Below are positions 1 to 64,000 of a stretch of DNA of 64,000 bases, piece after piece. The DNA lies in NCBI RefSeq assembly GCF_001279695.1, contig NZ_LGDD01000002.1, forward strand, positions 1 through 64,000, read 5' to 3'. The DNA is from Streptomyces sp. WM6378. GTDB taxonomy: Bacteria; Actinomycetota; Actinomycetes; Streptomycetales; Streptomycetaceae. Below the pieces are notes generated by a model that saw nothing but the letters and a program-made list of their open reading frames with translations, was not told the DNA's origin and searched no databases. Numbering within the stretch: position 1 is the first letter of the stretch; each line of letters starts with the position of its first letter. The position numbers and the translations under genes are program-made.

Positions 1-134
1 CTGCACCGTCGCCGTCCACGCCCTTGAGGCCGCCCCCGCCGCCCGCCGCATGGCCCACCAGGACGCGTCGGCCCGCATGTACGGCAAGGAGGGCGACGGG
101 GGCGGCCTCAAGGGCGTGGACGGCGACGGTGCAG
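1..134. repeat. 38-bp perfect inverted repeat at the window edge
   Basis: Positions 1-38 are the exact reverse complement of 97-134, separated by 58 bases. The match stops at the 39/96 pair. It may continue to the left of the window. Confidence 0.9.
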
Positions 135-154
135 TGCGAGAGCGCCCGGCCTGA
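2..154 (+). CDS. C-terminal end of an unrecognised protein (partial)
   Basis: The frame is open from the window edge to a TGA at 152-154 and gives about 50 residues rich in Ala, Arg and Gly. I recognise no domain. Third codon positions are mostly G or C, as in neighbouring genes, and a good terminator hairpin follows, so a gene end is plausible. The first and last parts of this stretch form a 38-bp perfect inverted repeat (1-38 and 97-134). That could be an assembly fold-back, in which case part of the reading frame would be artificial. Confidence 0.45.
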   Translation, partial: CTVAVHALEAAPAARRMAHQDASARMYGKEGDGGGLKGVDGDGAVRERPA

Positions 155-164
155 GCGACAGCGC

Positions 165-190
165 CCCCCCGGCGGGCAGGCGCCGGGGGG
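165..190. terminator. Terminator hairpin between the first gene and the siderophore gene
   Basis: CCCCCCGGCG (165-174) pairs perfectly with CGCCGGGGGG (181-190) across a 6-base loop. It lies between the stop codons of two converging genes, so it may act in both directions. No T tract follows, as is usual in Streptomyces. Confidence 0.6.
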
Positions 191-219
191 TTCGAGGTGA
201 GCGGGGGAGGTGGAGGAGG

Positions 220-1065
220 TCAGGCAGCCGGGGCCTCCTGCTCGCGCTCCACCTGCTCGTTCCAGTCACGCTTCATCGCGCGCCAGCCGTCGTCGTCCTG
301 ACCCAGGCGCCAGTAGCCCGAGATGGAAAGCCGCTCGCGCGGTACGTTCCGCTCGACCCGGAGCAGCCGGCGCAGCTCCTTCACGAAGCCCGCCTCGCCG
401 TGCACGAAGGCGTGCACATCGCCGGCCGGGAACTCCAAGTCCTTGACGGCGCCCACCAGTTCGGAGCCCACCGCGGCCTCGCCCCGGTGCAGCCAGGTCA
501 CCGTGACGCCGTCCGGAGTGCTGATCTTCTGCTCCTCCTCGGGGCCGGTCACCTCGACGAAAGCGTGCACCACGGCGCCCGCCGGCATGCGCTCCATGGC
601 CGCCGCGATCGCGGGCAGCGCGCTCTCGTCACCGACGAGCAGGTGCCAGTCGGCCGCCGGGTCCGGGGCGTACCCGCCGCCGGGGCCGAGGAAGCGCACC
701 GTCTCGCCCACCTGGACGCGGGCGGCCCACGGGCCCGCGAGGCCCTCGTCGCCGTGCACCACGAAGTCGACGGTCAGCTCGCCGGCCGCCGCGTCCCAGT
801 TGCGCACCGTGTAGGCGCGCGTGCTCGGCCACTGCTCGCGCGGGAACTCGGCGCGGATCCGCTCCATGTCGAAGGGCTCCGGGTAGCTCACGCCCTCGGC
901 CGGGAACAGAATCTTGATGTAGTGGTCGGTGTGCTCGCCGGTGCCGAACCCGGCCAGCGACTCGCCGCCGAGCACGATGCGCACCATGTGCGGAGTGAGC
1001 CGCTCGGCGCGCACCACCTGCGCCTCATTGATGGTCCGTGCCTTGCGAGACGGGCGTTCTGCCAC
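220..1065 (-). CDS. Siderophore-interacting FAD/NAD(P)H ferric reductase family protein
   Basis: This 281-residue cytoplasmic protein belongs to the SIP/ViuB family, which reduces imported ferric siderophores to release iron. The N-terminal FAD-binding barrel carries the RAYTVR flavin-binding motif near residue 84. A C-terminal NAD(P)H-binding domain ends with the family's SGYWRLG segment. A GTG start at 1065 is chosen because an AGGGGAG ribosome site (1072-1078) lies six bases upstream. The GTG at 1095 would start inside the promoter region, close to the iron box. Iron-dependent repression by a DtxR/IdeR-type regulator is inferred from that box. The siderophore it serves cannot be told from this window. 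Confidence 0.9.
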   Translation of the reverse strand: MAERPSRKARTINEAQVVRAERLTPHMVRIVLGGESLAGFGTGEHTDHYIKILFPAEGVSYPEPFDMERIRAEFPREQWPSTRAYTVRNWDAAAGELTVDFVVHGDEGLAGPWAARVQVGETVRFLGPGGGYAPDPAADWHLLVGDESALPAIAAAMERMPAGAVVHAFVEVTGPEEEQKISTPDGVTVTWLHRGEAAVGSELVGAVKDLEFPAGDVHAFVHGEAGFVKELRRLLRVERNVPRERLSISGYWRLGQDDDGWRAMKRDWNEQVEREQEAPAA

Positions 1066-1101
1066 AGTGCGCTCCCCTGATCCAGCCTGATCCACCGTTA
1101 G

Positions 1102-1120
1102 TTAGGATTGCCTAAGTTAG
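1102..1120 (-). promoter_or_regulatory. Iron box (DmdR/IdeR-type operator)
   Basis: On the minus strand the 19-mer CTAACTTAGGCAATCCTAA matches 14 of 19 positions of the Streptomyces iron-box consensus TTAGGTTAGGCTAACCTAA. It sits 37 bases upstream of the siderophore-interacting protein start, where a repressor would block transcription. Confidence 0.75.
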
Positions 1121-1177
1121 CACCTTGAGGGCGAAAAGTGGCACCTCAATCAAGTGGCGCGTCACCCAAGTGGCGCG

Positions 1178-2101
1178 TCACCGGTGAAGAGTGGAGAGCA
1201 GTCGGCCCGTCGCCCCGGCCAGGCCCCACTGGGCCACCAGCTCCTCCAGGGTGGCCGGGTCGAGCGGCTCCGAGGGCAGCGTGGGGTCGAACTCCGGCAG
1301 GGCCACGTCCATCGCGACCCGCACCACCTTCGGAGCGACGTCCAGGTAGTCGGCCGCCTCCAGGATTCCCCGGCGCTTGGCCGGCGTCAGCTTGGAGAGG
1401 CGGTCGGCGGCGGCCGCGCGCACCCCCGCCAGGTCGCCGTACTCGTTGATCAGCTGGGCCGCAGTCTTCTCGCCGATGCCCTTCACGCCGGGCAGCCCGT
1501 CGCTGGTGTCGCCGCGCAGCGCCGCGAAGTCCGCGTACTGGTCGGGCCGCACCCCGTACTTCGCGCGGATCAGCTCGTCGTCGACCAGGTCGCAGTCGCC
1601 CACGCCCTTGCGCGGGTAGAGGACCCGCACCCCGCGCTTGTCGTCGACCAGCTGGAACAGGTCGCGGTCGCCGGTGACGATGTCGACCGGTCCTGGCGCG
1701 AGGCCGGACAGAGTGCCGATCACGTCGTCCGCCTCGTACCCCGCGACGCCGACGCGGGCGATGCCCAGCGCGTCCAGGACGTCGTCGATCACCGGCACCT
1801 GCGGGGCCAGCGTGTCCGGGGTCTCCTCCTCGTCGGGCTGCCCGGCCGGGGTCTCCTCGGCCACCCGGTGAGCCTTGTAGGAGGGGATCAGATCGACCCG
1901 CCACTGCGGCCGCCAGTCCGCGTCCATACAGGCCACGAGGTCGTCCGGGCGGTGGTCGTGGACAAGGCGGGAGATGAAGTCGAGCAGGCCGCGCACGGCG
2001 TTGACCGGTGTGCCGTCCGGCGCCCTGACCGTGTCGGGCACCCCGAAATAGGCGCGGTAATAGAGGGACGAGGTGTCGAGGAGCATCAGGCGTCGCGTCA
2101 C
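1178..2101 (-). CDS. 5'-3' exonuclease (FEN/PolA N-terminal nuclease family)
   Basis: This protein of about 307 residues resembles the free-standing 5'-nuclease domain of DNA polymerase I. It would remove flaps or RNA primers during replication and repair. Metal-ligand motifs are visible: MLLDTSSLYYRAYFG at the N-terminus, YEADDVIGTL, and GDRDLFQLVDD. A helix-hairpin-helix DNA-binding segment (PGVKGIGEKTAAQL) follows. No polymerase domain is present. Start choice is uncertain: GTG at 2101 or ATG at 2086. The ATG at 2134 would add residues with no family resemblance. The gene stands alone between two unrelated units. Confidence 0.88.
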   Translation of the reverse strand: MTRRLMLLDTSSLYYRAYFGVPDTVRAPDGTPVNAVRGLLDFISRLVHDHRPDDLVACMDADWRPQWRVDLIPSYKAHRVAEETPAGQPDEEETPDTLAPQVPVIDDVLDALGIARVGVAGYEADDVIGTLSGLAPGPVDIVTGDRDLFQLVDDKRGVRVLYPRKGVGDCDLVDDELIRAKYGVRPDQYADFAALRGDTSDGLPGVKGIGEKTAAQLINEYGDLAGVRAAAADRLSKLTPAKRRGILEAADYLDVAPKVVRVAMDVALPEFDPTLPSEPLDPATLEELVAQWGLAGATGRLLSTLHR

Positions 2102-2362
2102 ACCCCGATGATGCCGCACCCCACTGACACCCACCTCGCGGCAGCCGTGAAGCCGCGCACCGCCGTGAAGCTCGCATCGCTAGTGAATACGTGAACTGGA
2201 TCACTGTTGTGTTTGCTCCCGGTGAAGCGGGGCAGGCGCGACGCCGGAGCGGACCCCAGTATGGATTTCAACCATTTCTCGGGCTGCGGACCGAATCCGC
2301 GCCGCTCCACGGCCCGCCCGCGGGGGAGTCGGGCCGTTTTGAGTTCTACCCGTGAGGTGTAT

Positions 2363-3430
2363 GTGTCCAGGCTGCAAGCCGAGCAGCTCTACAAGGTGTT
2401 CGGCAGACGACCCGACGAAGCCGTCCGCAAGCTCGAAGGCGGCGCTGACCGCGACGAGCTGCGGGCGGACGGGACGACCGCGGCGGTGATCGACGCCTCG
2501 TTCACGGTGGACCCCGGCCAGATCTTCGTTGTCATGGGTCTCTCCGGATCCGGCAAGTCGACCCTGCTGCGCATGCTCAACGGGCTCCTGGAGCCCACCG
2601 CGGGCCGCGTGCTCTTCGATGGCCAGGACCTGACCAGCCTGCCCGCGCGCGAGCTGCGCACGGTCCGCTCCAGCAAGATCAGCATGGTTTTCCAGCACTT
2701 CGCGCTGTTCCCGCACCGCAGCGTGCTGGAGAACGCCGCGTACGGCCTCGAAGTCCAGGGCGTCCCGCGTGCCGAGCGTGAGAAGCGCGCCGCCGAGGCC
2801 CTGGAACTGACCGGCCTCGCGGGCTGGGGCGACTCCTGGCCCGACGAGCTGTCCGGCGGCATGCAGCAGCGCGTGGGCCTGGCCCGCGCCCTGGCCACCG
2901 ACGCCGACCTGCTCCTGATGGACGAGTCGTTCAGCGCCCTCGACCCGCTGATTCGGCGCGACATGCAGGACCAGCTCCTCGAACTGCAAAAGCGCCTCAA
3001 GAAGACGATCGTCTTCATCACGCACGACCTCAACGAGGCCATGCGGCTCGGCGACAAGATCGCCGTGATGCGCGACGGGCGGATCGTCCAGCTCGGCACC
3101 GCCGAGGACATCCTGCTCACCCCGGCCAACGACTACGTGGCGTCCTTCATCCAGGACGTCGACCGCTCCCGGGTGCTCACCGCGCTGTCCGTGATGACCA
3201 CTCCGCACCGCCCCGACGCCGGGGACTGCGACTGCGAGACCGTCCTGCCCGGCACCTCCGTCGCCGACGTGTGCGCCGTGGCCGCCCGGGTCCCGCACCC
3301 CGTCGCGGTGAAGGACATCGACGGCTCGCTGCTCGGCGTCGTACCGCAGGAGCGGCTCATCGCCTTCCTCGGGGACGACAAGCAGGGCCCGGTCGAATGC
3401 TCGATGAAGGAGGTGGCGACGCATGCCTAG
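2363..3430 (+). CDS. proV: Glycine betaine/proline ABC transporter ATPase
   Basis: This 355-residue ATPase belongs to the ProV/OpuAA family and energises osmoprotectant uptake. It has Walker A GLSGSGKST near residue 60, signature LSGGMQQRVGLARA, Walker B LLLMDESFSALD, and the ProV-type stretch after the switch region. A regulatory C-terminal domain follows the ATPase core. GTG at 2363 is preferred because GAGG (2354-2357) lies five bases upstream. An upstream ATG at 2207 would add an unlikely 52-residue tail. The stop overlaps the next start by eight bases, so the two genes are translationally coupled. Osmotic induction is expected from the family, but no operator is obvious. Confidence 0.93.
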   Translation: MSRLQAEQLYKVFGRRPDEAVRKLEGGADRDELRADGTTAAVIDASFTVDPGQIFVVMGLSGSGKSTLLRMLNGLLEPTAGRVLFDGQDLTSLPARELRTVRSSKISMVFQHFALFPHRSVLENAAYGLEVQGVPRAEREKRAAEALELTGLAGWGDSWPDELSGGMQQRVGLARALATDADLLLMDESFSALDPLIRRDMQDQLLELQKRLKKTIVFITHDLNEAMRLGDKIAVMRDGRIVQLGTAEDILLTPANDYVASFIQDVDRSRVLTALSVMTTPHRPDAGDCDCETVLPGTSVADVCAVAARVPHPVAVKDIDGSLLGVVPQERLIAFLGDDKQGPVECSMKEVATHA

Positions 3431-5225
3431 GCTGAACCTCGGCGGTTGGGTCGACAGCGCCGTCAACTTCCTGCAGAGCCACCTGTCCTGGCTGTTCGAC
3501 GCCATCACCCAGGTCGTCAACGGCATGTACGACGGCATCAACGCGGTGCTCGACGCGCCGCAGCCGCTGCTCTTCGCGGGCATCCTCGCCGTCGTGGCCT
3601 GGTGGCTGCGCGGCCTGTCCGCGGGTGTCCTGACCTTCGCCGGTTTCGCGCTGATCGACTCGATCCAGCTGTGGGACGACACCATGTCGACGCTGTCGCT
3701 GGTGCTCGTCGCGGCGATCGTCACGCTGGTCGTCGCGATCCCGCTCGGCATCTGGGCCGCCCGCTCCAAGACGGTCAGCGCCGTCCTGCGCCCGGTCCTC
3801 GACTTCATGCAGACCATGCCGGCGATGGTCTACCTGATCCCCGGCATCATCTTCTTCGGCGTCGGCGTCGTCCCCGGCATCATCGCCACCATCGTCTTCT
3901 CGCTGCCCCCGGGCGTGCGCATGACGGAGCTCGGCATCCGCCAGGTCGACGGTGAGCTCGTCGAGGCGGCCGAGGCGTTCGGCACAACGCCGCGCAACAC
4001 GCTGGTGCGCGTGCAGCTCCCGCTCGCCCTGCCGACGATCATGGCGGGCATCAACCAGGTCATCATGCTCAGCCTGTCCATGGTGGTCATCGCGGGCATG
4101 GCGGGCGGCGGCGGCCTCGGTGGCGCCGTCTACCGGGCGATCGGCAATGTCGACATCGGCCTCGGCTTCGAGGCCGGCATCTCCATCGTCGTCCTGGCCA
4201 TGTACCTGGACCGGATGACCGGAGCGCTCAGCCGTCAGGTCTCGCCGCTCGGCCGGCGCGCGCTCGCCAAGGCGAAGGCCGCCACCGGCGGACTCAAGAT
4301 CTGGAACTACCGTCCGCAGCCCGCCGTCGCGGTCGTCGGCGTGGTCGTCCTCGCGCTCGTCGCGGGCGGCATGAACATGTTCGGCTCCTCGGACGAGGTC
4401 ACCGCCGGCGGCGCCCAGGACGTCGGCAAGGGCAAGAAGATCTCGCTCGGCTACATCCCGTGGGACGAGGGCGTCGCCTCCACCTTCCTGTGGAAGGAGC
4501 TCCTGGAGCGCCGCGGCTTCACCGTGGACGCCCGCCAGTACGAGGCCGGCGCGCTCTACACCGGCATGGCCGGCGGCCAGATCGACTTCGAGACCGACTC
4601 CTGGCTGCCCACCACGCACGCCCAGTACTGGGCGAAGTACAAGGACAAGCTGGAGGACCTGGGCTCCTGGTACGGGCCCACCTCCCTGGAGCTGTCGGTG
4701 CCGTCCTACGTCAAGGACGTCAACTCCCTCGACGACCTCAAGGGGAAGGGCGCCGAGTTCCAGAACCGCATCGTCGGCATCGAGCCGAGCGCCGGTGAGA
4801 CCGGGATCCTGAAGGACAAGATCCTCAAGGAGTACGGCCTGGACGGCGAGTACAAGGTCGTCGACGGCTCCACCCCCGGCATGCTGGCCGAGCTGAAGCG
4901 GGCGTACGCCAAGAAGGAGCCCATCGTGGTTCCGCTCTGGTCGCCGCACTGGGCGTACAACACCTACGACCTGAAGAAGCTCACGGACCCCAAGGGCGTC
5001 TGGGGCAAGGGCGACGGCGTGCACACCCTGGCCCGCAAGGGCTTCGCCTCCGACAACGCCGAGGTCGGCACGTGGCTGAAGAACTTCAAGATGGACGAGA
5101 AGCAGCTCACCAGCCTTGAAGCCAAGATCCAGTCCACCGGCAAGGGCAAGGAGCAGGACGCGGTGCGCGCCTGGCTCAAGGAGAACCCGGGCCTGGCCGA
5201 CAAGTGGACTCCGGTCTCGTCGTAG
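3423..5225 (+). CDS. Fused permease and substrate-binding protein of the glycine betaine transporter
   Basis: This 600-residue fusion combines a ProW/OpuAB-type membrane domain (about residues 1-290) with an OpuAC/ProX-type binding domain (about 330-600) joined by a transmembrane helix near 305-322. The permease EAA loop is visible as EAFGTTPRNTLVRVQLPLALP. The binding domain starts at ISLGYIPWDEGVASTFLWKE and should be tethered outside the membrane. A single fused chain plus the preceding ATPase gives a complete two-gene transporter. The ATG at 3423 overlaps the ATPase stop. A perfect 18-bp terminator stem follows. Confidence 0.93.
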   Translation: MPRLNLGGWVDSAVNFLQSHLSWLFDAITQVVNGMYDGINAVLDAPQPLLFAGILAVVAWWLRGLSAGVLTFAGFALIDSIQLWDDTMSTLSLVLVAAIVTLVVAIPLGIWAARSKTVSAVLRPVLDFMQTMPAMVYLIPGIIFFGVGVVPGIIATIVFSLPPGVRMTELGIRQVDGELVEAAEAFGTTPRNTLVRVQLPLALPTIMAGINQVIMLSLSMVVIAGMAGGGGLGGAVYRAIGNVDIGLGFEAGISIVVLAMYLDRMTGALSRQVSPLGRRALAKAKAATGGLKIWNYRPQPAVAVVGVVVLALVAGGMNMFGSSDEVTAGGAQDVGKGKKISLGYIPWDEGVASTFLWKELLERRGFTVDARQYEAGALYTGMAGGQIDFETDSWLPTTHAQYWAKYKDKLEDLGSWYGPTSLELSVPSYVKDVNSLDDLKGKGAEFQNRIVGIEPSAGETGILKDKILKEYGLDGEYKVVDGSTPGMLAELKRAYAKKEPIVVPLWSPHWAYNTYDLKKLTDPKGVWGKGDGVHTLARKGFASDNAEVGTWLKNFKMDEKQLTSLEAKIQSTGKGKEQDAVRAWLKENPGLADKWTPVSS

Positions 5226-5260
5226 CCGCCCGAGGAGGGGAGCCCCCTCCCACCTCCCGT

Positions 5261-5300
5261 TTCCGCAGCCGCGGCCGGTCCTCCGGCCGCGGCTGCGGAA
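5261..5300 (+). terminator. Terminator of the betaine transporter operon
   Basis: TTCCGCAGCCGCGGCCGG (5261-5278) pairs perfectly with 5283-5300 around a TCCT loop, giving an 18-bp stem 36 bases after the transporter stop. No T tract is present. Confidence 0.8.
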
Positions 5301-5439
5301 CGTCGGGATCCGGCCTGATCTCCCACGGAACCCTTGGCGATCTTGGCGGGACGGTCCCCTTGGGGCCCGAAGCTGCGTAGGGTGACGTGAACGCAGCCGG
5401 TGCGAACGCGGACCGAGTGACAGGGAGGGAGCCCGGGAG

Positions 5440-5997
5440 ATGGACGACAAGGAAACTCTTCGGGTGGGGGTGGCGGTGCGGCGGCTGCGCCGCAGCCTCG
5501 GCCTCACCCTTGCCGTGGTCGCCGAGCGCAGCGGCCTTTCGGTGCCGTTCCTCAGCCAGGTCGAGAACGAGCGCGCCCGCCCCAGCGCCCGCTCCCTCCA
5601 GCGCGTGGCGGACGCCCTGAACACCACGGTCGGCGAGCTGTACGACGCCGCCGACTGCACCCGCACGGTCGACGTCGTACGGGCCGAGCCCGAGGGCGAA
5701 GAAGGACCCGGCGTGCGGGCCCTGCTGCGCGGACACCACCAACTGCACGCGATGGAGTTCACCGGCGAGCAGGACACCGGTCGCGAGTTCCAGCACCGCA
5801 ACGACGAGTTGATGTACGTGGCCGACGGGGCCGCCGAGGTCGAGGCCGAGGGCCGCGCCTACCGCCTGGAGCGCGGCGACACGCTGTGCCTGTCCGGCGG
5901 GGTGCGCCACCGCTGGCGGGCGGCACTGCCCGGCACGCGCATCCTCGTCGTGGCGGTCGCCGACCCCATCGAGGCCATCGAGGAAACCCGCCACTGA
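5440..5997 (+). CDS. XRE-family regulator with C-terminal cupin domain
   Basis: This 185-residue DNA-binding protein has an XRE helix-turn-helix at about residues 10-63 (RRLRRSLGLTLAVVAERSGL, then SQVENERARPS). A cupin sensor domain spans about 105-180 and ends in a typical HRWRA beta strand. Such fusions usually bind a small metabolite in the cupin and repress nearby genes. The ligand here is unknown. The ATG follows GGGAG at a normal distance. Its stop TGA overlaps the next gene's ATG (TGATG), so the two are co-translated. It sits just downstream of the betaine transporter and could control it, but this is inference from position only. Confidence 0.88.
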   Translation: MDDKETLRVGVAVRRLRRSLGLTLAVVAERSGLSVPFLSQVENERARPSARSLQRVADALNTTVGELYDAADCTRTVDVVRAEPEGEEGPGVRALLRGHHQLHAMEFTGEQDTGREFQHRNDELMYVADGAAEVEAEGRAYRLERGDTLCLSGGVRHRWRAALPGTRILVVAVADPIEAIEETRH

Positions 5998-6710
5998 TGA
6001 GGGTGGTCTCCCTCGTCCCGTCCCTGACGGAGGCGGTCGCGGTCAGCGCCCCCGGGCTCCTGGTGGGCGTGACCGACTGGTGCAGCCACCCCGCCGGGCT
6101 CGACGCCGTACGCGTCAAAGGCACCAAGAACCCGGACGTGGCCCGGATCATCGAGCTCGCCCCGGATCTGGTCGTCGCCAACGAGGAGGAGAACCGGCCC
6201 GCCGATCTGGCGGCCCTCACCGCCGCCGGGCTCGACGTCCTGGTCACCGAGGTCCGCACGCTGCCGCAGGCCTTCGCCGAGCTGGAGCGGGTCCTGGTCG
6301 ACGGCTGCGGCCTTGCCCGGCCGGGCTGGCTGGACGCGGCCGAGCGGGCGTGGGCAGAGGCGCGTCCCGGCCCGAAACGCATGGCCGTCGTGCCGATCTG
6401 GCGGCGCCCCTGGATGGTCCTCGGCCGCGACACCTTCGCGGGCGACCTGCTGGCCCGGCTGGGCGTGCACAACGTCTACGCCGCTCGCGCCGAGCGCTAC
6501 CCGCGCATCGCCATCGACGAGCTGAACGCTGCGGGCGCCGACCTGGTGGTCCTGCCCGACGAGCCGTACCGCTTCACGCCGGACGACGGCCCCGAGGCCT
6601 TCCCCGGCCTGCCCGCCGCCCTGGTCGACGGCCGCCGGCTCACTTGGTACGGCCCGTCATTGGCCGAAGCGCCGGCCGTACTCGGCGCGGCGCTGCGGAA
6701 CAGTCTCTGA
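5997..6710 (+). CDS. BtuF-like helical-backbone metal/cobalamin-binding protein without a signal peptide
   Basis: This 237-residue protein has the helical-backbone metal receptor fold of BtuF/FhuD-type binding proteins. It begins directly with the fold's first strand (MRVVSLVPSLTEAV) and continues with SHPAG, PDLVVANEEENR and a final GPSLAEAPAVLG. No lipobox or signal peptide precedes it, so it is probably cytoplasmic rather than a transporter's external receptor. Translation is coupled to the XRE-cupin regulator through a TGATG overlap, suggesting the two act on the same ligand. No ABC permease for a metal chelate is adjacent. Role uncertain. Confidence 0.75.
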   Translation: MRVVSLVPSLTEAVAVSAPGLLVGVTDWCSHPAGLDAVRVKGTKNPDVARIIELAPDLVVANEEENRPADLAALTAAGLDVLVTEVRTLPQAFAELERVLVDGCGLARPGWLDAAERAWAEARPGPKRMAVVPIWRRPWMVLGRDTFAGDLLARLGVHNVYAARAERYPRIAIDELNAAGADLVVLPDEPYRFTPDDGPEAFPGLPAALVDGRRLTWYGPSLAEAPAVLGAALRNSL

Positions 6711-6722
6711 CGGGACCGTCAG
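6707..6722. terminator. Short bidirectional terminator hairpin
   Basis: CTGACGG (6707-6713) pairs with CCGTCAG (6716-6722) and overlaps the BtuF-like stop codon. The TDT transporter gene ends seven bases further on the other strand, so the hairpin can serve both converging genes. Confidence 0.45.
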
Positions 6723-6728
6723 GCGGGG

Positions 6729-7847
6729 CTACTTCTTCACGGGGGCCGCGAGCAGCTTGCCGTTCACGAGGCCTCGTATGGTGTGGAATCCGGCCACCAG
6801 CCAGGCCGTCACCAGGAGGGCGTACAGGGCGACCGACAGCCAGTCGAAGGCGTGCAGGCCGGTGTGGCGGGCGAGGCCCTCGGCGCCGGTGACGCAGGTG
6901 CCGATGGGGAAGGTGAACGCCCACCAGGTCATCGCGAAGCCCATGCCGCGCCGCTTCGCCCGGATCGCCATGGCGGCCGCGAGCGCCAGCCACATCAGGG
7001 CGAAGCCCATCACGGGCACCCCGTACAGGACGGCGAAGGCGCCCATGCCGTTGGCGTAGGTGGCGTCGATCGCGCCGGGGGCCACGTCGGCGAGCTTGTT
7101 CACGGCGGTGGTGGACTGGCCGAGGGGGCCGAGCACCAGGAACAGGGTGGGGGTCAGGAAGAGGGGCAGCGCGCCCCGGTGGATCAGGCGCGAGAACACC
7201 ACGGGCAGGATGACCAGGGTGGCCAGCAGGCTCATGCCGAACATCGCGTACGAGCCGAGCAGCAGCGCCTCGCGGGCCTGACCTGCGGGCAGGTGGGGGA
7301 CGAGCAGCGGGCCGAGGGTCGCCGAGACCATGGGGGCGACCACGGGGAGCAGCCAGACGGGCGATGCGCTGCCGGGAGCGACGTCGTGCCGGGCGACCAT
7401 CAGGTACGGCACGGCCACGGCGGCCACCAGGCCGATCAGCGTGCCCACGCCGTAGAGGACCCAGGCCAGCGGGACGGCCGCGGTCTCGCCGATCAGGTCG
7501 GCGCCGACCGACAGCGAGCCGATGCCGACGGCCAGGAACGCCATCGACAGGCAGCCGTAGAAGGGCGCGACGGTGGGGTCCATGAGGTGCGCGCGGGCCT
7601 GGTCGCGGTGGTGCAGCCAGTGCCCGGCGCGGGCCACGAGCAGCACCACGAGCATGGCCAGCGCCAGCGCCCAGATCACCTGGAGACCGGGGACGTGGAA
7701 CGGCAGTCCGGCGCCCGCGTTGGCGATGATCGCGGTGCCCATCACCGCGGCGTACCAGTTCGGGCCGAGGTGGCGCAGGGCGGGACGGCGCCGGACGGCG
7801 GCGACGGGGGGTTGGGTGCGGGGGCGCGGTTGCGCGATGGTGGCCAT
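6729..7847 (-). CDS. TDT-family (tellurite resistance/dicarboxylate, SLAC1-like) transporter
   Basis: This 372-residue integral membrane protein has about ten hydrophobic helices and begins its first one at LGPNWYAAVMGTAIIANAGAG, a hallmark of the TDT/TehA/SLAC1 anion-channel family. Members move small anions such as malate, sulfite or tellurite-related species. The substrate cannot be deduced. The ATG at 7847 gives a normal N-terminus. The longer reading frame upstream on this strand is not coding, because it runs through the opposing LysR gene. Transcription is divergent from that LysR regulator, a common arrangement for a regulated exporter. Confidence 0.87.
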   Translation of the reverse strand: MATIAQPRPRTQPPVAAVRRRPALRHLGPNWYAAVMGTAIIANAGAGLPFHVPGLQVIWALALAMLVVLLVARAGHWLHHRDQARAHLMDPTVAPFYGCLSMAFLAVGIGSLSVGADLIGETAAVPLAWVLYGVGTLIGLVAAVAVPYLMVARHDVAPGSASPVWLLPVVAPMVSATLGPLLVPHLPAGQAREALLLGSYAMFGMSLLATLVILPVVFSRLIHRGALPLFLTPTLFLVLGPLGQSTTAVNKLADVAPGAIDATYANGMGAFAVLYGVPVMGFALMWLALAAAMAIRAKRRGMGFAMTWWAFTFPIGTCVTGAEGLARHTGLHAFDWLSVALYALLVTAWLVAGFHTIRGLVNGKLLAAPVKK

Positions 7848-7903
7848 GAATCCAGCTTCGTACCGCCCGGAGGCCCCCGCCACGCCTGCTGGGGCTATGG
7901 GCA

Positions 7904-7920
7904 CATAAGCTGGGTTTATG
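7904..7920. promoter_or_regulatory. LysR-type operator (T-N11-A dyad) overlapping the lysR start codon
   Basis: CATAA (7904-7908) and TTATG (7916-7920) form a dyad with the canonical T-N11-A core (7906 and 7918). It lies in the 70-base gap between the divergent transporter and LysR genes and includes the regulator's own ATG, suggesting autoregulation. Confidence 0.55.
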
Positions 7921-8847
7921 AGCGTGAACGGTCCCGAGGGCACCGCCCCCCTCGCCCACCGGGTGCCCGACCTGGGCGCGATGGAGCTGCTGCTCGCCGT
8001 CGCCCGGCACGGCAGCCTGGGGCGGGCCGCCCGCGACCTCGGCATCACCCAGCCCGCCGCGAGCAGTCGCGTCCGCTCGATGGAGCGCCTCCTCGGCGTC
8101 GCCCTCGTCGACCGCTCCCCGCGCGGCTCCCGGCTCACCGCCGAGGGCGTCCTGGTGACGGACTGGGCGCGGCGGGTCGTGGAGGCGGCCGAGGCGTTCG
8201 ACGCGGGAGCGCAGGCGCTGCGCGGCCGCCGGGACTCGCGGCTGCGGATCGCCGCGAGCATGACGATCGCCGAGTACCTGCTGCCGGGCTGGCTGATCGC
8301 GCTGCGCGCCGAGCGCCCCGGCACCGCGGTCTCGCTCAGCGCCGGGAACTCGGCCGTGGTCGCCGAGCGGCTGCTCGCGGACGAGGCCGACCTCGGCTTC
8401 GTCGAAGGGCTCGGCGTGCCCGCGGGCCTGGACTCGGCGGTCATCGGCCACGACCGGCTCGTCGTGGTCGCGGCCCCCTCGCACCCGTGGGCCCGCCGGC
8501 GCCACCCGCTGCCGCCGGCGGAGCTGGCCGCGACCCCGCTCGTCCTGCGCGAACGCGGCTCGGGCACCCGCCAGGTCCTGGACGCGGCGCTCGCCGCCCA
8601 CGGCGGGCTCGCCGAGCCCCTCATCGAGCTCTCCTCCACCACCGCCGTGAAGGCGTCCGTCGTCAGCGGGGCCGGGCCCTCGGTGCTCAGCGAGCTCGCG
8701 CTCGGCGAGGAGCTGGCGGCCCGGCGCCTGGTGCAGATCCCGGTCGAGGGCGTACGGCTGCGGCGCGATCTGCGCGCGGTGTGGCGCCAGGGACCGCTGC
8801 CCGCGGGGCCCGCCCGCGACCTGCTCTCCCTGACCCGACCAACCTGA
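7918..8847 (+). CDS. LysR-family transcriptional regulator
   Basis: This 309-residue regulator has an N-terminal winged helix at about residues 20-80 (LLLAVARHGSLGRAARDLGI, then QPAASSRVRSMERLLGVALV). A LysR substrate-binding domain occupies about 105-300. It is divergently oriented from the TDT transporter gene, with a T-N11-A dyad overlapping its start, so transporter control is the likely role. The effector is unknown. The gene ends eight bases before the end of the convergent GNAT gene, with a small dyad (CCTGAC/GTCAGG) spanning both stops. Confidence 0.9.
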   Translation: MSVNGPEGTAPLAHRVPDLGAMELLLAVARHGSLGRAARDLGITQPAASSRVRSMERLLGVALVDRSPRGSRLTAEGVLVTDWARRVVEAAEAFDAGAQALRGRRDSRLRIAASMTIAEYLLPGWLIALRAERPGTAVSLSAGNSAVVAERLLADEADLGFVEGLGVPAGLDSAVIGHDRLVVVAAPSHPWARRRHPLPPAELAATPLVLRERGSGTRQVLDAALAAHGGLAEPLIELSSTTAVKASVVSGAGPSVLSELALGEELAARRLVQIPVEGVRLRRDLRAVWRQGPLPAGPARDLLSLTRPT

Positions 8848-8854
8848 CGAACCG

Positions 8855-9538
8855 TCAGGCAGGCACCAGGCGGCCGCTGTTGGCGCCTTGCCGGGTGCGG
8901 GCCAGGCGCTGCTCGATGGTGTGCCGCACCATGGGCCACTCCTCGTCGAGGACCGAGTAGAACGCCGTCCCGCGCACGAGTCCGTCCAGGCCCCGCGTGT
9001 GCACCCGGCGCACCCCCTCGCACACCGCGCCGAGCCGCTCGATGGCGGCCCGGGAGCGGGTGTTGCGGGCGTCGGCGCGCAGCGAGATGCGCCGCACTCG
9101 CCAGGTGTCGAAGGCGTGCTGGAACATCAGGAGCTTGGCCTCGGTGTTGATGCCGGTGCCCTGGGCGTGCGCGGAGAGCCAGGTGGCGCCGATCTCGGCC
9201 GCGTCCGGGACCGCGTCGGCGCCGCCGGTGAGCGGGCCGCGCGGCGCGGGCGGCCACACCACGGGCCCGTCCCAGTAGTCCAGTTCGCAGAACCGGGTCG
9301 AGCCGACGACCAGGCCGTCGGCGGCCCGTACGGTCGCGAACGCCAGGCTCAGCCCGGCCTCCTGGTCGGCCAGCGCGCTCTGGATGTAGGCGTGCGCCGC
9401 GTCGAGGCCGTGCGGCACGGGAGTGAAGGCGTACGAGGTCCGGTCGGCGGCCGCGGCGGCGGCCAGGGCCGGGGCGTGGGAGACGGTGAGGGGTTCGAGC
9501 CGTACGGAACGGCCCGACAGGATGACGGGTGCGGGCAC
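8855..9538 (-). CDS. GNAT-family N-acetyltransferase (RimJ/RimL type)
   Basis: This 227-residue acetyl-CoA-dependent acetyltransferase has strand beta1 at SGRSVRLEPLTVSHAPAL and the later family segment GTGINTEAKLLMFQHAFD. The RISLRADARNTRSRAAIERL stretch is characteristic of RimJ/RimL-like enzymes acting on protein N-termini or small amines. The GTG at 9538 is chosen because the family's first strand begins there and GAAGG precedes it. The ATG at 9760 would add about 74 residues of unrelated, low-complexity sequence. The substrate is not identifiable. Confidence 0.82.
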   Translation of the reverse strand: MPAPVILSGRSVRLEPLTVSHAPALAAAAAADRTSYAFTPVPHGLDAAHAYIQSALADQEAGLSLAFATVRAADGLVVGSTRFCELDYWDGPVVWPPAPRGPLTGGADAVPDAAEIGATWLSAHAQGTGINTEAKLLMFQHAFDTWRVRRISLRADARNTRSRAAIERLGAVCEGVRRVHTRGLDGLVRGTAFYSVLDEEWPMVRHTIEQRLARTRQGANSGRLVPA

Positions 9539-9850
9539 GGGGCCTTCGGTCCTTCGGGGCGCGGCGGAGCTTCTCCACCGATGGGTGGCGAGAGCGGGGA
9601 CACGGAGGAACACACGGTCAGGATGTTTCCGTGAAATGGCCAGGGAAGGAACGAGAGCGCGAAGAGGAACGAGCGGCCAGGTGAAGGCGAGGAGTCGCGG
9701 GGAATCCGCCTTGTGAGGGGCGGCGAGAGGAAGATACCCGGATGATCGCCCAATCGTCACCCCCTCGGAAGAGTGAGGCTCGCCGGGCGTGTCGCGCGGC
9801 CCCGGCCCGCACCGGGTCCGGGGCCGTCGCGACGGGCCTGAGCTGGGGCT
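9539..9850. other. Intergenic stretch with no gene seen
   Basis: These 312 bases separate the GNAT start from the end of the amidohydrolase gene. ORFs crossing it are not supported by codon bias or family resemblance. It should contain the GNAT promoter, which I could not locate. The terminator at 9791-9833 is its only clear element. Confidence 0.6.
9791..9833 (-). terminator. Terminator of the permease-amidohydrolase operon
   Basis: GTCGCG-CGGCCCCGG (9791-9805) pairs with CCGGGGCCG (9818-9826) and CGCGAC (9828-9833) with one bulged base, giving a 15-bp stem just past the amidohydrolase stop. Confidence 0.7.
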
Positions 9851-10537
9851 TCAGCGCGTGGACGCGGCCCGTACGAGCCCCTCGGTCACGCGGGTGTCCC
9901 GGCCCATCTCCGGATGCCACTGGACGCCCAGGACCCAGCCGGGGCCGGGCAGTTCGGCCGCCTCGACCGTGCCGTCCTCCGCGTGGGCCGAGGCGATGAG
10001 GCCGACGCCGAGCCGGTCCACGCACTGGTGGTGGTAGGTCGGCACGTCCGCGGCCTCGGGGACGAGCCCCGCGTAGAGCGTGCCCGGCACCGGCTTGACG
10101 GTGTGCTCGCCGAACACGCCCCGCCCGCCGGTGTGCCCCTCCAGGTGCTGGACCAGGGTGCCGCCGAGCGCGACGTTGAGGAGCTGGAGGCCCCGGCAGA
10201 TGCCGAGCAGGGGGGTGCCGGCGGCCAGCGCCGCGTCGATCAGGGCGAGCTCCCAGGCGTCCCGCTCGCGGGCGGGAGGTCCGGTACGGGGCGACGGCTC
10301 GGCCCCGTACCGGACCGGCTCCACGTCCGCCCCGCCCGCGATGACCAGGCCGTCCAGGCGCGCCACGACCTCGGCCGCGGCCGCCGGGCCGTCGTCGGGC
10401 GGCAGCATCGCGGCCAGTCCGCCGGCCGCCCGGACGAGGCGGGGGTATCCGGCGGGCAGCAGGGCGGCGGGCAGGTCCCACACGCCCCACTTGGCGGGCT
10501 CCAGGTACGTACTGATGCCGATGAGCGGCTTGGACAC
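9851..10537 (-). CDS. Class I glutamine amidotransferase-like gamma-glutamyl hydrolase (peptidase C26, PuuD-like)
   Basis: This 228-residue cytoplasmic enzyme belongs to the C26 family that cleaves gamma-glutamyl amide bonds, as PuuD does in putrescine breakdown. The nucleophile elbow LGICRGLQ near residues 109-116 carries the catalytic cysteine. VQWHPE near 209 supplies the histidine-glutamate pair. It lies 27 bases downstream of the ethanolamine-type permease gene in one operon and close to a gamma-glutamyl ligase operon. I infer that it releases glutamate from the final gamma-glutamyl intermediate. GTG start with GGAGA upstream. The operon ends in a strong hairpin. Confidence 0.88.
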   Translation of the reverse strand: MSKPLIGISTYLEPAKWGVWDLPAALLPAGYPRLVRAAGGLAAMLPPDDGPAAAAEVVARLDGLVIAGGADVEPVRYGAEPSPRTGPPARERDAWELALIDAALAAGTPLLGICRGLQLLNVALGGTLVQHLEGHTGGRGVFGEHTVKPVPGTLYAGLVPEAADVPTYHHQCVDRLGVGLIASAHAEDGTVEAAELPGPGWVLGVQWHPEMGRDTRVTEGLVRAASTR

Positions 10538-10564
10538 GGTGGCGGTCTCCGTTCGTTGAGCGGG

Positions 10565-12031
10565 TCAGTCCCGGGCGAGCTCGGCCTCGGCGGCGGCCAG
10601 GGCGGCGAACTCCTCCTCGGGCGCGTGGGCGACCAGACGGTGGCGACTGTAGAAGGCGAAGTAGGCCAGCGCGATCGCGTAGACGCCGAGCGCGATGAAG
10701 GCCGCGTCCTTGTCGACCAGGAACGTCGCGACGAGGGCGAACAGGGCGAGCACGAAGGCGACGGACGAGGTCAGGACGCCGCCGGGCGTGCGGTAGGGCC
10801 GATCGAGGCCCGGCTCGCGGCGGCGCAGGACCAGGTGCGAGAGCGCCATCAGGGCGTAGGAGATGGTGGCGCCGAACACCGCCACGTTCAGCATCCGGCC
10901 GCCGTTGCCGCTCCAGGCCGCCAGCGCGAAGCCGAGCGCGCCCGGGATGAGGAGGCCCAGGTACGGGGACTTGCGGCGGCTGGTCAGGGACAGGAAGCGG
11001 GGCAGGTAGCCGGCCCTCGACAGGGCGAAGAGCTGGCGCGAACCCGCGAAGATCAGCGAGAAGAACGACGCCACCAGGCCCGCGAGCCCCGCGTAGTTGA
11101 CGAAGCGGCTGAGAGCCGTGGGGCCGCCGTCGCCCTGGAGCGCCACGACCAGCGGGTTGCCCGCGTCCTTGATGGCGGCGGAGCCGTGCGCCCCGGTCGC
11201 CGCGAAGAAGGTCACCACGGCGAGCAGTACCAGGATCGACAGGGAGATGGCGAGCGCGCGCGGCATGGACCGCACCGGGTCCTTGGCCTCCTCGGCCGCC
11301 AGCGGTACCCCCTCGACGCCGAGGAAGAACCACATGCCGAACGGGAACGCGGCCCAGATGCCGAGCACGCCGAACGGCAGCCAGGAGTTGGAGCCGAGTG
11401 CGGAGGCGTCGACCGGGATGTCGTTGAGGCGGGACGCGTCGAAGTCGGTGAAGGCGCCGATGGCGAAGACCAGCAGGGCGGCGACCGCGATCGCGGTGAC
11501 CACGAGGCTGAAGCGCAGCGCCTCGCCCACGCCCCACAGGTGGATCCCGATGAAGATCGCGAAGCAGGCGAGGTAGACGGGCCAGCCCGAGGTGAGGCCG
11601 AACAGGCCGAGCGATTCGACGTAGTCGCCGATGAACAGCGAGATCGCGGCGGGCGCCAGGATGTACTCGATGAGGATCGCGGTGCCGGTCAGGAAGCCGC
11701 CCCAGGTGCCGAGCGCCCGGCGCGCGAAGCCGTAACCGCCGCCCGCGGTGGGCAGGATGGCCGACAGCTCGGCGAGCGAGAACACCAGACAGGCGTACAT
11801 GACGCCCATCAGGACGGTGGCGACGGCGAGACCGCCGAAGCCGCCCTTGGACAGACCGATGTTCCAGCCGGAGAAGTCGCCCGACACCACATAGGCGACG
11901 CCGAGCCCGGTGAGCAGCAGCCAGCCGGCGCTGCCGCGCCGCAGGGTGCGCCGGTGCAGGTAGTCGTCCTGGGCGTCCTTGGCGGACGCAGACGGTGCGG
12001 TGCGCAGATCGGTGTCGGTGCCCTCGGCCAT
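10565..12031 (-). CDS. APC-superfamily amine/ethanolamine permease
   Basis: This 488-residue membrane protein has about twelve hydrophobic segments. The first is WLLLTGLGVAYVVSGDFSGW, a sequence style typical of ethanolamine permeases of the APC family. ATG at 12031 is chosen because GGAG lies six to seven bases upstream. The longer frame would start with TTG at 12064 inside the operator region. It is the first gene of an operon with a gamma-glutamyl hydrolase. S. coelicolor is reported to lack a dedicated ethanolamine permease, so its presence beside a GlnA4-like gene is notable. Substrate assignment rests on family and context. Confidence 0.85.
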   Translation of the reverse strand: MAEGTDTDLRTAPSASAKDAQDDYLHRRTLRRGSAGWLLLTGLGVAYVVSGDFSGWNIGLSKGGFGGLAVATVLMGVMYACLVFSLAELSAILPTAGGGYGFARRALGTWGGFLTGTAILIEYILAPAAISLFIGDYVESLGLFGLTSGWPVYLACFAIFIGIHLWGVGEALRFSLVVTAIAVAALLVFAIGAFTDFDASRLNDIPVDASALGSNSWLPFGVLGIWAAFPFGMWFFLGVEGVPLAAEEAKDPVRSMPRALAISLSILVLLAVVTFFAATGAHGSAAIKDAGNPLVVALQGDGGPTALSRFVNYAGLAGLVASFFSLIFAGSRQLFALSRAGYLPRFLSLTSRRKSPYLGLLIPGALGFALAAWSGNGGRMLNVAVFGATISYALMALSHLVLRRREPGLDRPYRTPGGVLTSSVAFVLALFALVATFLVDKDAAFIALGVYAIALAYFAFYSRHRLVAHAPEEEFAALAAAEAELARD

Positions 12032-12065
12032 GAGCCGCTCCAGGTGATCGTCAAGGGAGATCAAG

Positions 12066-12088
12066 TCAATGGTTCGGCTGCATACCTT
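12066..12088. promoter_or_regulatory. Shared operator motif copy 1, upstream of the permease operon
   Basis: TCAATGGT, eight bases, ATACCTT. The same two blocks with identical spacing occur at 12989-13011. The blocks form an imperfect dyad (AATGGT against ACCTT), as expected for a GntR/FCD dimer. It lies about 35 bases upstream of the chosen permease ATG. Confidence 0.65.
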
Positions 12089-12214
12089 TGCTGGAGGGCA
12101 GGGTGGAGCGCAAGGGGTGTACGTAAAACCGCGGTTACGGAAATCGCCGGTGAACGCGGGGCCGGGCGGGTTCGCGTGGGTTCGGGCCGGGGTGCCTCGG
12201 CCGCCCCGGACCGC

Positions 12215-12967
12215 TCAGGTCAGGAAGCCGCGCAGCAGCGCCGCCGTGCCGCCGCAGTGCTCCCGCATCACCTCGCGCGCCCCGTCGGCATCCCCGTCGA
12301 GCACCGCCTCGACCAGTGCGGTGTGCTGGTGCTGCGAGTGCTCCAGGTTGCGGACCAGGAGCGGGATGCAGTCCAGGAGGTCGTTCACGGTGGCCCGCAC
12401 CGCCGCGTACTGGGCGGTGAGCGTGGGCGATCCGGAGAGCTCGGCCAGGGTGAGGTGGAGCAGGGTGTCCTGGCGGCGGTAGTCGGTGAGCTCGGCGTCG
12501 TGGGTCGCGGTGAGCGCGGCGCGCAGCCGCTCGGCGCCCTCGTCGGTCAGCCCGTGCGCCGCGCAGAGCCCGGCCGCGCCGACCTCCAGGACCTCCCGGA
12601 AGCGCAGGATGTCCTCGACGTCGACGGAGGCGATCCGGCGGCGCAGCTCGTCCTCGCCGCCCTCGGCGGCCCTGGGCAGCACGAACGTGCCGCCGTAGCG
12701 GCCGCGTCTGCTCTCCACCAGGCCCTGGTCCTGGAGGACCTTGAGGACTTCGCGCAGGGTGACCCGGCTGATCCCCATCCGCTCGGCCAACTCCCGCTCG
12801 GAGGGCAGCCGTTCACCGGGCGGCACAAGGCCCAGGCGCAGGAGCTGGAGAATCTGCTCCAGCGCTTCCTCGAAGCCGTTCCCGGCCCGTACGGTCCGCA
12901 GTACGGGGACGAGCGTGTCCGGTGTCCGGCCGTCCGGGCGGTCCGTCGAGTCGATCTTCTTCGCCAC
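12215..12967 (-). CDS. epuRI: GntR-family (FCD domain) repressor, EpuRI-like
   Basis: This 250-residue regulator has a GntR winged helix at about residues 32-95 (LVPPGERLPSERELAERMGI, then SRVTLREVLKVLQDQGLVE). An all-helical FCD effector domain spans about 110-245. The GTG at 12967 follows AAGGGG. The upstream TTG is less likely. It is divergent from the GlnA4-like operon and sits between it and the permease operon. In S. coelicolor the repressor at this position, EpuRI, controls glnA4 in response to ethanolamine. The shared 23-bp motif in front of both neighbouring transcription units is its probable binding site here. Confidence 0.85.
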   Translation of the reverse strand: MAKKIDSTDRPDGRTPDTLVPVLRTVRAGNGFEEALEQILQLLRLGLVPPGERLPSERELAERMGISRVTLREVLKVLQDQGLVESRRGRYGGTFVLPRAAEGGEDELRRRIASVDVEDILRFREVLEVGAAGLCAAHGLTDEGAERLRAALTATHDAELTDYRRQDTLLHLTLAELSGSPTLTAQYAAVRATVNDLLDCIPLLVRNLEHSQHQHTALVEAVLDGDADGAREVMREHCGGTAALLRGFLT

Positions 12968-12988
12968 GTCGCGGATTCCCCTTCCCAA

Positions 12989-13011
12989 TCAATGGTCTTA
13001 CCCCATACCTT
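12989..13011. promoter_or_regulatory. Shared operator motif copy 2, between the GntR gene and glnA4-like operon
   Basis: TCAATGGT, eight bases, ATACCTT, identical in blocks and spacing to 12066-12088. It also contains TGGTCTTACC, resembling a FadR-type TGGT-N3-ACC core. It lies in the divergent promoter region, so it could regulate both the repressor and the catabolic operon. Confidence 0.65.
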
Positions 13012-13044
13012 ATGGCTCTCGGCTGACCCAAGGAGGAGCTTCCC

Positions 13045-14409
13045 GTGGCAGACCGCACACCCCCGCTCTCGATCGAGGAGCTGCGCGCCCTCGTCGCGAG
13101 CGGTGAGATCGACACTGTCGTCCTCGCCTTCCCCGATATGCAAGGGCGACTGCAGGGCAAGCGCTTCGCGGCCGGGTTCTTCCTCGACGAGGTCCTGGCG
13201 CACGGCACCGAAGGCTGCAACTACCTGCTCGCCGTCGACACCGAGATGAACACCGTCGACGGCTACGCGATGTCGTCGTGGGAGCGCGGCTACGGCGACT
13301 TCGCCATGCACGCGGACCCGGCGACGCTGCGCCGCGTCCCGTGGAACGAGGGCACCGCGATGCTCATCGCCGACCTCGGCTGGAACGACGGCTCGCCGGT
13401 CGTCGCGGCCCCCCGCCAGATCCTGCGCCGCCAACTGGAGCGGCTCGCCGAGCTCGGCTACACCGCCCAGGTCGGCACCGAGCTCGAATTCATCGTGTTC
13501 AAGGACAGCTACGAGCAGGCCTGGGACGCCGGATACCAGGGCCTCACGCCGGCCAACCAGTACAACATCGACTACTCGGTGCTCGGCACCGGCCGCATCG
13601 AGCCGCTGCTCCGCCGCATCCGCAACGAGATGCAGGCTGCTGGCCTGACCGTCGAGTCGGCCAAGGGCGAGTGCAACCCCGGCCAGCACGAGATCGTCTT
13701 CCGCTACGACGAGGCCCTGGTCACCTGCGACCAGCACGCCATCTACAAGACGGGCGCCAAGGAGATCGCGGCCCAGGAGGGCGTCTCGCTCACCTTCATG
13801 GCCAAGTACGACCAGCGCGAGGGGAACTCCTGTCACATCCACCTCTCGCTCACCGACGAGGACGGCCGCAACGTGATGGCGGGCGACGGGCCCGACCACA
13901 TGTCGCCCGTGATGCGCCACTTCCTGGCCGGACAGCTCGCCGCGCTGCGCGACTTCTCCCTCCTGTACGCGCCGAACATCAACTCCTACAAGCGCTTCCA
14001 GCCGGGCTCCTTCGCGCCGACCGCCGTCGCCTGGGGGCACGACAACCGGACCTGCGCGCTGCGCGTCGTCGGCCACGGCGCGGGCACCCGCTTCGAGAAC
14101 CGGCTCCCGGGCGGCGACGTCAACCCGCACCTGGCCGTCGCCGGACTCGTCGCGGCCGGTCTGTACGGCATCGAGAACAAGCTGGAACTGCCCGAGGCAT
14201 GCACCTCGAACGCCTACGTCGGCGACTACGCCCATGTCCCCACCACCCTGCGCGAGGCCGCCGAGCTGTGGGAGAACAGTCCCATCGCCAAGGCCGCCTT
14301 CGGGGACGAAGTCGTCGCGCACTACCGCAACATGGCGCGGGTCGAGCTCGACGCGTTCGACGCCGCGGTGACCGACTGGGAGCTCCGCCGCTCCTTCGAA
14401 CGCCTGTGA
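13045..14409 (+). CDS. glnA4: Glutamine-synthetase-like gamma-glutamyl-amine ligase, GlnA4 type
   Basis: This 454-residue protein has the class I glutamine synthetase fold: beta-grasp N-terminal domain, then the catalytic domain with ELEFIVFKD, INSYKRFQPGSFAPT and HGAGTRFENRLPGGDVNPHL. Context places it with GlnA4 of S. coelicolor, which ligates glutamate to ethanolamine using ATP. GTG start with a strong GGAGGAG site upstream. It is the first gene of a three-gene operon with an aldehyde dehydrogenase and an SDR, all behind an FCD repressor. It is unlikely to be the ammonium-assimilating GlnA, judged by neighbours. The exact amine specificity is inferred. Confidence 0.88.
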   Translation: MADRTPPLSIEELRALVASGEIDTVVLAFPDMQGRLQGKRFAAGFFLDEVLAHGTEGCNYLLAVDTEMNTVDGYAMSSWERGYGDFAMHADPATLRRVPWNEGTAMLIADLGWNDGSPVVAAPRQILRRQLERLAELGYTAQVGTELEFIVFKDSYEQAWDAGYQGLTPANQYNIDYSVLGTGRIEPLLRRIRNEMQAAGLTVESAKGECNPGQHEIVFRYDEALVTCDQHAIYKTGAKEIAAQEGVSLTFMAKYDQREGNSCHIHLSLTDEDGRNVMAGDGPDHMSPVMRHFLAGQLAALRDFSLLYAPNINSYKRFQPGSFAPTAVAWGHDNRTCALRVVGHGAGTRFENRLPGGDVNPHLAVAGLVAAGLYGIENKLELPEACTSNAYVGDYAHVPTTLREAAELWENSPIAKAAFGDEVVAHYRNMARVELDAFDAAVTDWELRRSFERL

Positions 14410-14417
14410 GGAACGAC

Positions 14418-15788
14418 TTGTCCACCGCGTACGAGCTACAGGTACTCAACCCGGCCACCGAGGAAGTCATCGCGACCGTCCGGGGTGCCACCTCCGCCGA
14501 CGTCGACGCGGCGGTCGTGCGGGCCCGCTCCGCACAGCGAGGCTGGGCGGCCGCGGCCCCCGCCGACCGGGCCCGCCTGCTTCGCCGCTTCGCGGCCGTC
14601 GTCGACGAACACATCGAAGAACTCGCCCAGTTGGAGGTGCGCGAGGCCGGGCACACCCTCGGCAACGCCCGCTGGGAGGCGGGCAACGTCCGCGATCTGC
14701 TCGACTTCTCGGCCGGGGGAGTGGAGCGCCTGAGTGGCCGTCAGATCCCGGTCGCGGGCGGCCTCGACATCACCCTGCTCGAACCGCTCGGCGTGATCGG
14801 CGTCATCGCCCCCTGGAACTTCCCGATGCCGATCGCCGCCTGGGGCACCGCCCCCGCGCTCGCGGCCGGCAACGCGGTGATCCTCAAGCCCGCCGAGACG
14901 ACCCCGCTCACGGCCCTGCGGCTGGCCGAACTCGCCCTGGAGGCAGGGCTTCCCGAAGGCCTCTTCCAGGTGCTCCCGGGTGCGGGGGCGGTCGCGGGCG
15001 ACGCGCTCGTCGAGCACCCCGGCGTCGCGAAGATCGTCTTCACCGGGTCGACCCGGGTCGGCAAGCAGATCATGGCCAAGTGCGCGGACCGCGTGAAGCG
15101 GGTCACCCTCGAACTCGGCGGCAAGAGCCCCAACATCGTCTTCGCGGACGCCGACATCGAGGCAGCCGCCCTCGCCACCCCGATGTCCTTCCTCGACAAC
15201 TCCGGCCAGGACTGCTGCGCCCGCACCCGCATCCTGGTCCAGCGCACGGCGTACGACCGCTTCATGGAGCTGCTCGCCCCCGCGATCGAGGAGGTCGTGG
15301 TCGGCGACCCGGCCGACGAGAAGACGCAGATGGGCCCGCTGATCTCGCGCGTCCAGCTGGACCGCGTCCGCTCCTATGTCGCCGACGACGCACCCGGCCT
15401 GCGCGGCAGCGCGCCCGACGGCCCCGGGTTCTGGTTCCCGCCGACCGTCCTGACGGGCCTCGCCGCGGACGCGCCCGCCGCCGTCGAGGAGGTCTTCGGG
15501 CCGGTCGCCGTCGTGCTGCCCTTCGAGGACGAAGCGGACGCGGTGCGGCTCGCCAACGCCACCGAGTACGGGCTCTCCGGGTCGATCTGGACCCGGGACG
15601 TGGGCCGCGCGCTGCGCGTCTCGCGGGCCGTCGCGGCGGGCAACCTCTCCGTCAACTCCCATTCCAGCGTGCGCTATTCGACCCCGTTCGGCGGCTACAA
15701 ACAGTCCGGCCTCGGCCGCGAGCTCGGCCCCGACGCCCTCACCGCTTTCACCGAAACCAAGAACGTCTTCATCAGCACGGAGGCCTGA
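14418..15788 (+). CDS. NAD(P)-dependent aldehyde dehydrogenase of the gamma-glutamyl-amine pathway
   Basis: This 456-residue cytoplasmic dehydrogenase shows the family landmarks in order: GVIAPWNFP with the catalytic asparagine near residue 135, the nucleotide-binding FTGSTRVGKQI, the general base glutamate in LELGGKSPNIVF, and the catalytic cysteine in SGQDCCARTRI. EEVFGPVAVVLPF follows near the end. TTG at 14418 is preferred because GAGGA lies five bases upstream. GTG at 14406, overlapping the ligase stop, is the alternative. By analogy with PuuC it would oxidise a gamma-glutamyl aldehyde to the acid. Downstream SDR is six bases away. Confidence 0.87.
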   Translation: MSTAYELQVLNPATEEVIATVRGATSADVDAAVVRARSAQRGWAAAAPADRARLLRRFAAVVDEHIEELAQLEVREAGHTLGNARWEAGNVRDLLDFSAGGVERLSGRQIPVAGGLDITLLEPLGVIGVIAPWNFPMPIAAWGTAPALAAGNAVILKPAETTPLTALRLAELALEAGLPEGLFQVLPGAGAVAGDALVEHPGVAKIVFTGSTRVGKQIMAKCADRVKRVTLELGGKSPNIVFADADIEAAALATPMSFLDNSGQDCCARTRILVQRTAYDRFMELLAPAIEEVVVGDPADEKTQMGPLISRVQLDRVRSYVADDAPGLRGSAPDGPGFWFPPTVLTGLAADAPAAVEEVFGPVAVVLPFEDEADAVRLANATEYGLSGSIWTRDVGRALRVSRAVAAGNLSVNSHSSVRYSTPFGGYKQSGLGRELGPDALTAFTETKNVFISTEA

Positions 15789-15794
15789 GCACAC

Positions 15795-16577
15795 ATGACC
15801 GACGACATCATTTGCCGCCGCCTGGTCGGCCGCACCGCCGTCATCACCGGGGCCGGCAGCGGCATCGGCCTCGCCACCGCCAGGCGGCTCGCCGCCGAGG
15901 GCGCCAACGTGGTGTGCGGCGACATCGACGAGAGCGCCGGCAAGGCCGCCGCCGAAGCGGTCGGCGGCACCTTCGTCAAGGTCGACGTCACCGACCAGGA
16001 GCAGGTCGAGGCGCTCTTCAAGACGGCCTTCGACACCTACGGAAGCGTCGACATCGCGTTCAACAACGCGGGCATCTCGCCGCCCGACGACGACTCCATC
16101 CTCACCACAGGCCTCGACGCCTGGCGCCGGGTCCAGGAGGTCAACCTCACCTCCGTCTACCTGTGCTGCAAGGCCGCGCTGCCCTACATGCAGCGCCAGG
16201 GCCGGGGCTCCATCATCAACACCGCCTCGTTCGTGGCGATCATGGGGGCTGCGACCTCGCAGATCTCGTACACCGCGTCCAAGGGCGGCGTGCTCGCCAT
16301 GTCGCGCGAGCTCGGCGTGCAGTTCGCCCGTGAGGGCATCCGCGTCAACGCGCTCTGCCCGGGGCCGGTCAACACCCCGCTGCTCCAGGAGCTGTTCGCC
16401 AAGGACCCGGAGCGGGCCGCGCGCCGCCTGGTGCACATTCCGGCGGGCCGGTTCGCCGAGGCCGACGAGATCGCCGCCGCCGTCGCCTTCCTCGCCAGCG
16501 ACGACTCGTCCTTCATCAACGCCACCGACTTCCTGGTCGACGGCGGCATCGCCGGGGCGTACGTCACCCCCCTCTAA
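15795..16577 (+). CDS. Short-chain dehydrogenase/reductase of the gamma-glutamyl-amine operon
   Basis: This 260-residue classical SDR has the dinucleotide motif TGAGSGIG near residues 18-25, NNAG at about 88, and the active-site serine then YTASKGG near 155-161. The C-terminal substrate region ends in DGGIAGAYVTPL. It is the last gene of the glnA4-like operon. Ethanolamine, unlike diamines, carries an alcohol. I therefore infer that this enzyme oxidises the alcohol of gamma-glutamylethanolamide to the aldehyde used by the preceding dehydrogenase. That role replaces the amine oxidase PuuB of the putrescine route. This is a proposal, not an established function. Confidence 0.88.
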   Translation: MTDDIICRRLVGRTAVITGAGSGIGLATARRLAAEGANVVCGDIDESAGKAAAEAVGGTFVKVDVTDQEQVEALFKTAFDTYGSVDIAFNNAGISPPDDDSILTTGLDAWRRVQEVNLTSVYLCCKAALPYMQRQGRGSIINTASFVAIMGAATSQISYTASKGGVLAMSRELGVQFAREGIRVNALCPGPVNTPLLQELFAKDPERAARRLVHIPAGRFAEADEIAAAVAFLASDDSSFINATDFLVDGGIAGAYVTPL

Positions 16578-16620
16578 ATCCCGCCAACCCCCGTTGTTCA
16601 CCTGGGGGCCACGCACACGG

Positions 16621-16648
16621 CAGCCGGGCGTCGCACGACGCCCGGCTG
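16621..16648 (+). terminator. Terminator of the glnA4-like operon
   Basis: CAGCCGGGCGTCG (16621-16633) pairs perfectly with CGACGCCCGGCTG (16636-16648). It lies 44 bases after the SDR stop. The two central bases mean the physical loop is formed by opening inner pairs. Confidence 0.75.
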
Positions 16649-16697
16649 TGCTGTCTAACGTCCGCGATGATCTTCCCGACGACAGGAGTTCCTCAGC

Positions 16698-17981
16698 GTG
16701 TCCAAGTCCAGCACCGTCCGCCGACTGCCGGTCCTCGCCGCGGCGCTCTCCATAGCCGCCGGCGGCCTCGTCGCCGCCCAGCCCGCCGAGGCGCGGACGC
16801 CCCACTGCCCCCGACTGACCATCTCCGACGGGTGGTACGGGGACAACCAGGACCGGATCCAGGACCTGATCGACACCTACGGAAAGTGCGGAGCGGACGC
16901 GGGCCACGGCAAGAAGCCGGTCGCCGTCTTCGACTGGGACAACACCGTCGTCAAGAACGACGTCGGCGACGCCACGATGTACTGGCTGCTGCGCAACTCC
17001 AAGATCCAGCGCCCGGCGCGCGGCGACTGGCGCACCACCAGCCGCTATCTGACCGACGACGCGGCGAAGTCCCTCGCCGCCGCCTGCCCGGCGGGCACAT
17101 CCAAGACCCTCCCCACCGCCACCGACACCAAGTGCACCGACGAGATCCTCGCGGTGTACGGCGACGGCAAGACCGGCAAGGGCGCCGTCGCCTTCGCCGG
17201 GTACGACCGCCGCACCATCGAGCCCTCGTACGCCTGGCTCGCCCAGCTCCTGCACGGCTGGACCCCGGCCCAGGTCGAGTCCTTCGCGAGCGCGGCCCGC
17301 ACCGAGAACCTCAACGCCCCCGCCGACGCCGTACAGACGGTGGGCAGCAACACCAAGGCGACGGCCTGGGTGCGCTACTACGACCAGCAGCGCGACCTGA
17401 TCCGTACGCTGAAGAAGTCGGGCTTCGACGTCTGGATCACCTCGGCCTCGCCCGAGCCCGTCGTGGACGTGTGGGCACGTGGCGCGGGCGTCGACCCCGA
17501 CCACGCCATCGGCATCCGCTCCACCACCGACCACGGCCGCATCACGTCGCACCTCAAGGGCTGCGGCTCGGCCAGGGACGGCGACGACTCGGTGATCACC
17601 TACATCGACGGCAAGCGCTGCTGGATCAACCAGGAGATCTTCGGCGTGCGGGGCGCGGCGGCCGAGAAGGTGCAGCCCGCCGCCAGGCGCCAGGTGTTCG
17701 CGGCGGGCGACTCCGACACCGACGTGTCCTTCCTGCGGGACGCGACCGGCCTGCGGCTCGTCCTGAACCGCAACAAGAACGAGCTGATGTGCCGGGCGTA
17801 CGACGACAGCGACGGCCGCTGGATCGTGAACCCGATGTTCATCGAGCCCAAGGGCCAGAAGGCGGCGGCCTACCCCTGCGCGACCACCGGCTACACCGAC
17901 CACGACGGCACCCCGGCCCCCGTGCGACGTGCGGACGGCTCCGTGGTGCCGGATCAGCGGGACTCGGTGTACGGCGGCTGA
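16698..17981 (+). CDS. Secreted HAD-superfamily phosphatase
   Basis: This 427-residue protein begins with a Sec-type signal (charged start, hydrophobic core LPVLAAALSIAAGGLVAA, and AEA cleavage site near residue 32). The mature part has HAD motif I FDWDNTVVKND near residue 78, with both catalytic aspartates. Motif II is VWITSAS, and motif III/IV FAAGDSDTDVSFL lies near 335. This pattern fits phosphoserine-phosphatase-like HAD enzymes, here exported, probably scavenging phosphate from an unknown substrate. Four or more cysteines in the mature chain may form disulfides outside the cell. GTG start with AGGAG upstream. Monocistronic. Confidence 0.85.
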   Translation: MSKSSTVRRLPVLAAALSIAAGGLVAAQPAEARTPHCPRLTISDGWYGDNQDRIQDLIDTYGKCGADAGHGKKPVAVFDWDNTVVKNDVGDATMYWLLRNSKIQRPARGDWRTTSRYLTDDAAKSLAAACPAGTSKTLPTATDTKCTDEILAVYGDGKTGKGAVAFAGYDRRTIEPSYAWLAQLLHGWTPAQVESFASAARTENLNAPADAVQTVGSNTKATAWVRYYDQQRDLIRTLKKSGFDVWITSASPEPVVDVWARGAGVDPDHAIGIRSTTDHGRITSHLKGCGSARDGDDSVITYIDGKRCWINQEIFGVRGAAAEKVQPAARRQVFAAGDSDTDVSFLRDATGLRLVLNRNKNELMCRAYDDSDGRWIVNPMFIEPKGQKAAAYPCATTGYTDHDGTPAPVRRADGSVVPDQRDSVYGG

Positions 17982-18004
17982 ACCCGGGTTCTAGGGTATG
18001 GGCC

Positions 18005-18922
18005 ATGAGCATGACGACCCCGCCCGGCTGGTACCCGGATCCGGGCGTGCCCGGCACCGAGCGCTGGTGGGACGGCGCCGCCTGGACCGCCCACACCAGG
18101 GCGCCGGGCGGGCAGGCGTTCGGGCCGCCCGAGCCCGTCACCGTGGTGGCCGCGCCCGCCGTCCGGCGGCGCGGCCCGCTGGTGGCCATCGGCGCGACCG
18201 CCGTGGCCCTGGTGGCCGCGATCGCCGTCGGGGTCGCCGTCCTCGGCAAGGGTGACGACACCCCGCACACGACGAGCGCGAGCAAGAGCGCCACGGCGCC
18301 GGCGGCGGTCAACTCCCCTTCCGGCAAGCCGAGTTCGGGGGCATCGGGCGACCCGCACACCCTCGTCGACCAGCTCAACGGCATCACGCTGCCGATCCCG
18401 GACGGCTGGGAGAAGACCGACGACGCGGTGACCGGCCTCGTCACGATGGCGACCAAGGACACCTACAACTGCCCCGGCGACTCCGGGTTCTGCCACCACG
18501 GCAAGGTCACCACCTCTACGGCCACCATGACCGACCTCAAGACCGCCGAGGCCGTCGCCAAGAACGACATCACCGACGCCGCCAACGACGCCTACGACCA
18601 CGACCCGGTCGGCGCCCGCCCCTACAACGGCATCACCTCGCACCGGGAAGTGAAATCCGGCTCCGTGGTGGTCGACGGCCGCACCGGATATCTGGTGCGC
18701 TGGGAGGTCAAGACCGGTGCGGGGCCCGGCGGTTACGTCGAGTCGCTCGCCTTTCCCTCGACGGTGGGCAGCGAGGCGATGGTCATCGCACGGTTCGCCT
18801 TCGACGCGGGCAAGGACGGCCCGCCGCTCGCCCTCATGGACACCATCACGCGGGGCATCGCGCCCATCGGCGGCAGCCAGAACGGCGGGGTCGGCAGCAG
18901 CCTGCCCCCGCCGTCGCTGTGA
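18005..18922 (+). CDS. DUF2510 membrane-anchored protein
   Basis: This 305-residue protein starts with a DUF2510 module (PPGWYPDPGVPGTERWWDGAAW, residues 6-28) on the cytoplasmic side. One transmembrane helix follows near 60-82 (LVAIGATAVALVAAIAVGVAVL). A Ser/Thr/Ala linker and an extracellular domain of about 190 residues make up the rest. The outer domain contains paired cysteines (YNCPGDSGFCHHG), suggesting a disulfide. Function is unknown. DUF2510 proteins are widespread in actinobacteria and often carry varied external domains. It could share a transcript with the HAD gene 23 bases upstream. ATG at 18011 is an alternative start. Confidence 0.78.
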   Translation: MSMTTPPGWYPDPGVPGTERWWDGAAWTAHTRAPGGQAFGPPEPVTVVAAPAVRRRGPLVAIGATAVALVAAIAVGVAVLGKGDDTPHTTSASKSATAPAAVNSPSGKPSSGASGDPHTLVDQLNGITLPIPDGWEKTDDAVTGLVTMATKDTYNCPGDSGFCHHGKVTTSTATMTDLKTAEAVAKNDITDAANDAYDHDPVGARPYNGITSHREVKSGSVVVDGRTGYLVRWEVKTGAGPGGYVESLAFPSTVGSEAMVIARFAFDAGKDGPPLALMDTITRGIAPIGGSQNGGVGSSLPPPSL

Positions 18923-18934
18923 GCCGTCCGTGCG

Positions 18935-20137
18935 CTAGAGGAACGTGCGGCCCTCGCCCCGGTACGTCGGCACGGCCGCCGTCACCCGGTCGCCCTCGAC
19001 GAGCTGCAACTCCTCGAAGCGCTCGCACAGTTCGCCCGCCTTGGCGTGCCGGAACCACACCTTGTCGCCGATCAAAAGATCGTCCGCGGCGGAGCCGAGC
19101 AGCGGCGTCTGCACCTCGCCCGCGCCTTCCTGCGGGTCGTAGCGCAGCCCCTCCGGCAGATACGGCACCGGCAGCCGGTCCGGTCCGGCCGCGCCCGACG
19201 CCGGGTATCCGCCGCCGAGCACCGTGACGACGCCGACGCCCGGCCTGCGCACCACCGGCTGGGCGAACAGCGCGGCCGGACGCCCGCTGAACGACGTGTA
19301 GTTGTCGAAGAGCCGCGGCACATAGAGCCCCGAGCCCGCCGCGACCTCGGTCACCGCCGCCTCGGCCGCCGTGTGCTGCACACTGCCGGTGCCGCCGCCG
19401 TTGACGAACTCAAGATCCGGCACGACCGCCCGCACCGCACGCACCACCTCGGCCCGCCGCGCGGCCAGCTCCTTGCGGGCCGCGGCCTGCATCAGCCGGA
19501 TCGCGCGCGAGCGCAGCGGACTGCCCGCCACCGCGTCCCCGACCCCGGCCACATGACCCTCGTACGCCATGAGCCCGACAAGACGGAACCCGGGCCGCCG
19601 GGCCACCGACCGGGCGAGCTCCGCGAGTTGGGCGGGGGAGCGCAGAGGGGAGCGGCGGGCGCCGACGCGGACCCGGCCGCCGAACAACTGGAGCGAGGTG
19701 TCGAGCTCCAGACAGACCCGCACCTCCAGGCCGTCGCGCTCGCGCGCCCGGTCCACGAGGTCGAGCTGCGCCGGGTCGTCGACCATCACGGTGATCGCCC
19801 CGGCCAGCTTGGGATCCGAGGTCAGCTCGGCGAACCCCGCCCGGTCCGCGGACGGATAGGCGAGCAGAACGTCCTCGAACCCGGCCCGCGCGAGCCACAC
19901 CGACTCCGCGAGCGTGAACGACATCAGACCGGCGAACCCCGGCCGGGCGAGCACCCGCTCAAGCAGAGCGCGGCACCGCACCGACTTGCTGGCGACCCGG
20001 ATCGGCTTGCCGGCCGCCCGGCGGACCAGATCGTCCGCGTTGGCGTCGAACGCCTCCAGATCGACGATCGCGACGGGCGCATCGAGATGAGCGGTCGCCC
20101 GGTCGTACCGGGCGCGGTCAGCGGCGCGGGGAGTCAT
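18935..20137 (-). CDS. PLP-dependent alanine-racemase-fold enzyme (amino acid deaminase/aldolase, D-threonine-aldolase-like)
   Basis: This 400-residue enzyme has the N-terminal TIM-barrel fold of alanine racemase and D-threonine aldolase. The PLP lysine lies in RVASKSVRC near residue 51. The phosphate-binding NGGGTGS is near 245. The C-terminal D-Ser dehydratase-like domain contains LGGGYPASG and GDKVWFRHAKAGELCERF, which supplies the conserved histidine and cysteine of metal-binding members. It probably acts on D-amino or beta-hydroxy amino acids. The reaction is not certain. Its ATG at 20137 faces the divergent mycosin-associated gene 151 bases away. Confidence 0.82.
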   Translation of the reverse strand: MTPRAADRARYDRATAHLDAPVAIVDLEAFDANADDLVRRAAGKPIRVASKSVRCRALLERVLARPGFAGLMSFTLAESVWLARAGFEDVLLAYPSADRAGFAELTSDPKLAGAITVMVDDPAQLDLVDRARERDGLEVRVCLELDTSLQLFGGRVRVGARRSPLRSPAQLAELARSVARRPGFRLVGLMAYEGHVAGVGDAVAGSPLRSRAIRLMQAAARKELAARRAEVVRAVRAVVPDLEFVNGGGTGSVQHTAAEAAVTEVAAGSGLYVPRLFDNYTSFSGRPAALFAQPVVRRPGVGVVTVLGGGYPASGAAGPDRLPVPYLPEGLRYDPQEGAGEVQTPLLGSAADDLLIGDKVWFRHAKAGELCERFEELQLVEGDRVTAAVPTYRGEGRTFL

Positions 20138-20288
20138 GGCGGAAGCCTGCCAGAACCGGTTACCACAAGGTAGGGGACGACTGGTACGGATGTGGAAGCC
20201 GGACGGCCGGTCTGCGCCCGCACAGGATCAGCCCGTAGAGTGACGCCCGAGCGGCAACGGGCTGAGCTGGACGGCAAGAGGGGGGCGG

Positions 20289-21347
20289 ATGACCACCGAC
20301 GCACGACCCCCGGGCACCCCTCAACTGCCGCCGCCCGCACCGCAATCCGAGCCGTCCGAGGCTCCCGCGCCGACCCCGGTCCCGCTGCCGCCCGCGCCCG
20401 AACCCGCGAGCCGGCTCCGCTCGGCGCTCGACCTGATCGATCCGGGACCAGTCCTGCCGAACACCCCCATACCGCCCAGGTTTTCGACGCCGCCGCCCCC
20501 CGAGATACCCCCGCTGCCGGCCACCCCGCCGAAGCCGCTGCTCCCCCCGGAACCGCTGTCCGACGAGCCGGGCCCGCTGCGGCCGGTGCCGGCCCGCAGG
20601 CCCGGGCGCGTGGCAGCCGCCGCCGTCTGTGTGGTTCTGGGCGTCGGACTGATCGGCGGAGCCGCCGCGGGCACCTGGCTCGACGACGACTCCGACGGGC
20701 CCGCGGCCCGCAGCAACTACACCGACGCCCGGGACCTGTGGCACAGCGTGCCCGTCGACACCCTCTTCCCGCGCACCATCCGGGGCACCGGCGCGGGCCC
20801 CGGCGGCGCCGACCGCGAATGGACCCGCGTCGGGGTCGCGCCGGACGGCGACTGCGCGGGCGCGCTCGACCCCCTGCTCCTCAAGGTCCTCGAACCGGTC
20901 GGCTGCGCCCGCATGGTGCGCGCCACCTATACGGACGCGACCGCCACCAGCGTGACCACCGTCGGCCTGGTCTTCACCCAGGCCGAGCCCGCCGCGATGA
21001 CCGCCCTGGCGCACCGGTTCTCCACCGAGAAGCTCGGCGACCGCCCCGATCTGATGCCGCGCACCTACCCCGTCAAGGGCGGCGTGGCCGCGGCGTTCGG
21101 CGACAAGCAGCGCGCGAGCTGGACGGTGCGGGTCCTCACCGATGCGCCCGTGGTCGTCACGGCCGTCTCCGGCTTCGCCGACGGCCGCGCGGTCACCACC
21201 CCCCAGTCCGCCGAACAGGCCACGGCCGACGGCGCGAGCGGCCCCGCGGCCGAGGCGGGCCTGGGCCACGACGCCCAGGGCATCGCCGACAACGTCGAAC
21301 GCGGCCTGCGCAAGAAGGCCGCCGCAAGCCCGGAGCCCGCACCGTGA
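20289..21347 (+). CDS. Proline-rich single-pass membrane protein preceding a mycosin
   Basis: This 352-residue protein has a disordered cytoplasmic N-terminus very rich in proline (residues about 1-105). One transmembrane helix follows (AAAAVCVVLGVGLIGGAAAG, about 111-130), then an extracellular domain of about 220 residues without a recognisable family. It ends with the GTGA overlap that starts the mycosin gene, so the two proteins are made together. Such pairs suggest a substrate or partner of the protease or a part of a type VII-like apparatus. No other ESX component is visible nearby. The start has GGGGG upstream. Confidence 0.72.
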   Translation: MTTDARPPGTPQLPPPAPQSEPSEAPAPTPVPLPPAPEPASRLRSALDLIDPGPVLPNTPIPPRFSTPPPPEIPPLPATPPKPLLPPEPLSDEPGPLRPVPARRPGRVAAAAVCVVLGVGLIGGAAAGTWLDDDSDGPAARSNYTDARDLWHSVPVDTLFPRTIRGTGAGPGGADREWTRVGVAPDGDCAGALDPLLLKVLEPVGCARMVRATYTDATATSVTTVGLVFTQAEPAAMTALAHRFSTEKLGDRPDLMPRTYPVKGGVAAAFGDKQRASWTVRVLTDAPVVVTAVSGFADGRAVTTPQSAEQATADGASGPAAEAGLGHDAQGIADNVERGLRKKAAASPEPAP

Positions 21348-22552
21348 CCAAGCCATCCGTGACCGGGCCGTCCCGCCGGCCGCGCCGCACCGGCGCCCTC
21401 GCCTCGGCCGCCGCGCTCACCCTGCTGCTCAGCGCGGCCCCGGCCCACGCCGACGGCATCCGCGACCGCCAGTGGGAACTCACCGCCATGCACACGCAGC
21501 AGGCGTGGCGTACGACCAAGGGCAAGGGCATGACGGTCGCCGTGCTCGACACCGGCGTCGACGGCAGCCACCCCGACCTCGCCGGGCAGGTGCTTCCCGG
21601 CAACGACCTCATCGGCTTCGGGGCGGGCCAGGGCAGCCGCGACTGGGCCCGGCACGGCACCGCCATGGCCGGCATCATCGCGGGCCACGGCCACGGCGCG
21701 GGCAACCAGTCCGGGGTGCTCGGCATCGCGCCCGAAGCCAAGATCCTGCCGGTCCGGGTCATCCTGGAATCCACCGACCCGGCCCGCAAACAGGCCCGCG
21801 AGACCAAGGGCGGCGCGCTCGCCGACGGCATCCGCTGGGCCGCCGACAACGGCGCCGATGTCATCAACCTCTCGCTCGGCGACGACAGCGCCTCCGCCCA
21901 CCCCGAACCCGCCGAGGACGCCGCGATCCAGTACGCGCTCGGCAAGGGCGCCGTCGTCGTGGCATCGGCGGGCAACGGCGGAGACCAGGGCGACCACATC
22001 TCCTACCCGGCCGCCTACCCCGGCGTCATAGCGGTGGCCGCCGTCGACAAGAACGGCACCCACGCCTCCTTCTCCACCCGCCGCTGGTACGCCACCGTCA
22101 GCGCCCCCGGCGTGGACGTCGTCATAGCCGACCCGGACCGCAAGTACTACGAGGGCTGGGGCACCAGCGCCGCCTCCGCGTTCGTCTCCGGCGCGGTCGC
22201 CCTCATACGCTCCGGGTACCCCGGCCTCAGCCCGGCGCAGATCAAGAAGCTCCTTGAGGACACCGCCCGCAACGCCCCCGAGGGCGGCCGCGACGACGCC
22301 CGGGGCTACGGCATGATCGACCCGGCGGCGGCGCTGACCGCCGCCGCCAGGCTGAAGCCCGCCGGCCTGCGCTCCGAGTCCGCGGCGTACGGCACGACGT
22401 ACTTCGGCGGCGGCCCCGACGCGCGCGCCGCCTCCGACGACCCGGCGAACTGGCTGGCCCCGGTCTCCGCGGGCGGCGGCCTCCTGCTCCTCGCGACCGG
22501 CGTGGTCCTGTGGCGCTCGACCCGGGTCAGGACCCCCCGCGAGTGGCTCTGA
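21344..22552 (+). CDS. Mycosin-like subtilisin protease (S8 family, type VII secretion associated)
   Basis: This 402-residue protease has a signal peptide (residues about 1-37, ending AHA), then a subtilisin domain and a C-terminal membrane anchor (LLLLATGVVLWRSTR). The catalytic triad is complete: aspartate in VAVLDTGVDGSHPDL, histidine in RHGTAMAGIIAGHG and serine in GTSAASAFVSGAV. MycP-type enzymes process ESX substrates outside the membrane. GTG at 21344 overlaps the preceding stop. No eccB, eccC, eccD or WXG100 gene is present in the window, so the protease is an orphan here. Confidence 0.87.
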   Translation: MTKPSVTGPSRRPRRTGALASAAALTLLLSAAPAHADGIRDRQWELTAMHTQQAWRTTKGKGMTVAVLDTGVDGSHPDLAGQVLPGNDLIGFGAGQGSRDWARHGTAMAGIIAGHGHGAGNQSGVLGIAPEAKILPVRVILESTDPARKQARETKGGALADGIRWAADNGADVINLSLGDDSASAHPEPAEDAAIQYALGKGAVVVASAGNGGDQGDHISYPAAYPGVIAVAAVDKNGTHASFSTRRWYATVSAPGVDVVIADPDRKYYEGWGTSAASAFVSGAVALIRSGYPGLSPAQIKKLLEDTARNAPEGGRDDARGYGMIDPAAALTAAARLKPAGLRSESAAYGTTYFGGGPDARAASDDPANWLAPVSAGGGLLLLATGVVLWRSTRVRTPREWL

Positions 22553-22599
22553 GCCGGGCCGTGGGCGGGCTCGCGAGAAGCCCCGGCTAGGCTCGTGAC

Positions 22600-23328
22600 G
22601 TGGCGCTCAAGAACATCCCGGATTCCGGCTTCTCCGACGACGACGGCACTGCCGCCCCCGAACTGACCGAGGCGCTGGCCGCCTGGGCCAAGGACAGGGC
22701 GGCCGAGCCGCGCGTGCTCGGGGCCCTGCGCACGGCACGGCTGCTCGTCCCCGTAGTCGCGATGCTCGGCGAGAGCGAGATCGACGAAAACGGCCTCAAG
22801 CGCGAGAAGACCAGCGACATGGCCGTCCCCACCCTGAAGGCCGGCGACCGCACGGCACTGCCCGCGTTCACTTCCATCGAGGCGCTGGCCCTGTGGGACC
22901 CCGAGGCCCGGCCGGTCGCCGTCCCGCTGCACCAGGCGCTCGCGGCAGCCGTGCACGAGAAGGCGGACACCGTGGTCATCGACCTCGCGGGCCCGGTCGC
23001 CTACGAGCTGAAGGGCGCGGCCCTGCTCGCCCTCGCGGAGGGCCGCACCAGCGCGGACCCGCTCCTGGACCCGTCGGTGATCGAAGCGGTGCGCTCGGCG
23101 GTGGCCGCCGTTCCCGCGGTCCTTCGGGCCCACCTCGGCCCCGGCAGCGCGGACGGCACGCTCGCGCTGGTCCTCGCCGACGGCGCGGCGCCCGCCGACA
23201 CGGCCCGCAGAGTGGCCGAACTGATCGCCGCGGACGAGACCCTGCGGGCCCGGCTCGTACGCGGCCTCGACCTCGCGCTGCTGCCGACGGGGGCCCCACA
23301 GCCGAACGAGCCGCTCTTCACCCGCTGA
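22600..23328 (+). CDS. SseB-family protein
   Basis: This 242-residue soluble protein matches the SseB N-terminal domain, with TARLLVPVVAMLG at about residues 45-57, then TSIEALALWDPEARPVAVP and DTVVIDLAGP. SseB-like proteins in actinobacteria have no settled biochemical role. The GTG at 22600 starts a chain with good family fit. It lies 47 bases after the mycosin gene and could be read with it. It converges on the DUF1844 gene. Confidence 0.75.
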   Translation: MALKNIPDSGFSDDDGTAAPELTEALAAWAKDRAAEPRVLGALRTARLLVPVVAMLGESEIDENGLKREKTSDMAVPTLKAGDRTALPAFTSIEALALWDPEARPVAVPLHQALAAAVHEKADTVVIDLAGPVAYELKGAALLALAEGRTSADPLLDPSVIEAVRSAVAAVPAVLRAHLGPGSADGTLALVLADGAAPADTARRVAELIAADETLRARLVRGLDLALLPTGAPQPNEPLFTR

Positions 23329-23375
23329 GGGGGAGGAGCGGCCCGGTTCCGTTCGTAAAAGAATAAAGAAGGGGC

Positions 23376-23735
23376 TCAGCCGAAGACGGCGCCCGTGTAC
23401 TTCTCGCCCGGGCCCTGGCCCGGCGCGTCCGGCACGATCGACGCCTCGCGGAACGCGAGCTGCAGCGACTTGAGGCCGTCGCGCAGCGGGGCGGCGTGGA
23501 ACGACGAGATCTCGGTGGCCCCTGCGTCAAGCAGACCGGCCAGGGCGTGCACCAGCTTGCGGGCCTCGTCGAGGTCCTTGTACTGGTCGCCCTCCTCGGT
23601 CAGACCGAGCTTCACGGCGGCGGCGCTCATCAGGTTCACGGCGACCGTCACGATCACCTCGACCGCCGGGACCTCCGCGATGTCGCGGGCCATGGTGTCG
23701 AAGTCTGCGGGCTCATTGGGGGGCGTCTCACTCAT
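23376..23735 (-). CDS. DUF1844 protein
   Basis: This 119-residue soluble protein is dominated by a helical DUF1844 domain (VEVIVTVAVNLMSAAAVKLG, then LVHALAGLLDAG). The length is typical. DUF1844 genes often sit immediately beside infC in actinobacteria, as here, divergent from it. No function is established. The ATG at 23735 is used, since the longer frame upstream runs into the infC leader. An AT-rich patch near 23356-23371 separates it from the convergent SseB gene. Confidence 0.8.
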   Translation of the reverse strand: MSETPPNEPADFDTMARDIAEVPAVEVIVTVAVNLMSAAAVKLGLTEEGDQYKDLDEARKLVHALAGLLDAGATEISSFHAAPLRDGLKSLQLAFREASIVPDAPGQGPGEKYTGAVFG

Positions 23736-24107
23736 GCCCACACGATATGCGGTGCGCGCCGCTCCTCTTCCCGCGCACTCGATTAGCCCCTCTGTCCGGA
23801 TCCTGCTAACCTTGTGTAACGACCGGCCAGGCACGTGTGCCCGGCCCACAAGTGGAGGCTCCGATCTCCCACCCGGCCACCCTCAGGGGCGGCGGGTCAT
23901 CCGGTCAGGTGGCCACCATCGTTCCGTACGGACGATGGAGCCGCCCGATGTGCGCCCCGCGGTAGACCGCGGCGGTGTTCCGGTTTTCTTGGAGCCCCGC
24001 CTGTGTCCGTCCGGGGCATTTTTTGTGCCTCGTGGCGGTTGGTCACGTCAATACAGACGTACGCGGCTGTCTGCCAGACAGTCGTGTGGTGCTACCGAGG
24101 AGGATCC
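23736..24107 (+). promoter_or_regulatory. Structured infC leader without a protein gene
   Basis: About 370 bases lie between the divergent DUF1844 start and infC. They hold several hairpins: CATCGT against ACGATG (23917-23937), CCGCGGT against ACCGCGG (23957-23972), and then the T6-tailed terminator at 23994-24024. Together this looks like a ribosomal-protein autoregulatory leader, as L20 leaders control infC operons elsewhere. I see no convincing leader peptide. Confidence 0.6.
23994..24024 (+). terminator. Intrinsic terminator/attenuator in the infC leader
   Basis: GCCCCG (23994-23999) pairs with CGGGGC (24012-24017), followed directly by A and six T residues (24019-24024). A T tract after a GC stem is rare in this genome and its position 84 bases before the coding start suggests attenuation. 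Confidence 0.65.
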
Positions 24108-24776
24108 ATCAGCGCCGAGCCCCGCATCAACGACCGGATTCGCGTTCCCGAGGTGCGACTTGTCGGCCCCAGCGGCGAGCAGGTCGGAATTGTTCCGCTT
24201 GCCAAGGCCCTGGAGCTCGCCCAGGAGTATGACCTCGACCTGGTCGAGGTCGCGGCGACCGCCCGTCCGCCCGTGTGCAAGCTCATGGACTACGGGAAGT
24301 TCAAGTACGAGTCGGCCATGAAGGCCCGTGAGGCGCGCAAGAACCAGGCGCACACGGTCATCAAGGAGATGAAGCTCCGGCCGAAGATCGACCCGCACGA
24401 CTACGACACCAAAAAGGGTCACGTCGTCCGGTTCCTCAAGCAGGGCGACAAGGTCAAGATCACGATCATGTTCCGTGGTCGCGAGCAGTCCCGGCCGGAA
24501 CTCGGCTACCGACTGCTCCAGCGCCTCGCTTCGGACGTGGAGGACCTCGGCTTCGTCGAGTCCAGCCCGAAGCAGGACGGCCGAAACATGATCATGGTTC
24601 TCGGTCCGCACAAGAAGAAGACCGAGGCGATGGCCGAAGCCCGCGAGGCCCAGGCGGCCCGCAAGGCGGAGCGCCAGGGTCAGTCGGCTCAGACGGAGGA
24701 GTCCGCCGAGGACGAGACCGTCGCCGAGGCGCCCGCCGCCGAGGCCACGCCGGCCGAGGAACCCGCCGAGGCCTGA
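24108..24776 (+). CDS. infC: Translation initiation factor IF-3
   Basis: This IF-3 of about 222 residues binds the 30S subunit and checks start-codon selection. The N-terminal domain runs from [20 protein letters not shown] and the C-terminal domain through [20 protein letters not shown] and [11 protein letters not shown] long acidic Ala/Glu tail follows, typical of actinobacteria. The family N-terminus begins exactly at an ATC codon (24108-24110). A strong GAGGAGG site lies four bases upstream, and no ATG or GTG is well placed. This implies a rare AUC start, matching IF-3's known autoregulation through AUU starts in E. coli. The alternative GTG at 24084 would put the ribosome site inside the gene. 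Confidence 0.93.
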
Positions 24777-24817
24777 TTCCGGGACAGCCCGTTCCGGATA
24801 TCAACCGATACATATGA

Positions 24818-24854
24818 CGCTCCCGAGCGCCGGTCCCAGGACCGGCTGGGAGCG
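24818..24854 (+). promoter_or_regulatory. Hairpin in the infC-rpmI spacer
   Basis: An outer stem CGCTCCC/GGGAGCG (24818-24824, 24848-24854) encloses an inner stem GCCGGTCC/GGACCGGC (24829-24836, 24839-24846). It ends 26 bases before the rpmI ATG and could modulate rpmI-rplT translation or mRNA processing. Confidence 0.5.
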
Positions 24855-24879
24855 CCACTGACGAGGAGATAACGGCGCT

Positions 24880-25074
24880 ATGCCGAAGAACAAGTCGCAC
24901 AGCGGTGCCAGCAAGCGCTTCAAGATCACCGGCTCCGGCAAGGTGCTCCGTGAGCGCGCCGGCAAGCGCCACCTGCTCGAGCACAAGTCGTCCAAGAAGA
25001 CCCGCTCGCTGACGGGCACGGTCGTCCTGGCTCCGGCCGACGCCAAGAAGGTCAAGAAGCTTCTCGGCAAGTGA
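24880..25074 (+). CDS. rpmI: 50S ribosomal protein bL35
   Basis: This 64-residue, strongly basic protein matches bL35 over its whole length: [20 protein letters not shown] at the start, then [16 protein letters not shown]. It is part of the large subunit. The ATG follows GAGGAG. It sits between infC and rplT in the usual order. Confidence 0.97.
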
Positions 25075-25081
25075 CGTTCCC

Positions 25082-25105
25082 CCGCCTCCGGATTTCCGGA
25101 GGCGG
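25082..25105 (+). promoter_or_regulatory. Intercistronic hairpin between rpmI and rplT
   Basis: CCGCCTCCGG (25082-25091) pairs perfectly with CCGGAGGCGG (25096-25105) around an ATTT loop. It begins eight bases after the rpmI stop. With no T tract it may be a partial terminator or an mRNA-stability element. Confidence 0.5.
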
Positions 25106-25179
25106 AACGTCGAGACCGGGACCTATTCGATTTCGGGTCGTGTGAGTCCAACCACGGCCCCGCTACAAGGAGTTAACAA

Positions 25180-25563
25180 GTGGCACGCGTCAAGCGGGCA
25201 GTAAACGCCCACAAGAAGCGCCGGGCAATCCTCGAGGCGGCCTCCGGCTACCGCGGTCAGCGTTCGCGCCTGTACCGCAAGGCCAAGGAGCAGGTCACCC
25301 ACTCGCTGGTCTACAACTACAACGACCGCAAGAAGCGCAAGGGCGACTTCCGTCAGCTGTGGATCCAGCGCATCAACGCCGCTGCCCGCCAGAACGGCAT
25401 GACGTACAACCGCCTCATCCAGGGTCTGAAGGCCGCCAACATCGAGGTGGACCGCAAGATCCTGGCCGAGCTCGCGGTCAACGACGCCAACGCGTTCGCC
25501 GCGCTCGTCGAGGTGGCCCAGAAGGCCCTCCCGAGCGACGTCAACGCCCCGAAGGCCGCGTAA
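25180..25563 (+). CDS. rplT: 50S ribosomal protein bL20
   Basis: This 127-residue basic protein is bL20, an early assembly protein that binds 23S rRNA and in many bacteria represses its own operon. It is complete, from [20 protein letters not shown] through [16 protein letters not shown] and [23 protein letters not shown] start with AAGGAG upstream. It is the last gene of infC-rpmI-rplT and a 13-bp terminator stem follows. Confidence 0.97.
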
Positions 25564-25590
25564 GCGCCTGACGGCTTGTTGAGCCGGACC

Positions 25591-25619
25591 GGACCCGCAG
25601 GCCGCTGGCCTGCGGGTCC
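25591..25619 (+). terminator. Terminator after rplT
   Basis: GGACCCGCAGGCC (25591-25603) pairs perfectly with GGCCTGCGGGTCC (25607-25619) around a GCT loop, 27 bases past the rplT stop. Confidence 0.8.
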
Positions 25620-25698
25620 CGGTGCGTTGCGGGGGTCTTCCGGGGGCGAGGCCCTCGGCCCCCCGCCCCGGGCCCCACTTCCTTCGTAGAGAGACCGC

Positions 25699-26559
25699 GT
25701 GTACATGCCCACCCCCGAGCTGATCTCCCCGCGTTCCCCGCGCGTCGCCGCCGCCCGCCGGCTCGCCCGGCGCAACTTCCGGGGCAAGGAACGCCGGTTC
25801 ATCGCCGAGGGGCCGCAGGCCGTGCGCGAGGCCGTCGAGCACCGCAGCGACGGCGAGCCCACCCTCATCGAGCTGTTCACCACCGTCGAGGCCGCCGAGC
25901 GGTACGCCGACATCGTGACCGCCGCCCTGGAGGCGGGCGCCCGAGTCCACTACGCCGACGACGAGGTGCTCGCCGAGGTTTCCCAGACCGTCACCCCGCA
26001 GGGCCTGGTCGGCGTCTGCCGGTTCCTGGACTCCCCGTTCGAGGAGATCCTCAGGGCCAGGCCGAAGCTGGTCGCCGTGCTCGCGCACGTCCGCGACCCC
26101 GGCAACGCCGGCACCGTACTGCGCTGCGCGGACGCCGCGGGCGCCGACGCGGTCGTCCTCACCGACGCCTCCGTCGACCTCTACAACCCGAAGTCCGTGC
26201 GCGCGTCGGTCGGTTCGCTCTTCCACCTGCCGGTCGCTGTCGGCGTCCCCGTCGAACAGGCCGTCCAGGGCCTGCGGGACGCGGGCGTACGGATCCTGGC
26301 GGCCGACGGCGCGGGCGAGGACGACCTCGACGCGGAGCTGGACGCCGGCACCATGGGCGGGCCCACCGCGTGGATCTTCGGCAACGAGGCCTGGGGCCTG
26401 CCCGAGGAGACCCGCGCACTCGCGGACGCCGTGGTGCGCGTGCCCATCCACGGCAAGGCCGAAAGCCTCAACCTCGCCACCGCCGCCGCCGTGTGCCTCT
26501 ACGCCTCCGCTCGTGCGCAGCGTGCTGCCGGAGGGTGCCGCTCCGTCACCTCGTACTAG
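25699..26559 (+). CDS. TrmH/SpoU-family RNA 2'-O-methyltransferase
   Basis: This 286-residue SpoU-type methyltransferase uses S-adenosylmethionine to methylate a ribose in rRNA or tRNA. The N-terminal substrate-binding region starts RVAAARRLARRNFRGKERRF. The knotted catalytic domain has motif 1 AHVRDPGNAGTVLRCADAAG near residue 128, motif 2 WIFGNEAWGL near 224, and motif 3 VPIHGKAESLNLATAAAV. It follows the bL20 gene in many actinobacteria, consistent with an rRNA target. Start is GTG 25699 or ATG 25705; both give nearly the same protein. Confidence 0.88.
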   Translation: MYMPTPELISPRSPRVAAARRLARRNFRGKERRFIAEGPQAVREAVEHRSDGEPTLIELFTTVEAAERYADIVTAALEAGARVHYADDEVLAEVSQTVTPQGLVGVCRFLDSPFEEILRARPKLVAVLAHVRDPGNAGTVLRCADAAGADAVVLTDASVDLYNPKSVRASVGSLFHLPVAVGVPVEQAVQGLRDAGVRILAADGAGEDDLDAELDAGTMGGPTAWIFGNEAWGLPEETRALADAVVRVPIHGKAESLNLATAAAVCLYASARAQRAAGGCRSVTSY

Positions 26560-26613
26560 TAGTGTTGCGGGCTCGGGGGCCCACTCAGCGCTTCGGAGAG
26601 GTGGGATAAGGGG

Positions 26614-27738
26614 ATGGCTGTCGGCATGAGCAGCATCGGCAACAGCACCGCGCTGTGCCCGTCCGGCCGTCCTGACGTCCTCGGCTTCGACCCCGACGAC
26701 CTGCCCGACGGCATCGTGGTCGCCGACGACAAGGGGCAGGTGATCTGCTTCAACGCCGCCGCCGTCAGGATCACGGCGGTGGCGAAGCACGAGGCGCTCG
26801 GCTTCCCCCTTGAGCACGCGCTGCCCCTGGAGGACCTCAAGGGCCGCCGCTGGTGGCAGCTCACCGATCCCTACGGCGGCCTGGCCATCCGGGTCGGCCA
26901 GCCCGAACGCAACCTGCTGCTGCCCGGCGGCCGCGAAGTGCTGGTCTCCGCGCGCTATGTACGCGAGCACCCGACCGGGCCCGTGCGCCGGGTCGTGGTC
27001 AGCCTGCGCTCCACCGAGGCCCGGCGGCGAACCGAACGCTCGCACGCCGAGCTCATCGCCACCGTCGCCCACGAACTGCGCTCGCCGCTGACCTCCGTGA
27101 AGGGCTTCACCGCGACGCTGCTCGCCAAGTGGGAGCGCTTCACCGACGACCAGAAGCGGCTCATGCTGGAGACCGTCGACGCCGACGCCAACCGCGTCAC
27201 CCGGCTCATCGCCGAACTCCTCGACATCTCGCGCATCGACTCCGGCCGCCTCGAAGTGCGCCGCCAGCCGGTCGACATCCCGGCCGCCGTCGGCCGCCAC
27301 CTCCAGGCCCACGTGGCCTCCGGACAGTCCCCGGACCGCTTCCTGGTCCGCATCCAGCGGCCGCTGCCCGATCTGTGGGCGGATCCGGACAAGATCGACC
27401 AGGTGCTCGGCAATCTGCTGGAAAACGCGGTGCGCCACGGCGAGGGAACCGTCACCATTGAGGTGGCACCAGCGCCCGTCCGTATCGACGAGCACGACGA
27501 GAAGGGAACGGCCGTCACCGTGAGCGACGAAGGCCCCGGCATCCCCGAGGAGTCGATGGGCCGTGTCTTCACCCGCTTCTGGCGGGGGAGCAAGCGTGGC
27601 GGGACCGGGCTCGGCCTGTACATCGTCAAGGGCATCGTCGAGGCGCACGGCGGCACCATCACGGTGGGCCGCGGCCCCGGCGGCGGCGCCCAGTTCCGAT
27701 TCATCCTGCCCGTCGCGGCTCCGGCGTATCTCCAGTAG
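26614..27738 (+). CDS. Orphan PAS-domain sensor histidine kinase
   Basis: This 374-residue kinase has a PAS domain (about residues 25-125), then a dimerisation helix with the phospho-accepting histidine in [16 protein letters not shown] near residue 153. The ATP-binding domain has the N box [15 protein letters not shown]1 DEGPGIPEE and G2 [12 protein letters not shown]. No transmembrane helix is visible, so it should sense a cytoplasmic signal. No response regulator gene is adjacent. It may share a transcript with the methyltransferase 54 bases upstream. The position before pheS-pheT is the same as in other Streptomyces. Confidence 0.9.
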
Positions 27739-27886
27739 AGCGCCCCCCGAGCCGCCCACGGGCGCAACCGCATTCCCGCACCCCGTTAGACTCGACCTTT
27801 GGCGCGTTTGTGTCCGCGCGCTATCGCGGTATCGCTGTCGCGGTCGCGGGGACCCCCAGCCAAGCCAATCGGAAGCACGGGAAGAG

Positions 27887-29008
27887 ATGTCGGCACCCAA
27901 TAAGTCGTACGACCCTGTCGAGGTCGAGGCACTGAAACCGGAAGAGATCGAGCGCATGCGGGACGAGGCGCTCGCCGCCTTCGCGGCCGCCGGCGACCTC
28001 GACGCGCTCGCCCAGGCGAAGACCGCGCACACCGGTGGTACCTCGCCCCTCTCGCTCGCCAACCGCGAGATCGGCGCGCTGCCGCCGCAGGCCAAGGCCG
28101 CGGCCGGCAAGCTCGTGGGCATGGCCCGCGGCGCCGTGAACAAGGCCCTGGCCGCGCGCCAGGCCGAGCTGGAGGCCGAGCGGGACGCCCGGGTCCTGGT
28201 CGAGGAGGCCGTGGACGTCACGCTGCCCCACGACCGCGTACCGGCCGGCGCCCGCCACCCGCTGACCACGCTCTCCGAGCGCATCGAGGACGTCTTCGTG
28301 GCCATGGGCTACGAGGTCGCCGAGGGCCCCCAGGCCGAGGCCGAGTGGTTCACCTTCGACGCGCTCAACATCGGCCCGGACCACCCGGCCCGCACCGAGC
28401 ACGACACGTTCTTCGTGCAGGGCCCGGACGGCTCGGCCAACTCCGGTGTCGTGCTGCGCACCCACACCTCGCCCGTGCAGATCCGCTCGATGCTCGACCG
28501 CGAGCCTCCGGTGTACGTGATCTGCCCCGGCCGGGTGTACCGCACCGACGAGCTGGACGCCACGCACAGCCCGGTCTTCCACCAGGTCGAGCTGCTCGCC
28601 GTGGACGAGGGCCTCACCATGGCCGACCTCAAGGGCACCCTGGACCACATGGTCAAGGCGCTGTTCGGCGAGGACATGAAGACGCGGCTGAGGCCGAACT
28701 TCTTCCCGTTCACCGAGCCGTCCGCCGAGATGGACATGGTCTGCTACGTCTGCCGCGGCGAGTCCGTCGGCAACCCGGACCGGCCCTGCCGCACCTGCTC
28801 CAGCGAGGGCTGGATCGAGCTCGGCGGCTGCGGCATGGTCAACCCGAAGGTGCTCACCGCCTGCGGTGTGGACCCCGAGAAGTACAGCGGATTCGCCTTC
28901 GGCTTCGGCATCGAACGGATGCTGATGTTCCGCCACAACGTCGAAGACATGCGAGACATGGTCGAGGGTGACGTCCGGTTCACCCGGCCGTTCGGGATGG
29001 AGATCTGA
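27887..29008 (+). CDS. pheS: Phenylalanine-tRNA ligase alpha subunit
   Basis: This 373-residue catalytic subunit of the PheST tetramer charges tRNA-Phe. An N-terminal coiled-coil arm (about residues 1-85) is followed by the class II core with motif 2 [19 protein letters not shown] and motif 3 [15 protein letters not shown] CysXXCys...CysXXCys stretch ([17 protein letters not shown]) is present in the core. ATG at 27887 is chosen over far upstream starts, with GAAGAG just before it. The stop overlaps the pheT ATG (TGATG). No T-box is obvious in the 150-base leader. Confidence 0.96.
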
Positions 29009-31536
29009 TGCGGGTCCCGCTTTCCTGGCTGCGGGAGTACGTCGACCTCCCCGCCACCGAGACCGGTCGCGATGTGCAGGCCAAGCTCGTCGACGGCGGC
29101 CTGGAGGTCGAGACCGTCGAGCAGCTCGGCGCCGGGCTCAAGGGCCCGCTCGTCGTCGGCAAGGTCCTCACCATCGAGGAGCTGGAGGGCTTCAAGAAGC
29201 CCATCCGCTTCTGCACCGTCGACGTCGGCCTGGCCAACGGCACCGGTGAGCCCCAGGAGATCGTCTGCGGCGCCCGCAACTTCGCGGTCGGCGACAAGGT
29301 CGTCGTGGTGCTGCCCGGCGCCGTGCTGCCCGGCGACTTCGCGATCGCCGCGCGCAAGACGTACGGCCGGACCTCGCACGGCATGATCTGCTCCAGCGAC
29401 GAGCTCGGCATGGGCCCGGACACCACGGGCGGCATCATCGTGCTGCCGCCGGAGCACGAGGTCGGCACCGACGCCATCGCGCTGCTCGAACTCGTCGACG
29501 AGGTCCTCGACATCGCGGTCACCGCCAACCGCGGCGACTGCCTGTCGATGCGCGGCGTCGCCCGCGAGACCGCCATCGCCTACGGCCTGCCGCTGCGCGA
29601 CCCGGCGCTGCTCGACGTGCCCGCGCCCAACTCGTACGGCTACCAGGTCAAGGTCGCCGACCCGATCGGCTGCGACCGCTTCACCGCGCGCACCGTCACC
29701 GGCCTGGACCCCGAGGCCCGCTCCCCGATCTGGCTGCAGCGCAGGCTGCAGAAGGCCGGGATGCGCCCGATCTCGCTCGCCGTCGACATCACCAACTACG
29801 TGATGATCGAGCTCGGCCAGCCGCTGCACGCCTACGACCGCAGCCTGGTCGACGGCCCCATCGGCGTGCGCCGCGCCGAGCCGGGTGAGCTCCTCACCAC
29901 CCTCGACGGCACCAAGCGCAAGCTGGACGCCGCCGACCTCGTCATCACCGACAACCGGGGCCCCATCGGCCTCGCCGGGGTGATGGGCGGAGCCAACACC
30001 GAGATCGCCGACTCCGTCACGGACCCCGAGACCGGCGAGGTCAGGGGCACCACCGAGGTCGTCATCGAGGCCGCGCACTTCGACGCGGTCGCCATCGCCC
30101 GCACCGCGCGCCGCCACAGGCTGACCTCCGAGGCGTCCAAGCGCTTCGAGCGCGGCGTCGACCCGCAGGCGGCGTCCGCCGCCGCCCAGCGGACCGTCGA
30201 CCTCCTGGTGCTGCTCGCGGGCGGCACGGCCGAGGCCGGCGTCACCGAGATCGTCTCGCCGTCCGCGCCGCGCACCATCTCCATGCGCGCGGACCACCCG
30301 GACCGCGTCGCGGGCATCGAGTACGGCCGCGAGACCGTCGTGCGCCGCCTCCAGGAGGTCGGCTGCGACGCGTACGGGCAGGACGAGCTCGTCGTCACGG
30401 TGCCGTCCTGGCGCCCCGACCTCACCGAGCCGAACGACCTGGCCGAAGAGGTCATCCGCCTGGAGGGCTACGCCAACCTGCCCTCCACGCTGCCCAAGCC
30501 GCCCGCCGGGCGGGGTCTGACGGAGCGTCAGCGTCTGCACCGCAGGGTCGGCCGCGCCCTCGCCGGGGCCGGGTTCACCGAGGCGCCGAGCTACCCGTTC
30601 GTCGCCGAGTCGGTCTTCGACCAGCTGGGCCTCGACAAGGACGACGCGAACCGCGCCGTCGTCAAGCTGGTCAACCCGCTCAGCGACGAGGAGCCGGCGC
30701 TGCGCACCATGCTGCTCCCGGGCCTCCTCGCCACCCTGCGCCGCAACGACGGCCGGGGCAGCCACGACTTGGCGCTGTTCGAGACGGGCCTGGTCTTCCA
30801 CCCGTCGGCGAACCCGGGCGTCGCCACCCGGCTGCCCGTCGACCGCCGTCCCACCGACGAGGAGATCGCCGCCCTCAACGCCGTGCTGCCCGTGCAGCCG
30901 CGCCACGTCGGCGCCGTCATGGCCGGTGCGCGCGAGCAGGCCGGCTGGTGGGGCAAGGGCCGCCCGGCCGACTGGGCCGACGCGATCGAGGCCGCCCGGA
31001 CCGTGGCCCGCGAGGCGGGGCTCGAACTCGCCGTGGACCAGGGCCAGTACGGCCCCTGGCACCCGGGCCGCTGCGCCGAGCTGTACGTGTTCCCCGAGGG
31101 GGTGAAGACCCTCGTCGGGTACGCCGGTGAGCTGCACCCGCGCGTCGTCAAGGCGTTCGGTCTGCCCGCCCGCAGCTGCGCGATGGAGCTCGACCTCGAC
31201 GTCCTGGAGCAGGCCGCCGGAGGTGCCGTCCAGGCGCCGTCGATCTCCACCTTCCCGGTGGCCACCCAGGACGTGGCGCTCGTCGTCGACGCCCAGGTCC
31301 CGGCCGCCGCCGTGGAGAACGCGCTGCGCATCGGCGCCGGTGAACTCCTCGAATCCATCCGGCTGTTCGACGTCTACAGCGGCGAGCAGGTCGGCGAGGG
31401 CAAGAAGTCGCTGGCCTACGCGCTGCGGTTCCGCGCGGCCGACCGCACCCTGACCGTCGAGGAGGCCTCGGCCGCCCGCGACGCGGCGGTGGCCCGTGCC
31501 ACCGAGAACACGGGCGCGGTGCTGCGCGGGGCGTAA
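29008..31536 (+). CDS. pheT: Phenylalanine-tRNA ligase beta subunit
   Basis: This 842-residue partner of PheS carries the tRNA-binding EMAP-like domain near the N-terminus ([20 protein letters not shown] at about residues 50-70). B3/B4 editing domains with the family stretch [15 protein letters not shown] follow, then the B5 domain and a C-terminal anticodon-binding ferredoxin-fold domain. Length is normal. It is translationally coupled to pheS by a one-base stop-start overlap. A very strong terminator follows. Confidence 0.96.
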
Positions 31537-31554
31537 CCCGCGGGGACCATGCAA

Positions 31555-31593
31555 CGAGAGGGGCGCACCGGGATTCCCGGTGCGCCCCTCTCG
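31555..31593 (+). terminator. Strong terminator after pheT
   Basis: An 18-bp perfect stem (31555-31572 with 31576-31593) with an ATT loop, beginning 18 bases after the pheT stop. It is among the longest perfect hairpins in the window. Confidence 0.85.
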
Positions 31594-31763
31594 CCGTCCA
31601 GGAACGAGCCGTTGCCGTCTCACTCGTTCGGGTGGAAGTCCGCTCGGTCTTCGCAAAAGGGCGCGGGCGATCGACAGAATCAATCCGGCCGTGCAGGCCG
31701 GTGCGGCTTCCGGCCCTTGCGGTCCGGTGCAATGAGCGCGCAGAGGCCAGGGGGGCCGACGGC

Positions 31764-32837
31764 ATGATCCGTACACCGGGATGGACCTCGGCCTGCGCGG
31801 CCGCGCTCCGCTCCCGCCGGGCGCTCGGCGTCGCCCTCGTCCTGCCGTCCTGCTGGCTCGTCCTGGTCGTCGCCTGGCAGCTGGCCTGCCCGCTGGCCCG
31901 CGACGACCGCATGGGCCTGCGGATCGCGACGTGCCTGGCCTTCCTGATCGCCGTGGTGTGGCTGGCCAACGGCGTACGGGCCACCGCGGAACGGGAGTTG
32001 CGGCGGATCCGGCACATCGCCGAGGTCGCCCAGCGAGCGCTCCTGAGGCCACTGCCCTCGCGGCTCGACGGGATCGCGCTCGCCGCCGGCCAGCTCTCCG
32101 TGAGCCGCGGCGCGTCGATCGGCGGCGACCTCTACGAGGCGATGTCGACCCCGTACGGAGTGCGCGTGGTGATGGGCGACGTGCGCGGCCACGGGCTCGG
32201 TGCGATCGGCGCGGTCGCCGCCGTCCTCGGCAGCTTCCGCGAGGCCGCCTACGACGAGCCCCAACTGGCGGGCGTACTGCGGAGGTTGGACCGGGCGCTC
32301 GCCCGGCATCTGCGCGAGCGCTGCCGCGCCGAACACCCCGCGTCCGGCGGCTGCGAGCCGGACAGCCCGCTCGCCGAGGAGTTCGTCACCGTACTGCTCC
32401 TGGAGATCCGGCCGGGCGGCGACGTGTACGCCCTCAACTGCGGCCATCCCTGGCCCTATCGGCTCTGCCGCGGAGCCGAGCCGCTCACGCCCGGCGACCC
32501 GCTGCCGCCGCTCGGGCCGTTCCCGCTCCCGGCCGAACTGCCCCTGATGCGCTGCACCCGGCTGCTGCCCGGCGAGGCGCTGTGCCTGTACACCGACGGC
32601 GCCGAGGACGCGCGGGACGGAGCAGGACGGTTCTTCGCGCTGCGCGAGACCCTCGCGGCCGCGGCCCGTACCCCGCCGGTGTCCCCGGCGGACGTCGTCG
32701 AGCGGGTGCAGCGCGCGCTCCTGCGCCACACCCGCGGACGGCTCTCGGACGATGTGGCCCTCCTGGTGCTGCGCAACGACCGGGTCCGGGTGCCCGCCCA
32801 GCCAACCGGCAGCGAGGCGGCCGGTGTTCACCGCTGA
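31764..32837 (+). CDS. Membrane-bound PP2C/SpoIIE-type serine phosphatase
   Basis: This 357-residue protein has two N-terminal transmembrane helices (about residues 23-40 and 50-68). A PP2C-like phosphatase domain with metal-binding residues follows: GGDLYEAM near 124, MGDVRGHGLGAIG near 138, and GRLSDDVALLVLR near the end. In streptomycetes such phosphatases commonly act on anti-anti-sigma factors. The substrate here is unknown. ATG at 31764 has a GGGGGG-rich ribosome site. The upstream extension lacks coding signs. No kinase or STAS partner is adjacent. Confidence 0.85.
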   Translation: MIRTPGWTSACAAALRSRRALGVALVLPSCWLVLVVAWQLACPLARDDRMGLRIATCLAFLIAVVWLANGVRATAERELRRIRHIAEVAQRALLRPLPSRLDGIALAAGQLSVSRGASIGGDLYEAMSTPYGVRVVMGDVRGHGLGAIGAVAAVLGSFREAAYDEPQLAGVLRRLDRALARHLRERCRAEHPASGGCEPDSPLAEEFVTVLLLEIRPGGDVYALNCGHPWPYRLCRGAEPLTPGDPLPPLGPFPLPAELPLMRCTRLLPGEALCLYTDGAEDARDGAGRFFALRETLAAAARTPPVSPADVVERVQRALLRHTRGRLSDDVALLVLRNDRVRVPAQPTGSEAAGVHR

Positions 32838-33025
32838 CGGTGGGGCGCCGCCACCCTGCCGGGAGTGCCGGGCAGCGCGGACAGGGCGGACGGCGCCGGG
32901 AGCGGGCCGCCGCACTGTACGAGGGGGAGCCGGCGGCCCGGTCGCCTCAAGGAGAGGCGTCTTAGAGTCAACCGACTGGGGGCCGCCAGGGGCAGAGAGC
33001 GCGGCGCATAAATGCGGGTACTCGC

Positions 33026-33042
33026 TTCACACCCCGTGTGAA
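33026..33042. promoter_or_regulatory. Palindromic operator candidate upstream of the TPR regulator
   Basis: TTCACAC-CCC-GTGTGAA is a perfect 7-bp dyad, 45 bases upstream of the regulator's ATG. A related core (CACACCCGGTGTG) recurs at 35401-35413. Confidence 0.5.
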
Positions 33043-33086
33043 CCGGGCTCGTCTACGCTGACCTCACCGAGCCAACGGAGGGCCCC

Positions 33087-34427
33087 ATGCAGCCCAATAC
33101 CCTGCTCGACGCCCTGGTGGACGAGGCGGGGATCTCACATGCCGGGCTGGCCGCCCGCGTGAACCAGGCGGGCCGGGCCAGAGGCCTCGCACTCAGATAC
33201 GAACACACCGCCGTGGCGCGGTGGTTGAAGGGCCAGCGGCCGCGCGGCCAGGTGCCCGACCTGATCTGCGAGGTGCTCGCGGGTCGGCTGCGCCGCCGGG
33301 TCACGCTCGACGACATCGGCCTCGGGGTGCCGGGCGAACCGGTCCCCGCGCACGGCTCGCCGCTCGCTGGATTCGTCGAGCGGGCCACCGCCCTGTGGCG
33401 CTCGGACGAACAACAGCGCACGCACATACTCGACGCCCCGGCCGTCACCGGCACCCCCGCCGTCATGCCCGTATGGGAGTGGGAGAACCCGCCGGAGGAC
33501 ACCGATGTGTCCCGCAACGGGCAGACCGCGGTGGGCGAGTCGGACATCGAGATGCTGCGCTCGGCGCGCGAGCACTACGAGCTGATGTACCGCAAGGCGG
33601 GCGGCATCGCGACCCGCTCGCGCATCGTCGGGTTCCTCAACGCGGAGACCGCTCCGTTGTTGCGCGGTGGCTACACGGACGCCACCGGACGCCAACTGCA
33701 CCGCGCCACCGGCGGGTTGGTGGCCATCGCCGGGATCTGCGCGTACGACTCCAATGCCCAGGGCCTCGCCCAGCGCTACTTCCACCAGGCGCTGCGGCTC
33801 GCGAAGGCCAGTGGGGACAGGGGGCTCGGCGCCTACGTCATCGCGCTGCTCGTCAACCAGTCGCTGTTCATGCGGGACTACCGCCAGTCGGTCGCCTTCG
33901 CGGAGGCGGCCCTGCGGGCGGCGGGCGGCCGGCTGAGCCCCGCGCTCGCGGCCGATCTGCACGCCATGCAGGCCAAGGCGTACGCGCATCTGGGGGACGG
34001 GCAGAGCGCGCTGTCCTCGATCATGAGCGCAGAGTCGGCGGCCGGGCGGATCAGGCCGGGCCAGGAGCCGGCCGAGACCGGCTACGTCCAGCCGGGTCTC
34101 GTCAATGTCCAGGTGGCCGAGGCCCTGCTCAGCCTCGGCGATCTGACGGCCGCGCGCGAACAGGCCGCCCTCGCGGCCGACGAGCCCTGCCACGACAGGG
34201 GCAGGGTGCACCGCCTTGCGATGCTCGCGCAGATCGAGCTGCGGCAGGGCGACGCTGACCGGGCCGTGGCTACCGCGGTCGAAATGGCGGAGCGGGCCCG
34301 GGGGATGGAGTCGCAGCGATTGCGTGACCGGCTGCGCATGGTGCGAGAGCACCTGGTCGAGAGCGGTTGCGCCGGCGCCGACGAAGCCGCCGAGCTGATC
34401 GACGGGGCACTTCGCGTTCCCCTGTGA
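33087..34427 (+). CDS. NsdA-like helix-turn-helix/TPR regulator
   Basis: This 446-residue soluble protein starts with a helix-turn-helix-like segment (LVDEAGISHAGLAARVNQ, then HTAVARWLKGQRPRG). A long array of tetratricopeptide-like helices fills about residues 150-430. This layout is that of the NsdA/NsdB family, whose members act as negative regulators of development or antibiotic production in Streptomyces. I assign family, not target. No membrane segment is present. ATG start with GGAGGG upstream. A 7-bp palindrome in the promoter suggests specific control, possibly by itself. Confidence 0.78.
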   Translation: MQPNTLLDALVDEAGISHAGLAARVNQAGRARGLALRYEHTAVARWLKGQRPRGQVPDLICEVLAGRLRRRVTLDDIGLGVPGEPVPAHGSPLAGFVERATALWRSDEQQRTHILDAPAVTGTPAVMPVWEWENPPEDTDVSRNGQTAVGESDIEMLRSAREHYELMYRKAGGIATRSRIVGFLNAETAPLLRGGYTDATGRQLHRATGGLVAIAGICAYDSNAQGLAQRYFHQALRLAKASGDRGLGAYVIALLVNQSLFMRDYRQSVAFAEAALRAAGGRLSPALAADLHAMQAKAYAHLGDGQSALSSIMSAESAAGRIRPGQEPAETGYVQPGLVNVQVAEALLSLGDLTAAREQAALAADEPCHDRGRVHRLAMLAQIELRQGDADRAVATAVEMAERARGMESQRLRDRLRMVREHLVESGCAGADEAAELIDGALRVPL

Positions 34428-34478
34428 CCGTCAGCCTGCTGCGATATTGCCATCTACTTGTCGGAAGGTGGCAGAAAC

Positions 34479-35015
34479 GTGCAGTGGACGAACCTGAGCG
34501 AACAAACTGTGTATGAGAATCGCTGGTTTCGGGTCAACCTCGCGGACGTAGAGCTTCCGGACGGGCGGCACCTGGACCACTTCCTGATCAGGCTGCGGCC
34601 GGTCGCCGTCGCGACCGTCGTCAACGCCGCCAACGAGGTGCTGCTGCTCTGGCGGCACCGCTTCATCACCGACAGCTGGGGCTGGGAACTGGCCGCCGGG
34701 GTCGTCGAGGACGGCGAGGACATCGAGGCCGCCGCCGCCCGTGAAATGGAGGAGGAGACCGGCTGGCGGCCGGGGCCGCTCAAACCCCTGCTCACCGTCG
34801 AGCCCGCCAACGGGCTGATCGACGCCCGGCACCATCTGTTCTGGTCCGAGTCGGCCGAGTACATCGGCCACCCCGAGGACGACTTCGAGTCGTCCCGCCG
34901 CGAGTGGATACCCCTCAAGCTGGTGCCCGACATGGTCGCCCGGGGGGAGGTCCCGGCCGCCAACATGGCGGCCGGACTCCTACTCCTGCACCATCTGCGG
35001 CTCGCGGACGGCTAG
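34479..35015 (+). CDS. NUDIX hydrolase
   Basis: This 178-residue hydrolase contains a full Nudix box, GVVEDGEDIEAAAAREMEEE followed by TGW, near residues 75-97, with the metal-binding glutamates intact. Sequence style (ENRWFRVNLADVELPDGRHL at the start) resembles ADP-ribose or GDP-mannose-type pyrophosphatases. The substrate is not certain. GTG at 34479 is preferred to TTG at 34458, as GGAAGG sits upstream of it. It lies 51 bases after the regulator gene. Confidence 0.87.
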   Translation: MQWTNLSEQTVYENRWFRVNLADVELPDGRHLDHFLIRLRPVAVATVVNAANEVLLLWRHRFITDSWGWELAAGVVEDGEDIEAAAAREMEEETGWRPGPLKPLLTVEPANGLIDARHHLFWSESAEYIGHPEDDFESSRREWIPLKLVPDMVARGEVPAANMAAGLLLLHHLRLADG

Positions 35016-35027
35016 CCGCAGAAACGT

Positions 35028-35285
35028 CTAGTGACCGAGGGCCTGCCACACGGCGAGCGAGAGTGCGCCGACGGCGGTCAGCACGGTGAGGGCGGGGAGC
35101 GGCCACCTCAGATGTTCGAGGGCCGCCACCCGTCCCACCGCGTCGGTCAGTTCGCGCTCTGTCTGCTCTCCCCGCTGGGCGAGCAGCGCGAGCTGACCGT
35201 CCAGACGGGTCATGCCGACGTCCAGGCGGAGGCGTAACTCCGCCAGTTCGTCGACGGTGGTCGAATGTCCCGGGTCGGTGGACAC
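35028..35285 (-). CDS. Small tail-anchored membrane protein
   Basis: This 85-residue protein has an N-terminal heptad-rich region (about residues 10-55: VDELAELRLRLDVGMTRLDG), probably a coiled coil. A single C-terminal transmembrane helix follows (ALTVLTAVGALSLAVWQAL). An excellent AAGGAG site lies seven bases before the GTG at 35285, so the gene is real despite its size. I recognise no family. The topology suggests a membrane-tethered oligomer with its bulk in the cytoplasm. Confidence 0.7.
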   Translation of the reverse strand: MSTDPGHSTTVDELAELRLRLDVGMTRLDGQLALLAQRGEQTERELTDAVGRVAALEHLRWPLPALTVLTAVGALSLAVWQALGH

Positions 35286-35387
35286 GGCGTGGCTCCTTAG
35301 TCCTGTTTCCGGACGTGCCATTGATGTGTTGGCTCAGAGTCAACTCGCCGTGTTCCAGGGACGGGAGCGTGTGCGATGGGCATATGC

Positions 35388-35426
35388 GGGCTCGTTCCGC
35401 ACACCCGGTGTGCGCGCTACGAGCCC
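35388..35426. repeat. Nested palindrome upstream of the small membrane protein
   Basis: Outer arms GGGCTCGT/ACGAGCCC (35388-35395, 35419-35426) enclose inner arms GCACACC/GGTGTGC (35399-35405, 35407-35413). It can be a terminator for the dehydrogenase on the minus strand or a regulator site for the small gene. The inner core resembles the palindrome at 33026-33042. Confidence 0.5.
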
Positions 35427-35441
35427 GGCCCACGCCTTTCA

Positions 35442-35471
35442 GGCGTACACCCGCGTATACAGACGTACGCC
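35442..35471 (-). terminator. Hairpin at the end of the dehydrogenase gene
   Basis: GGCGTAC (35442-35448) pairs with GTACGCC (35465-35471), eight bases beyond the dehydrogenase stop. The surrounding 50 bases hold several related GCGTAC/GTATAC units. Confidence 0.45.
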
Positions 35472-35478
35472 GTTTTAC

Positions 35479-36339
35479 TCAGGCGTACGAGTAGAAACCG
35501 GACCCGGTCTTGCGGCCGAGGCGTCCGGCGTCGACCATCCGCTGGAGCAGCGGGGGAGCGGCGTACAGCGGCTCCTTGAACTCGTCGTACATGGAGTCCG
35601 CGACCGAGGCGACGGTGTCCAGACCGATCAGGTCGGAGAGCTTGAGCGGGCCCATCGGGTGGGCGCAGCCGAGCTCCATGCCGTTGTCGATGTCCTCACG
35701 GCTCGCGATGCCCGACTCGAACATCCGGATCGCCGAGAGCAGATACGGGATGAGCAGCGCGTTGACCACGAAGCCCGAGCGGTCCTGCGCGCGGATGGCG
35801 TGCTTGCCGAGCACCTTCTCGACCAGGGCCTGGGCCCGGCTGATCGTGCCCTCGGAGGTGGTGAGCGCGGGAATCAGCTCGACCAGCTTCTGCACCGGGG
35901 CCGGGTTGAAGAAGTGGATGCCGATGACCTGGTCGGGGCGCGAGGTGGCGACCGCGAGCTTGACCAGCGGGATCGAGGAGGTGTTGGAGGCCAAGATCGC
36001 GTCCGGGCGGGTCACCACTTGGTCGAGGACCTGGAAGATCTCGGTCTTGACCTGCTCGTTCTCCACGACGGCCTCGATCACCAGATCGCGGTCGGCGAAC
36101 TCGCCGAGGTCGGTGGTGAAGCTGAGCCGGGCGAGCGTCGCGTCGCGCTCCTCCTCGGTGATCTTGCCGCGTTCGGCGGCCTTCGAGAGGGAGTTGTGCA
36201 GCCGGGTGCGGCCGATCTCCAGGGCCTCGCCGGTGGTCTCGGCGACCATGACGTCCAGGCCGCTGCGGGCGCACACCTCCGCGATGCCCGCGCCCATCTG
36301 GCCACAGCCCACAATTCCGACGCGTTCGATGTCGGTCAC
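35479..36339 (-). CDS. 3-hydroxybutyryl-CoA dehydrogenase
   Basis: This 286-residue enzyme oxidises or reduces (S)-3-hydroxybutyryl-CoA with NAD(P), in fatty acid, butanoate or ethylmalonyl-CoA metabolism. The Rossmann motif VGIVGCGQMGAGIAE is at residues 7-21. The catalytic region has SNTSSIP and IGIHFFNPAPVQKLVE with the active-site histidine. The C-terminal dimerisation domain contains RSGFVVNALLIPYL and ends in RKTGSGFYSY. Length is typical of the short single-domain family. No other beta-oxidation gene is adjacent. GTG start. Confidence 0.93.
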   Translation of the reverse strand: MTDIERVGIVGCGQMGAGIAEVCARSGLDVMVAETTGEALEIGRTRLHNSLSKAAERGKITEEERDATLARLSFTTDLGEFADRDLVIEAVVENEQVKTEIFQVLDQVVTRPDAILASNTSSIPLVKLAVATSRPDQVIGIHFFNPAPVQKLVELIPALTTSEGTISRAQALVEKVLGKHAIRAQDRSGFVVNALLIPYLLSAIRMFESGIASREDIDNGMELGCAHPMGPLKLSDLIGLDTVASVADSMYDEFKEPLYAAPPLLQRMVDAGRLGRKTGSGFYSYA

Positions 36340-36502
36340 ATCGTGCCTTTCGCTCTACTGCAGTCCCCGGCAGGTCCCCCGTGTGATTCCGGCGCCCGCC
36401 TTAAGCCCCTGACGTTACTCCGGACGCGCGCGTGCATGAGGGGCCGGGGCGGGCATGCTGTCCGGTACACCTGGGCCAAGGGACCGGAGTGAGGGGTGCG
36501 AC

Positions 36503-37777
36503 GTGGGACGAATCACGCGACGGGGCTTCGTGACGGCGACGGCCGGAGCGCTGAGCGGGCTGGCCACGGCGGGCGGCGCGGCCGCCGCGGGCCGGGCCGG
36601 AATGCTGCGGGACGGGGCGCTCGAACAGGCGGTGCGGACGGTGGCGGCCAGGGGCCGGGGCCGGGACTTCCGCGGCGTGTGGGTGGCGACGGTGGCCAAC
36701 CGGGACTGGCCGTCCAGAGCCGGCCTGACCGCCGCCGCCCAGCGCGCCGAGCTCCTCGCCCACCTGGACAAGGCGGTCGAGCGGCGGCTGAACGCGGTGG
36801 TCTTCCAGGTCCGCCCGACCGCCGACGCGTTCTGGCCGTCCCCGTACGAGCCCTGGTCCGAGTGGCTCACCGGGGTGCAGGGCCGGGACCCGGGCTGGGA
36901 TCCGCTGGGCACCGCCGTGCACGAGGCGCACCGGCGCGGCCTCGAACTGCACGCCTGGTTCAACCCGTACCGGATCGCCAACCACACCGACCCCTCGCGC
37001 CTGGTCCCGACGCACCCGGCACGCGTGCACCCCGACTGGGCCGTCCCGTACGGCGGGAAGCTCTACTACAACCCGGGCCTGCCCGAGGTCCGCCGGTTCG
37101 TCGAGGACGCCATGCTGGACGCGGTGCGCCGCTACGACATCGACGGCCTGCACTGGGACGACTACTTCTACCCGTACCCCGTGGCCGACCAGAGCTTCGA
37201 CGACGACGAGGCCTACGAGCGGTACGGCGCCGGCTTCCCGGACCGGGATGCCTGGCGACGGAACAACATCGACCTCCTGGTGCGCGAGACGGCCGCCCGG
37301 ATCAAGAAGATCAACCCCCGGCTGTCCTTCGGGATCAGTCCGTTCGCGGTGTGGCGCAACGCGGCGAGCGACGAGCGCGGGTCGGCGACCACGGCCGGCG
37401 TCCAGACCTACGACGACCTGTACGCCGACACCCGGGCGTGGGTGCGCGAGGGCCGGCTCGACTACATCTGCCCGCAGGTGTACTGGAACATCGGCTTCGC
37501 CGCCGCCGACTACGCGGTCCTGGTGCCCTGGTGGGACGAGGTCGCCCGGGGCACCGGCGTCGACGTCTACATCGGCGAGGCCCTGTACAAGGCGGGCGAC
37601 CCGGCGCAGCCCGCCGCCTGGCAGGACCCGGCGGAACTGTCCCGCCACCTGACCCTGGCCCGGCGGTACGCCTCGGTGCGCGGCCACTGCTTCTTCGCCG
37701 CGAAGGAGGTCACCGAGGACCGCATCGGGGCCATGGCCCGTGTCGTCGCAGACCACTACCTGCGCCGGGCCCGCTGA
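36503..37777 (+). CDS. Tat-exported GHL10-family (DUF187) glycoside hydrolase
   Basis: This 424-residue protein has a Tat signal (RITRRGFVTATAG, then an Ala/Gly-rich core, cleavage about residue 30). One hydrolase domain follows, starting FRGVWVATVANRDWPS. The barrel segment LHAWFNPYRI and the acidic pair DIDGLHWDDYFYPYP are hallmarks of GHL10 proteins, thought to cleave surface or wall glycans. The GTG at 36503 has GAGGGG six bases upstream. Earlier starts would lie before this ribosome site. Monocistronic. Confidence 0.87.
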   Translation: MGRITRRGFVTATAGALSGLATAGGAAAAGRAGMLRDGALEQAVRTVAARGRGRDFRGVWVATVANRDWPSRAGLTAAAQRAELLAHLDKAVERRLNAVVFQVRPTADAFWPSPYEPWSEWLTGVQGRDPGWDPLGTAVHEAHRRGLELHAWFNPYRIANHTDPSRLVPTHPARVHPDWAVPYGGKLYYNPGLPEVRRFVEDAMLDAVRRYDIDGLHWDDYFYPYPVADQSFDDDEAYERYGAGFPDRDAWRRNNIDLLVRETAARIKKINPRLSFGISPFAVWRNAASDERGSATTAGVQTYDDLYADTRAWVREGRLDYICPQVYWNIGFAAADYAVLVPWWDEVARGTGVDVYIGEALYKAGDPAQPAAWQDPAELSRHLTLARRYASVRGHCFFAAKEVTEDRIGAMARVVADHYLRRAR

Positions 37778-37787
37778 AGGCTCTGGG

Positions 37788-37982
37788 CTACTCGTCCTCG
37801 GCGATGTGCCGCACCACCGTGTCGGGGCCGGGTGACATCAGGGTTTCGTGCCCGTCCTCGAAGCGCACCCGGAACGGGGGAGTGCCGTCGGGTCCCAGAA
37901 TTTCGATGACCTCGGCCTGCCGGTCCTGCTGTCCGACGGTCCTGCCGTGTACGAGGAGTCGGTCGCCCACCATTGCTCGCAT
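37788..37982 (-). CDS. DUF1918 protein
   Basis: This 64-residue protein fits DUF1918 throughout: MRAMVGDRLLVHGRTVGQQD at the start, then RFEDGHETLMSPGPDTVV. The fold is a small SH3-like barrel found widely in actinobacteria. No function is established. It converges with the GHL10 gene ten bases away. Confidence 0.82.
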   Translation of the reverse strand: MRAMVGDRLLVHGRTVGQQDRQAEVIEILGPDGTPPFRVRFEDGHETLMSPGPDTVVRHIAEDE

Positions 37983-38020
37983 GCGGCCAGTCTAGGACGG
38001 CACCGGCAAGTTGGCAGGGC

Positions 38021-39010
38021 TCAGGACCGGGCCCGTTGCGTCACCGCGATGCACACCAGGACCCCCACCGCGGCCAGCGGAGCCGCCGGGGACAGGTGCT
38101 CGCCGAGTAGCAGCACCGACCACACGAGGGTGAGCAGGGGCTGGGCCAACTGGAGCTGGCTGGCCTTGGGCACGCCGATCGCGGCCAGGCCCCGGTACCA
38201 GACGTAGAGCCCGAAGAAGTTGGATCCCGCGGCCAGCCACAGCAGCCCGGCCACGCCGTGCGCGGTGAGCCGCCAGGGCTCGTACGACAGCGCCACCGCC
38301 GCCCCCACCAGGGCGAACGGGAGACACAACACCAGCGCCCAGCCGACCACGTGCCAGCCCGGCATGACCGAGGCGAGCCGTCCGCCCTCGACGTACGCGG
38401 CCGCGCAGACGAGCAGCGCCGCGAACAGGTACACGTCCCCGGCGGACAGCGCCCCGCCGCTCTGCTGCACGGTGAACGCGGCCACCACCGCGGCCCCGGC
38501 CAGCGCGGCCGCCCAGAACGCGCGCGAGGGCCGCCGCCCGGTGCGCACCGCGCCGAGGGCTGCCGTGGCCAGCGGCAGCAGCCCGATCACCACGGCGGCG
38601 TGCGAGGTCGTCGAGGTCTGCAGGGCGATCGTGGTGAGCAGCGGGAACCCGATCAGCGAGCCGCCCGCGACCACCGCGAGGCCCGGCCAGTGCGCCCGGT
38701 CGGGGAACGGCACCCGCTGCCCGAGCAGCAGCGCACCCGCGATCAGCGCGGACAGCGCGATGCGCAGCGACACGAGCGTCCAGGGCCCGAAGCTTTCCAG
38801 GCCCCAGGCGGTGCCGGGGAAGGTGAGCGAGAAGGAGACCACGCCGAGCGCGGCGAGCATCGCGCCGCGCGGCAGGACGGAGTCGGAGACGTAAACGGAA
38901 CCGCTGTCCGGACCGGAATCGCCGTCCGGCAGGACGGAGCCGGATCCGGAGCTGCCGTCCGCGCCGACCGCTATCGTCGTCGAGTGAGTAGCGCTATCCT
39001 GTACTGTCAT
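38021..39010 (-). CDS. DMT-superfamily (EamA) transporter
   Basis: This 329-residue membrane protein has two EamA repeats with about ten helices (first at MLAALGVVSFSLTFPGTAWG). An unusual 45-residue Ser/Gly/Asp-rich N-terminus precedes them. Such proteins export small metabolites. The substrate is unknown. Its ATG (39008-39010) overlaps the start codon of the divergent MocR gene, and a TACGCT -10 box lies five bases before it with no ribosome site, so a leaderless mRNA is likely. Control by that MocR regulator is inferred. Confidence 0.85.
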   Translation of the reverse strand: MTVQDSATHSTTIAVGADGSSGSGSVLPDGDSGPDSGSVYVSDSVLPRGAMLAALGVVSFSLTFPGTAWGLESFGPWTLVSLRIALSALIAGALLLGQRVPFPDRAHWPGLAVVAGGSLIGFPLLTTIALQTSTTSHAAVVIGLLPLATAALGAVRTGRRPSRAFWAAALAGAAVVAAFTVQQSGGALSAGDVYLFAALLVCAAAYVEGGRLASVMPGWHVVGWALVLCLPFALVGAAVALSYEPWRLTAHGVAGLLWLAAGSNFFGLYVWYRGLAAIGVPKASQLQLAQPLLTLVWSVLLLGEHLSPAAPLAAVGVLVCIAVTQRARS

Positions 39011-39021
39011 GCATGAGCGTA
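38995..39021. promoter_or_regulatory. Overlapping divergent promoters of the DMT and MocR genes
   Basis: TATCCT (38995-39000) fits a -10 box for MocR, and TACGCT on the minus strand (39016-39021) fits one for the transporter. Each is five to eight bases from its ATG. The two start codons overlap within TCATGCATGA. Confidence 0.55.
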
Positions 39022-40445
39022 GCAGTGTGGCCGATCTGGCGAACTCCCTTCGTAATGAGCTGAACCGCTACTCCGTGGGTGGAAAGCTGCCGTCGAGCCG
39101 GGCGCTGGTCGAGCGCTACCGGGTCTCCCCGGTCACGGTCTCCCGCGCGCTCGCCCAGCTTGTCGCCGAGGGCCTGGTCGTCACCCGCCCCGGCGCGGGC
39201 GCCTACCGCGCCGAGCCGCGCACGGTCACCGCCCGCACCGGCGACACCTCCTGGCAGGAGGTCGCGCTCAGCGCCGACGGCGCCACCGAACCGGCCCCGC
39301 GCGCGGTCGACGCCACCGGCGTCCTGGCCACCCTCACCGTCCCGCCGACCGGCGTCATCGACCTCAGCGGCGGCTACCTCGACCCCGGTCTTCGGCCCGA
39401 GCGGGCCATGGCCGCCGCCCTCGCCCGGGCCGGCCGCCGCCCCGGCGTCTGGAGCCGCCCGCCCGTCGACGGGCTCACCGAGCTGCGCGAATGGTTCGCC
39501 CGGGAGATCGGCGGCACCGTCACCGCCGCCGACGTCCTGGTCACCGCGGGCGGCCAGACCGCCCTGACCACCACCCTGCGCGCGCTCGCCGCACCCGGCG
39601 CACCCGTCCTCGTCGAGTCACCCACCTATCCCGGCCTGCTGGCCATCGCCCGCGCCTGTGGCCTGCGCCCCGTCCCGGTCCCCGTCGACCCGGACGGCAT
39701 CCGCCCCGAACTCCTCTCCAGCGCCTTCGCCGCCACCGGCGCCCGCGTCCTCATCTGCCAGCCCCTCTTCCAGAACCCGACCGGCGCCCTCCTCTCCCCG
39801 GACCGCGGCCGCGAAGCGGTCCGCATCGCCCACTCCTTCGGCGCGTTCGTCGTCGAGGACGACTTCGCCCGCCGGCTCGCCCACCAGGACGCGGGCCCGC
39901 TGCCCGCCCCGCTCGCCGCCGACGACCCCGACGGCGTCGTCGTCCATGTCTCCTCGCTCACCAAGGCGACCTCGCCGAGCCTGCGGGTCGGTGCGCTCGC
40001 CGCCCGCGGGCCCGTACGGGAACGCCTGCGCGCCATCCAGGTCGTCGACTCCTTCTTCGTGCCGCGCCCCCTCCAGGAGACCGCCCTCGAACTCGTCGGC
40101 TCCCCGGCCTGGAGCCGCCATCTGCGCGCCGTATCGGCCGAGTTGACCGCACGCCGGGAAACCCTGGCCGCCGCCGTCCTGCACCACCTCCCCGAACTCG
40201 CCCTGCCCCACGTACCGTCCGGCGGTTACCACCTCTGGCTCCGCCTGCCCGACGGCGCCCCCGAGACCGCCGTCCTGTCCGCCGCCCTGCGCGCGGGCGT
40301 CGCCGTCGCCCCCGGCCGCCCCTACTTCAGCGCCGAACCCCCGGCAGGCCACATCCGCCTCGGCTTCGCGGGCGTGACGGGCCGCTCGGAGATCACCGAG
40401 GCGGTACGGCGGCTGCGCACGGCCCTGGACGACGTGCTGGGCTAG
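39009..40445 (+). CDS. MocR-like GntR/aminotransferase fusion regulator
   Basis: This 478-residue protein joins a GntR winged helix (about residues 5-75: LPSSRALVERYRVSPVTVSR) to a class I aminotransferase domain that binds PLP (about 115-470). The PLP lysine is in HVSSLTKATSPSLRVG and the cofactor aspartate in VEDDFARR. MocR proteins sense amino compounds or vitamin B6 and control a neighbouring gene. Here the divergent DMT transporter is the obvious target. The ATG has no ribosome site, consistent with leaderless translation; GTG at 39027 is a weaker alternative. Confidence 0.88.
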   Translation: MHERSSVADLANSLRNELNRYSVGGKLPSSRALVERYRVSPVTVSRALAQLVAEGLVVTRPGAGAYRAEPRTVTARTGDTSWQEVALSADGATEPAPRAVDATGVLATLTVPPTGVIDLSGGYLDPGLRPERAMAAALARAGRRPGVWSRPPVDGLTELREWFAREIGGTVTAADVLVTAGGQTALTTTLRALAAPGAPVLVESPTYPGLLAIARACGLRPVPVPVDPDGIRPELLSSAFAATGARVLICQPLFQNPTGALLSPDRGREAVRIAHSFGAFVVEDDFARRLAHQDAGPLPAPLAADDPDGVVVHVSSLTKATSPSLRVGALAARGPVRERLRAIQVVDSFFVPRPLQETALELVGSPAWSRHLRAVSAELTARRETLAAAVLHHLPELALPHVPSGGYHLWLRLPDGAPETAVLSAALRAGVAVAPGRPYFSAEPPAGHIRLGFAGVTGRSEITEAVRRLRTALDDVLG

Positions 40446-40552
40446 CGGGCGGTCAGCGCTCTGATCCCTCGTGGGTCCCTCGTATCTCTGTCACGGCAAC
40501 CAGCGTGGCATCCGCCACTGACAATCGGCCCGCCGCCTGCGAGGCTCCCCGC

Positions 40553-40984
40553 ATGAGTGACGTGATCTTCCGCGAGTACGCGATCTCCAGCGACCCGGCG
40601 CGCATCGATGCCGCCCGCGTCCACCACTGGCTCTCGACGGACGCGTACTGGGCCCTCGGCCGCAGCCGTGAGAAGCAGGACGCCGCCATCGCCGGATCCC
40701 TCAACTTCGGGGCGTACGACGGGAGTTCGGGCGAGCAGGTCGCCTATGCGCGGGTCGTCACCGACCGCGCCACCTTCGCCTGGCTCTGCGACGTGTACGT
40801 CGATCCGGCCGCGCGCGGCAAGGGGCTCGGCACGGCGCTGGTGGCCGCCGTGCGGGACCACCTGGAGCCGCACGGCCTGCGCCGCATCCTGCTGGCCACG
40901 GACGACGCTCACGGGGTCTACGAGAAGATCGGTTTCCGCACTCTGGAAACCCCGGGCAAGTGGATGGCGCTCGGCCTGCAATAG
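40553..40984 (+). CDS. GNAT-family N-acetyltransferase
   Basis: This 143-residue acetyltransferase contains the acetyl-CoA pyrophosphate-binding motif VDPAARGKGLGTALV near residues 82-96. The C-terminal part has YEKIGFRTLETPGKWM, typical of small single-domain GNATs. Ribosome site is weak (GAGGCTCCCCGC before ATG). It precedes the phosphatase-fold gene by 50 bases. Substrate unknown. Confidence 0.85.
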   Translation: MSDVIFREYAISSDPARIDAARVHHWLSTDAYWALGRSREKQDAAIAGSLNFGAYDGSSGEQVAYARVVTDRATFAWLCDVYVDPAARGKGLGTALVAAVRDHLEPHGLRRILLATDDAHGVYEKIGFRTLETPGKWMALGLQ

Positions 40985-41034
40985 CCCCTCATCGCCTCTT
41001 GACCCGCCGCCCTTCTGGCCTCACGATCGCGGCC

Positions 41035-41628
41035 ATGAACCGGGTCACGCTGGTCGCCGCCGCACGCAGCTCCGCGCTCCTCGACGAGCGTTTCGACGAC
41101 GACCGGCCGCTGGACGGGGCCGGCTGGCACGAGGTGGAGCTGGCCGCACGCGCTCTCGTGCCGCTCGGCGCGGCCGAGCTGCGCTACTGCTCGCCGTCCC
41201 CGCGCAGCCGGGCGACCGGCACCGCGCTCGGCTACGCGCCGATGGCCCAGCCCGCCCTGCGGGACTGCGACATGGGGCGCTGGCGCGGCCGCACGCTCGC
41301 CGAGGTCACGGCCCGCGAGCCGGCCGCCGTCGACGCCTGGCTCGCCGACCCGTGGGCGGCCCCGCACGGCGGCGAGTCGCTGCTCGCCTTCATCACCCGG
41401 ATAGGGGGCTGGCTGGACACGCGGCCCGCGGACGACGGCAGCTCCATCCTGGCGGTCGCCGAACCCGCCGTCGTCCGGGCCGCGTTGGTGTACGCCCTGA
41501 AGGCGCCGCCCGCCGCGTACTGGAACGTCGAGGTCCGCCCGCTGTCCACGGTCACCCTGACCGGGGCGGCCCGGCGCTGGCACCTGTGTCTGGAGGCCGG
41601 GGCCTGGAGCGGCCCGGCGGCCGCCTGA
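41035..41628 (+). CDS. Histidine-phosphatase-fold protein lacking both catalytic histidines
   Basis: This 197-residue protein has the layout of the phosphoglycerate mutase/CobC family: DERFDDDRPLDGAGWHEVE, CSPSPRSRATGTAL, CDMGRWRGRTLAEV and PHGGESLLAFITRI are all recognisable. The usual RHG triad in strand 1 is replaced by AARSS, and the second histidine motif (normally SHGG) reads AEPAV. Both phosphate-handling histidines are therefore missing, and normal phosphatase activity is not expected. The rest of the domain is intact, suggesting a binding or regulatory role rather than decay. Function unknown. Confidence 0.78.
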   Translation: MNRVTLVAAARSSALLDERFDDDRPLDGAGWHEVELAARALVPLGAAELRYCSPSPRSRATGTALGYAPMAQPALRDCDMGRWRGRTLAEVTAREPAAVDAWLADPWAAPHGGESLLAFITRIGGWLDTRPADDGSSILAVAEPAVVRAALVYALKAPPAAYWNVEVRPLSTVTLTGAARRWHLCLEAGAWSGPAAA

Positions 41629-41656
41629 CGCCGAGTTCGGCTCAGCCCGGGTCCGG

Positions 41657-42214
41657 TCAGGCCAGCTCGCGCACGACCCGGGCCGGGTTGCCGACCGCGA
41701 GCACGTTCGCCGGCAGGTCCTTGGTGACGACGGCGCCCGCGCCCACCACCGTGTTCGCGCCGATCGTCACCCCGGGGCACACGATCACGCCGCCGCCCAG
41801 CCACACATTGTCCCCGACGGTCACGGGCAGCGCCTTCTCCCAGCCGGCCCGCCGCCGCTCGGCATCCAACTCATGGGTGGGGGTGAGGAGTTGGACGTTC
41901 GGGCCGATCTGCACATCGGCACCGACGGTGATCCGGCCGGTGTCGAGGAAGACGGCGCCGAAGTTCACGAACGTACCGGCGCCGATGCTGATGTTGTAGC
42001 CGAAGTCGCACTGGAACGGCGCCCTGATGCGCACGGACCCGCCGACCGAACCCAGCAGCTCGGTGAGGATCTTGTGCCGGTCGGCGGACGGGGCCGTGGC
42101 GGCCGCGTTGTAGGCGGCGCACAACTCGACGCGGCGCTCGGTGTCGGCGCGGAGTTCGGGATCGTCGGGGATGTACCACTCGCCGGCCAGCATCAGCCGC
42201 TTGTTCTCACCCAC
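41657..42214 (-). CDS. Hexapeptide-repeat O-acetyltransferase (maltose/galactoside acetyltransferase family)
   Basis: This 185-residue trimeric left-handed beta-helix enzyme transfers acetyl groups to sugars. The N-terminal maltose-acetyltransferase domain begins KRLMLAGEWYIPDDPELRAD. The hexapeptide coil includes YNISIGAGTFVNFGAVFLD and DNVWLGGGVIVCPGVTIGAN. The catalytic histidine is in LLTPTHELD. Length matches LacA/Maa proteins. GTG start. The exact sugar acceptor is unknown. Confidence 0.9.
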   Translation of the reverse strand: MGENKRLMLAGEWYIPDDPELRADTERRVELCAAYNAAATAPSADRHKILTELLGSVGGSVRIRAPFQCDFGYNISIGAGTFVNFGAVFLDTGRITVGADVQIGPNVQLLTPTHELDAERRRAGWEKALPVTVGDNVWLGGGVIVCPGVTIGANTVVGAGAVVTKDLPANVLAVGNPARVVRELA

Positions 42215-42386
42215 GGGGTGTCCTCCCAGCTCGGTTGCCCGGAACCGGAACCGTACGGCATCCGCCGGGCGGACGGCCGGGATCGTTCCCGCGCTGTCCG
42301 GCAGGCCGTGCGCACGCCGGGAGACGACCGGTGACCGGCCCGCGGATCGGGTTCCCGGAAAAACATCGCCGCGCGTCCGTGTTCCG

Positions 42387-42413
42387 TGTCGATCCGGCCG
42401 GTCCCCGTTCGTA
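42387..42413 (+). promoter_or_regulatory. ECF42-type promoter of the YCII-sigma operon
   Basis: TGTCGA (42387-42392), 17 bases, then CGTA (42410-42413). The reported ECF42 promoter has TGTCGA at -35 and CGA/TC at -10, so the -35 is exact and the -10 matches three of four positions. It lies about 50 bases before the YCII ATG, implying autoregulation. Confidence 0.6.
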
Positions 42414-42464
42414 TAGATGATGAAGGCCGCCCCGCCGGGGGCGCCACCGTCCGAGGAGAACGTG

Positions 42465-42830
42465 ATGACGAACGTGCGGTACTACCTGCTCAGCGTGGTC
42501 CAGCCGGCCGAGGGGACGCCGCCCACGGTGGACGAGATGGCGCGGATCACGGCCAACCTCGACACCTTCCACCAGGAGCTGAAGGACGCCGGTGCCTGGG
42601 TCTTCGCCGGAGGCCTCGCCGCTCCCGGCACCGCCACGGTGCTCCGCGCGAAGGGCAGCGACGTGCTCACCACCGACGGGCCGTACATCGAGAGCAAGGA
42701 GTACCTCGGCGGGCTGTGCATCGTGAAGGCGCCCGACCTCGACGCGGCCCTGGAATGGGGCCGGAAGGCGCTGCACGCCACGACGCTGCCCATCGAGGTG
42801 CGGCCGTTCCACGGGCAGCCCCAAGAGTGA
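42465..42830 (+). CDS. YCII/DGPF-domain protein encoded with ECF42 sigma factor
   Basis: This 121-residue protein is a YCII-related (DGPF) ferredoxin-like barrel. The family motif appears as [15 protein letters not shown] near residues 71-85. DGPF genes accompany ECF42 sigma factors throughout actinobacteria and are their usual regulon members. The biochemical role is unsettled. ATG at 42465 follows GGAG at six bases. The stop TGA overlaps the sigma gene ATG by one base. An ECF42-like promoter precedes it. Confidence 0.85.
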
Positions 42831-44086
42831 TGGGTGCCGAGTCCGGCGGTCCGGGGGACGCCGCGATCGAGCGGATCTTCCGGGCGGAGTACGGCCGCGC
42901 GGTGGCCGTGCTGGTCCGGGCCCTCGGAGACATCGACCTCGCCGAGGAGGCGGTGCAGGACGCGTTCGCGACGGCGGTGGCCCGGTGGCCGAAGGACGGG
43001 CTGCCGCCGAGCCCGGCCGGCTGGATCATCACCACCGCCCGCAACCGCGCCGTGGACCGCCTGCGCCGGGAGGCGACCCGCGCGGACCGGCAGGCCGAGG
43101 CCGTGCGGCGGGCCGAGTCGTACGCCGCCGACGAACCCGCCGAGGAGGGCCCCGTGCGCGACGACCGGCTCCGCCTGATCTTCACGTGCTGTCACCCCTC
43201 GCTCGCCCCCGCCGCCCAAGTCGCCTTGACACTGCGGCTGTTGGGCGGGCTCAGTACGGCGGAGATCGCCCGCGCCTTCCTGGTGCCCGAACCGACGATG
43301 GCCCAGCGCCTGGTGCGGGCCAAGGGCAAGATCCGCGACGCCCGCATCCCGTATCGGATCCCGCACGAGGCGGACCTCCCGGACCGGCTCGCGGCGGTGC
43401 TGGCCGTCGTCTACCTGATCTTCAACGAGGGGTACGCGGCGAGCTCGGGCGAGCGGCTCGTACGGGACGACCTGTGCGCGGAGGCCGTGCGCCTGGGCCG
43501 GCTGCTCGTTGAGCTCATGCCCGACGAGCCGGAGGCCCTCGGGCTGCTCGCGCTGATGCTGCTCACCGAGTCCCGCCGGGCCGCCAGGTCCGGCCCGAAC
43601 GGCGAACTCGTCCTCCTCGCCGACCAGGACCGCACCCGCTGGGACCATCAACTTGTCGCGAAGGGTCAGGAGTTGGTGCGCCGGTGCCTGCGCCGCAACC
43701 AGCCGGGCCCCTACCAGATCCTGGCCGCGATCAACGCCGTACACAGCGACGCTCCGACACCCCGGGCGACGGACTGGCACCAGATCCGGCGGCTGTACGA
43801 CCAACTGCTCGCCCTCGCCCCGACACCCGTGGTGGCCCTCAACAGGGCCGTCGCGGTGGCCGAGACGGAGGGCCCCGCCGAAGCCCTAGCGCTGGTCGAC
43901 GCCCTCGCCCTGGACTCCTACCACCTCTTCCACGCCACCCGCGCGGACCTGCTGCGCCGCCTGGGCCGCGGCGAGGAGGCGGCGAAGGCGTACGAGAAGG
44001 CGCTCGACCGCACGGGCAACGCGGCGGAACGGGCGTTCCTGGAGCGGAGGTTGGCGGAACCGGAGCCGGGTGAGGGGTGGCCTTGA
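42830..44086 (+). CDS. ECF42-family RNA polymerase sigma factor with C-terminal TPR domain
   Basis: This 418-residue sigma factor has region 2 at about residues 12-75 ([20 protein letters not shown], then [18 protein letters not shown]). Region 4 spans about 125-180 ([20 protein letters not shown]). A long helical C-terminal domain (about 190-410) contains [15 protein letters not shown] and the TPR-like [16 protein letters not shown]. That extension defines group ECF42, in which the C-terminal domain, not an anti-sigma factor, is thought to govern activity. It is coupled to the YCII gene through TGATG. The candidate promoter upstream of the pair suggests autoregulation. Confidence 0.93.
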
Positions 44087-44266
44087 GCCGTGCGCGGCGA
44101 GTGGCTGCCGGTGAGGGGCCCGTCCCGCCGGAAGTCCGCCCGCCCGGGAAGGTGGCCGCCGCCCGGGTCACATTCACCCGGCACGCGGTGTCAGAGCAGC
44201 AGATCCACCCGACCGGGCGGAACGCGGCGGGGGCCGGGCTCCCGCACCGGACAAGCTGGAGCAGCC

Positions 44267-45067
44267 ATGACATCGACGTCCCCCATCCTCGTCACCGGCG
44301 GCACGGGCACGCTGGGCGGCCACGTCCTCCCTCTGCTGCGCGCGGCGGGCCGCGACGTGCGGGTCCTCACCCGACAGGAGCGCCCGTCCGCGGCCGGCAT
44401 CGAGTACGTGACCGCCGACCTGCTCAAGGACGAGGGCATCGGCGCGGCGCTCGACGGGGCCGAGACGGTCCTGCACCTCGCGGGCGGCGCCAAGGGCGAC
44501 GACGAGGCGACCCGCAACCTCGTGCGCGCGGCCAAGCGGGCCGGGGTGCGGTACCTGGTCTACATCTCCGTCATCGGCACGGACACGATGCCGCTGGCCT
44601 ACTTCAGGTCCAAGCTCGGCGCCGAGCGGGCCATCGCCGAATCGGGCATCCCGTACACCACGCTGCGCGCCGCCCAGTTCCACGACCTCACCCTGACCGT
44701 CGTGTCGAAGATGGCGAAGCTTCCGGTGGTGCCCTGCCCGGGCGGCCTCCGCTTCCAGCCGGTCGACTCGCGCGAAGTGGCAAGCAGACTGGTGGAGTTG
44801 ACGCTGGGCGACCCGGCCGGACCGGTGCCCGACCTGACAGGACCGAAGGTGTACGCGATGGCCGACCTCGCGCGCGGCTACCTGGCGGCACGCGGCAGCC
44901 GCCGCCCGATGCTGCCGGTCCGCCTCCCGGGAAAGACGGGCCGCGCGTACCGGGCGGGCGAGAACCTGTCCCTGGACCGGGCGACGGTGGGCAGCCGCAC
45001 CTGGGAGGCGTTCCTGACGGAGCGGGTCGGCCAGGACGGGGACCTGCCGGTCAGGCCGGCGCCTTGA
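44267..45067 (+). CDS. NAD(P)-binding atypical SDR (NmrA-like)
   Basis: This 266-residue protein begins with the dinucleotide motif SPILVTGGTGTLGGHVLPLL (residues 5-24) and has the atypical-SDR features VLHLAGGAKG and YLVYISVIGTD. It lacks a classical Tyr-x-x-x-Lys, the active region reading YFRSKLGAERAI. Members are redox sensors or reductases of uncertain substrate. ATG at 44267 follows GGAG. The 3' end overlaps the convergent oxidoreductase gene by 17 bases. Confidence 0.83.
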   Translation: MTSTSPILVTGGTGTLGGHVLPLLRAAGRDVRVLTRQERPSAAGIEYVTADLLKDEGIGAALDGAETVLHLAGGAKGDDEATRNLVRAAKRAGVRYLVYISVIGTDTMPLAYFRSKLGAERAIAESGIPYTTLRAAQFHDLTLTVVSKMAKLPVVPCPGGLRFQPVDSREVASRLVELTLGDPAGPVPDLTGPKVYAMADLARGYLAARGSRRPMLPVRLPGKTGRAYRAGENLSLDRATVGSRTWEAFLTERVGQDGDLPVRPAP

Positions 45068-46268
45068 CCGCCCGGTCCGCCCCGACCGGCTCGCGCACGA
45101 CGACGCGGCGGCGCCGGGCCGGCATCCCGAGCAGCGGGTTGGCGACGCCCCAGGCAGCGCCCTTGCAGACCAGCTCCTTGTAGAGCGCGGCGACCCGCCC
45201 CGTCAGAGCGGCCCGTACGGCGCGGTCGTCGGCGGTGACGTACTGGATCAGGCCCTCCTTGCGGCCCAGCGAGATGCACTGGTTGAAGTAGCGCAGCGGC
45301 ACGTTCGGGAGCTTTCCGCCGGTCAGGCGCGCCGCGATGGCGTCGGCGGCCTGCCACGCCATGGGGGTGCCCGAGGCGCACGACATCCGCAGCGGCTTGT
45401 CGCCGGGCCCCATCGCCATGGCCGCGTCGCCGATGGCGTACACGTCCGGGTGCGAGAGTGACCGCATGGTCTCGTCGACCACGATCCGGCCGGTGTCCGT
45501 GACCTCCAGGGCGGTGGTTCGCGCGATCGGGTGGACGGCGAAGCCGGTGGTCCACACGGTGACCGCGGCCGGGATGAACGTGCCGTCGGCGGTGGCGACC
45601 TGGCCGTCCTCGACACCGGTGACGTCGACGTTCTCGTACGCGGTGATGCCGAGCCTGCCGAAGACGTCCCGCAGGTGCCGACGGCCCTTGGGCGAGAGCC
45701 AGTCGCCGAGGCCGCCGCGGGCGGCGAGGGCGACATCGAGGTCCGGGCGGGCCTCGGCGATCTCGGCCGCGGCCTCCAGTCCTGTGAGGCCGCCGCCGAC
45801 CACGACCACGGACTGCCCGGCGTCCAGCCGGGCCAGGCGCTCGCGCAGCCGCAGCGCTCCGGTCCTGCTCGCGATCTGGTGGGCGTGCTCGGCGCTGCCG
45901 GGGACGCCCTGGTCGCTCCAGCCGCTGCCGAGGGCGTACACGAGGGTGTCGTACGCCAGCTCCTCGGCGCCGTCGCCGTCGCCGTCGCCGCCGGTGACGG
46001 CGACGGCGACGGTCCTGCGGTCGACATCGACCGCGGTGACCCGGGCGAGCTTCAGCTCGACGCCGGTGCCCGCGAACATTGCGGCGAAGGGCCGGGGCCT
46101 GAGGTCCTGGCCGACCGCGAGCTGGTGCAGCCGGACGCGCTCGACGAAGTCGGGCTCGGCGTTGACGAGGGTGATGGCGACGTCTTCGCGCCGCAGCCGC
46201 TTGGCGAGCCGCCCGGCCGCGATGGCTCCGCTGTATCCGGCTCCGAGGACGATGATGCGGTGCTGCAT
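45051..46268 (-). CDS. NDH-2-like FAD/NAD(P)-dependent oxidoreductase downstream of ECF41 sigma factor
   Basis: This 405-residue flavoprotein has the FAD dinucleotide motif RIIVLGAGYSGAIAAGRL at residues 4-21. A second, NAD(P)H-binding motif, SVVVVGGGLTGLEAAAEIAE, is near 148-167. The FAD-ribityl aspartate is in VYAIGDAAM. The fold is that of type II NADH dehydrogenases. Genes of this kind are usual partners of ECF41 sigma factors, and the sigma gene lies 93 bases upstream. A short GGCGAC-encoded Gly-Asp tract occurs at about residue 94. A perfect CRP-type palindrome precedes the gene. Confidence 0.88.
   Translation of the reverse strand: MQHRIIVLGAGYSGAIAAGRLAKRLRREDVAITLVNAEPDFVERVRLHQLAVGQDLRPRPFAAMFAGTGVELKLARVTAVDVDRRTVAVAVTGGDGDGDGAEELAYDTLVYALGSGWSDQGVPGSAEHAHQIASRTGALRLRERLARLDAGQSVVVVGGGLTGLEAAAEIAEARPDLDVALAARGGLGDWLSPKGRRHLRDVFGRLGITAYENVDVTGVEDGQVATADGTFIPAAVTVWTTGFAVHPIARTTALEVTDTGRIVVDETMRSLSHPDVYAIGDAAMAMGPGDKPLRMSCASGTPMAWQAADAIAARLTGGKLPNVPLRYFNQCISLGRKEGLIQYVTADDRAVRAALTGRVAALYKELVCKGAAWGVANPLLGMPARRRRVVVREPVGADRAVKAPA
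45970..46012. repeat. Simple GCCGTC/GACGGC inverted repeat inside the oxidoreductase gene
   Basis: A run of three CCGTCG units (45970-45986) faces its reverse complement (45996-46012), giving 17-bp perfect arms with a nine-base loop. It encodes a Gly-Asp repeat on the minus strand and could vary by slippage. Confidence 0.8.
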
Positions 46269-46338
46269 ATCCCTGCTCCTGGCTCGCGCGGTTTCGCCCC
46301 TTGAACCGGGCAGCCCGCCTTTTCCTGACAGGAACGCG

Positions 46339-46356
46339 ATGTGAACCAGGTCACAT
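46339..46356. promoter_or_regulatory. Perfect CRP-type site upstream of the oxidoreductase
   Basis: ATGTGA-ACCAGG-TCACAT is a perfect TGTGA-N6-TCACA dyad, the canonical CRP/FNR-family half-site arrangement, and also fits the looser Streptomyces Crp consensus. It lies 71 bases upstream of the oxidoreductase ATG and six before the sigma gene stop. Confidence 0.65.
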
Positions 46357-46361
46357 TCGCG

Positions 46362-47306
46362 TCAGAAGGCGTTGAACAGCGGCTCCCCGTGCTGGGCTGC
46401 CGCCCACCGCTCGGTGGCGCGTTCGAGCTTGTCGGGGTTGACCTGGTTGCGGACGGCGGCGATGCCCTCGGCGGTGACCTCCAGGCACATGACGCCGACG
46501 ACCCGGCCGTCGACGACCGCCACGACGGCGGGGCCTTGGTTGGCCGTCGCGGCGTAGACCTCGGCCGAGCCGCCGATCAGGGCACGCTTGGCCTTGCCGG
46601 GCTTGAACAGGCCCCGCAGGAACGTCGCGACCGCGAGAGCCCCCTCGAACGCCTTCGCGCGGGCCGGTACCTTCCCGCCGCCGTCGCCGACCGAGATGGC
46701 GTCCTGGGTGAGCAGCCGTACGAGCGGCTCGGTCCGGCCGCTGGTGGCGGCCGCGAGGAACTCGTCCACGATCCGCCGTGCGGCGGCCTCGTCGATCTCG
46801 GTACGGGCCTTGCCCTCGGCGATGTGCTTCTTGGCCCGGTGGAAGATCTGCTGGCAGCCGGCCTCGCTGATGTCGAGGATCGCGGCGATCTCCCGGTGCG
46901 AGTACGCGAACGCCTCCCGCAGCACGTACACCGCCCGCTCATTGGGGGAGAGGCGCTCAAGTAGGGCGAGGACCGCGTACGAGACCGACTCGCGCTGCTC
47001 GGCGGTGTCGGCGGGCCCGAGCATCGGGTCCCCTTCGAGCAACGGCTCGGGAAGCCACTGCCCCACATAGGTCTCGCGCCGCGCGCGGGCCGAGGTGAGC
47101 TGGTTGAGACACAGATTGGTGAGGACCTTCGTCAGCCAGGCCTCGGGCACCTCGATGCGCTCGACGTCACCGGCCTGCCACCGCAGAAACGTCTCCTGCA
47201 CGGCGTCCTCGGCCTCACTCGCGGAGCCGAGCAGCCGGTAGGCGATGGCTTCCAGGCGCGGCCTGGAGGCCTCGAACAGGTCGACGTCCTTCATGGTCAG
47301 GGCCAT
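46362..47306 (-). CDS. ECF41-family RNA polymerase sigma factor (SigJ type)
   Basis: This 314-residue sigma factor carries region 2 (about residues 8-75, LFEASRPRLEAIAYRLLGSA), region 4 (about 120-175, ERAVYVLREAFAYSHREIAA) and a C-terminal SnoaL-like domain (about 185-310). The ECF41 signature DGGGK is intact near residue 214. In this group the C-terminal domain regulates the sigma factor directly, so no anti-sigma gene is needed. The downstream oxidoreductase is the typical target. ATG at 47306 is used; MKD at 47294 is an alternative. Confidence 0.92.
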   Translation of the reverse strand: MALTMKDVDLFEASRPRLEAIAYRLLGSASEAEDAVQETFLRWQAGDVERIEVPEAWLTKVLTNLCLNQLTSARARRETYVGQWLPEPLLEGDPMLGPADTAEQRESVSYAVLALLERLSPNERAVYVLREAFAYSHREIAAILDISEAGCQQIFHRAKKHIAEGKARTEIDEAAARRIVDEFLAAATSGRTEPLVRLLTQDAISVGDGGGKVPARAKAFEGALAVATFLRGLFKPGKAKRALIGGSAEVYAATANQGPAVVAVVDGRVVGVMCLEVTAEGIAAVRNQVNPDKLERATERWAAAQHGEPLFNAF

Positions 47307-47362
47307 GGCCGGGATCCTAGCGCTCGCGTCGTCCCCGCCCCCGTCTCCGTTCCTGGCCCGCG

Positions 47363-48094
47363 TCAGCCGCTCGGTTCGATCCCCCACGCCACCGCCCGCG
47401 CCGCGGCCGCCGCGCGGTTGGGGAGGTCGAGCTTGGCCAGGATGTGTTCGATGTGGGTGCCCACCGTGCGCGGTGTGACGTACAGGCGCTCGGCTATCTC
47501 CCGGTTGGTGCGGCCGGTGGTCAGTTCGGCCAGCACCTGGAGTTCCCTGGGTGAGAGCCCGCCGGGCGGCCCCGGCTCCTCGCGGACGGCGACCGCCGCC
47601 GCGAGGGACTCCGTGAGCAGGGTGACCACCGCGCGGGCCGGATCGGGGGTGCGCCGGGGGCGGCGGGTGCTGACGTTCAGCATGCCGACGTACCGGCCGT
47701 CCGCGCCGAACAGGCACTGGGCCACGCCGTCCTCGATGCCCAGGGGGGACAGGACGTCCTGGAAACCCGGCGATGCCGCCAGGAGCCGCGGGGGCACGTC
47801 CCCGAGCCAGAGACCGCCCTGGGCCGGGGTGCGGAGCACGGGGAACACCGGGTCGTGATGGAGGCGGGTCTCGATGTAGGCCGTGGCGTCCTTTGGGTAG
47901 CTCCCCGCCAGGGTGGTGTGGCGCCGGCGCAGCGGATCCCACCGGGTCAGGGAGGCGTGGTCGTACTCAAGGACCTGCGACAGCGCCGCCAGGACCGTGT
48001 CGACGCCGGCCGCGCCGCTCGTGGCGTTCCGTGCGGCCTCCCTGACGTGGACGGCCGCGTCCAGGATGTCCGCCGTGCTCCGGTGCGCTGTCAT
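47363..48094 (-). CDS. LuxR-family regulator with a GAF-like sensor
   Basis: This 243-residue protein has an N-terminal GAF-like domain (about residues 20-165, with VLEYDHASLTRWDP). A C-terminal LuxR helix-turn-helix follows (LSPRELQVLAELTTGRTNRE, then ERLYVTPRTVGTHIEHILAK). No receiver domain or phosphorylatable aspartate is evident. The ATG at 48094 has only a weak GGCGG upstream. It precedes the ECF41 sigma gene and follows the amidohydrolase gene on the same strand, but does not appear to share an operon. Target unknown. Confidence 0.85.
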   Translation of the reverse strand: MTAHRSTADILDAAVHVREAARNATSGAAGVDTVLAALSQVLEYDHASLTRWDPLRRRHTTLAGSYPKDATAYIETRLHHDPVFPVLRTPAQGGLWLGDVPPRLLAASPGFQDVLSPLGIEDGVAQCLFGADGRYVGMLNVSTRRPRRTPDPARAVVTLLTESLAAAVAVREEPGPPGGLSPRELQVLAELTTGRTNREIAERLYVTPRTVGTHIEHILAKLDLPNRAAAAARAVAWGIEPSG

Positions 48095-48125
48095 CCGCCA
48101 AGGATGATCATGAGACCGGAATGCG

Positions 48126-49829
48126 TCAATCGCGCAGTGTGTCATGCACGACTCGGCCGTCCATGACGGTGAGCACGACGGGCATCGACGGGATGTCGTG
48201 CGGGTCGGCGGCGAGCAGGTCCCCGTCGAGCACACAGAGGTCGGCGACCTTGCCCGGCTCAAGCGAGCCCTTCCAGTCGTCGGCGAAGTCCTGCCAGGCC
48301 GCCTCGATCGTGTACGTACGGAGCGCCTCGGCCAGGCCGATGCGCTGCTCGGGGCCGCTGACCCGGCGGCCGGCCTTCGACTCGCGCAGCACCATGGTGG
48401 CGACGCCCTGGCGCCAGTCCGGGTGCGTGACGGGGGCGTCCGACCCGCTCGCGACCCGTACGCCCGCGTCGATGGCATCGCGGTAGGGCCAGGCGTACGC
48501 GGCTCGTCCGGCCCCGACGAACTCCTCCTCCATGTCGGCGACGGTCCACTTGATGGTGGGGTTCATGTTGACGCCGAAGCCGTGCGCGGCCAGCACCTTC
48601 ATGCTGTGCGCGGTGAGGAAGTCGCCGTGGATGACGTAGTGGCGGGCGTCGGGCCGCGGGTGTTCGGCCAGGGCCGCGGCGAAGGCGTCCGCGACGGTGT
48701 CGCAGGCCCGGTCGCCCGTGACGTGGACGCCCAGCTGGTGCCCGGCGGCGTGCGCGTGCCGGATCATGGCCTCGATCTCGGTGATCCGCTCCGCGTCGTT
48801 CCCGCCGCCGACGCACAGCGAGCCGCAGCCGCCGCCGACGTACGGCTCGTGCATCCACGCGGTCTTGTTGGGGACGATCCCGTCGGCGAAGATCTTGACC
48901 CCGTGGATCGCGAGGCGGCGCGGATCGGCGTCGCCGCACGCGCCGAGCCCGGTGAGCGTACGGGCGAACTCTTCGGCGGTGCTCGCCATTCCGGTGGGCA
49001 GGAGCAACACGCCCACGCGGGCGGTCAGTTCGCCGTCCGCGAGCAGGCGGCGGTAGACGTCGAGGGTCTCCGCGCCGAGGGCGCCCCGCATGATCCCGTC
49101 GCCGCCGGGGCCGAGGCCGGGCTCGGTGTAGCTGGTCACGCCGAGGCGGGCGAGCGTGGTCAGCGCCGACCTGGCCGCGTCGGTCCGCTCCTGCCGGCTG
49201 AGCGGCGGCAGCGCGTTCTGGACGAGGGCCTGGGCGCCTTCGTGGAGGAGCCCGGTCGGCTCTCCGGCCGCGTCCGCGACGATGGATCCGCCGGGCGGCG
49301 CGACGGTGTGCCGGTCGATCCCCATGAGCCGGAGCGCCTTGGAGTTGACCCAAGTGGCGTGCCCGGAGAAGGAGTACAGGACGACGGGGTGGTCCGCGCT
49401 CACCGCGTCGAGGTCGCGCCGCGAGGGCAGCCGCGACGGATCGGACACGCACTCGTCGAGGTAGCCGGGGTCCCAGCCGTGCCCGGTGATCCACTGCCCG
49501 TCGGGCGCCCGCCGGACGGCGTCCGCCACCGCAGCGGCCACGTCGGCCAGCGACGAAACGGCGGGGTGGCCGACGTCGAGGGAGAGCGGCGGCGTAGCCA
49601 TGCCGAAGGCGCATCCGTGCAGATGGGAATCGTTGATCCCGGGCAGCAGCGTCGCCCCTCGCAGGTCGACGACGCGGGTGCCGGGCCCGACGAGCGGCGT
49701 GACGTCGTCCCGCCCGCCGACGGCCGTGATGACCCCGCCGGTCACCGCCAGCGCCGAGGCGACGGAGAACTCCGCGTCGACCGTGACCACTTGCCCGCCG
49801 ACGAACACCAGATCCGCATACGCGTCCAC
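48126..49829 (-). CDS. YtcJ-like metal-dependent amidohydrolase (Amidohydro_3 family)
   Basis: This 567-residue hydrolase shows a small beta-sandwich at each end and a TIM barrel with metal ligands. They include PGINDSHLHG near residue 66-75, a conserved EPGLGPGGDGI region, later histidines in HVTGDRACDTVADAF and IHGDFLTAHS, and SGSDAPVTHPD. The YtcJ group hydrolyses amides or imides; the substrate is unknown. The GTG at 49829 has AAGGGA six bases upstream, so the longer start is rejected. Confidence 0.87.
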   Translation of the reverse strand: MDAYADLVFVGGQVVTVDAEFSVASALAVTGGVITAVGGRDDVTPLVGPGTRVVDLRGATLLPGINDSHLHGCAFGMATPPLSLDVGHPAVSSLADVAAAVADAVRRAPDGQWITGHGWDPGYLDECVSDPSRLPSRRDLDAVSADHPVVLYSFSGHATWVNSKALRLMGIDRHTVAPPGGSIVADAAGEPTGLLHEGAQALVQNALPPLSRQERTDAARSALTTLARLGVTSYTEPGLGPGGDGIMRGALGAETLDVYRRLLADGELTARVGVLLLPTGMASTAEEFARTLTGLGACGDADPRRLAIHGVKIFADGIVPNKTAWMHEPYVGGGCGSLCVGGGNDAERITEIEAMIRHAHAAGHQLGVHVTGDRACDTVADAFAAALAEHPRPDARHYVIHGDFLTAHSMKVLAAHGFGVNMNPTIKWTVADMEEEFVGAGRAAYAWPYRDAIDAGVRVASGSDAPVTHPDWRQGVATMVLRESKAGRRVSGPEQRIGLAEALRTYTIEAAWQDFADDWKGSLEPGKVADLCVLDGDLLAADPHDIPSMPVVLTVMDGRVVHDTLRD

Positions 49830-49957
49830 AGAGGATCCCTTCCAGAACCGGGCGCCCCCATGGCGACCCGCGAACGATCTCCGTGGACTATGGCCGCGCC
49901 GCCACCCGCCGCACATCGGTCATTCCACCGATACGCGAGCCCCGGGTGTCCTCGGGG

Positions 49958-50707
49958 CTACGCCTTGGCCGGGCGCAGGACGCAGAACTCGTGCCCCTCC
50001 GGCGTCGACATGCACTTCCAGGAGACGTCGCCCTGGCCGAGGTCGAGGTCGGTGGCGCCGAGCGCCCGCAGCCGGGCCACCTCCGCCTCCTGATCGTCGC
50101 CGGGGTACGGCAGCAGGTCGAGATGGACGCGGTCCGCCGCGGTGTGCACGTCGGAGGTGCGGAGGAACTCCAGATACGGGCCGACACCCTTGGCGGAGCG
50201 CAGCGCCGCTTGTTCGTCGGTCACCTTGTGCAGGGTCCAGTCGATCGCCTCGTCCCAGAACCGGGCCATGGCCCGCGGATCCGCGCAGTCGACCACCACC
50301 GCGGCGATCGGCCCGGTGTCCCGGTAGATCTCCCGGGGCTCAAGCACGCAGAATTCGTTGCCCTCCGGGTCGGCGAGGACCGTCCACGGTACGTCGCCCT
50401 GGCCCACGTCGGCGGGCGTCGCACCCAGCGCCTTCAGGCGCGTGACCAGCTCCGTCTGATGGGCCGCGGACGTGGTGGCCAGATCGAGGTGGACACGGTT
50501 CTTCGTCGCCGTCTTGGGCTCCGGGACGGTCACGACGTCGATGCAGACGGCGACCGGGTCCGGCCAGACGAAGCCGCCGGTGGGTTCGACGTTGGTCACG
50601 CCGGGGGCCTCGCTGGAAACACCCCAGCCGAGCGCTTGTGCCCAGAATCGGCCGACCGCCGAGTCATCGAGAGCCTTGATGTTCACCTGAACAGGTCGCA
50701 GTGCCAT
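49958..50707 (-). CDS. Tandem VOC (glyoxalase/dioxygenase fold) protein
   Basis: This 249-residue protein contains two VOC modules. The first is at about residues 5-122 (RPVQVNIKALDDSAVGRFWA ... DPEGNEFCVLEP) and the second at about 130-248 (VVVDCADPRAMARFWDEAID ... TPEGHEFCVLRP). Each half has a glutamate of the metal-binding region. Members range from bleomycin-resistance proteins to dioxygenases; I assign no function. ATG at 50707 is used rather than the earlier frame start, which lies in the argC promoter region. It is divergent from argC. Confidence 0.83.
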   Translation of the reverse strand: MALRPVQVNIKALDDSAVGRFWAQALGWGVSSEAPGVTNVEPTGGFVWPDPVAVCIDVVTVPEPKTATKNRVHLDLATTSAAHQTELVTRLKALGATPADVGQGDVPWTVLADPEGNEFCVLEPREIYRDTGPIAAVVVDCADPRAMARFWDEAIDWTLHKVTDEQAALRSAKGVGPYLEFLRTSDVHTAADRVHLDLLPYPGDDQEAEVARLRALGATDLDLGQGDVSWKCMSTPEGHEFCVLRPAKA

Positions 50708-50762
50708 GCCGGTGACCCTATGCACTCGGCAACGAGATCCGTAGGCTCGTCGCTGGAGAGTC

Positions 50763-53001
<2,239 letters not shown>

Positions 53002-53050
53002 GCGCCCACCCGTCTCCCACCACCACCCTTCCAAGGAATGGGCTGCGCCC

Positions 53051-53971
53051 ATGAGTACCCGTAAACACACCGCACTGCCCAAGGCGCAGACCCTCATCGA
53101 GGCGCTGCCCTGGCTGACCCGGCACCACGGCAAGACCGTCGTCATCAAGTTCGGCGGCAACGCCATGGTCGACGAGGAGCTGAAGGCCGCCTTCGCCCAG
53201 GACGTCGTGTTCCTGCGGCAGTCCGGCCTCAAGCCCGTCGTCGTGCACGGCGGCGGACCGCAGATCAGCGCCCAGCTCGACAAGCAGGGCCTGGTCAGCG
53301 AGTTCAAGGCAGGCCTCAGGGTCACCACGCCCGAGGCCATGGACGTGGTCCGGATGGTGCTCGCCGGGCAGGTGCAGCGCGAGCTCGTCGGGCTGCTCAA
53401 CCAGCACGGGCCGCTCGCCGTCGGCATGACCGGCGAGGATGCCCACACCATCACCGCCACCCAGCACCGCCCCGAGATCGACGGCGAGCTGGTCGACATC
53501 GGCCGGGTCGGCCAGATCACCGCGATCGACCCGGGCGCCATCCAGGCGCTCCTGGACGACGGCCGGATCCCGGTCATCTCCTCGATCGCCCGCTCCCAGG
53601 ACGACGGACATGTCTACAACGTCAATGCTGATACGGCGGCTGCGGCACTCGCTGCGGCGCTGGGCGCCGAGACCCTGATGGTCCTGACCGACGTCGAAGG
53701 CCTCTACGAGGACTGGCCCAACAGCGACGACGTCATCAGCAAACTGACTGCCAGTCAGCTGGAGAAGCTGCTTCCCGAGCTCTCCAGCGGCATGGTCCCC
53801 AAGATGGAGGGCTGTCTGTTCGCGGTGCGCAACGGGGTCAACACCGCGCGCGTGATCGACGGACGGGTCCAGCACTCGATCCTGCTTGAGATCTTCACCG
53901 ACGAGGGCATCGGCACGATGGTCGTGCCCGACGGACCACACGTGACGGACGGACGAGGGGGAGCGCGGTGA
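53051..53971 (+). CDS. argB: Acetylglutamate kinase
   Basis: This 306-residue kinase phosphorylates N-acetylglutamate and is usually the arginine-inhibited step. The phosphate-binding glycines are in [10 protein letters not shown] and [11 protein letters not shown], and the substrate region in [15 protein letters not shown] [19 protein letters not shown]. The length and the N-terminal extension ([20 protein letters not shown]) match arginine-sensitive hexameric forms. ATG with AAGGAA upstream. The stop overlaps the argD GTG (GTGA). Confidence 0.96.
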
Positions 53972-55164
53972 CCAACCAGGAGCTCGCACAGCGGTGGCGG
54001 CACGTCATGACGGACAACTACGGCACCCCGAAGCTCTCGCTCGTACGCGGCGCGGGCGCGACGGTCTGGGACGCGGACGGCACCGCGTACGCCGACTTCG
54101 TGGGCGGCATCGCGGTCAACGCTCTCGGCCACGCCCACCCGGCCGTCGTGCAGGCCGTGACCCAGCAGATCGGCTCGCTCGGCCACGTCTCGAACCTGTT
54201 CGTCGCGGAGCCGCCGGTGGCGCTCGCCGAACGCCTCCTCCAGCTCTTCGACCGGCCCGGACGCGTTTACTTCTGCAACTCCGGCGCCGAGGCCAACGAG
54301 GCGGCTTTCAAGATCGGCAGGCTCACCGGGCGCACCCACATGGTCGCCACCGACGGTGGCTTCCACGGCCGCACGATGGGCGCGCTCGCCCTCACCGGCC
54401 AGGAGGGCAAGCGGACGCCGTTCCTGCCGCTGCCCGGCGATGTCACGCACGTACCGTTCGGCGACGTCGAGGCGCTGCGGGCGGCCGTCACCGAAGAGAC
54501 CGCCTTCGTCATCATCGAACCCATCCAGGGCGAGATCGGCGTGGTCGTCCCGCCGGCCGGTTACCTCAAGGCCGCCCGGGAGATCACCCGCGCCACCGGA
54601 ACGCTGCTCGTCCTGGACGAGGTGCAGACCGGCATCGGGCGGACCGGCACCTGGTTCGAGCACCAGCGGCACGAGGGCGTCGACCCGGACATCGTGACGC
54701 TGGCCAAGGGCCTCGGCGGCGGTCTCCCGATCGGCGCGACGGTCGCCTTCGGCGCCGCGGCCGAGCTGCTCAAGCCCGGCATGCACGGCACCACCTTCGG
54801 CGGGAACCCCATCGCCTGCGCCGCCGGACTCGCCGTCATCGACACGCTGTCCGCCGACGGAGCGCTCGACCAGGTCAAGCGGACCGGCGAGAAGCTGCGC
54901 GACGGAATCGAGGCGCTGGGGCACCCGTTGGTCGCCCGTGTCCGTGGTGCGGGGCTGCTGCTGGGTATCGTGCTCAACGAGCCCCTCGCGCCTCAGGTGC
55001 AGCTGGCGGCTCAGGATGCCGGCTTCCTGGTCAACGCGCCCGCCCCCGATGTCGTACGGCTCATGCCGCCGCTCATCATCGGTGACGCGGAGGTGGACGC
55101 GTTCCTCCAGGCCCTGCCCGGCGTTCTCGACACAGTCAACGGGGACGGACGATCCGGAGAATGA
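53968..55164 (+). CDS. argD: Acetylornithine aminotransferase
   Basis: This 398-residue PLP enzyme transfers an amino group from glutamate to N-acetylglutamate semialdehyde. The cofactor-binding parts are [17 protein letters not shown] near residue 92, [14 protein letters not shown] near 212, and the PLP lysine in [15 protein letters not shown] near 240. GTG start overlaps argB. argR starts seven bases after the stop, so the repressor is co-expressed. Confidence 0.96.
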
Positions 55165-55171
55165 GACGACG

Positions 55172-55714
55172 ATGACCGACGAGGCGCAGGACTTCGAGCC
55201 GGGCGGCCCCGCCGTACCGCAGACCCGCACCGCCCGCCACCGCCGGATCGTGGACATCCTCAACCGGCAGCCGGTGCGGTCCCAGAGCCAGCTCGCCAAG
55301 CTCCTCGCGGACGACGGGCTGAGCGTCACCCAGGCGACGCTCTCCCGCGACCTCGACGAGCTGGGCGCGGTGAAGATCCGCAACACCGGCGGCGAGCTGA
55401 TCTACGCGGTGCCCAGCGAGGGCGGCTTCCGCACGCCGAAGGCGCCCCTTGGCGAGTCGGCGAAGGAGGAGCGGATGCGCAGGCTGTCCGCGGAACTCCT
55501 CATCTCCGCCGAGGCCTCCGCCAACCTGGTGGTCCTGCGCACGCCGCCCGGCGCCGCCCAGTTCCTCGCCTCGGCCATCGACCAGGCAGAACTGCACGAC
55601 ATCCTCGGCACGATCGCGGGCGACGACACGCTCATGCTGATCAGCCGCGACCCCTCGGGCGGCCAGGCGCTGGCCGACCATCTGCTGCGGCTCGCCCAGA
55701 ACGACCACCGCTGA
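55172..55714 (+). CDS. argR: Arginine repressor
   Basis: This 180-residue hexameric repressor has an N-terminal winged helix (about residues 20-90: [20 protein letters not shown], then [16 protein letters not shown]). The C-terminal arginine-binding/oligomerisation domain has the [12 protein letters not shown] motif near residue 150. It controls ARG boxes, including those before argC and argH in this window. Being the last gene of argCJBDR, it would be autoregulated by the argC promoter. ATG at 55172. Confidence 0.96.
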
Positions 55715-55762
55715 CGGGAGCCGAGGGCTCTGGCCACCAACTCCCGCCTGTGGTAAGCGAGT

Positions 55763-56452
55763 TCAGTAGCGTGTGATCGCGGTCGGCCCGCTCGTCGTGC
55801 CGATCGCGATGTGCGGGCGCCGCAGCGGATGCACCCACATCAGCACCCGGGTCATCGCCTCGGCGGACACCGACACACAACCGGCCGTCGCGCCGCGCCC
55901 GTTGACGTGCAGGAAGATCCCGGCGCCCCGGCCGCGCACCGGCCGCCGGTAGTTGAAGCCGATGACGAGCGCCCGGGCGTACTGGCTCGCGTACGCGGTC
56001 AGATGCTCCGACTCGCTCGCCCGGCAGTCCCGGGGCAGGCCCTCCACCCAGCGGTTGTACCTGCGGGACTCGTTGTCCTGGCACCACCAGGACCCGTCCG
56101 TCGCGCGCCGGTAGGGATAGTGGGTGCCGTGCGGCGCGGGCGCGACCCCGAAGGCGTACGGCAGCGTGAACAGGCCGGTCGGCGTGGTGTCGGTGCCCTG
56201 GACGCGCGAGTCGCCCTCGACCAGGCCCTTCGCGCCGAACCTGGCGGGCGCCGAGCCCGCCGCCACCCAGCGCCCGGCCCGCCGGTCCCACCAGGTGAGC
56301 GTGCCCGTGGTGGCCCCGAGGGAGGGTGCCTCCGCGGTGATCAGCTGACTGCCGCCACCGGTGTACGCCATCCGCTCCGGCAGCGGCCCCGGGTGCGCGG
56401 GCACGGCGAGCGGGACGAGCAGGGACGCCAGGAGCAGAGCAGCGATGCGCAT
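55763..56452 (-). CDS. Secreted L,D-transpeptidase-family (YkuD) protein
   Basis: This 229-residue exported protein has a short signal peptide (RIAALLLASLLVPLAVPAHP). A YkuD domain ends with the catalytic motif HVNGRGATAGCVSVS near residues 184-198, with histidine and cysteine intact. Such enzymes form 3-3 peptidoglycan cross-links or attach proteins to the wall. It converges on argR and separates argCJBDR from argH together with the next gene. Confidence 0.85.
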   Translation of the reverse strand: MRIAALLLASLLVPLAVPAHPGPLPERMAYTGGGSQLITAEAPSLGATTGTLTWWDRRAGRWVAAGSAPARFGAKGLVEGDSRVQGTDTTPTGLFTLPYAFGVAPAPHGTHYPYRRATDGSWWCQDNESRRYNRWVEGLPRDCRASESEHLTAYASQYARALVIGFNYRRPVRGRGAGIFLHVNGRGATAGCVSVSAEAMTRVLMWVHPLRRPHIAIGTTSGPTAITRY

Positions 56453-56533
56453 GTTCCGGACCGTATGCTCAGCCGCCGCGCCCGGCCGCCCGAACCGGCG
56501 CGGGTTGCTCCGTCCGCGCGACCCGCGCGAGGG

Positions 56534-57121
56534 TCAGGCCACGCGCTTGGGCAGCGGAAGCGGCAGCCCCGGCAGGCCGTCGATGCTGGTCGCGATGTGG
56601 TCCTTCTTCTCGAAGTACGCGCTCAGGCTGTCGTCGTCCTCGCGCGCGAACCGCCTGGCGTGCAGGTCGCGGTCCTCGTCGTACGACATGAACGGCACCG
56701 CGTATCCGCAGGTGTCGCGGACGAGGTCGGCGGTGACCACCACGATGGCGCGCAGGCCGTGCTGGGCCGGTTCGATGGCGGGGAAGTGGCCGAGCAGGTC
56801 CTCGAAACGCGGGTCGTCGCGGAAGACGGGCTCGCCCCTGCCGTGCACCCGCACGATGTTCGGCGGCCCCTGGAAGGCGCACCACATCAGCGTGATCCGG
56901 CCGTTCTCGCGCAGGTGGGCGATGGTCTCGGCGTTGGAGCCGGCGAAGTCGAGGTAGGCCACGGTCTGCTCGTCGAGCACCGCGAACGATCCCGTCAGGC
57001 CCTTGGGGGAGAGGTTGATGGTCCCCTCGCCGTCGAGCGGGGCGGTGGCGGTGAAGAAGATGTGCTGCTCTTCGATGAAGGTCCTGAGGCGTCCGTCTAT
57101 GCGGTCGTAGGTCTTTCCCAT
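56534..57121 (-). CDS. Pyridoxamine-phosphate-oxidase-fold (PPOX) FMN-binding protein
   Basis: This 195-residue protein has the split-barrel fold: a first strand region HIFFTATAPLDGEGTINLSP, then VAYLDFAGSNAETIAHLREN and ITLMWCAFQGPPNIVRVHG. Proteins of this group bind FMN or F420 and reduce small molecules. The substrate is not known. ATG start with AAAGAC upstream. It is divergent from argH, 246 bases away. Confidence 0.85.
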   Translation of the reverse strand: MGKTYDRIDGRLRTFIEEQHIFFTATAPLDGEGTINLSPKGLTGSFAVLDEQTVAYLDFAGSNAETIAHLRENGRITLMWCAFQGPPNIVRVHGRGEPVFRDDPRFEDLLGHFPAIEPAQHGLRAIVVVTADLVRDTCGYAVPFMSYDEDRDLHARRFAREDDDSLSAYFEKKDHIATSIDGLPGLPLPLPKRVA

Positions 57122-57209
57122 GGGCCGGATTATCCGCTGCCCCGGGCGGTGGCGGCAGACGGGGGTAAGCGATGGGACGCGGGCGGGGGCCAGGCGCCGG
57201 ACATCGGCT

Positions 57210-57246
57210 CATTGACAGAACATACGGAGCATTGCATAGTTATGCC
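57210..57246 (+). promoter_or_regulatory. argH promoter with ARG box over the -10
   Basis: TTGACA (57210-57215), 17-base spacer, CATAGT (57233-57238). ATTGCATAGTTATGCCTA (57229-57246), a palindromic ArgR-type box with GCATA/TATGC arms, covers the -10. A region resembling the argC leader (ATCACCGAG) follows. About 120 bases remain to the argH GTG. Confidence 0.75.
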
Positions 57247-57364
57247 TATCACCGAGATCGCCGTCAGGCGCGACTTCACGTGAGCGTGACCCGTTATACG
57301 GCCGCCTCCCCGTTCCTCCGCGGCGGGGAGGCGGTGGCACATCCATCCCTTCTGAGGAGCTTGA

Positions 57365-58795
<1,431 letters not shown>

Positions 58796-58816
58796 GTCCG
58801 CCGGGGGTGTCCGCCT

Positions 58817-58858
58817 CCATAGCCCGAGTGAGACGTTTGTGTCTCACTCGGGCTATGG
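58817..58858. promoter_or_regulatory. 18-bp-arm palindrome between argH and the tetR-MFS operon
   Basis: CCATAGCCCGAGTGAGAC (58817-58834) pairs perfectly with 58841-58858 around GTTTGT. It can fold as the argH terminator, while TGAGAC-N6-GTCTCA is a TetR-type operator core. An extra GTCTCA half site (58861-58866) touches the tetR ATG. Confidence 0.75.
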
Positions 58859-58865
58859 TTGTCTC

Positions 58866-59417
58866 ATGACCGTGGATCGAGACCAGGTGCTCCGCACCGC
58901 CGCCGCTCTCCTCACCCGTAAAGCCACCGCCACCATGGACGAGGTCGCCCGCGCCGCCGGAATCGGCCGGGCCACCCTGCACCGGCACTTCGCCGGGCGG
59001 GAAGCCCTCGTCAGAGCGCTGGAGGAGCTCGGCATCCGGGAGCTGGAGGGCGCCCTGGACGCGGCCCGGCTCGACGAGGGCGACACCTCGGACGCGCTGC
59101 GTCGCATGGTCGCCGAGGTCGAGCCCGTGGCGGGCCTCCTCGCCTTCCTCGTCACCGAGAACCAGCTCTTCGAGGGCGAGCAGATGAACGCGGGCTGGGC
59201 TCGCATCGACGCCCGCGTCTCCGTGCTCTTCCGGCGCGGCCAGGAGCAGGGCGAGTTCCGCATCGACCTGACCCCCGCCTGGCTCACCGAGGCCCTGTAC
59301 GGGCTGATCGGCGCGGGCGCCTGGGCCGTGCAGGACGGCCGGGTCGCCGCCAAGGACTTCCAGTACATGATCGCCGAGTTGCTGCTCGGCGGCGTACGGC
59401 GGAGCGTGGAGAAGTGA
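58866..59417 (+). CDS. TetR-family transcriptional regulator
   Basis: This 183-residue repressor has the TetR helix-turn-helix at about residues 8-55 (ATMDEVARAAGIGRATLHRH) and a helical ligand-binding domain after it. ATG at 58866 is chosen because the frame's earlier start lies within the palindrome. The short distance from that palindrome suggests autoregulation and perhaps a leaderless mRNA. Its TGA overlaps the GTG of the MFS exporter gene (GTGA), so they form an operon. The ligand is presumably exported by the partner. Confidence 0.9.
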   Translation: MTVDRDQVLRTAAALLTRKATATMDEVARAAGIGRATLHRHFAGREALVRALEELGIRELEGALDAARLDEGDTSDALRRMVAEVEPVAGLLAFLVTENQLFEGEQMNAGWARIDARVSVLFRRGQEQGEFRIDLTPAWLTEALYGLIGAGAWAVQDGRVAAKDFQYMIAELLLGGVRRSVEK

Positions 59418-60949
59418 CCGCAACCGAACCGCGGGAGCACCACGCCGTCGCCCGGATGGGCCGCTGGCTCGCGCTCGCGGTCCTCGTCCTAGCCGTGCTG
59501 CTCGTGGCTGTCGACGCCACCGTGCTCGGCCTCGCCACGCCTTTCCTCAGCGAGGACCTCAAGCCGTCCGGCACCCAGCTGCTGTGGATCGGCGACGTCT
59601 ACTCGTTCGTCATCGCCGGACTCCTCGTCTCCATGGGCAGCCTCGGCGACCGCATCGGCCGCAAGAAACTGCTGCTCCTGGGCGCCGTGGCGTTCGGCGC
59701 GGTGTCCGTGCTCAACGCCTACGCGTCGAGCCCGGAGATGATGATCCTGGCCCGCGCACTGCTCGGCGTCGCGGGCGCGACCCTGATGCCGTCCACGCTC
59801 GCCCTGATCCGCAACATCTTCCACGACCCCCGGGAGCGCAGCCTCGCCGTGGGCATCTGGGGCGCCGCCGCGTCCGCGGGCGCCGCGGTCGGCCCGGTCG
59901 TCGGCGGGTTCCTCCTGGAGAACTTCTGGTGGGGCTCGGTCTTCCTGATCAACCTGCCGGTGATGGCCGTCCTGGTCCTGGTCGGCATCAAGCTGCTCCC
60001 CGAGTCGCGCGACCCGAATCCTGGCCCCTGGGACCTCATCAGCGTCGGGCTCTCGCTGGTCGGCATGGTCGCCGTGGTGTACGCGGTGAAGGAGGCCGCG
60101 GTCAACGGGTTCCGCTGGGACATCGCGGTGTCGGCCGTGCTCGGCATCGCGGCCCTCGTCTGGTTCGTACGCCGCCAGCGCACCCTGGATTCGCCGCTCC
60201 TGGACATCCGCCTTTTCCACCACCGGGGCTTCTCCGGCGCGGTCCTGGCCGACCTGCTGACCATCCTCGGCCTGTCGGGGCTTGTGTTCTTCCTCTCCCA
60301 GTTCCTCCAACTGGTCCAGGGCCGCTCGCCGCTGGAGGCCGGGCTCATCGAACTGCCCGCCGCGGTCGGCGCGGTGGGCGCGGGCCTCGCGGCCGGCACG
60401 ATCGCCCGCCGGGCCTCCGTGCGCAGCGCGGTCTCCGGCGGCCTCGCGGCGGTCGCCCTGGCCCTCGCCGCCTGCGTGGCGCTCGGCGCGGACACCAGGG
60501 TGGTGTCCCTGGGCATCGCCCTGTTCGTGGGCGGGCTCGGCGCGGGCCTCGCCTTCACGGTGACGGCCGACGTCATCCTCTCCAGCGTCCCCAAGGAGCA
60601 GGCGGGCGCGGCGTCTGCGGTCTCCGAGACGGCGTACGAACTGGGCGCGGCCCTCGGGATCGCCCTGCTCGGCTCGGTGGTGACCGGCATCTACCGGGGC
60701 TTCGAGACCCCGGAGGGCGTCCCCCCGGACATCGCCACCGAGGCCCACGACTCGCTCGGCGGCGCGGTGGAGGCGGCGGTGCACCTCCCACCCGCCCAGG
60801 CGGAGGCGATGCTGTCCGCGGCGCGGGACGCGTTCACGTCCGGCTTCCAGACGGCGGCGGCGGTGGGTGCGGTCGTCCTCTTCGCCACGGCGATCGCAGC
60901 GTGGTTCCTGCTGCGGGGCCAGAAGTTGGCCGACGGGATCGAGCACTGA
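59414..60949 (+). CDS. MFS drug exporter, DHA2 (14-helix) family
   Basis: This 511-residue exporter has fourteen predicted helices. The DHA2 hallmarks are visible: LLVAVDATVLGLATPFLSED in helix 1, then MGSLGDRIGRKKLLLLG (motif A) near residues 74-90, and GAAASAGAAVGPVVGGFLLE (motif C) near 153-172. It uses proton-motive force to expel drugs or quaternary compounds. GTG start overlaps tetR, which probably represses the pair. Substrate unknown. Confidence 0.92.
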   Translation: MTATEPREHHAVARMGRWLALAVLVLAVLLVAVDATVLGLATPFLSEDLKPSGTQLLWIGDVYSFVIAGLLVSMGSLGDRIGRKKLLLLGAVAFGAVSVLNAYASSPEMMILARALLGVAGATLMPSTLALIRNIFHDPRERSLAVGIWGAAASAGAAVGPVVGGFLLENFWWGSVFLINLPVMAVLVLVGIKLLPESRDPNPGPWDLISVGLSLVGMVAVVYAVKEAAVNGFRWDIAVSAVLGIAALVWFVRRQRTLDSPLLDIRLFHHRGFSGAVLADLLTILGLSGLVFFLSQFLQLVQGRSPLEAGLIELPAAVGAVGAGLAAGTIARRASVRSAVSGGLAAVALALAACVALGADTRVVSLGIALFVGGLGAGLAFTVTADVILSSVPKEQAGAASAVSETAYELGAALGIALLGSVVTGIYRGFETPEGVPPDIATEAHDSLGGAVEAAVHLPPAQAEAMLSAARDAFTSGFQTAAAVGAVVLFATAIAAWFLLRGQKLADGIEH

Positions 60950-60965
60950 GCCACTCGGTGCTGCT

Positions 60966-61021
60966 GGGGCGCGGCCCCAACTCCCCGCGCCCCTGGCAGG
61001 GCTGGGGTCAAGGGAGTTGGG
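60966..61021. repeat. GC-rich intergenic palindromic element between convergent genes
   Basis: GGGGCGCGG (60966-60974) pairs with CCGCGCCCC (60985-60993), and CCCAACTCCC (60976-60985) pairs with GGGAGTTGGG (61012-61021). The alternative folds can terminate both converging genes. The minus-strand start CAGGGGCGCGGGGA resembles a short element scattered between Streptomyces genes. Confidence 0.55.
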
Positions 61022-61060
61022 AGGGGGCACCCTCGACGTCGGGCACCCCGAAAAGCGCGG

Positions 61061-61732
61061 CTACGCCGCCTTCGCCTTCGTGGCGTACATGTCCACGTAC
61101 TCCTGCCCGGACAGCCGCATGACCTCCGCCATCACCGAGTCCGTGACGGCCCGCAGCACGTACCGGTCCCGGTCCATGCCCTCGTAGCGCGAGAACTCCA
61201 TCGGCTCGCCGAAGCGGACCGTCACCTTGCCGGGGCGCGGCATGCCCGCGCCGCCCGGCTGGAGCTTGTCCGTGCCGACCATCGCGAACGGCACGACCGG
61301 CGCGCCCGTCATCAGGGTGAGCCGCGCGACGCCGGTGCGGCCCCGGTACAGGCGGCCGTCGGGGGAGCGGGTGCCCTCCGGGTAGATGCCGAACATCCGG
61401 CCGTCCTCCAGGACGCGGCGGCCCGTCATCAGCGCGGCCACACCGCCGTTGGCGCCGTCCCGGTCGACCGGGATCATGCCGACCCCGGTGAAGAACCAGG
61501 CCATCAGACGGCCCTTGAGCCCCTTGCCCGTCACGTACTCGTCCTTGCCGATGAAGGACACCTGCCGGTCGCACACGATGGGCAGCACGATCGAGTCGAT
61601 GAACGTCACGTGGTTGCCGGCGAGGATCACTGGACCGGTGCCCGGGATGTTCTCGGCGCCTTCCACCTGTGGGCGGAACATCAGGCGCATGATCGGTCCG
61701 AGCACTGCCTTGATGAGCGCGAAGCGGGACAA
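61061..61732 (-). CDS. 1-acyl-sn-glycerol-3-phosphate acyltransferase (PlsC family)
   Basis: This 223-residue membrane-associated acyltransferase makes phosphatidic acid from lysophosphatidic acid. Motif I is GNHVTFIDSIVLP (NHxxxxD) near residue 40, and motif III is GIYPEGTRSPDG near 115. A VPFAMVGT strand (motif IV) follows. TTG at 61732 is favoured by GGAGG five bases upstream, and it begins the usual family N-terminus. The frame's ATG at 61813 would add a Pro/Thr-rich stretch. Confidence 0.88.
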   Translation of the reverse strand: MSRFALIKAVLGPIMRLMFRPQVEGAENIPGTGPVILAGNHVTFIDSIVLPIVCDRQVSFIGKDEYVTGKGLKGRLMAWFFTGVGMIPVDRDGANGGVAALMTGRRVLEDGRMFGIYPEGTRSPDGRLYRGRTGVARLTLMTGAPVVPFAMVGTDKLQPGGAGMPRPGKVTVRFGEPMEFSRYEGMDRDRYVLRAVTDSVMAEVMRLSGQEYVDMYATKAKAA

Positions 61733-62000
61733 CGGGCCCTCCGGAGTCGTCTGGGTGGGGGTGGGATGTCTGTGCAGGTGAGGACGATACTCGCGGGTCA
61801 GCTCTGATCGCACATCGGGTTCACGAAGTGGATACGCACTGTTGACATGTGTTTGCGCCAGGTTCGGCCCGCCTTCGTCCCCGCGTACCCACGAAGCATC
61901 CCGCTCTTCAGCTCGGTCCGCCTACGCTCGTCTCCTCGCTTTGACAGGTGCGGGACACATGGGGGAAACGCCAGTGGGAACAGACGACCGAGGAGTGTTC

Positions 62001-63161
62001 ATGACTGACGGCGAGCGGATGAGACCCGGACGGCGCACCGTCCTTGGGGCGGCGGGCGCGGCCGTCCTCGGCACCGCGGCCACCGGGCTCGCGGGGGCGC
62101 CGGCTTCGGCCGCGCAGCGCCACGGCGGGGGCCCGGCCGCCTACCGCGACCTGCCCGTTCCGTACGTCATCGGACACCGCGGCACCGCCGGATACCGGCC
62201 CGAGCACACCCTCGGCTCCTACCAGCACGCCCTCGATCTCGGTGCCCATGTCATCGAGCAGGATCTCGTGCCCACCAAGGACGGGCACCTGGTGTGCCGC
62301 CACGAGAACGACATCTCGGCCACGACGAACGTCTCCGACCACCCCGAGTTCGCGTCCCGCAAGACGACCAAGACCGTCGACGGGGTCGCCATCACCGGCT
62401 GGTTCACCGAGGACTTCACGCTCGCCGAGCTGAAGACGCTGCGCGCCAAGGAGCGCATACCGGGCAACCGGCAGCACAACACGCTGTACGACGGCCGCTG
62501 GGACGTGCCCACCTTCGAGGAGGTGCTTCGCTGGGCGCAGGAGCAGGGCCGCCGCCTCGGCCGCCGGATCTGGCTGCACTCCGAGACCAAGCACCCCACC
62601 TACTTCCGCGGCATCGGATTGCCCCTGGAGGACCGGGTCGCGGCCCTCCTGCGCCGCTACGGGCGCCACCACGCGGACTCCCCGCAGTTCCTCGAATCCT
62701 TCGAGCCCAGCAGCATCCAGCGGCTGGCGAAGCTGGTCGACACGCCCTCGGTGGTGCTGCTCTCCAACGCGGGCACCAAGCCGTGGGACTTCGTGGTGAG
62801 CGGCGACCCGCGCACCGTCGACGACCTGGTCAAGCCGGCCGGCCTGAAGTGGATCGCCTCGTACGCGCAGGGCATCGGCCCCACCCTCGACCTGATCATC
62901 CCCAAGGACGCGTCGGGCAGGCTCACCAAGCCGACCACCCTCGTCCGCGACGCGCACGCGCAGCGGCTGATCCTGCACCCGTACACGATGCGCAACGAGA
63001 ACTCCTTCCTCCCCGCCGACTTCCAGCGCGGCACCGACCCCAACGCCTACGGGGACGCCTTCGGCGCGTTCAAGACGTACTTCGCGACCGGTATCGACGC
63101 GGTGTTCTCCGACAACGCGGACACCGCGCTGCTCGCCGCGGCCGACTTCCGCAAGCACTGA
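62001..63161 (+). CDS. Tat-exported glycerophosphodiester phosphodiesterase
   Basis: This 386-residue enzyme releases sn-glycerol-3-phosphate from deacylated phospholipids. A Tat-type signal (RPGRRTVLGAAGAAVLGTAA, cleavage about residue 35, ASA) precedes the TIM barrel. The catalytic pair and metal ligands are visible in VIGHRGTAGYRPEHTLGSY near residues 54-72, IEQDLVPTKDGHLVCRHEND and WLHSETKHP. ATG at 62001 follows GAGGAG at five bases. It is divergent from the PlsC gene, both concerning glycerophospholipids. Confidence 0.93.
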   Translation: MTDGERMRPGRRTVLGAAGAAVLGTAATGLAGAPASAAQRHGGGPAAYRDLPVPYVIGHRGTAGYRPEHTLGSYQHALDLGAHVIEQDLVPTKDGHLVCRHENDISATTNVSDHPEFASRKTTKTVDGVAITGWFTEDFTLAELKTLRAKERIPGNRQHNTLYDGRWDVPTFEEVLRWAQEQGRRLGRRIWLHSETKHPTYFRGIGLPLEDRVAALLRRYGRHHADSPQFLESFEPSSIQRLAKLVDTPSVVLLSNAGTKPWDFVVSGDPRTVDDLVKPAGLKWIASYAQGIGPTLDLIIPKDASGRLTKPTTLVRDAHAQRLILHPYTMRNENSFLPADFQRGTDPNAYGDAFGAFKTYFATGIDAVFSDNADTALLAAADFRKH

Positions 63162-63195
63162 CGTCCAACCCCTTTCACCCACGTACGAGTGAGAA

Positions 63196-63738
63196 GTGCC
63201 CGCTGCGGAAACCGGCTTCCGCGGCGGGCGCGTCCCGCCCGGCATGGATCTCGTCACAGAGCTCAGCCCGCTCGTCGCCGCCGAGGCCGCGGCCGAGGCA
63301 CCCGGCACCGGGATGGATGCCGCCGACCTCGAACAGGCCGTCTGGCTAAGGCTGTTGGAGCAGCACCCGGCGGACCCGGTGCACTGGGTCCGCACCGCCG
63401 TGCGGGCCGAGGCGCGCCGCGCCCGCCGGCTGCGGCGCCAGGAGCGGCCGTACGGCAGCGCCCCCGCCGCCGACCCGGATCCGGGGCCCGAACTCGCCGC
63501 CATCACCGCCGAGCGGCGCCGCATCCTGCACGCGGCGATCGGCCGCACTCCGGGCAACTGCCCGCGCCTGCTTGCCGCGCTGCTCTCCCCCAAGGACCCC
63601 ACCTACCGGGAAATCGCAGGGGAGTTGGATATCTCACAGGGCAGCCTGGGGCCGATGCGTTCCCGTTGCCTGGGATGCCTGCGCAGAATGCTGGCGGCGG
63701 AGGTTGCCGCTCCTGAACTCGGGGGAAAGGAGCGGTAG
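63196..63738 (+). CDS. Small ECF-like sigma factor
   Basis: This protein of about 180 residues contains a reduced sigma region 2 (DAADLEQAVWLRLLEQHPAD, then HWVRTAVRAEARRARRLRRQ). Region 4 (LLSPKDPTYREIAGELDISQ, then GSLGPMRSRCLGCLRRML) lies at about 125-165. The arrangement is that of a short ECF sigma factor. An anti-sigma gene is not seen in the remaining sequence. GTG at 63196 or ATG at 63244 may be the start; neither has a strong ribosome site. Confidence 0.75.
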   Translation: MPAAETGFRGGRVPPGMDLVTELSPLVAAEAAAEAPGTGMDAADLEQAVWLRLLEQHPADPVHWVRTAVRAEARRARRLRRQERPYGSAPAADPDPGPELAAITAERRRILHAAIGRTPGNCPRLLAALLSPKDPTYREIAGELDISQGSLGPMRSRCLGCLRRMLAAEVAAPELGGKER

Positions 63739-63774
63739 ACAATCGGGGACCAGTTGAGCGAGAGGCATGCACAC

Positions 63775-64000
63775 ATGGGCATGAGCGTGACCATCTCTGC
63801 GGCCGGCGCACAGGATGCCGAGCAGATACTGAAATTGCAGTACCTCTGCTACCAGAGCGAGGCCGAGCTCTACGGCGACTACTCGATCGAGCCCCTGACG
63901 CAGACCCTTGAGGGCCTTCGGGCCGAACTCTCCACGGGTTACGCCCTGGTGGCCCGGCTCGGCGACGAGATCGTCGCCTCGGTGCGGGGCCGCGTGGACG
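63775..64000 (+). CDS. GNAT-family acetyltransferase (partial, N-terminal part)
   Basis: The frame starts at ATG 63775 (or 63781) and is open to the window end, 75 residues. It begins MSVTISAAGAQDAEQILKLQ and continues with a region rich in Glu and Tyr, then ALVARLGDEIVASVRGRVD, the beta2-beta4 part of a GNAT fold. The acetyl-CoA motif would lie beyond the window. It follows the sigma gene by 36 bases. Confidence 0.75.
   Translation, partial: MGMSVTISAAGAQDAEQILKLQYLCYQSEAELYGDYSIEPLTQTLEGLRAELSTGYALVARLGDEIVASVRGRVD

Follow-up and report, generated by a model that had tools for sequence, protein, structure and literature searches.

A probable GlnA4-type ethanolamine-assimilation cluster in Streptomyces sp. 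WM6378 and a predicted operator for its FCD repressor

Published clusters and the WM6378 locus

A cluster of genes around glnA4 was described in 2019 in Streptomyces coelicolor, S. venezuelae, S. scabies, S. albus and S. pristinaespiralis (PMC6529630, mBio; statements on this paper here and below refer to the available part of its text). The genes listed are those for an SDR, an aldehyde dehydrogenase, GlnA4, a regulator, a putative ethanolamine transporter, which is missing from the S. coelicolor cluster, and a 'glutamine amidotransferase'. The reaction of S. coelicolor GlnA4 was demonstrated by HPLC/MS and the enzyme was reported to be ethanolamine-specific with a Km of 0.47 mM, while with the S. 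pristinaespiralis permease biomass on ethanolamine almost doubled. Four steps leading to glycine and glutamate, the same as those considered below, were already proposed there, and two reviews, in their available parts, restate the route as predicted (PMC9397018, PMC11356490). Repression of glnA4 has been shown in relatives.

An operon of Phaeobacter sp. MED193, with a relative in Chromohalobacter salexigens, is alike in having a ligase, a gamma-glutamylethanolamide dehydrogenase, an aldehyde dehydrogenase and a gamma-glutamylglycine amidohydrolase, but Phaeobacter has a TRAP transporter and an RpiR regulator where the locus studied here has an APC permease and an FCD regulator (PMC10132767). 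The E. coli Puu pathway for putrescine follows the same logic of glutamylation, oxidation and hydrolysis, but yields GABA where the present route would yield glycine. Puu presumably oxidizes an amine by means of the oxidase PuuB, whereas the SDR here would oxidize an alcohol. The EutBC ethanolamine ammonia-lyase route starts from the same substrate. The lyase subunit EutB has no match in the WM6378 genome, and among 14 control genomes only that of E. coli gives one, in keeping with a preliminary description of the locus in which no ethanolamine lyase was needed.

The window analyzed is a stretch of 64,000 nucleotides of contig NZ_LGDD01000002.1. All six genes named in the preliminary description are present and correctly placed, with agreeing domain hits and with the FCD repressor between the two halves (Table 1). 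By ORF calls and domain search all six frames are open and densely packed, with a gap of 27 bp between permease and hydrolase and gaps of 8 bp and 6 bp in the plus-strand unit. For the repressor the ORF tool chose a TTG start at 12988; the GTG at 12967 is preceded by GGGAAGGGG, which by eye resembles a ribosome site. The flanking hairpins, previously taken for two strong terminators, are strong and GC-rich but have no T-run, and a terminator consensus scan of 8500-18000 gave no site.

Beside glnA4 lie the genes for the SDR, the aldehyde dehydrogenase, the regulator and a hydrolase of amidotransferase type. Gene content and order equal those of the published cluster, and the repressor has the position and orientation of sco1614/epuRI (PMC6529630). 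The six families and the proposed route are those of the S. coelicolor and S. pristinaespiralis cluster (SCO1610-1615, SPRI_5940); like S. pristinaespiralis and S. venezuelae, and in contrast to S. coelicolor, WM6378 has a permease (PMC6529630). The next gene after the SDR encodes a HAD-type protein with a signal-like start, whereas orf1 of the published cluster is a membrane protein (PMC6529630). The six-gene cluster was thus published in that paper together with its permease and this very route; what is new here is a predicted operator through which the FCD repressor probably controls both halves.

Table 1. Genes, predicted operators and flanking hairpins of the cluster (window positions)
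Feature	Position	Strand	Domain, sequence or stability
C26 gamma-glutamyl hydrolase, predicted gamma-glutamylglycine hydrolase	9851-10537	-	Peptidase_C26 PF07722, 220 bits
APC-type ethanolamine permease (EAT family)	10565-12031	-	AA_permease_2; TIGR00908 above cut-off
FCD-type GntR repressor, EpuRI-like	12215-12967	-	PF07729 (FCD) + PF00392 (GntR)
GlnA4-type gamma-glutamylethanolamide synthetase	13045-14409	+	Gln-synt_C PF00120, 343 bits
Aldehyde dehydrogenase, predicted gamma-glutamylglycine producer	14418-15788	+	Aldedh PF00171, 538 bits
SDR, predicted NAD-dependent gamma-glutamylethanolamide dehydrogenase	15795-16577	+	adh_short_C2 PF13561, 227 bits
Predicted repressor operator 1, head of permease-hydrolase unit	12067-12089		core 12068-12088; CAATGGTTCGGCTGCATACCTTT
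Predicted repressor operator 2, between epuRI and glnA4	12990-13012		core 12991-13011; CAATGGTCTTACCCCATACCTTA
GC-rich hairpin 3' of hydrolase, no T-run	9790-9840		-42.0 kcal/mol
GC-rich hairpin 3' of SDR, no T-run	16605-16665		-37.4 kcal/mol

The proposed route and its enzyme families

The six genes quite likely form an inducible cluster for ethanolamine assimilation that belongs to the Streptomyces GlnA4 type already published, with an FCD repressor acting at two operators. Ethanolamine would enter by the EAT-family permease and be joined to glutamate by GlnA4 and ATP to give gamma-glutamylethanolamide, whose alcohol the SDR may oxidize with NAD to an aldehyde; the aldehyde dehydrogenase would convert this to gamma-glutamylglycine, from which the C26 hydrolase would release glutamate and glycine. 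The repressor is predicted to act on a palindrome that occurs twice, between epuRI and glnA4 and before the permease-hydrolase unit; if it binds both copies, the two halves would be switched together, with ethanolamine as the putative effector. The ethanolamine-to-glycine route of the preliminary description thus stands as the best reading of the sequence, its later steps being predicted, and coincides with the one in PMC6529630. For SDR, dehydrogenase and hydrolase, activity on gamma-glutamyl intermediates is what we infer, as does the literature covered, so far as its text was available.

The permease scores 481.6 bits against the NCBIfam equivalog 'ethanolamine permease' TIGR00908, whose curated cut-off is 381.75, and its earlier assignment as ethanolamine-type holds. 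The hydrolase, at 73.8 bits, falls under the cut-off of 266 of the PuuD-type model PRK11366.1, and no NCBIfam model specifically names the C26 enzyme or the aldehyde dehydrogenase. For the SDR the models passed are two generic ones of NCBIfam, NF004713 (named 3-oxoacyl-ACP reductase) and NF005559 (named glucose 1-dehydrogenase). Residues that we take to be catalytic are kept among the relatives: C114, H208 and E210 of the hydrolase, E232 and C266 of the aldehyde dehydrogenase and S145 of the SDR in 134/134, and Y159 and K163 of the SDR in 133/133. The ligase has the features of the GlnA4 type, namely conserved metal, glutamate and ATP residues (E146, E148, E209, E216, H264 and R353, each in 136/136 Streptomyces loci) with no GS flap glutamate. 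At the flap position is F323, again in 136/136, the counterpart of F331 in PMC6529630, residues having been equated with those of that paper by motif and numbering offset.

Ligation, oxidation and hydrolysis might instead have as their main substrate a small amine or an amino alcohol other than ethanolamine, since the permease and ligase of the window are tied to ethanolamine only by models and neighborhood, and the best scores of the dehydrogenase are with aminobutyraldehyde and betaine-aldehyde models, all under cut-off. This seems improbable given the ethanolamine specificity reported for S. coelicolor GlnA4 (PMC6529630), the TIGR00908 score of the permease, and the 206.5 bits of the ligase against the gamma-glutamylputrescine synthetase model NF045547, far under its cut-off of 650.

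Distribution and arrangement of the cluster

In a draw of 150 Streptomyces genomes glnA4 is present in 139, and the GlnA4 cluster is ordinary for the genus. The survey of permease and hydrolase co-occurrence called for in the preliminary description was run on the 136 loci fetched. The hydrolase is linked in 134, the other two having a contig end or unreadable sequence. Hydrolase loss was considered for one of these, L228, and rejected because the unreadable stretch covers the expected place. Ligase, dehydrogenase and SDR are likewise linked in 134/136, L100 and L158 being cut downstream by short contigs. The permease is present in 78/136. Across all 150 genomes its orthologues (76-90%) occur solely inside the cluster, in 80/139 glnA4 genomes. 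The 11 genomes lacking glnA4 have none, though for three of these completeness is only 78-82%. Among 80 named loci, a biased set being the closest among the matches listed, 48 have the permease. On a FastTree tree of 134 rows (the window and 133 of the 136 loci, three being too gappy), permease gain is indistinguishable from loss.

GlnA4 paralogues with 57-60% identity (L086-L093) were considered as second ethanolamine clusters and rejected, as they lie in siderophore loci. Around them the cluster's dehydrogenase, hydrolase, permease and regulator have no counterpart, the sole SDR match being one of 30% in L086, and among the literature matches listed nothing was on point for a siderophore-linked GS-like enzyme.

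Outside the genus, 19 loci with GlnA4 identity of 62-71% were chosen by hand. All 19 keep the order of ligase, dehydrogenase and SDR, and 16 have the hydrolase nearby, though its position shifts. Four mycobacterial locus tags presumably represent the same gene set; a literature search with them gave only an off-subject match. The neighborhood data strengthen the published route.

A predicted operator and its meaning

Upstream of both glnA4 and the permease is a two-fold symmetric sequence with consensus AAWGGTNTG-N4-CANACCTTT, which is probably the operator of the FCD repressor. The copy before glnA4 occurs with at most one mismatch in 134/136 loci of the draw, and that at the head of the permease unit with at most two in 78/78 permease-bearing loci. 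A scan of the WM6378 genome gave two sites at no mismatch, both in the window, none at one and 20 at two. As the pattern was derived partly from the window and its relatives' loci, the two window matches are by construction. A regulon beyond the cluster was rejected for this genome, because a backward-read control pattern gives 22 hits in all and the two-mismatch hits are thus at chance. A point against the reading is that eight promoters were reported to be bound by EpuRI in EMSA with whole S. coelicolor promoters (PMC8998196), whereas the WM6378 genome has two strong sites. Within 400 bp upstream of glnA4 outside the genus, only L246 and L254 of the 19 loci have a site with at most two mismatches, and so the operator is claimed for Streptomyces.

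Alternatively, the palindrome could serve as core promoter for glnA4 and the permease, or some other regulator could bind there. It contains TACCTT, which we take to fit a TAnnnT -10 box, and in the listed permease-bearing loci it starts 53-97 bp upstream of the glnA4 start. This is unlikely, however, as the palindrome is two-fold symmetric, stands at both heads, and is absent from G070 and G116, neither of which gave a repressor orthologue; as the two are sister loci, the joint loss of repressor and site counts as a single event. In G075, by contrast, the repressor lies elsewhere, flanked by two copies with one mismatch each, and the cluster palindrome is kept.

The reading as the FCD repressor's operator extends to permease-less loci, where a site with at most two mismatches precedes the hydrolase in 42/54, versus 0/78 where the hydrolase follows a permease. 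Nine further permease-less loci have a hydrolase site at three mismatches, a level reached by 5/2720 shuffles, and L100, L102 and L198, which have the repressor, have none. These counts also bear on whether only ligase and permease handle ethanolamine, with SDR and hydrolase acting on other substrates and being neighbors by history. No SDR or hydrolase biochemistry was found in the literature covered, as far as its text was available, the SDR has a fatty-acid-type NCBIfam name, and the hydrolase is not near glnA4 in 3/19 distant loci. That reading is nevertheless very improbable, slightly more so than a different amine substrate, given the SDR in order in all the distant loci, the hydrolase still linked in most despite rearrangement, and the operator before the hydrolase where the permease is missing.

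It is likely, if somewhat less so than the assignment to ethanolamine assimilation, that the cluster forms a closed regulon with two sites. With its operator mostly before the hydrolase when the permease is missing, uptake would be optional and the four enzymes would still form one switchable unit. Class-wide the route would be modular, with ligase, dehydrogenase and SDR fixed and with hydrolase position, permease and regulator exchanged, and one small-genome lineage may fill the hydrolase and permease slots from other families.

With both the cluster and the pathway already in the literature, the contribution of this analysis is confirmation at scale and a concrete predicted operator, which would extend the switch acting on glnA4 to the permease and the hydrolase. 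Such control is not described in the available text of PMC6529630, where 'operator' and 'motif' occur 0 times. The route, if true, would let soil bacteria gain nitrogen and carbon from a common breakdown product of membrane lipids with need of neither a lyase nor a microcompartment.

Composition and spread of the cluster

The cluster consists of two divergent units, the regulator, permease and hydrolase genes on the minus strand and the ligase, dehydrogenase and SDR genes on the plus strand, in a window whose G+C content is 72%. Pfam and NCBIfam profile matches bear out the gene identities of the preliminary description, and the two flanking hairpins that it took for strong terminators are both strong but neither has a T-run. 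Of the named loci among the matches listed, that of S. violascens JCM 4424 is the nearest; its GlnA4 and the window's are 100% identical. Relatives of the HAD-type protein downstream (see table) exceed 55% identity in 25 of 136 drawn loci, and the protein is thus not a constant member of the cluster.

Of 150 genomes drawn evenly from the genus, 139 carry a glnA4 orthologue, represented by 136 fetched loci (L098-L233), the organism's own genome and two loci in pieces (G125, G119). The six-gene set is complete in 76 of the 136 loci and lacks the permease alone in 53. Other departures number seven: L207 and L214 are without permease and repressor, L173 lacks only the repressor at the locus, and L100, L158, L202 and L228 are interrupted by contig ends or unreadable sequence. 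Permease orthologues (76-90%; 80 of the 150 genomes) were found solely inside the ethanolamine cluster, the next best-scoring match being 32% identical; the permease is in 78 of the 136 loci (and in 48 of the closest 80 named loci among the matches listed). Its presence and absence require 13 changes on the GlnA4-dehydrogenase-SDR tree, 10 of them forced by well-supported branches, against a shuffled mean of 43.4.

Outside the genus, a class-wide search covered 158 genomes, and 20 loci were hand-picked from the ranked list. The one with 55% GlnA4 identity has no cluster partner, and in the other 19, at 62-71% identity, the order ligase, dehydrogenase, SDR is conserved throughout. The hydrolase is close by in 16 of these (downstream, upstream or, in some, between ligase and dehydrogenase); 13 of the 19 have a regulator relative nearby and 6 have a permease relative. 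Two of the three loci where no C26 match was found nearby belong to one family, f19 (L250 and L258; the genomes are G193, of 1.4 Mb, and G229, of 2.2 Mb); the third is L251. Where others carry the C26 hydrolase, the f19 loci have a class I amidotransferase gene convergent and end to end with the SDR gene; the linkage of this amidotransferase is the weaker for its being on the opposite strand. Their ligase gene is adjoined by a gene for an APC permease from a different subfamily, for which TIGR00907 scores best, under its cut-off.

GlnA4-like copies also occur elsewhere. Eight of the 150 genomes have a second one (L086-L093; 57-60% identity to GlnA4), which in all eight stands next to genes for a siderophore synthetase of IucA/IucC type and a lysine/ornithine monooxygenase. 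It may be a gamma-glutamyl ligase that has been co-opted for siderophore biosynthesis. Another, at 68% in G087 (L094/L239), has no operator, and no match to other cluster genes within the fetched 18.5 kb.

A predicted operator and the fate of its presumed repressor

A conserved block stands upstream of glnA4 in nearly all of the 80 closest named loci listed, as printed, and by search within two mismatches in 80/80; a similar block precedes the permease gene. Its symmetric form is AAWGGTNTG-N4-CANACCTTT (212 sites). Scored against NAAWGGT-N8-ATACCTTW in the 136 drawn loci, a site is upstream of glnA4 in 134 (at most one mismatch) and of the permease in 78/78 (at most two), counts that describe conservation because the pattern was drawn from those blocks. 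The hydrolase counts and the site losses are a freer test, though none of the counts represent independent events, the loci being related. With the permease missing and the repressor present, a site precedes the hydrolase in 42/54 loci at up to two mismatches and 51/54 at up to three; for hydrolases standing behind a permease the latter count is 0/78. Single-base shuffles of glnA4 upstream regions gave 0/2720 within two mismatches and 5 at three. The organism's own genome has the exact core twice, both in the cluster, and nowhere else within one mismatch, the exact matches expected from base composition being 0.017.

The two glnA4 loci without the operator are L207 and L214, and among 17 genomes searched for the repressor (L202, cut by a contig end, being left out) theirs are the only cluster-bearing ones without an orthologue (best 37% and 35%). 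As these are sister loci, the joint loss of site and repressor counts as one event. L173 retains the operator though the repressor is absent at the locus; the orthologue that its genome has elsewhere (see table) is flanked by two presumed operator copies, with one mismatch each.

Features located by coordinates
Feature	Sequence	Position	Strand	Remarks
HAD-type phosphatase-like protein	window	16698-17981	+	downstream of SDR; signal-like start (by eye)
Repressor orthologue, 83-84%	L237 (G075, genome of L173)	9028-9886		unrelated place, near LysR and DUF2510 genes

EpuRI, which represses glnA4 (PMC6529630), is reported to bind eight promoters, its own and that of glnA4 among them (PMC8998196). 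The contrast between eight promoters in EMSA and two sites here may reflect weaker sites, non-specific binding or a species difference. In the accessible main text of PMC8998196 there is no mention of 'consensus', 'palindrom', 'operator' or 'inverted repeat', and 'motif' appears once, concerning GlnR; the accessible part of PMC6529630 has neither 'operator' nor 'motif'.

Enzymes and standing of the pathway

Conservation extends to the GlnA4 ligand residues (136/136) and to residues we take to be catalytic: Cys, His and Glu of the C26 hydrolase (134/134), Glu and Cys of the dehydrogenase (134/134), and Ser (134/134), Tyr and Lys (both 133/133) of the SDR. Past the second SDR strand there is Asp at D43 (131/132) and D45 (132/132), which by general rule fits an NAD-dependent enzyme. 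In sequence searches of solved structures, 4wec is best for the SDR (E 5e-121), and for GlnA4 11zs is best and 5dm3 next; 4hpp, PauA7 according to the accessible part of PMC6529630, is a much weaker match (E 1e-18).

That part of PMC6529630 also describes an equal cluster, the GlnA4 reaction and improved growth due to the cluster permease, and proposes the later steps likewise; the portions seen of PMC9397018 and PMC11356490 restate these as predicted, and that of PMC10132767 has a matching marine operon. Among the matches listed for gamma-glutamylglycine with ethanolamine in the open literature, no further work on the later enzymes is apparent.

The best-supported reading is that ethanolamine would be taken up, then glutamylated, then oxidized twice in succession, with hydrolysis closing the route, all under a shared repressor switch. 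For relatives, the ligase reaction and the influence of the permease on growth have been shown; the rest is suggested by linkage and catalytic residues, both conserved, together with the sites held in common. The pathway is already known and so no new finding, and what the predicted operator adds to it is modest.
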